A stretch of DNA of 22,784 bases from Candidatus Auribacterota bacterium. GTDB lineage: Bacteria; Auribacterota; JAFGBW01. This document shows positions 1 to 22,784 of the stretch, one piece after another. The stretch's first letter is position 1. Each line of letters opens with the position of its first letter. The stretch covers positions 1-22,784 of the forward strand of contig JAFGBW010000051.1 in the NCBI GenBank assembly GCA_016932965.1, written 5' to 3'. The notes beneath the pieces were generated by a model. It had not been told where the DNA came from, did not search any database, and was given only the letters and a program-made list of their open reading frames with translations. A program made the position numbers and the translations under genes.

Positions 1-5
1 CGTTG

Positions 6-70
6 GAGGTAAATTTTTTATCGGCTAATCAGGTCGCTTCGCTCCCATTATCCGACAAAAAATTAACCTC
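6..70. repeat. 65-bp near-palindromic element upstream of the SRAP gene
   Basis: Positions 6-24 and 52-70 are inverted copies of each other with 17 of 19 matches. Inner TAAT/ATTA arms and a GCTTCGC apex lie between them. On the other strand the apex reads GCGAAGC, a sequence known to form an unusually stable mini-hairpin. The whole unit could fold as a cruciform in DNA or a long hairpin in RNA. A reading frame runs through it into the SRAP gene, but the palindrome and the SRAP family's N-terminus show that part is not coding. It could be a REP/MITE-like dispersed element or a terminator for a gene to the left. Its copy number in the genome is unknown. Confidence 0.7.
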
Positions 71-131
71 AACTCGGCCTTTAGAATTTCGATTTGAATT
101 TAAAAAAATACCATCATCAGGGAGTGCACGG

Positions 132-824
132 ATGTGCGGCAGGTTTGTGAGAAAAACAACCGCTTCTGAAGCGGCCAAATCCATCCCGGGTTCGGTTGTT
201 CTGGCAGATTCCCAGCTCAGTTTCAATATCGCACCGGGGGTTTTGGTCTCGGTTCTTGAGAAAGAAAAGGAACTGCGCTGGACTCTTCATCACTGGGGCA
301 TTCAACCCAGATGGGAAAAAAACGGCTCTTCGAATCAAATCATCAATATCCGGTGTGAGACCCTCTCTGACAGAAGCTTTTTTGACGAGGATTTGAAGCA
401 TCGGCGCTGCCTGCTGCTGGCTGACGGATTTTATGAATGGAAAAAAACAGGGGCCCGGTCCGAACCTTATTATTTTTTTCTGAAGGACAGCCGTCCCTTT
501 TTTTTTGCCGGAATCTGGAACTCCATCAGTCAGCCTTATGAAGATGTCATTCATGCCTGCGCCATCATCACAGTTCCGGCCAATCCTTTAGTCGGCCGGA
601 TCCATACCCGTATGCCGGCCATATTGTCCCTGGAAGAGGGCAGTGACTGGATCCGGAATTCCTCTATGATTAAGTCGGAACTCTGCCGGTTTTTGAAACC
701 CTGTCCGGATGACCGGATGAGCAGTCACCGGGTTTCCCAGTGGATGAATTTCCAAAAACATGATACAGAAGAATGCATCAAGCCTGTTGGGGATGAACCG
801 GAAAAGGAATTGAATTTGTTATGA
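132..824 (+). CDS. yedK: SRAP-domain protein (YedK/HMCES family, abasic-site DNA-protein crosslink)
   Basis: Encodes about 230 residues of the SOS-response-associated peptidase (SRAP) family. These proteins sense abasic sites in single-stranded DNA and form a thiazolidine crosslink through Cys2. The start is set at the ATG followed by TGC GGC because the family requires Met removal to expose Cys2 (MCGRF); a longer in-frame extension would run through a palindrome and bury that cysteine. Family residues visible: Cys2, Asn72 in IINIRCET, Glu102 in ADGFYEW and His158 in IHTRMPAIL. The length is normal for the family. The stop overlaps the umuD start by ATGA, so the two are probably translated together as a DNA-damage operon. 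No convincing operator was found in the AT-rich stretch from 71 to 131. The family call is firm. Confidence 0.95.
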   Translation: MCGRFVRKTTASEAAKSIPGSVVLADSQLSFNIAPGVLVSVLEKEKELRWTLHHWGIQPRWEKNGSSNQIINIRCETLSDRSFFDEDLKHRRCLLLADGFYEWKKTGARSEPYYFFLKDSRPFFFAGIWNSISQPYEDVIHACAIITVPANPLVGRIHTRMPAILSLEEGSDWIRNSSMIKSELCRFLKPCPDDRMSSHRVSQWMNFQKHDTEECIKPVGDEPEKELNLL

Positions 825-1285
825 TTAGACGAAAAACCATGAAAATCAAAAAGGATCCTGTGATTAAGGAAATTTACCGGTTCGAGGACGGACACAAGGT
901 GATGTGTCCTATTTTTGAGTCGAGGGTTGCGGCTGGTTTCCCTTCGCCTGCGGACGATTTCATCGAACGGAAGCTGGATCTGAATGAATTCCTTGTCCGT
1001 CATCCCTCCTCAACCTTTTTTGTGAGGGTGTCCGGGGATTCCATGATCGGCGCTGGAATCAATCATAATGATATTCTGATTGTGGACCGTTCACTGGAAG
1101 TATCCGATAAGGCGGTCATCATTGCCGTGTTAGACGGTGAGCTGACGGTCAAACGTTACAGGGAGAAGGACGGGAAAAAATATCTTATGTCCGAAAATCC
1201 CCGTTTCAAACCCATGGAGATCGGAGAGAAAACGCCCTTTGAATTATGGGGGGTTGTGACCAGCGTGATTCATAAGGTTGGTTGA
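821..1285 (+). CDS. umuD: UmuD-like S24 family autoprotease, DNA polymerase V accessory subunit
   Basis: Encodes up to 154 residues of the LexA/UmuD self-cleaving serine protease family. UmuD is cleaved at Ala-Gly under RecA* stimulation to give UmuD', which joins UmuC to form a translesion polymerase. The cleavage site is Ala38-Gly39 (RVAAGFPSP), the nucleophile Ser74 (SGDSM) and the general base Lys111 (LTVKR). The spacings (Gly39 to Ser74 = 35, Ser74 to Lys111 = 37) equal those of E. coli UmuD. No helix-turn-helix precedes the cleavage site, so this is UmuD rather than LexA. The ATG at 821 overlaps the SRAP stop; a second in-frame ATG at 839 is an alternative. Unlike the usual umuDC pair, umuC is not next: a 3-kb gene on the other strand lies between. 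Confidence 0.93.
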   Translation: MIRRKTMKIKKDPVIKEIYRFEDGHKVMCPIFESRVAAGFPSPADDFIERKLDLNEFLVRHPSSTFFVRVSGDSMIGAGINHNDILIVDRSLEVSDKAVIIAVLDGELTVKRYREKDGKKYLMSENPRFKPMEIGEKTPFELWGVVTSVIHKVG

Positions 1286-1423
1286 GGGGTGGGGACTCTG
1301 CCTGGACTGAATTGATCAGACCGGGTTTTGGAGGATGGAATTTCAACAAGTCTGTAATTACACGCCGGATATCTACCAGCTTGATTCGTTGAAATGGATC
1401 GGGGAAGGAATGACAGCCGTTGA

Positions 1424-4423
1424 TCAGGCGGCTGAGTCAATCATGGCATCATAAGGATTGACCATGGGGCCTGGTTCTGTTGGTTCTGCCTCCGGCAGAA
1501 CTGGTTGAAGCGTTTCCCTGCTTTTTATCTTGGCGTTTTGACATTTTTCAATTTTTCTTAGGAGTCTCTGACCCCGCCTGCCTTCTTTGTCTTTGTCAGA
1601 AAGACCGTCAAATTCCTTCTGCAGAGAGTCGATCCTGCCATCCAGAATGGCATCCGACTTTTCCAATAACATTTTAGCCTCTTCCTGTGTCTTTTCCTTT
1701 TGCCGTTCCATGGCCCGGATCATTCTTTCATAGTTTTTGGCTGTTTGGACCGCTTCTGCGGCAGGATGCAGGGGCAGGGGTTTTTTCTCAGGAGTGGTTT
1801 CAGGACTGGGAGCCGTTTCGACAGGAGCCGAAGTCTCCAAAGGCACCACGGGTTCTGTGTGAACAGGAGGAAGTGTCTCTGTGATGGGAGAAGGGGTGAG
1901 AAGCGGGATGGGGGTTTTCATGACTGAAACGTCCCCCCTGACCAATAAACCGATTCCGGCGATCAGCATGGCCATGGATATATTTCTCAGGGTAAAGGTG
2001 TCTTGGATGAAATTCCAGGCAGTAACGCCGCCTTGAACGACTCTCCCTATGTTTCTGCTTCTCAAATACGCCTCATCCCTGGCCAGGTTTTCTTGTGCCT
2101 CTGTTTCCAGTTGTCTCAATATCCTCTGGGAAGTAACACCCTCGTTTGTTTCGGTGATGAGCTCAAGGATGTCTTCCGGGTTCATTCGTCTCACAGCCTC
2201 TTCCATGCTTGCATCGGTCAAGGTTTCCAGCAATTCCGCGGTTTCCAGGATTCGTTCCGCCCAGACGGACAGAATGTTCCGATACTCTGTCACGCTCCGG
2301 ACATTAGTCTCAAGAGCCTGAATCTGTGAGGTGATTTGATCAATGGCGGCCATTTGACGGTCGAGATCCCAGAACACGATACGGGCGGCGGCACGGGCCT
2401 TTTCCCGGTTTTCCATAAGGGTCCTTATCTGCCAGCGTAAATCATCCGCTGCCGCATCCGCCCGGCCGGTATAGTGGACCAGCATGGTCCGAACAGATTC
2501 CAGGAGGGGGACTACGGCATGGGAATTTTTCTGTATCAACGATTTTTCTGACAGGGAGTTCAGTTCATTTTTTGCTGACACTTCACGGGATAACATCTGG
2601 CCGGGTTCCTGAATGACAGTGGGTTGATAATCCGGAACAGCTGTTAATGATTCCAGGCAGGTGATGAGTCTGGAAAATAACACAGCGGCCTCCTGATTTT
2701 TCCGGATGGCTGTTTGTTCTGAAGAAAAAATGTCCGCCACACATTTAGCGACTGCTTCAAGCCGTTGCTGAAGGGTTGAAATCAGGACCGCCCTGTCTGC
2801 GGGCAGGGAGGTTGGTTCAGCCAGTACGGTGAGACCCGTTTGGATGACTCCTGCATCTCCTCCCAGTGATTCAGTCTGGTCTTCCAGGTTCTGATTCCGC
2901 ATAGATGCTTTTATGACCTGGCTGCTGGCCTGATTCCATGTTTCATGGGCTTCTGCGCTCAAAGAGGAACTGTCACGCTCCAGTGTCTGCATGAATTCGG
3001 TCATCTCCCTGTACGCGATTTCGCCCCTCTGATACAGGCCTTTCAGGGCGAGCATCGATGCTTTGCGAAATTTACCCGTGATATCATGAGCCTTCATGAC
3101 CAGGGTGTAAGCCGTGTTGCAGGCTTGCGCCAGGTTTTCCCGGGTGCCGTTTTCCCCGGCTGCCGCTGCTGCCGCCTGTTCCGCCTTCCTGAGCGCTTTG
3201 AGCGCTTCTTCAGCCTGTTCAACCTGTGTGGTGATATCCGTTTGCTCCGGTTTCAGCATCCAGTACAGGTCCTTGTTGTTTTTCGTCATCATGCCCAGAT
3301 ATTTGTCGGTTAATGAGTTTCTGATGATTTCCGGTGTGGCATCCAATACGTTCCGGACAGCTTCAGCCCGGACTCGATATTGCTTTGAAACAACCGGGTC
3401 TCTTATGGTATCCCTGATGATCACCAGGCTTTCATGTAAGGATCTCAGCCCAATGAGGGTGTTATTATGCGTTGAGATCAGGGTGTTTAATGAATCATAG
3501 GCATGCATCACCCGGTCTGATGAGGCTTCAATGAGGGCCACTTCCTCCGCGGAAATGGGCGCTTCTGCCAATTTTTTACTTAGTTCAATAAATAAATTAT
3601 CCTGGTCAATGATGGCTTTCTCCAGTTCCTCTTCCGCCGTCCTGATTTTAGTCCGGGTTGACTCCAGACTCAGTATCGAGCCTTCGGCCGTTGTATCCAG
3701 AAAGGTCAATAAGGCCGGGATATCCTCGAGGCTGACTCTGGCTTTTCTGCAGGCTGTTTCGATCCAGGTCCAGGACGGTATGGCCTTCAGATTTTGCAAT
3801 ATATTCTGGAGATCCGTATCCTTATCCTGTTCCTGTCGTAATTTCTGAAGTTCTGCAAGTTGCCGGGCATATTGGTCCTGAATTTCACGGATCCCATCCA
3901 GCAGTTTTCTGATATCGGCAGCCTGTGTTTTAAAACTAGCCGGGCCGTACAATTCAGCTGCAGCAGAGGCAAAGTTGAGCATTCGTTGCAGGGCAGCGTT
4001 ATAGTACGGAAGGAAATCGGCGGATTCTTCAAAGATACTCAGGGTTCTATCCATATTTTTTTCAGATTGCCTATGGGTTATCGCCTGAACAGCGTTTTCA
4101 TAAGCCCGGTTCAGCTTTTCTTGATATTGTACAAAACGGTCGGTCGCCAGATCCGACAGGACAATCCAGACATCATCCGGGTTATAGGGGTTATAGCCTC
4201 TCTGGATGGCTGTGCTTTTGACATCTCTCCAATTGGGTCCGTCCATCATGACCCGGAATAAGCCGTCTGCATCTTTCTGTTTCCTGACGATATCCTGAAT
4301 CAGGGATTTTTGGGCAAGGCATCTTTTTCCCGGACTATTCCAGTCAGAAGGAAATACGGGCTGCAAAATCAGGGATGCGATAAGAACATGACTGATGAAT
4401 TTAAATTGTTTCAAGTAAAGCAT
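1424..4423 (-). CDS. Large exported helical protein of unknown function
   Basis: I do not recognise this 999-residue protein. Its first ~38 residues look like a signal peptide: Lys5 and Lys8, then a hydrophobic run around ISHVLIASLILQPVF. The body is charged, rich in Glu, Gln, Ala and Leu, and has heptad-like patterns consistent with long alpha-helices or coiled coils. A likely transmembrane segment lies near residues 812-830 (SMAMLIAGIGLLV). After it come a Pro/Thr/Glu-rich stretch (about 836-890), a Lys/Glu-rich helix and a Pro-rich tail. The frame is unbroken over 3 kb with normal codon use, so it is a real gene. It sits between umuD and umuC on the opposite strand, its 3' end pointing at umuD, and shares the 4424-4564 region with umuC as a divergent promoter. 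No role in DNA repair is implied by its sequence. Confidence 0.85.
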   Translation of the reverse strand: MLYLKQFKFISHVLIASLILQPVFPSDWNSPGKRCLAQKSLIQDIVRKQKDADGLFRVMMDGPNWRDVKSTAIQRGYNPYNPDDVWIVLSDLATDRFVQYQEKLNRAYENAVQAITHRQSEKNMDRTLSIFEESADFLPYYNAALQRMLNFASAAAELYGPASFKTQAADIRKLLDGIREIQDQYARQLAELQKLRQEQDKDTDLQNILQNLKAIPSWTWIETACRKARVSLEDIPALLTFLDTTAEGSILSLESTRTKIRTAEEELEKAIIDQDNLFIELSKKLAEAPISAEEVALIEASSDRVMHAYDSLNTLISTHNNTLIGLRSLHESLVIIRDTIRDPVVSKQYRVRAEAVRNVLDATPEIIRNSLTDKYLGMMTKNNKDLYWMLKPEQTDITTQVEQAEEALKALRKAEQAAAAAAGENGTRENLAQACNTAYTLVMKAHDITGKFRKASMLALKGLYQRGEIAYREMTEFMQTLERDSSSLSAEAHETWNQASSQVIKASMRNQNLEDQTESLGGDAGVIQTGLTVLAEPTSLPADRAVLISTLQQRLEAVAKCVADIFSSEQTAIRKNQEAAVLFSRLITCLESLTAVPDYQPTVIQEPGQMLSREVSAKNELNSLSEKSLIQKNSHAVVPLLESVRTMLVHYTGRADAAADDLRWQIRTLMENREKARAAARIVFWDLDRQMAAIDQITSQIQALETNVRSVTEYRNILSVWAERILETAELLETLTDASMEEAVRRMNPEDILELITETNEGVTSQRILRQLETEAQENLARDEAYLRSRNIGRVVQGGVTAWNFIQDTFTLRNISMAMLIAGIGLLVRGDVSVMKTPIPLLTPSPITETLPPVHTEPVVPLETSAPVETAPSPETTPEKKPLPLHPAAEAVQTAKNYERMIRAMERQKEKTQEEAKMLLEKSDAILDGRIDSLQKEFDGLSDKDKEGRRGQRLLRKIEKCQNAKIKSRETLQPVLPEAEPTEPGPMVNPYDAMIDSAA

Positions 4424-4485
4424 GGTTCGTTTTCCTAACAGGAATAATGTACGTCATTAAATTTTTTTACCTGATTTCAAAATAA

Positions 4486-4515
4486 TTGTCAAGGATGCTG
4501 TCCTGATTTTATCAT
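4486..4515 (+). promoter_or_regulatory. Candidate umuC promoter with an operator-like palindrome in the spacer
   Basis: TTGTCA (4486-4491) and TATCAT (4510-4515) are separated by 18 bp and fit a sigma-70 promoter. The spacer holds AGGATGCTGTCCT (4492-4504), a near-palindrome with one mismatch between its 5-bp arms. A repressor bound there would block RNA polymerase, which is how SOS genes are normally controlled. I cannot name the lineage's LexA box and saw no second copy upstream of the SRAP gene, so the operator role is inference. Confidence 0.35.
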
Positions 4516-4564
4516 GGGATTAAATTTTGGATGAATTTTGGAGGAAACAGTTTACAATGATTTC

Positions 4565-5830
4565 ATGGATTTTTCAGGAAAAAACGATTTTGTGCTGGTG
4601 GACTGCAATAATTTTTATGTGTCCTGTGAACGCGTGTTTGATCCCCGTTTAAGAGATGTTCCTGTGGTGGTTTTATCCAATAATGACGGCTGTGCCATTT
4701 CACGGTCTGACGAGGCCAAAGCGCTGGGAATTGCGCTTGGCACTCCCATGTTCAAGTTTAAAAAGGAAATCACTATGTGCGGGATCCGCATCTGTTCCTC
4801 CAATTATGCCTTGTACGGGGACATGTCTTCCAGGGTGATGGCCACTTTATCTGCAATGGTTCCGGAGATGGAAATTTATTCCATTGATGAAGCCTTTTTA
4901 TCTCTGAAGGGGTTTTCCGACCCGGAAGGCAAGGCGTCGGAAATACGGCGCAGGGTCATGCGCAATACCGGAATTCCTGTATCCATAGGGATCGGGGCGA
5001 CCAAAACCCTGGCCAAGGCAGCCAATAAGCTGGCCAAGAAAAATTCCTGTTACCAGGGGGTTTGTCATCTCAGACAATCCGGGCTTCTTGGTTCATTGCC
5101 TGTTGCCGATGTCTGGGGAATCGGGAAGTCATATGCCTGGAAACTCGATTTCCTGGGGATCCGGACCGCGCTTGATTTCATGAAAATGCCTGAAATGCAC
5201 GTGAAAAAAATCATGGGGCTTCCCGGACTGCGTATCTGGATGGAGTTGAACGGCATCCCCTGTCTTTCTTTAGATGATCTGCCTGAAAGAAAGACGATCA
5301 TCCGGTCCCGTTCCTTTGGGAAAACCATCACTGAGTTTGAACCCATACGGGAGGCGGTTGCCGAGTTTAGCTCTAGGGCAGGGGAAAAATTACGGGAATA
5401 CGGCCTCTTTGCCTCCCATATTCATGTTTTTATTGAAACCAATACCTTTAGGGATGAGCCTCAGTACATGAACAGTGTGATGATGTCATTTCCTCATCCT
5501 GTGGATTATACTCCGCATCTCATTCATTATGCTGTGGAAGGGTTGCAGCGGATTTTCAGGGAAGGGTATTCCTACAAGAAAGCCGGGATCATTCTGACCG
5601 AATTGGTGCCGGAGAAAGCTTGTCATCCGGATTTGTTTTATCCGGAAGAGGAAAAACAAAAGCATTCCGGCCTCATGAAGGCACTGGACCGGATCCATTC
5701 CCGTTTCGGGGAACGGGCTCTTATTTTTGCGGAACAGGGTTTTAAAAGGACCTGGAAAATGCGTCAGGAAAATCTTTCACCCCGTTATACCAGCCGGTGG
5801 GATCAGATTCCTTTAGTGAAAGCAAGATGA
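4565..5830 (+). CDS. umuC: DNA polymerase V catalytic subunit, Y-family (UmuC)
   Basis: Y-family translesion polymerase, the catalytic partner of UmuD'. Numbered from the ATG at 4565 it has 421 residues, close to E. coli UmuC (422). Metal-binding residues are visible: Asp13 in [12 protein letters not shown], and Asp108-Glu109 in YSIDEAF. The UmuC hallmark [14 protein letters not shown], the [11 protein letters not shown] helix-hairpin region and the C-terminal [16 protein letters not shown] are all present, so it is complete. The start is uncertain: a TTG at 4538 adds nine residues, and the best GGAGG (4540-4544) lies 20 nt before the ATG. I prefer the ATG because homologues begin a few residues before the first catalytic Asp. 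It is separated from umuD by a divergent 3-kb gene and probably has its own promoter. Confidence 0.94.
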
Positions 5831-5840
5831 GGTAATTGAG

Positions 5841-5911
5841 GATTGAGAATTAAGAATGAGTTGGAATGAATCTGGAAAGATCCGGGTTGGATCCATTCTT
5901 AATTCTCGATT
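5841..5911. repeat. Inverted repeat between the convergent umuC and OsmC genes
   Basis: GAGAATTAAGAATG (5845-5858) is matched by its exact reverse complement at 5894-5907, and the arms extend a few bases with mismatches (GATT left, GAT right). The 35-nt centre contains GGATC-type short palindromes. There is no T-tract, so this is more likely a dispersed repeat than a classic terminator, although its place between converging genes would suit a transcription end. The related string CTCATTCTTAATT recurs after lnt at about 8854-8866. Confidence 0.6.
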
Positions 5912-5924
5912 CCGATTTTTTCAC

Positions 5925-6359
5925 TCATTCCAGTTTCAGCCGGATGGGCGTTGCATTCCTGACGTTTTCCGTAACAGGACAACGGCGGTCCATTTCGTTT
6001 AGAAAATCTTCTTTTTGTTCAGGGGTTAAATCCGCGTCCATTTTTGCCGTCAGCCTGATTTCAGTCAATCCTGCGCGGCCCTGGGTGGATTTCCCCAGTA
6101 AAAAATCGGAATCCAGGTCTCCTTCAACACGGATATCCATGCCCCGCAGTTGGATTCTTTTTTGTTTCGCCAGGATCCGGGCAATGGCTAATAGACAGCC
6201 GCTTAATCCGAGCAGAAAATATTCAATAGGGGTTGGCCCCTTGTCCTGTCCGCCGCCGTTTTCAGGCTGGTCAATCCAGACCTCATGCTTGCGGGCTTTT
6301 CCCTTTACCAGGTACCTTTCCTTGATGCTGGTTTCTACCTGAATAATTTTTGAACTCAT
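5925..6359 (-). CDS. OsmC/Ohr-family protein (probable thiol-dependent peroxidase)
   Basis: A 144-residue OsmC-fold protein. Members reduce organic hydroperoxides with a pair of cysteines. Both are present: Cys55 in LGLSGCLL, at the start of the long central helix, and Cys127 in RRCPVTENV, the second family signature. The N-terminal strands and the GPTPIEYFLLGLSGC stretch are typical of the YhfA-like branch, whose substrates are less certain than those of Ohr. The length is normal. AAAGGA precedes the ATG by about six bases, supporting the start. It converges with umuC and is followed on its own strand by nothing close, so it may be monocistronic, or it may be read through from the exported-protein gene 49 bp upstream on the same strand. 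An oxidative-stress role is inferred from the family. Confidence 0.88.
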   Translation of the reverse strand: MSSKIIQVETSIKERYLVKGKARKHEVWIDQPENGGGQDKGPTPIEYFLLGLSGCLLAIARILAKQKRIQLRGMDIRVEGDLDSDFLLGKSTQGRAGLTEIRLTAKMDADLTPEQKEDFLNEMDRRCPVTENVRNATPIRLKLE

Positions 6360-6408
6360 GAGTCGTCCTTTCTTATTCTTTGGTGTCGGATACTACTGAC
6401 AGGTGGAT

Positions 6409-7194
6409 TTAATCCAGGTTGACCTCATCCCAGACAATTTCCTCCAGAGGCGGCCCCCAGCCGGCAGCCGGGAAATGGTAATCTCTGTCAGGAATGATGT
6501 ATTCTTCATCATATCGGTTTTGATCTTTAGGCGCTGTGGTCACTCCCTGATTGGGAACTATGAATGTGTAGCTGATAGTCCCTTTCATGGGAACTCCCAT
6601 GTTCTGGAATGCTTGGGCTTCCAAGGTCTGGGGCCTGTGATAGGGATGCCGCTGGAATTGAAGTGTTTTTCTCGGCTGTTCCGGGACAGGATTCTGAAAG
6701 TTTTTAGGAAGCGCAGCCATGATATAGGGTATGGCTTCAGGCTCGGAAGATTCAACTTTCCATGAGATGTGGCTTGTCCAGTCTTCATCCAGCTGAAAAT
6801 TCCACAGCTCAACGAATTCACCGGGATTATCCGGAGCAGGTTTGAACCAGCTTTTGCCGGTCAGTTTGACTTTGACAGGCACTTCGAATGACAGAGTCAC
6901 GGAGTCCCCCTCTCCCTGCATTCTGCCGGTCCCTTTCGCCTGAACCGTGCTTTCTCCCATGAATCGATAAACCACATTGAGTGGTTCCCCCTGATGATTA
7001 GGCTGGTTCCATTTTATCGCATGGTTTGAGGCTGCCCTGAATTGAACCGGTCCTGTTACCTGGATCGACATCCGGATGCCTTCATCATTCCATGAAAACT
7101 GATGATTGTATTGGATGGTATAGGATTCTTCAGCGGTAATGAACCCGGAAGCGAACAGCAGCATGGAGACGGCAAGCATTTTTTTTAAATCCAT
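6409..7194 (-). CDS. Exported protein of unknown function
   Basis: I do not recognise this 261-residue protein. It begins with a clear signal peptide: Lys4-Lys5, a hydrophobic core of about 14 residues and a probable cut near FITAEE (residues 18-22). The rest lacks transmembrane segments and has no cysteine after the leader. It alternates short hydrophobic stretches with Trp, Pro and Asn, as in a beta-rich periplasmic or surface protein. The C-terminus is acidic and aromatic (EEYIIPDRDYHFPAAGW). AAAGGAG lies six bases before the ATG, supporting the start. It precedes the OsmC-like gene with a 49-bp gap, so they may share a transcript, and it is divergent from lnt across a 137-bp gap that must hold both promoters. 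Confidence 0.75.
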   Translation of the reverse strand: MDLKKMLAVSMLLFASGFITAEESYTIQYNHQFSWNDEGIRMSIQVTGPVQFRAASNHAIKWNQPNHQGEPLNVVYRFMGESTVQAKGTGRMQGEGDSVTLSFEVPVKVKLTGKSWFKPAPDNPGEFVELWNFQLDEDWTSHISWKVESSEPEAIPYIMAALPKNFQNPVPEQPRKTLQFQRHPYHRPQTLEAQAFQNMGVPMKGTISYTFIVPNQGVTTAPKDQNRYDEEYIIPDRDYHFPAAGWGPPLEEIVWDEVNLD

Positions 7195-7331
7195 AGGAGA
7201 CTCCTTTAATATGATATTTTTGAATGGACTATCAGTTCATCATGGATCATGCGGCTGTATAGTTATATGATTGATCGAATTGTTCAAGAAAGAAACAGGG
7301 GCTTACCCGGAAATGATGAAATATTTTTAAA

Positions 7332-8849
7332 ATGGCAAAGCAAAGATTTACTCATGTATTTTTTTCCATTTTGCTTTCTGCTTTTCTTACAGGAGCTGCC
7401 TTATTTCCCTGGAATGGATGTTTTCTGATATTTGTATCGTTTGCCCCCCTTTTTCATCTGTTTGAAAATTCATCTGTTCTTAAACGAATGTTCATTGCCT
7501 TATTCTGGGGACTGATCGTTCACACGTCAGTTCTTTTCTGGCTCATGCCGGTCACTGTTGCCGGCACTTTTACGCTGGCAGCCTATCATGCCCTGTATGC
7601 GGTTCTGTTTGCCCTTCTCTGGAAAAAAATGAAGGGAGGCATTGAAAAAGCTTTTTGTTGGGTCGGCCTGGAGTGGCTGAAAAGCAATCTGGCATGCGGA
7701 AGTCCCTGGGGAGATTTGGGTCAGGCATTGGCGGATCATCCGCTGTTCATGCAGATGGCCTCCCTGGGGGGAATTCATCTCGTCAGTTTCTGGATCATCT
7801 GGGTGAATCTAAAGATATTTGACTGCTTAATAAAACGGAAAGAGAATAAATCAGCATTAAAAGAAGTTCTGCTGTTGTCCGCAATATTTGTTGTTCCTTT
7901 GATATTTGGATTCATACGCCTGAATGATCACGATTCTCAGAAAATCGACGGGGGCGAAGCGATTAAGGTGGCTGTAATACAGCCGAATATTTCTCCTCTT
8001 GTCAAATGGGATGCTGAAACCGAAGAAGAACAGTTCGCTATTCTGGAAGAATGGACCAGAGAAGCCGCAAAGGGGTCACCTGATGTTGTGGTATGGCCTG
8101 AAACAGCCCTTGTTCAGGATCCCAGGTTCAGTCCGGATATTTGTGCAAGGATAGAAAATCTTTCAGCGGACTTAAAGGTAAGGCTTATGATCGGAGCCCC
8201 GGATTCCGAAAACCCGGATGGGGATTACAACAGCCTGTTTTTAACGGGACCAGGTTTTTTTTATGAACAGGTTTATCATAAAATCAACCTGGTTCCTTTT
8301 GGTGAATTCATTCCATTTGAATCCTTATTGCCGAAAATGAAACTGCTGACCCCCATTCAGGGGGGTTTTCTCCGGGGAGATCAGACGCCCCTTTTTTATT
8401 TAAATAAAATCCCCTTTTCACCGCTCATTTGTTTTGAGGATACCCTGAGCTCTTTTGTCAGGAAATGCGTTCATCACGGCGCGAGGTTTCTGGTTTCAGC
8501 CACCAATGACGGATGGTTTTCCATCGGATCAATCGGACCTCTCTCACATGATTATCTTGCCCGGTACAGATCCGTGGAAAACGGAGTGCCTCTTGTCCGA
8601 TGCGCCAATACCGGCGTGTCTTCCTGCATTGACTGCAGGGGCAGGGTCATAAAACAGGTGCTGGGAAATAAGGAGGAAGTCGTGAATATCCCGGGAATAT
8701 TAACATGGGATGTTCCGGTGCATATGGAAAATACTCTCTTTTCCTCAATTGGTTCTATTTGGATTCTTCTGGGACTTGCCTGGTCATTCATTCTGGCTGT
8801 TTTTCAAAAAAGGAGAGCAGGATCAGGTTCAGCAGCTTCAGTAACCTGA
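7332..8849 (+). CDS. lnt: Apolipoprotein N-acyltransferase
   Basis: Inner-membrane enzyme that transfers the third acyl chain from a phospholipid to the N-terminal diacylglyceryl-cysteine of lipoproteins, the last step of lipoprotein maturation. The 505 residues are a normal length. About six hydrophobic segments fill residues 8-195, including the conserved-type GSPWGDLGQAL loop (123-133). A nitrilase-fold periplasmic domain follows (about 211-465), with the catalytic triad Glu257 (VVVWPETAL), Lys317 (YHKINLVPFGEFIP) and Cys367 (PLICFEDT), and a last membrane helix near 476-495. No strong Shine-Dalgarno precedes the ATG, which follows an AT-rich stretch. It is transcribed divergently from the exported-protein gene and has no close partner. 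Its presence shows the cell exports triacylated lipoproteins, as Gram-negatives do. Confidence 0.96.
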   Translation: MAKQRFTHVFFSILLSAFLTGAALFPWNGCFLIFVSFAPLFHLFENSSVLKRMFIALFWGLIVHTSVLFWLMPVTVAGTFTLAAYHALYAVLFALLWKKMKGGIEKAFCWVGLEWLKSNLACGSPWGDLGQALADHPLFMQMASLGGIHLVSFWIIWVNLKIFDCLIKRKENKSALKEVLLLSAIFVVPLIFGFIRLNDHDSQKIDGGEAIKVAVIQPNISPLVKWDAETEEEQFAILEEWTREAAKGSPDVVVWPETALVQDPRFSPDICARIENLSADLKVRLMIGAPDSENPDGDYNSLFLTGPGFFYEQVYHKINLVPFGEFIPFESLLPKMKLLTPIQGGFLRGDQTPLFYLNKIPFSPLICFEDTLSSFVRKCVHHGARFLVSATNDGWFSIGSIGPLSHDYLARYRSVENGVPLVRCANTGVSSCIDCRGRVIKQVLGNKEEVVNIPGILTWDVPVHMENTLFSSIGSIWILLGLAWSFILAVFQKRRAGSGSAASVT

Positions 8850-8851
8850 TC
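8821..8851 (+). terminator. Hairpin over the lnt stop codon
   Basis: GATCAGGTT (8821-8829) and AACCTGATC (8843-8851) form a perfect 9-bp stem with a 13-nt loop. It spans the lnt stop codon and is followed by a moderately T-rich stretch, not a clean T-tract. A weak transcription terminator or mRNA-end structure is possible. Confidence 0.3.
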
Positions 8852-9318
8852 TCACTCATTCTTAATTAATCTGGTAAACCACCGGCACAGTTTTTGGACT
8901 TCCAGAGTCAGACAATTCCGGAAGTTTTAAAGAAGTGATTTCACAACGGACACGGAGATCACGGAGTTTGTCATCATGTCTTAAAGGCATGATGAATCTC
9001 AGATGACAAATTTCAAATCTCAAATTATTGGCGTTTCTCTTGCTTCCTCCGTGGTGGAAAAAAGTTTTTTATATTAAAATAAACCGCTTTGAGCAGTTCA
9101 CATTTTAAATGCCGGCTCTGCCGGTAGGATAGTTACTTGCTCCGTTTTGTGGAACGGGAACGGTCCTATTTTTTTGGAAAACAGGTGTGTGTCTTTTTGT
9201 CTCACTTTGTCTCAGAAAAAATGCTTTTTTTTCATTTGCTTCATGATTACGAATCCTTTTCTGAAGATCATTCAACTCATTGAAAAACAATCAATTAAAA
9301 TCGAAATGTTTTTTTTGG
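8852..9318. repeat. Non-coding stretch with degenerate CACGGAG-type repeats
   Basis: No convincing gene lies between lnt and the Hsp20 operon. Two direct copies of CACGGAG (8951-8957 and 8960-8966) are followed by an inverted copy, CTCCGTG (9047-9053). Between them is a perfect 8-bp stem, TCATCATG/CATGATGA (8971-8978, 8988-8995; 9-nt loop), and direct repeats of CAAATCTCAAAT type. This pattern resembles dispersed intergenic repeats known from several environmental Proteobacteria-like genomes. From 9060 to 9318 the DNA is AT-rich with many T-runs and no clear structure. Confidence 0.5.
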
Positions 9319-9354
9319 CATGACATTTGATTGGTGTGAAAATCAAAAGACATG
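9319..9354 (+). promoter_or_regulatory. Imperfect inverted repeat in the leader of the Hsp20 operon
   Basis: Positions 9319-9332 and 9341-9354 are inverted copies with 12 of 14 matches around an 8-nt centre. They lie 12 bp before the Shine-Dalgarno of the first Hsp20 gene. This is a good place for an operator or an RNA structure controlling a heat-shock operon. It is not the CIRCE element (TTAGCACTC-N9-GAGTGCTAA). Neither arm pairs with the GGAGG, so a simple ribosome-site-masking RNA thermometer is not evident. The function is inferred from position only. Confidence 0.35.
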
Positions 9355-9377
9355 AACAATCAAGAAAGGAGGAAAAC

Positions 9378-9800
9378 ATGTTAGCACGTTATGCATTAAA
9401 TCCTTTTTATGAATTGACCAGATTGCAAAGGGAAATGAACAATTTGTTTGATGATTACGGATCGGAGTCTGAAACCTATCCGGCACTCAATTTATGGAGC
9501 GACAATCAGCAGGCGATCGTCACTGCAGAGATTCCCGGTATTGATACAAAGGATTTGAATATCACGGTAAACAACAGTCTTTTGACTCTTGAGGGAGAAA
9601 AGAAAGAGGAAGACCTGGGCAAAGACGCGGTTTATCACAGAAGTGAAAGAGGAACCGGGAAATTTTCAAGAACCATCCGTCTGCCGTTTGAAGCAGACGA
9701 GGGGAAAATCAGCGCTGCCTATACGAACGGGGTCTTGAAAATAACGATACCCAGGGCAGAAGCAAGTAAACCCAGGAAAATTGAGATCACAAAAGGATAA
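9378..9800 (+). CDS. Small heat-shock protein, Hsp20 family (first of four)
   Basis: A 140-residue ATP-independent holdase that binds unfolding proteins. The N-terminal arm (LNPFYELTRLQREMNNLFDD, within residues 1-25) is followed by an alpha-crystallin domain (about 35-130), which ends in the family signature GVLKITIPR. The C-terminal I-x-I anchor is IEI (RKIEITKG), used to assemble oligomers. The ATG at 9378 is chosen because AAGGAGG ends six bases before it; a longer in-frame TTG reading from 9327 would pass through the upstream inverted repeat. It opens a run of three soluble Hsp20 genes spaced 25-35 bp apart, each with a near-perfect ribosome-binding site, which points to one highly translated operon. 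Confidence 0.96.
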   Translation: MLARYALNPFYELTRLQREMNNLFDDYGSESETYPALNLWSDNQQAIVTAEIPGIDTKDLNITVNNSLLTLEGEKKEEDLGKDAVYHRSERGTGKFSRTIRLPFEADEGKISAAYTNGVLKITIPRAEASKPRKIEITKG

Positions 9801-9834
9801 GACTTAAGAGAAAATAAAAAAGGAGGGTCAAGTC

Positions 9835-10242
9835 ATGGAACTAGACAAGAAATTAGCTAATAAAGAGGAAAAGAAATCAAGTGGCCCGGCGGAACTGACA
9901 TATGACAAGCCGCAGTTCATTCCGGCAACAGATATCTACGAAAAGGGAGACTCTATCTACATCGTATGTGATATGCCCGGAGTCGATGAGAAGAATATAG
10001 ATATTTCGCTGGAAAATGATGTGCTGACATTGACAGGACATCAGGATTCAGAAACTCACGAGGGTTATGAGATGTTGCATCGCGGATATGTATCCGGGAT
10101 ATACCAGAGGTCTTTTACCGTCACTGATGGAATAGACCGTGAGAAAATCAAGGCGAAAATGACCAACGGTGTATTGAAGATAGAGCTCCCGAAAGCGGAA
10201 AAAGTCAAACCGAAGAAAATTCAGATTACTGTTGAAAAATGA
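9835..10242 (+). CDS. Small heat-shock protein, Hsp20 family (second of four)
   Basis: A 135-residue Hsp20 protein. Its N-terminal arm differs from its neighbours: the first ~20 residues are Lys/Glu-rich (MELDKKLANKEEKK) and lack the amphipathic FxxLxRE segment that usually binds clients or builds the oligomer core. The alpha-crystallin domain starts near PATDIYEKGDSIYIVCDMPG and ends with GVLKIELPK; the C-terminal anchor is IQI (KKIQITVEK). AGGAGGG lies just before the ATG. It follows the first Hsp20 gene after 34 bp. Because the arm is divergent, it may act as a partner or modulator subunit in hetero-oligomers with the first and third proteins; that is inference. Confidence 0.95.
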   Translation: MELDKKLANKEEKKSSGPAELTYDKPQFIPATDIYEKGDSIYIVCDMPGVDEKNIDISLENDVLTLTGHQDSETHEGYEMLHRGYVSGIYQRSFTVTDGIDREKIKAKMTNGVLKIELPKAEKVKPKKIQITVEK

Positions 10243-10267
10243 ACAATAAATTGAGGAGGTGATGGTC

Positions 10268-10780
10268 ATGTTGAAGAATATATTACCGTGGAAAAGAAAG
10301 GAAAATCAGCTCAAAAGATACCAAGACGGGGATATTTTTTCTGACTTTCACAGACGGTTCAATGAATTGTTTGATCAATTCTTTGATGAAACCGGAAAAG
10401 GTTTTCAGATGCCTTCCTTGTGGAAAGAGGAAGACAACTGGTTTCAGACCCCGGATATTGATGTCTCTGAAAACAGCTGTGAGCTCAAAGTGGAGGCCAA
10501 CCTGCCCGGACTGGATGAAAAGGACATCCAGGTGAATCTGGACGGGGACAGGCTCATCATTAAAGCTGAAAAATGTGAAGAAAAGGAAGACAAAGACAGC
10601 AAATACCATTTGTCTGAAAGACGGTGCGGAAAATTTCAGAGAGTCATCCCCATCCGGGAGGATGTGGTGGACAGGGATAAGATCAAGGCAGAATTGAAAA
10701 AAGGAGTGTTAAGAATTACGTTACCCAAACTGCCGGGTAGAGAGACGCAAACAAAAAAAATAGCCATATCCGCTGGATAA
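10268..10780 (+). CDS. Small heat-shock protein, Hsp20 family (third of four)
   Basis: About 170 residues, the longest soluble Hsp20 here. A basic N-terminus (LKNILPWKRKENQLKRY) leads into an amphipathic arm, FSDFHRRFNELFDQFFDE, and then the alpha-crystallin domain from about TPDIDVSENSCELKVEANLPG to GVLRITLPK. The C-terminal anchor is IAI (KKIAISAG). Possible starts are GTG 10259, ATG 10262 and ATG 10268; the last is preferred because GGAGG (10255-10259) stands eight bases before it. The gap after the second gene is 25 bp. A strong hairpin 12 bp after the stop may end or thin the transcript before the membrane-anchored Hsp20 gene. The WKRK-type N-terminus is common in bacterial Hsp20 proteins and need not mean membrane binding. 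Confidence 0.95.
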   Translation: MLKNILPWKRKENQLKRYQDGDIFSDFHRRFNELFDQFFDETGKGFQMPSLWKEEDNWFQTPDIDVSENSCELKVEANLPGLDEKDIQVNLDGDRLIIKAEKCEEKEDKDSKYHLSERRCGKFQRVIPIREDVVDRDKIKAELKKGVLRITLPKLPGRETQTKKIAISAG

Positions 10781-10792
10781 GGCATCACAAAA

Positions 10793-10821
10793 AAGCAGGT
10801 GAGAGATCTTCTCACCTGCTT
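10793..10821. terminator. Strong hairpin after the third Hsp20 gene
   Basis: AAGCAGGTGAGA (10793-10804) pairs perfectly with TCTCACCTGCTT (10810-10821) around a 5-nt loop. An A-run precedes it, and only TT then AACCC follows. On the plus strand it therefore lacks a U-tract, while on the minus strand it reads as a textbook intrinsic terminator (stem then TTTTTTG). It could protect the 3' end of the Hsp20 mRNA, partly terminate it, or stop antisense transcription. Confidence 0.65.
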
Positions 10822-10922
10822 AACCCGGCAAGCAATCCCTGCACATTTTTTAACTAGGTTGTTTTTGCCATTTCATAATCCCCTTTTAACCAGTCAGGAA
10901 GATATGAATAAGGAGGCTGATT

Positions 10923-11654
10923 ATGAGTGCTGAAAAGAAGACCAACATGTTGATTGCCCTGATACTGTTGTTGTTGATTATTGTCGGTGTTCAGGGTTTT
11001 TATCTGTTTAGATTATACGATCCTTTATCGAAGGCAACAACTCATGTCAGCAGGACCGGATCGGAAGTCCCTGTTCAGACAGATCTGGTCGGTTCACTTC
11101 AAAATAATAATAATCGATCCGGTTCTCAGAACAATAATCATTCGTCCCAAAAAAATACTAACAGAAGCACGGGTTTTGATCTGTTTATGGATGAGGCGCT
11201 TATGGAGGCATGGAATCCATTTGAAGAGATGCAGAGAATGCGTGAAGCAATGGATCATATGTTTCAGAATTCTTTGGGGCGGTTCAAATCCAGTCCAAAT
11301 TATAAAGGATTACTGCAGGATGATTTTTTTTCTCCGGATATGGATCTGAAGGAAAAAGAAGATCAATACATTGTGAGACTGGACATCCCCGGGATGGACA
11401 AATCAGATATCAATATCACCCTGAGCGACAGAGTGCTCTCCGTTTCCGGCAGGCGTGATATCCAGCACCAGGAAAAAGACAGCAATCAGATGCTACGCCA
11501 GGAGAGATATCAGGGGCAGTTCAAAAGATCATTGACACTGCCGGGTCCTGTTGATGAGGGAAAAATGAAGGCCCAATATCAGAACGGCGTATTGACGATC
11601 ATCATTCCCAAAGCGGTTTCTCCAAAAATAAAAAAACAGGTAAAAATTTTGTAA
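10923..11654 (+). CDS. Membrane-anchored Hsp20 (N-terminal TM helix, Asn-rich linker, alpha-crystallin domain)
   Basis: Encodes 243 residues, about 100 more than a normal Hsp20. Residues 9-29 are one very hydrophobic helix, preceded by Lys5-Lys6. By the positive-inside rule the N-terminus stays in the cytoplasm and the rest faces the periplasm. A polar linker rich in Asn, Ser and Gln spans about 35-82, with NNNN at 61-64 and NNN at 70-72. An amphipathic arm (NPFEEMQRMREAMDHMF, 98-114) and an alpha-crystallin domain (about 139-231, ending GVLTIIIPK) follow, with a VKI anchor at the C-terminus. AAGGAGG precedes the ATG. The helix could also be an uncleaved signal sequence; no good cleavage site is seen. 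A holdase tethered at the periplasmic face would protect envelope proteins without ATP. The gene sits between soluble Hsp20 genes and a YfdX-like exported protein. Confidence 0.93.
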   Translation: MSAEKKTNMLIALILLLLIIVGVQGFYLFRLYDPLSKATTHVSRTGSEVPVQTDLVGSLQNNNNRSGSQNNNHSSQKNTNRSTGFDLFMDEALMEAWNPFEEMQRMREAMDHMFQNSLGRFKSSPNYKGLLQDDFFSPDMDLKEKEDQYIVRLDIPGMDKSDINITLSDRVLSVSGRRDIQHQEKDSNQMLRQERYQGQFKRSLTLPGPVDEGKMKAQYQNGVLTIIIPKAVSPKIKKQVKIL

Positions 11655-11667
11655 AAGGAAAAAAAGG

Positions 11668-11757
11668 ATGATCTTGAGGCATGATAAAGCATTCGATTAC
11701 ATCAGGAACCAAAGAAGTCCTCCGTATAGGGAATATCTTAAAAACAGATTGATCTGA
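11668..11757 (+). CDS. Possible 29-residue small protein
   Basis: A short frame starts at an ATG placed eight bases after AAAAGGA, directly after the anchored Hsp20 gene, and encodes a basic, Tyr/Arg-rich peptide (FDYIRNQRSPPYREY in its middle). It has no signal peptide or known domain. It may be a genuine small protein of the stress operon, a remnant of a longer gene, or chance. It is supported only by its position and ribosome-binding site. Confidence 0.3.
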   Translation: MILRHDKAFDYIRNQRSPPYREYLKNRLI

Positions 11758-11810
11758 TAGGATAACTAAGAGACCGGACATTTTTTTGAATGCATAGAAA
11801 GGAGGTAATC

Positions 11811-12812
11811 ATGAGTCGGACAGCTTATTTTCTTTTAATGCCTTGGAAAAGAATATTACGGATATCATCCATTACGATCGTATCTTTTTTGGCTCTTACT
11901 CAAGCAATCGCAGAAGATTCCGATAAATCGGCAATCGTAACCGGGAGCGGCAAACCGTATAAGACGGAAGTGAAAAGGGTGACCAGAGGGGAAATTTCTA
12001 AAGATGATCTGCATCAGGCGTCCCTTCTAACTTCCAGGGTGATGGCACACGTGGAAAAAAGTGTCAATATGATGGCTGACAATAATATTGAATCAGCTAA
12101 ACAGAATATCGAGAAAGCGCAGGCTCTTATTGGGATTGTCCGTGAAATTCTTCCGGTAACGGAAGTCACCACTTTTGTGACAGATAAAAATGGAAAAACT
12201 GTCTATGAAAATCAGGAACGCATTCAGGATGATGTCATCCAAATCTACAGCCAGATGATCGAATTAGAAGTAGTTGAGCCAATCATTGAGGCCAAGCAGG
12301 ATGAAGCAGCTTTAAAGGGCCTGCGTTTGAGAGACGCCAATGTCATTTATTCTTCGATTTTGGTAGATTTGAAATATATCGAACGCAAGCTGGCCAGCGC
12401 GGTCCGGAAGATCGACAAATCTGAAGAAGCCTTGAGAGAGTTGATGTTAGCCCGGACAAAAGGGATTGATTTAAAGATCAATGAAAAGGACAATCCGTTG
12501 ATTGATGTTCAGAAAGCGCTCAAACTGGCTGAAAGAATGGTCGAAGAAAATAAACCGGAAGCGGCTAAATACAATCTCAATATAGCCAACATTCAGCTTG
12601 AGACATATAAAAACATCATAGGTGAAGCGGAAGGCAGGAAAGCCAGAGAACTTCAGGAGGAAATTGAACGGATCAAAAGCAAGCTTGAGTCAAAGGATGC
12701 TGCCAGAACAATAAGAGAATTATGGCAAAGGACTGTGAGCTGGTTCAGACAGTATCCTGGTCAGGCACATGATACGGTAATAAACGAAAAGGAACCCGGA
12801 ATAAAAAAATGA
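11811..12812 (+). CDS. YfdX-like exported protein
   Basis: A 333-residue protein that I assign tentatively to the YfdX family. YfdX proteins are periplasmic, helical, chaperone-like and linked to acid and heat stress. A signal peptide covers about residues 1-34 (basic MPWKR, then a hydrophobic run ending LTQAIAED). The mature part is nearly all helical, with the YfdX-like pattern of a helix starting near the first mature residues and ASLLTSRVMAHVEKSVNMM followed by ESAKQNIEKAQALIGIV. A second similar repeat (VQKALKLAERMVEENKPEAAKYNLNIA, about 230-256) suggests an internal duplication. A coiled-coil tail (RKARELQEEIERIKSKLESK) follows. It is longer than the ~200-residue E. coli YfdX. AAAGGAGG lies before the ATG at 11811. 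It closes the Hsp20 cluster, which supports a protein-quality-control role in the envelope. Confidence 0.68.
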   Translation: MSRTAYFLLMPWKRILRISSITIVSFLALTQAIAEDSDKSAIVTGSGKPYKTEVKRVTRGEISKDDLHQASLLTSRVMAHVEKSVNMMADNNIESAKQNIEKAQALIGIVREILPVTEVTTFVTDKNGKTVYENQERIQDDVIQIYSQMIELEVVEPIIEAKQDEAALKGLRLRDANVIYSSILVDLKYIERKLASAVRKIDKSEEALRELMLARTKGIDLKINEKDNPLIDVQKALKLAERMVEENKPEAAKYNLNIANIQLETYKNIIGEAEGRKARELQEEIERIKSKLESKDAARTIRELWQRTVSWFRQYPGQAHDTVINEKEPGIKK

Positions 12813-12830
12813 GAATATGAAACCTATCCT

Positions 12831-12867
12831 GTTTTTCTCACAGACCTTCACGGTCTGTGAGAAAAAC
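12831..12867. terminator. Bidirectional hairpin between convergent genes
   Basis: A perfect 16-bp stem (12831-12846 with 12852-12867) and a 5-nt loop lie between the YfdX-like gene (plus) and the exported-protein gene (minus). The stem itself contains GTTTTTC/GAAAAAC at its base, so either strand shows a U-rich or A-rich arm. It most likely ends transcription from both sides. Confidence 0.8.
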
Positions 12868-12870
12868 GGA

Positions 12871-14085
12871 TTAAGCAGCAAGGTTTCTGACATCGGCCCT
12901 CTTTTTTTGTCCGGGATGGGAGTCCGGATCCTTCCAGCCTGTTTCTTCGAGCATGGGAAATAACACTCGCTGCAGACTGGGGTCAGCCAAACCCATGCTG
13001 GACAGCCTTCGGAGTCTTTGCAGATTCAATAAGATTTTCCTGGAGTCTGAGTGCTGGAGTGCCGAGCGTAATATCTCCGTATATTTCGAAGCTTCTCTGA
13101 TTTTTATTTCCGGATACATGGCCAGTTTGAACTGATAAAGGTATAGAAGATAATCCAGAACCCTGGAGGAAGAATCGATCCAGACCAGGGTGACTTTCGG
13201 ATGCGGGGTGTCAGGGTGAATGATTGTGTCTGAATTAAAATCAAGAATCATGTGCCTTGAAGGAAATCTTTTTTTTAAATATTTGGAGTAATCTTCCAGA
13301 TAGGACGCGTCACGTTTCTTCTCTCTCAAAATATGATTTGTTGTGTTTAACGGAATAAATATAACAACCGGTTTCTGCCTGGCTTTATTTTCAGCGATAT
13401 TGGAAACAGTTTCGAGCAGGCAAAGTCCAAGTTCCGCCCCGCTGCAGACAATCACATTTCCGCCCTGCTGGATGTCTTCCAGTGCAGGATCCGGCAGCGT
13501 TCCTCCAATGGAACGATAGTGGCTGGCAGGGATTTCAGCGGAAATATTTGTTTCAGGGTAAGCATTTCCTGCTGATCTGGAATAAAGCACGATTCTTCTC
13601 GCAACCAGGTCAGGATCATTGAACAAAGGATCTATCCCTTGTTTCATGATTCTGTATACTTTTGAACTTAAGACTCCTTCTGTTGCTCCGACATGAGTGA
13701 TGGTGAGAGTTGGCTCCAGACTGGCTTCCTGGAGATACAGATTAACCATTTGATGCTTTAATACATCGTCCAGGCTGCCCGAAACGGTCGGTTTAACAAC
13801 CGGAGCTTCAATAGGAGTGCCGTTTATCAGGTCTAAAAATGTCTGAACCAATTCCGCCTGTTCCGGATCATTTTTTGAGATGGTCCGGAGTCGTTCTATT
13901 AGAGCCAGTTTTCCCGGATCCCTGACCGAGTGAAAGATCGTGTCCGGAGAAAGACAGGACAATTCTTCCAACCTGGGTGAAGGCCCTGTTATGAAGGATA
14001 AAAGCACGATGATTGAAATCCGGCACCAAAGAATCTTCCTAGACGTTATACTCAGTATGAAGTTGGCAAGTTGCATGTTGAGCAT
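12871..14085 (-). CDS. Exported or membrane-tethered protein of unknown function
   Basis: I do not recognise this 404-residue protein. Its N-terminus has a basic stretch (ITSRKILWCRI) and then a single hydrophobic segment (ISIIVLLSFITG, about 24-36), so it is probably exported or held by one N-terminal helix. The remainder looks globular. Hydrophobic beta-strand-like stretches such as GGNVIVCSGAELGLCLLE, KPVVIFIPLN and PKVTLVWIDSS alternate with helices in a Rossmann-like rhythm, which may mean a nucleotide- or ligand-binding fold, but no catalytic motif stands out. The C-terminus is Leu/Arg-rich and helical. The Shine-Dalgarno is weak (GGTAAGC next to the ATG), so a start at the internal Met4 is possible. 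It converges on the Hsp20/YfdX island and has no partner on its strand. Confidence 0.75.
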   Translation of the reverse strand: MLNMQLANFILSITSRKILWCRISIIVLLSFITGPSPRLEELSCLSPDTIFHSVRDPGKLALIERLRTISKNDPEQAELVQTFLDLINGTPIEAPVVKPTVSGSLDDVLKHQMVNLYLQEASLEPTLTITHVGATEGVLSSKVYRIMKQGIDPLFNDPDLVARRIVLYSRSAGNAYPETNISAEIPASHYRSIGGTLPDPALEDIQQGGNVIVCSGAELGLCLLETVSNIAENKARQKPVVIFIPLNTTNHILREKKRDASYLEDYSKYLKKRFPSRHMILDFNSDTIIHPDTPHPKVTLVWIDSSSRVLDYLLYLYQFKLAMYPEIKIREASKYTEILRSALQHSDSRKILLNLQRLRRLSSMGLADPSLQRVLFPMLEETGWKDPDSHPGQKKRADVRNLAA

Positions 14086-14219
14086 GCTTACCGTATATCA
14101 TGCCGGCTGTCAAATCATCGGGATAACATTAGCTTCACCCCCAGGGGGAAGAACGTCACATAAAAATTCCGCCGCGTGTGCCCTGTCAGAAAGTGTTGGT
14201 TATCCTTTTTATTTTTTTT

Positions 14220-14304
14220 AAACCACGAAAAACACGAAATTAAAGATCAAAATTACTGCATGCGATTTAAAATTATTTTTTCATCTTCGTGTTTTTCGTG
14301 GTTT
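14220..14304. repeat. Perfect 19-bp inverted repeat (CCACGAAAAACACGAA type)
   Basis: Positions 14220-14238 and 14286-14304 are exact reverse complements, separated by 47 AT-rich bases. The motif is a form of a repeat scattered between genes in many environmental bacteria. It lies in a 397-bp gap (14086-14482) that separates two divergent genes and must hold both promoters. I saw no clear gene in the rest of the gap; a 24-codon frame at about 14336 has no good ribosome-binding site. Confidence 0.75.
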
Positions 14305-14482
14305 CTAATCTTCATATTCTCAAGGATAACAGCAGGATGAGCAGAACCCGTCATTTTTGGATTGATTTCATGAGAAGTGACGCTGGCAATGGAGAGATTT
14401 TTTTATTATGATCCGAAGAATGATCTGGCATTTTATTGTGAGGATGGAAACAGTCCTATAAATCAGCGGGGAAAGGAGTGGT

Positions 14483-15085
14483 ATGAGAAAGAAAGTACTG
14501 GGGATTATCGGAAGTTACCGCAAAGGTGGAACGATTGATCTGCTTGTGACAGAGGTTTTGGCAGCCGCGCAGGAGGATGGAGCTGATGTTGAAAAGATAT
14601 ACCTGACGGATAAACAGATTGAATTCTGTAACAATTGCAGGATCTGTACGCAGGAAGCCGGGGATGAACCCGGAATCTGCATTCACAAAGATGACATGGC
14701 CGGAATAATGGAGGAATGGAAGAAAGCTGACGGAATAGTTATTGGTTCCCCTGTGAATTTTTATAATATCACGGCTGTCACCAGACGGTTTATGGAAAGG
14801 CTTATTGGTTTTGCTTATTGGCCCTGGGGGAAACATGGGCCTCAAATGAGGATAAAACCCGGAAAAAAGAAAGCGGTTGTGGTTACAGCATCTGCCATGC
14901 CGGTCTTCATCGGATATTTTTTTACCGGGGCTTTACGGGCGCTGAAAATGATTGCTACGACAATGGGGGCCAAACCTGTCGCTTCAGTCTATATCGGCAT
15001 GACCGCTCAGGAAAAACAGGCTGTTTTATCTGAAAAAGACATCAGAAAGGCAAGAGCAGCAGGAAAGAAACTCGTCAGGGACTGA
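14483..15085 (+). CDS. Flavodoxin-fold NAD(P)H-dependent FMN reductase / iron-sulfur flavoprotein-like
   Basis: A 200-residue flavodoxin-like protein of the NADPH-dependent FMN reductase family. The N-terminal strand and phosphate-binding loop are seen in VLGIIGSYRKGGTIDLL (FMN site, residues 5-21), and the second flavin loop in GIVIGSPVNFYN (84-95). Between them are Cys49, Cys52, Cys55 and Cys66 (C-x2-C-x2-C-x10-C). Archaeal and bacterial iron-sulfur flavoproteins bind a [4Fe-4S] cluster with a similar compact motif, but there the last spacing is shorter, so cluster binding here is only likely. GGAAAGGAG precedes the ATG. It stands alone between an inverted-repeat region and the TolC gene. 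Substrates are unknown; electron transfer in an anaerobe would fit. Confidence 0.85.
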   Translation: MRKKVLGIIGSYRKGGTIDLLVTEVLAAAQEDGADVEKIYLTDKQIEFCNNCRICTQEAGDEPGICIHKDDMAGIMEEWKKADGIVIGSPVNFYNITAVTRRFMERLIGFAYWPWGKHGPQMRIKPGKKKAVVVTASAMPVFIGYFFTGALRALKMIATTMGAKPVASVYIGMTAQEKQAVLSEKDIRKARAAGKKLVRD

Positions 15086-15358
15086 TTCCCGTCAGAAAAC
15101 CGCTTGGCATGGAAGCATTCCAGCTTGCCCATGACATTGCAGTATAGGTAGGCTGTAATGAAAATAATCCGGGGCTTTTCCTCCGATATCCATAGGGTCT
15201 AGCTCTTGTGGGAGATAGATCTGACTTGATTAATAAAAATATTTCAGTCAATTTTGTATTAACTGTTTTAAATGGGATGGTTTTAACTGTCAAAATTCAT
15301 TAAAAGCTGACTTCAATTGGCTTCTTTTAAGATATCGTTCCAGCATTTGAATCATGTT

Positions 15359-16870
15359 ATGAAAGGGAATCCGGTGTCATTACAAACATTCGTTTCAAAA
15401 AAATATGATGTCCCGGATTTTCATCCGGGACATCTTGCCCCCCGTGTCCGCGGGAAGAAGTTATTGATCAGATTCTCGGTCATCTCTTTTTTTGTTTTTT
15501 GTTTTTTTATATCCGGGTTTGAGAAAGATGTATATTCCATGGAAAACCGGCCGGAAAAAGAAAAACAAGTTCTGACCCTGTCTGAATTCTGCTCGCGGGT
15601 ACTGAATCATGATCCAACACTTAAAAAACAAAGCGCCTCTGTTGAAGAAGCCCTTGCGGGTCAGGCTATTGCTTCTTCCATGAGATGGCCCAAAGTTGAG
15701 GTGGCAGGCACTTTTTTATCCTCAAATGATCCGGTCTCGGTTTTCGGCATGTTGTTAAAACAAGGGGCTTTTTCCCAGTCGGATTTTTCACTGGAGCGTC
15801 TCAACAACCCTTCTTCAAGATCCAACTGGAATTTCCTTCTTCAGGCCGGATTACCTGTGTTTGACGGTCTGCAAATCCGTCTGTCGGCTGAATCTGCCCG
15901 GTATGCGGCTGAATCTGCCAAACGCATGCAGTCTTTTTTCAAATCCAAAACCATTCTGGTTGCTGCGCAGGCCTATTTGAACACGGTTCTGGCACAGTTG
16001 ATTTTTGATGCTGCCGGTAAAACAACCATGCAGGCTGAAGAAGATTTGCAGCAGGCAGAACAGCTCAAGACTAAGGGGATGATTCTCGGGGCTGATTTTT
16101 ATGCCGCCAGGGTCGTGTACGCCGGAATGACACAAATGAAAAATCAGGCGCAAAAGCGGATACAGGAATGTTTCATGATCATGGCTATTTTAGCAGGAGA
16201 CCCTTTGAATGATGAATATCATGTAGTCAGGGAGTGTTCTGAAGATATTCCCGCTTCGATTCCGTTGGAAGAATGGATTCAGAAGGCATTCAATAAAAGA
16301 GAAGATCTGCTGGCTGTGAGACTCGCTGTTGAAGCAAAAGAGACGGAATTAAAAAGGGAAAAGGCTGCCAGTCTGCCGAGGGTATCGGTCTTTGCCTCCG
16401 CCGAATCCAATGCCGCTTCCAGCTGGGATGAACAGGGTACAAGTTATACAGCCGGGCTTAAAGGAACGTTTGATTTGTACGATCCATCGCGTTCTTCCAG
16501 GATCAAAAAAATTGAAAAGGAACTGGAGCAGTTGATTCAGGATGAGAAGATATTGCAGGACAGAATCGTCATGGATATGACTTCTGCCTGGAAAAATGAA
16601 GAGGTTCTTTTCATGAATCTTGATGCTGCCAGACAGTCTGTCCAGGATAGCTCTGAAGCAGTGAAACTGGTGGAGCCTCTTTATCGCGAGGGCAGAAAAT
16701 CTATCGCTGATCTATTGGAAATGAGAATGGCAAGCCAGTCTGCAGCAAATAATCTCGATGAAATCAGGACGAAACTGGAAATCCTACGTATCCAGCTTCT
16801 TTTTTTATCCGGTGAACTGGATGAGAGGCGTCTTGTGGAAATCGGGGCTGGAATAAAGGAGGAAGGATGA
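15359..16870 (+). CDS. TolC-family outer-membrane efflux protein
   Basis: Outer-membrane channel of the TolC/OprM family, which forms a trimeric beta-barrel with a long periplasmic helical tunnel. Counted from ATG 15359 it has 503 residues. Two TolC repeats are visible: LTLSEFCSRVLNHDPTLKKQ (first helix) with an Ala/Gln-rich helical stretch, and the second half beginning near REDLLAVRLAVEAKE and ending EPLYREGRKSIADLLEMR. The start is uncertain. The hydrophobic signal segment begins only at about residue 35, and a perfect hairpin (15407-15434) lies inside the N-terminal extension. A TTG at 15464 after CGGGAAGAAG would give a compact signal peptide, and a GTG at 15374 is another choice. The stop overlaps the ATG of the RND gene (ATGA), so the two are translationally coupled. 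No adaptor gene is nearby. Confidence 0.92.
   Translation: MKGNPVSLQTFVSKKYDVPDFHPGHLAPRVRGKKLLIRFSVISFFVFCFFISGFEKDVYSMENRPEKEKQVLTLSEFCSRVLNHDPTLKKQSASVEEALAGQAIASSMRWPKVEVAGTFLSSNDPVSVFGMLLKQGAFSQSDFSLERLNNPSSRSNWNFLLQAGLPVFDGLQIRLSAESARYAAESAKRMQSFFKSKTILVAAQAYLNTVLAQLIFDAAGKTTMQAEEDLQQAEQLKTKGMILGADFYAARVVYAGMTQMKNQAQKRIQECFMIMAILAGDPLNDEYHVVRECSEDIPASIPLEEWIQKAFNKREDLLAVRLAVEAKETELKREKAASLPRVSVFASAESNAASSWDEQGTSYTAGLKGTFDLYDPSRSSRIKKIEKELEQLIQDEKILQDRIVMDMTSAWKNEEVLFMNLDAARQSVQDSSEAVKLVEPLYREGRKSIADLLEMRMASQSAANNLDEIRTKLEILRIQLLFLSGELDERRLVEIGAGIKEEG
15407..15434. terminator. Perfect hairpin with a GAAA loop at the 5' end of the TolC gene
   Basis: GATGTCCCGGAT (15407-15418) pairs perfectly with ATCCGGGACATC (15423-15434) around a 4-nt loop. 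On the minus strand the loop is GAAA, a stable GNRA tetraloop, and the stem is followed by ATATTTTTTT, so it reads as an intrinsic terminator in that direction. On the plus strand it may act as a leader structure before a downstream TolC start. The 273 bp before ATG 15359 (15086-15358) hold no gene I can support. Confidence 0.6.
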
Positions 16871-17232
16871 ATACTGCGGCCCAACAGCAGGGATTTCTGG
16901 CAGGAGTGGTTAGGTATTTTGCCTCATCCAAGCTCACCCCGCTTTTTATTATTTCTTCTTTGTTGATCGGCTTTGCCGCTGTCGGGAATATTCCGCGTGA
17001 GGAAGAACCTCAGATAACTGTCCCTATGTTCGATATTTTTGTTTCGTTTCCCGGGGCTTCTTCCGAGGAGGTTGAAAAACGGATCGTCAATCTCGGGGAG
17101 AGAAAATTATGGGAGATCCCGGGTGTCGAATATATTTATTCCACCATCGAGTCACACCAGGCGCTGATCATCGTCCGTTTCCGGGTGGGGGAGGATTTTG
17201 AAAAAAGTCTCATCAAGCTGTACACCAGGTGA
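16867..17232 (+). CDS. RND efflux permease, N-terminal fragment
   Basis: The first 121 residues of a resistance-nodulation-division (RND) permease of the AcrB/HAE-1 type. It contains the first transmembrane helix (LTPLFIISSLLIGFAAVGNI, about 23-42), the family signature PREEEPQI, the porter-domain start (FPGASSEEVEKRI) and the stretch ending SLIKLYTR, where the frame meets TGA. The downstream frame continues the same protein without missing residues, so a normal permease is cut here by a one-base shift. The stop and the downstream GTG overlap as GTGA. Either this is a recent frameshift (or sequencing error) that kills the pump, or the two parts are made separately and assemble. The ATG overlaps the TolC stop. 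Confidence 0.9.
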   Translation: MNTAAQQQGFLAGVVRYFASSKLTPLFIISSLLIGFAAVGNIPREEEPQITVPMFDIFVSFPGASSEEVEKRIVNLGERKLWEIPGVEYIYSTIESHQALIIVRFRVGEDFEKSLIKLYTR

Positions 17233-20072
17233 CTTCCAATCTTGACTGGCTGCCAAAAGGGGCCATTCCGCCCTTGATCAAACCCCGTTCGATTGATGAC
17301 GTCCCTGTTTTAGCACTGACTTTTTACAGTGAAAACAAAAATCCCATGGAACTCAGAAAAGTTGTTTCAAAAGTCAGGCGGGAAATTTCTTCCATTCCCA
17401 ATGTATCTGAAACCAATCTGATCGGAGGAAAGAAACGCCAGTTTCAGATTCATTTTGACGAAGAGAAATTGAAATCCCGTCTTCTTTCACCGCTCGAGAT
17501 CCTTCATCTGGTTCAAGCAGCCAATGTCCGGATTCCGGCAGGCGTAATGGAATCGGCCCCTCTTCTGACGCAGGTTGAACCGAACGCGTTTTTTAATTCA
17601 AAGGAAGACCTGGAAAATCTGGTCATCGGGATCAGCAACGGCGAGAGCGTGTATTTAAAAAACATCGCACAGGTAAAAGACGGCCCGGACGAAGAAGATT
17701 CCGCGGTGAACATCCGTTTCGGCACGACTGTTCAGGAAAAAGGGATTCATGACGCTGTCACGCTTTCCGTTTCCAAGAGAAAAGGGACCAATGCGTCACA
17801 ATTATGTGAAACGATCCTCCATAGGGTGGAGAGCCTGAAAGACATGGTCATTCCGGAAGAGGTTTCTTTCAAGGTCACCAGAAATTACGGGGAAACCGCC
17901 TCGGAAAAATCCAATGAACTCCTTTACCATACACTCATAGCGGTTGTGAGTGTCAGCATCCTGATAGCGGTTTCCCTGGGTTTATATGAATCCGCTATCG
18001 TGGCTGTTGCCATTCCGGTGACCCTGGCTCTCACTCTGGCCACTTTCTTTTTTCTGGGTTTCACTCTCAACCGGATCACTTTATTTGCACTCATCTTTTC
18101 CATTGGAATTTTGGTGGATGATCCCATTGTCGGGGTGGAAAACATCATCCGCCATCTTCATATGAAACCCAATAAGGATCGTCCGATTCTTGACGTCACG
18201 ATTGAAGCGGTTCTGGAAGTCGGCAAACCCCTTATCCTTGCCACCTTTGCCGTGATTGCCTCCATTTTACCCATGGCTTTTGTGAGGGGACTCATGGGGC
18301 CTTACATGCGGCCCATCCCGATCGGCTCCAGTACGGCCATGGTTCTTTCCATGATCGTTTCTTTTATCATCACTCCCTGGGCCTCTTATCATATCCTCGG
18401 CTGGGCGGCAAAAAAAAGTCGGACCAAAAACCATGAAGCGGATAAGGAAGATTTCCTCACCCGGTTTTACCGCTGGTACATGCAGCCCCTGATATACCAT
18501 TCCGGCGCCAGGTGGATTTTTCTCATCTGCCTTACCCTTCTTCTTGCCGGAGCTGTTTCCCTGGTTCCGTTTAAAAAAGTCTGGCTGAAAATGCTTCCCT
18601 TTGACAACAAGAATGAATTTCAGGTCATTGTAAACCTGCCGGAAGGCACTCCTGTCCAGAAAACCCGTTCTGTCATGGAAGAGATAGCCGTTTATCTTCA
18701 GACCGTTCCTGAAGTCACAGATATTGAAATGCATATTGCATCCAGCGCCCCTTATAATTTCAACGGTCTTGTCCGGCATTATTTCCTACGGAACAGGCCT
18801 CATCAGGGGGATCTTCAGGTGAACTTATGCGGAAAAAGTTTGAGGAAAAGACAAAGCCACGAAATAGCGGATTCCGTGCGTCCAAGAATCCAGGCGATTG
18901 TCAGGAAAGCAAACGGGCATGTTCAGGTGGCTGAAGTGCCGCCAGGGCCTCCTGTCCTTTCCACCCTGGTTGTGGAAACATACGGCCCGACTCTGGATGG
19001 ACAGATCCAGGTGGCTAAAGAGATAGAGAAATTATTGTCTTCCACGGAAGGCATCACGGATGTGGATACCTATTTTCAGTCTGATGAAAATCTCATCCGG
19101 TTCAATGTGAATATCGAGAAGGCTTCATTAAACGGAATTGATGCGGCAACCATTGCAAGGACAATAAAGGCCGCTCTTTCAGGCGAAGTGGCGGATCTGG
19201 CAAGAATCCAGGAAGAATGCGAGCCCGTTGAGATCATTTTAAGGCTTCCAAAAAATAAAAGAGCCGATGATTCGGCATTGTTGAATATCCATCTGCTTTC
19301 ACGTTTCGGTAATCTGATTCCCCTAAAAGATCTGGTGTCAAAAAAAATCCAGAGGGCAGACCGGGCCATATACCATAAGAACCTAAGACCCGTAACCTAT
19401 GTGATAGCGGATGTTACGGGAGAATTCGGCAATCCGGTTTATGCCATCATGAAGCTTCAGAAAAAGCTGGACAACATCTCGTTACCTTCGGGAAAACAGA
19501 AAAAATTGGTCCAATATTACACGAATCAGCCATCCAACTCCGAAGAATGGGCGGTCAAATGGGACGGAGAATGGCATATCACCTATGAAGTATTCAGAGA
19601 TCTTGGCATCGCCTTTGGAATGGTTCTCATACTCATTTATATCCTCGTCGTTGGCTGGTTCCAGTCGTTTAAGATCCCCCTGATTGTCATGCTCCCGATT
19701 CCGTTATCTTTGGCAGGGATTCTGCCGGCGCACTGGATGACCGGGATATTTTTTACCGCTACGTCCATGATCGGCCTCATTGCCGGAGCGGGTATTGTGG
19801 TTAGAAATGCCATTATTCTGGTTGATTTTATCGAGCTTCGCCTCAATCAGGGAATGGCGCTTGAAGAAGCCGTGATCGATGCCGGAGTCAAACGTTTCCG
19901 TCCCATGCTGCTGACGGCTTCAGCCGTGGTGGTCGGATCTTCCGTTATCCTTTTTGATCCGATTTTTCAGGGGCTAGCGCTGTCTTTAATGGCAGGTGAG
20001 ATCGCCTCCACACTGCTTTCCAGGACAGCTGTTCCGGTTATCTATTACATGATGATGAAGAAAAAGAAGTAA
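17229..20072 (+). CDS. RND efflux permease, main part (frame-shifted from the N-terminal fragment)
   Basis: A 947-residue continuation of the RND permease; with the upstream fragment the total is about 1,070, normal for the family. It begins GTG ACT TCC (TSNLDWLPKGAIPP), which directly follows KLYTR in family alignments. Helices of the first half run from about 234 to 400, with the proton-relay Asp297-Asp298 in GILVDDPIVGVEN. A large porter loop and the second set of helices (about 790-940) follow. The conserved TM10 Lys of AcrB is Arg859 here (GIVVRNAIILVDF). The pump would export drugs or other amphiphiles using the proton gradient through the TolC channel encoded upstream. The last residues are KKKK. 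No periplasmic adaptor (HlyD/AcrA family) gene is present in the window. Confidence 0.94.
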   Translation: MTSNLDWLPKGAIPPLIKPRSIDDVPVLALTFYSENKNPMELRKVVSKVRREISSIPNVSETNLIGGKKRQFQIHFDEEKLKSRLLSPLEILHLVQAANVRIPAGVMESAPLLTQVEPNAFFNSKEDLENLVIGISNGESVYLKNIAQVKDGPDEEDSAVNIRFGTTVQEKGIHDAVTLSVSKRKGTNASQLCETILHRVESLKDMVIPEEVSFKVTRNYGETASEKSNELLYHTLIAVVSVSILIAVSLGLYESAIVAVAIPVTLALTLATFFFLGFTLNRITLFALIFSIGILVDDPIVGVENIIRHLHMKPNKDRPILDVTIEAVLEVGKPLILATFAVIASILPMAFVRGLMGPYMRPIPIGSSTAMVLSMIVSFIITPWASYHILGWAAKKSRTKNHEADKEDFLTRFYRWYMQPLIYHSGARWIFLICLTLLLAGAVSLVPFKKVWLKMLPFDNKNEFQVIVNLPEGTPVQKTRSVMEEIAVYLQTVPEVTDIEMHIASSAPYNFNGLVRHYFLRNRPHQGDLQVNLCGKSLRKRQSHEIADSVRPRIQAIVRKANGHVQVAEVPPGPPVLSTLVVETYGPTLDGQIQVAKEIEKLLSSTEGITDVDTYFQSDENLIRFNVNIEKASLNGIDAATIARTIKAALSGEVADLARIQEECEPVEIILRLPKNKRADDSALLNIHLLSRFGNLIPLKDLVSKKIQRADRAIYHKNLRPVTYVIADVTGEFGNPVYAIMKLQKKLDNISLPSGKQKKLVQYYTNQPSNSEEWAVKWDGEWHITYEVFRDLGIAFGMVLILIYILVVGWFQSFKIPLIVMLPIPLSLAGILPAHWMTGIFFTATSMIGLIAGAGIVVRNAIILVDFIELRLNQGMALEEAVIDAGVKRFRPMLLTASAVVVGSSVILFDPIFQGLALSLMAGEIASTLLSRTAVPVIYYMMMKKKK

Positions 20073-20112
20073 GCGATGATATTGTCACATAGGGGCAGAG
20101 CGTTTGCTGGTT

Positions 20113-20130
20113 GATTAAATTTGTTTAATC
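20113..20130. terminator. Short hairpin at the convergent RND / hydrogenase-like junction
   Basis: GATTAAA (20113-20119) and TTTAATC (20124-20130) form a 7-bp AT-rich stem with a TTTG loop. It overlaps the stop codon of the minus-strand ferredoxin/NuoB gene. It is weak and may be chance. Confidence 0.25.
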
Positions 20131-20904
20131 CCGCTTATCCTCATTCGGTTTTATACCTAACAGGTGGAGCAGACCGTCCAGGATAGTAAAGGGATGTGGC
20201 GGGCAGCCTGGAATATAGAGATCAACAGGTATGGAGGAGGGAATTCCTGTTGCTTCTGCATGATCTGAGTACAGTCCGCCGGAAATGGCGCAGGCTCCTA
20301 AAGCGATCACGATTTTTGGATCAGGGACTGCTTCATAGGTTTTGATAAGCGCGTCATGCATGTTTTGAGTGACGGGTCCTGTGATTAAAATTCCATCCGC
20401 ATGTCTGGGGGACGCAACGAACTGAATGCCGAACCGGCTCAGGTCAAAAAAAGGTGTATTGAGCACGTTTATGTCCGCTTCACAGGCATTGCATCCGCCG
20501 GCGCTGACCTGCCTTAATTTCAGAGAGCGTTGGAAAAGCTTGCGTCTTTTTTTGTCCAACACGGCTTTAGGTTTAAAGGGTCCCGTGTTGGACCAGATCA
20601 GATCCTTTCTATGAGCAGAGGACAGGGAATAAATATTGGAAAAATGAATGGCTCCTCTGGGGCATGCTTCTGTGCAATCCAGGCAAAAAAGACAACGGCC
20701 CAGATCAATGAGTAATTCCTGATTTTCTTTTTTTGACAGGGCGTTTACAGGACACGCCTTGACGCATTCATCGCACCCTGAATCGCATTTGGAACAATCC
20801 GCGTCAGGAAGCCCACGGAACCTTTCTGGCAGCAAGGGTTTTTTATCAGGAAAAGGGTAGGTTCTGTGTTTTTGTTTGATCCGGGTTAACAAGGTGGTAA
20901 GCAT
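20125..20904 (-). CDS. Hydrogenase-like small subunit: two-cluster ferredoxin fused to a NuoB/HyfI domain
   Basis: A 259-residue fusion of two parts that E. coli encodes as HycF/HyfH and HycG/HyfI. Residues 35-90 form a ferredoxin domain with C-x2-C-x3-C-x2-C-x3-CP (Cys37, 40, 44, 47, 51) and C-x2-C-x2-C-x3-CP (Cys71, 74, 77, 81), enough for two [4Fe-4S] clusters. Residues 130-250 are the NuoB-like domain: Cys138 and Cys141 (GGCNACEADI), Cys205 (LGACAISGG) and Cys234 (GCPPHP) ligate the cluster nearest the large subunit. The GPVT stretch is also conserved. It would pass electrons between an external donor and the large subunit at the cytoplasmic face of the membrane. It follows the large-subunit gene after 20 bp and ends the operon. 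Confidence 0.93.
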   Translation of the reverse strand: MLTTLLTRIKQKHRTYPFPDKKPLLPERFRGLPDADCSKCDSGCDECVKACPVNALSKKENQELLIDLGRCLFCLDCTEACPRGAIHFSNIYSLSSAHRKDLIWSNTGPFKPKAVLDKKRRKLFQRSLKLRQVSAGGCNACEADINVLNTPFFDLSRFGIQFVASPRHADGILITGPVTQNMHDALIKTYEAVPDPKIVIALGACAISGGLYSDHAEATGIPSSIPVDLYIPGCPPHPFTILDGLLHLLGIKPNEDKRD

Positions 20905-20924
20905 GGCGTATCCTCACTGTTTTT

Positions 20925-22427
20925 TTACAAGTCATGTCCGCAATAAGAAAGATTAAAGCTTTTATTGCACAGGGGAAAATCAGATATTTCCTGGTTGCGC
21001 ATGGCATAAGCCAGTCCGAACCAGTTGTGAAAAGAAGGGTCTGTGATTTTATATGTTTTAAACCTGCCCTGATGATCAGTTACAGCAGCATGAACGATTT
21101 CTCCGCGAAACCCTTCCACGAGTGACACGATAAACTGATCGGCCTGTAAAGGGACCTGTCTTTTAATAATAGGTCCTTCCACAAGATGCTGGATTTGTTC
21201 TTTTATAAAGGAAACAGAGCGCTGGATTTCCAGCCATCTGACGAATCCTCTTGCAAAGACATCTCCTGTATTCCACGTCGATACAGGAATATGAACAAAG
21301 CGGTTTATTCCGGAAGGGTAATTCGAGCGAACGTCTTCTTCCAGGCCGCACGCCCTTGCCGCAACACCCACTATACCCAGTTCCCTGACAGTTTTCAGGG
21401 AAAGGGTACCGGTTCCTTCAAACCGGGCAAGAACCGATGGGGAATTCCATAGGAGTTCCACGGCTGCTTGAGTGTCTTCATAAACTTTGCTAATCCAGGA
21501 AAAGAGTTTTTCTATTCCATTGGGGTCGATATCAAAGCGGATTCCGCCTGGACAAAGCATGGATCGCCCGAACCTGTTTCCACAAATAAAGGCGGTCATG
21601 TTCAGAAATTCACCTCTCAGACGGCCGCAGTATGAAGCAGTCGGCAGATATCCGACATCATTGGCCATGGCGCCTAAATCGCCAACATGATTGGCGACTC
21701 TTTCCAGTTCAAGCATGATTCCCCGGAGCATCTGGGCTCTGGCTGAAGGGAAACAATGGTTTAATCCTTCCATTAACTGACAATACGCTGTCCCGTGAGC
21801 AATGGATGAGTCACCGCAGACTGTTTCCATATAATGAAGGGTCTTTTTATCCGGTCCGTTTAACAGGGCTTTTTCAACTCCCCTGTGCTGGTACCCTAGA
21901 GAAATTTCCAGGTGAAGGACGTTTTCCCCGAAACACTGAAAACGGAAATGCCCTGGTTCGATGATCCCGGCATGGACAGGCCCGACAGCCACTTCATGGA
22001 TCTCTTGGCCTTCCACTTGAAAATAATCAGCTTCGCCGATTGGGTGGACGGCCTGGACGTCAGTTTTATTCGATAACGGAGAGCAAAAACGCAGGGGTTT
22101 CATCCAGCTGTGATTGATTATATTTAATGACCACGTTTCCGCCAGTTCTCTTTCGAACCAGTGGAATTGCGGACAGGACGGGGTCAGGGATTCAAAGGTA
22201 TCGCCCGGTTTTGTGGAAGTGACGGAAAGGCCGTCTTTTTCCGTCATTACGGCGAACAGCACGATTTGACCGGCGGTATTTTTATTTCCAAAAAAGGAAA
22301 CAATCCTTTCATGGTTTTCTGTTTTGCGGATGATCCTGTTCCTGAAGACTGCGCTGTCTAAACAGGGGATCCTTTCCAAAGGAACCGGCTGAGAGTTTTG
22401 AATCATGCATTGTTCGAAAGTATTCAT
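20925..22427 (-). CDS. Hydrogenase-like large subunit (NuoC-NuoD fusion, HyfG/HycE type) lacking Ni-Fe ligands
   Basis: A 500-residue fusion of a NuoC-type domain (about 25-115; ESLTPSCPQFHWFERE is its signature) and a NuoD/hydrogenase large-subunit domain (about 145-500). Working [NiFe] enzymes bind the metals with CxxC near the start (CGIC) and DPCxxC at the end. Here the first motif reads Cys204-Gly-Asp-Ser207 and the C-terminus reads KSFNLSYCGHDL, so by eye three of four ligands are gone; a lone Cys496 lies beside the expected position. The C-terminal extension removed by maturation proteases is also missing. The protein therefore probably does not make H2. It fits the energy-converting hydrogenase-related (Ehr) class between group-4 hydrogenases and complex I. 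Its partners are the flanking membrane subunit and the ferredoxin/NuoB subunit. Confidence 0.93.
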   Translation of the reverse strand: MNTFEQCMIQNSQPVPLERIPCLDSAVFRNRIIRKTENHERIVSFFGNKNTAGQIVLFAVMTEKDGLSVTSTKPGDTFESLTPSCPQFHWFERELAETWSLNIINHSWMKPLRFCSPLSNKTDVQAVHPIGEADYFQVEGQEIHEVAVGPVHAGIIEPGHFRFQCFGENVLHLEISLGYQHRGVEKALLNGPDKKTLHYMETVCGDSSIAHGTAYCQLMEGLNHCFPSARAQMLRGIMLELERVANHVGDLGAMANDVGYLPTASYCGRLRGEFLNMTAFICGNRFGRSMLCPGGIRFDIDPNGIEKLFSWISKVYEDTQAAVELLWNSPSVLARFEGTGTLSLKTVRELGIVGVAARACGLEEDVRSNYPSGINRFVHIPVSTWNTGDVFARGFVRWLEIQRSVSFIKEQIQHLVEGPIIKRQVPLQADQFIVSLVEGFRGEIVHAAVTDHQGRFKTYKITDPSFHNWFGLAYAMRNQEISDFPLCNKSFNLSYCGHDL

Positions 22428-22430
22428 GGT

Positions 22431-22784
22431 TTATCCTGCCTGCAATTGCATGGTTATTTCTGTGATTGTTTTTCTAAGGAAGTCCGGAAGATAAAATCCC
22501 AATAAAAGGATCCAGCCCAAAAGCAATAAGGGAGGTAACACTGTGCAGATGAATTCTGAGAGAGAGGTGGTTTTGACTTCCAGGTGGCATCGCTCTCCCT
22601 GTGACATGAACAGGACTGTTTTGGACATGCTGATAAAAATAACAGCAAGAAAAAAAAGAAACAGGATCGTTTGCGCCAGCCGCTGTTGAAGAATGGCTTC
22701 CTGTAAAATCATGAATTTGCTGAAAAAGGTTCCAAAAGGGGGCATGCCTGATATGGCAAAAAGTCCTGCCAGCCATAAAATTCC
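22431..22784 (-). CDS. Antiporter-like membrane subunit (HyfF/HyfB/NuoM family), C-terminal part
   Basis: Only the last ~117 residues are in the window; the gene runs off the right edge. The frame starts GILWLAGLFAISGMPPFGTF, the PPFG loop typical of proton-antiporter-like subunits of complex I and group-4 hydrogenases. Two more long hydrophobic segments follow (AQTILFLFFLAVIFISMSK and VLPPLLLLGWILLLGFYLP). The short tail after the last helix resembles HyfF more than NuoM, but the fragment is too short to be sure. It stops three bases before the large-subunit ATG, so they are one operon. This subunit would pump ions in response to electron flow in the hydrophilic arm. Confidence 0.85.
   Translation of the reverse strand, partial: GILWLAGLFAISGMPPFGTFFSKFMILQEAILQQRLAQTILFLFFLAVIFISMSKTVLFMSQGERCHLEVKTTSLSEFICTVLPPLLLLGWILLLGFYLPDFLRKTITEITMQLQAG

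Follow-up and report, generated by a model that had tools for sequence, protein, structure and literature searches.

The region at positions 9378 to 12,812 is probably a small heat-shock protein (sHsp) stress operon that would be controlled by sigma-54 and a putative activator, switched on together with clpB, and would serve both the cytoplasm and the envelope. This reading draws on gene content, on a predicted promoter and enhancer ahead of the first gene, and on their recurrence before related operons. Bacterial heat-shock genes are usually described as being under the control of sigma-32, HrcA, CtsR or ECF factors. A sigma-54 promoter with a common enhancer at sHsp operons and clpB offers a concrete, testable alternative to this usual control, one in which transcription of stress genes would strictly depend on an ATP-using activator.

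Gene content and transcript structure

The following features were located in the window, i.e. the whole stretch of 22,784 nucleotides that was analysed.

9188-9204, + strand: predicted enhancer (upstream activator site), TGTGTCTTTTTGTCTCA, palindrome, 16.7 bits, from a de novo motif
9316-9331, + strand: predicted sigma-54 -24/-12 promoter, TGGCATGACATTTGAT, 14/16 weighted match, p ~0.002 against shuffles
9378-9800, + strand: H1, soluble Hsp20, 140 aa, C-terminal IEI, PF00011 E 3.1e-22
9835-10242, + strand: H2, soluble Hsp20, 135 aa, C-terminal IQI, PF00011 E 1.5e-21
10268-10780, + strand: H3, soluble Hsp20, 170 aa, C-terminal IAI, PF00011 E 3.3e-20
10793-10821, + strand: hairpin between H3 and H4, 12-bp perfect stem, without a U-tract on the + strand, -20.4 kcal/mol, z -4.0
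10923-11654, + strand: H4, Hsp20 with one N-terminal transmembrane (TM) anchor, 243 aa, PF00011 E 4.6e-24
11668-11757, + strand: possible 29-aa ORF between H4 and Y
11811-12812, + strand: Y, divergent YfdX-family protein, 333 aa, signal-peptide-like N-terminus, PF10938 26.6 bits
12831-12867, no strand assigned: closing hairpin, terminator-like, 16-bp perfect stem, -30.2 kcal/mol, z -8.5

An earlier note, made from the sequence alone, had described four Hsp20 genes and a YfdX-like gene on one strand, closed by a hairpin, and the coordinates, the profile matches and the 16-bp stem (arms 12831-12846 and 12852-12867) agree with this description. All four Hsp20 proteins pass the PF00011 profile far above the cut-off (72-85 bits against 20.8), and their translations end in the I-X-I/V motif, read as IEI, IQI, IAI and, in H4, VKI. 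Shine-Dalgarno sequences are strong at all five starts (H1, H2, H3, H4 and Y), in agreement with the near-perfect sites reported for the soluble Hsp20 genes. H4 is indeed membrane-anchored, with a single, apparently uncleaved N-terminal TM segment and a linker rich in Gln, Asn and Ser. From their sequences, H1-H4 are predicted to act as holdases. The cluster resembles known Hsp20/sHsp operons (IbpA/IbpB, Hsp18-type; PF00011) in its alpha-crystallin domains, C-terminal I-X-I motifs and tandem genes, and differs from them in combining three cytoplasmic paralogues with one TM-anchored member behind a predicted sigma-54 promoter and enhancer.

A whole-genome search of the own metagenome-assembled genome (MAG; 3.14 Mb, 92.6% complete) yielded no PF00011 match other than H1-H4, so that the cluster makes up the whole detected sHsp complement. 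The possible 29-aa ORF has no counterpart in the relatives' loci examined, and an Rfam search of the window gave no match. No ClpG, HdeD, Trx, DegP or KefB was recognised among the ORFs of the window, as the earlier note had stated for the first four; DnaK, ClpB and two DegP/HtrA-type genes are encoded elsewhere in the same genome.

The hairpin between H3 and H4, which the earlier note does not mention, is possibly an attenuator or an RNA-processing element. Because of this hairpin and the wide gaps between H3 and H4 (142 nt) and between H4 and Y (156 nt), we go no further than to call a single transcript over all five genes plausible. No sigma-54 element was found upstream of H4 or Y, and the hairpin could separate both from H1-H3, with which they would be co-transcribed under our reading.

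Predicted promoter, shared enhancer and clpB

The predicted promoter TGGCATGACATTTGAT lies 46 nt ahead of the H1 start codon and has GA, not GC, at its -12 part; a -24/-12 element stands at the corresponding place of all H1 loci. The predicted enhancer, which is accompanied by a weaker overlapping copy at 9198-9214, still scores 16.0 bits when its own family is held out of motif training, and an exact match to TGTGTCNNNNNGNCNCA occurs only once in the 3.14-Mb genome, at this site upstream of H1. No CIRCE or sigma-32 pattern was found upstream of H1. Neither promoter nor enhancer appears in the earlier note.

Promoter and enhancer were examined in 18 leaders of cytoplasmic-Hsp20 operons and in the upstream regions of 12 exported-Hsp20 genes, in post hoc sequence comparisons controlled by held-out families, shuffles and reversed sequence. 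The enhancer motif, with the consensus TGTGtCA-TGaCACA, was found without a prior pattern, at 67-177 nt upstream of the -24 element, and reached a discovery score of 79, against 17-25 in shuffled sets. A sigma-54 element of at least 13/16 was present in 16 of the 18 cytoplasmic leaders and one of at least 14/16 in 14 of them, with 34-72 nt between the element and the start codon; a score of 14 or more was reached by 0.4% of random 120-nt windows. When enlarged upstream windows were used, 17 of the 18 leaders contained an enhancer of at least 12 bits (random 99th percentile 9.5), and the enhancers of G023, G035, G016 and G015 were found even though they lay outside the stretches used for motif training. 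Both elements occur as a pair in 16 of the 18 cytoplasmic leaders, covering 11 families, and neither was detected before the 12 exported-Hsp20 genes. When each family was held out in turn, the site was recovered in 16 of the 18 leaders, with another site of similar score found in G031 and none in G028. The latter genome lacks both elements although RpoN is present, and the promoter match of G014 is poor. These comparisons suggest that the H1 promoter would be used together with a putative NtrC-type activator; no GAFTGA protein was found near the cytoplasmic Hsp20 operons. An NtrC-type activator reportedly acts at a heat-shock gene in Myxococcus (HsfA and lonD), which would be an experimental precedent.

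In an alternative view, a common housekeeping or heat-shock sigma factor controls the Hsp20 operon, H4 and yfdX form transcription units of their own, and the sigma-54-like element and the palindrome are coincidental or serve another regulator; this appears unlikely. It would account for a weak sigma-70-like match at 9315-9343 that overlaps the sigma-54 element, and for the hairpin and wide gaps that part H3, H4 and Y. Against it, sigma-70-like matches are not in excess in the region (5, compared with 8.3 in shuffles), the -24/-12 element and the palindrome are found together, with matching spacing, in 11 families as well as at clpB, and the enhancer is recovered in the family-held-out tests.

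The clpB gene of the own genome, located on contig C17 and divergent from rpoN, has in its leader an enhancer of 14.3 bits, still recovered at 13.7 bits when this genome was left out of motif training, and a sigma-54 promoter of 15/16, 62 nt before the ATG. Its product is a true ClpB equivalog (1268.8 bits against a cut-off of 1232.1), and RpoN (genome G000) scores 407.6 bits against a TIGR02395 cut-off of 277.35, with the gene cut by the contig end. The own genome encodes RpoN, as do 38 of 44 genomes of the phylum; G021, G031 and G035 have no PF04552 match despite carrying both elements, and these MAGs may be incomplete. A scan of 657 kb for enhancer and promoter together returned the Hsp20 leaders, the own clpB and about four weak or unexplained places, and the reversed-sequence control gave no pairs. 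At grpE-dnaK, a promoter-like match in the leader is accompanied by only a weak enhancer (8.9 bits). No clpB was found in the rpoN regions of the relatives examined; the link between clpB and the enhancer thus comes from one genome.

Judged from these leaders, the island seems to supply the holdases of a heat-shock regulon under sigma-54 and an activator, with ClpB as a further member in trans. The earlier claim that the cluster operates without ATP-driven partners therefore fails, because ClpB and DnaK are present in the genome and clpB bears the same type of enhancer and sigma-54 promoter. On a wider scale, the odds appear even that the phylum as a whole runs an sHsp and ClpB response through sigma-54 and an NtrC-type activator acting on TGTGTC-N5-GACACA, replacing sigma-32, HrcA and CtsR, and that in some members this promoter also serves to place sHsps and YfdX in the periplasm.

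The idea that sigma-54 governs sHsps is not new: for Planctomycetota and Bacteroidota, a position-matrix survey placed predicted sigma-54 promoters ahead of chaperone genes, among them those of the IbpA group (COG0071) and of COG0542 (PMC12316311). The parts of this survey on which we draw report statistical enrichment by COG; the likeness to our case lies in the IbpA-group and COG0542 chaperone genes behind predicted sigma-54 promoters. The difference lies in a specific common enhancer palindrome, present here in 11 families of another lineage and at clpB and not seen in those parts of the survey. A literature search of limited reach gave no match for the named enhancer, its breadth in the lineage, its absence at exported genes or its sharing with clpB.

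The Hsp20 core, its exported members and YfdX

Hsp20 genes were found in 24 of the 44 genomes sampled from the phylum. The order H1-H2-H3 is kept in six of them: G000 (own), G002, G017, G036, G043 (twice) and G038. In the phylogenetic tree, H1 sequences from six genomes form a branch with support of 100/100, and the H2 branch is supported as well; H3 counterparts were assigned through position and best match, the tree placing H3 without resolution. H2 shares 57% identity with the H2 of G017 and 45% with that of G002. In the latter genome, which belongs to the same taxonomic order, H1-H2-H3 are followed, in this order, by an 85-aa membrane protein (DUF308/HdeD-like, with a score below the cut-off), a TM-anchored Hsp20 that shares 34% identity with H4 over 230 residues, and a DisA-type gene. 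Conservation of the gene order in relatives, on which the earlier note had staked its case, thus held for H1-H2-H3 and, in G002, for H4, and broke down for YfdX, which is absent from the G002 locus. The Hsp20 core looks long established in the phylum and unlike an island of recent assembly.

H4 clusters with signal-peptide-bearing and TM-anchored Hsp20s of the phylum. Ten of the 12 exported Hsp20s of the phylum, H4 included, fall on one branch, whose support of 84/93 is just under the program's usual threshold. Since several members of this branch bear plain signal peptides, the crystallin domain of H4 is predicted to lie outside, facing the periplasm. An exported Hsp20 is encoded downstream of cytoplasmic ones in four genomes (own, G002, G013 and G028), those of G013 and G028 being of the signal-peptide and lipoprotein kinds, and exported Hsp20s stand alone in eight other genomes. 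The arrangement in four genomes and the separate branch of most exported Hsp20s indicate a recurring two-compartment layout, in line with the earlier idea of a proteostasis cluster spanning cytoplasm and envelope. To our knowledge, exported small heat-shock proteins are little described; here they are common in the lineage, and in several genomes their genes directly follow those of cytoplasmic Hsp20s. This is relevant to how the envelope organises protein protection without ATP.

The fifth protein, Y, has a hydrophobic, signal-peptide-like N-terminus, judged from hydropathy and from reading of the sequence. It barely passes the PF10938 profile, its 26.6 bits being exactly the gathering score of 26.6. 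A protein of Gemmatimonadota bacterium DHS20C21, 50% identical to Y over 286 residues, passes clearly with 32.1 bits, supporting the earlier description of the last gene as YfdX-like. That Y could instead be an unrelated exported helical protein that happens to sit at the Pfam threshold is rather improbable. This possibility would fit the bare pass, an AlphaFold model from two sequences with pLDDT 57 and no PDB match in a fold search (the YfdX fold being 3DZA), and a probability of 22% in the profile-profile comparison with YfdX. The same comparison, however, gives E 9.5e-4 and is co-linear over 239 columns, the Gemmatimonadota relative scores well, and both proteins have a similar Hsp20 neighbourhood. 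The locus of the relative (L069/L073) consists of a DegP-like gene with a C-terminal PDZ domain, an hsp20 and a yfdX, and shows no sigma-54 or enhancer match.

YfdX-type proteins are rare, being present in 9 of 384 sampled genomes and in three of the 44 of the phylum. In the other two phylum genomes, no Hsp20 adjoins the yfdX gene; no YfdX was found at the other phylum Hsp20 loci examined. YfdX is an add-on to the Hsp20 core. Hsp20 genes are also missing from the ~14-19 kb examined around the yfdX genes of G340, G361, G249, G323 and G127, so that linkage of Hsp20 and YfdX is no general rule; the pairing nevertheless has precedents in the Gemmatimonadota DHS20C21 and Kuenenia stuttgartiensis loci. 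A pattern scan gave no close relative of Y, with Y alone returned from genome contigs and none from plasmids or viral contigs. A match to Y in G135 was rejected as a TolC-type coiled coil. YfdX proteins of Salmonella and Klebsiella have periplasmic chaperone-like activity (PMC4941729, PMC6394985), and Y is assigned to envelope protection on this ground; by analogy, it may have chaperone activity in the envelope.

Proposed mechanism and comparison with known loci

Under the preferred reading of a sigma-54-controlled sHsp operon, protein-damaging stress would lead a putative bacterial enhancer-binding activator to bind the palindrome at 9188-9204 and to open the sigma-54 polymerase bound at 9316-9331. 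H1-H3 would act as cytoplasmic holdases for unfolding proteins. In the envelope this task would fall to H4, inserted in the inner membrane with an outward-facing crystallin domain, and to the exported Y. Transcription of clpB would be turned on by this activator too, from a promoter of the same type, so that ClpB/DnaK could resolve clients in the cytoplasm; DegP-type proteases would receive those of the periplasm. Within this scheme we infer the use of the promoter, the activator, the inducing stress, the co-transcription of H4 and Y, the topology of H4 and the chaperone activity.

The earlier note had related the region to the enterobacterial LHR/tLST loci, as an independently assembled island. 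A horizontally spread sHsp and YfdX stress cassette of this kind is very unlikely, for although Hsp20 and YfdX also occur together at one locus in tLST (PMC8290217), in the putative Hsp20-YfdX-Do/DegQ operon of Kuenenia stuttgartiensis (PMC7438415) and in the degP-hsp20-yfdX cluster of the Gemmatimonadota MAG, the window lacks the defining ClpG/ClpK, HdeD, Trx, KefB and DegP genes, the own ClpB-type disaggregase scores 733 against ClpG/ClpK cut-offs of 1900, Y has no plasmid relative, and counterparts of H1-H3 in the same order across the phylum largely refute such an origin for the Hsp20 core. Whereas tLST/LHR loci comprise ClpG/ClpK, YfdX1-YfdX2-HdeD and Trx-KefB-DegP modules, a single YfdX-type gene is present here, and the Hsp20 core, being common across the phylum, does not behave as a horizontally spread element. 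The Kuenenia and DHS20C21 loci share with our cluster an Hsp20 gene adjoining yfdX on the same strand; unlike it, they contain one Hsp20 only and include a DegP-type protease.

Predicted enhancer and sigma-54-like elements beyond the Hsp20 leaders

Within the own genome, rpoN and clpB adjoin and are divergent, and clpB is preceded by a predicted enhancer (palindromic activator site) of the type found before cytoplasmic Hsp20 genes, paired with a predicted sigma-54 promoter.

Features of locus L088 (G000:C17)
3-1403, (-): rpoN
1727: sHsp-type enhancer of clpB, predicted
1815-1830: sigma-54 promoter of clpB, predicted
1893-4454, (+): clpB

The grpE-dnaK leader of this genome (L089, G000:C283, 5495-5635) carries a sigma-54-like element scoring 14.5/16 and a weak enhancer of 8.9 bits. 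Genome G007 (L102, C14) has, upstream of an FmdB-like zinc-ribbon gene, the strong enhancer copy TGTATCACTATGACACA and another near it, at about 8928-9036, with a poor sigma-54-like match; this gene may be a further regulon member.

An Hsp20 pair without the elements

The single clear exception to the enhancer and sigma-54 pattern is the cytoplasmic and lipoprotein Hsp20 pair of G028 (L049, 710-1989, (-)), at which neither element was found, despite the presence of RpoN in that genome.

Hsp20 variants and neighbouring genes

In genome G022, an exported protein has its Hsp20 domain on the same chain as a PDZ domain and a stretch resembling a zinc ribbon. The same-order relative (L039) has an 85-aa membrane protein between H3 (soluble Hsp20) and H4 (membrane-anchored Hsp20), and a DisA/DacZ-type gene after H4. 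In the window, a small ORF with a plausible ribosome site separates H4 from the YfdX-family gene; no counterpart was found among the fetched loci.

Features of relatives and window
L058 (1-4108), ORF 2355-3524, (-): PDZ/zinc-ribbon-like/Hsp20 protein
L039, 4672-4929, (-): DUF308/HdeD-like membrane protein (24.0 bits, below the cut-off of 25)
Window 11668-11757, (+): 29-aa ORF
Window 16867-17232 and 17229-20072, (+): RND efflux permease

Two further window proteins, of 404 aa (12871-14085, (-)) and 999 aa (1424-4423, (-)), gave no family matches above cut-off. The RND efflux permease, which has a TolC-type gene upstream, is split over two overlapping frames and is therefore broken or an assembly error.
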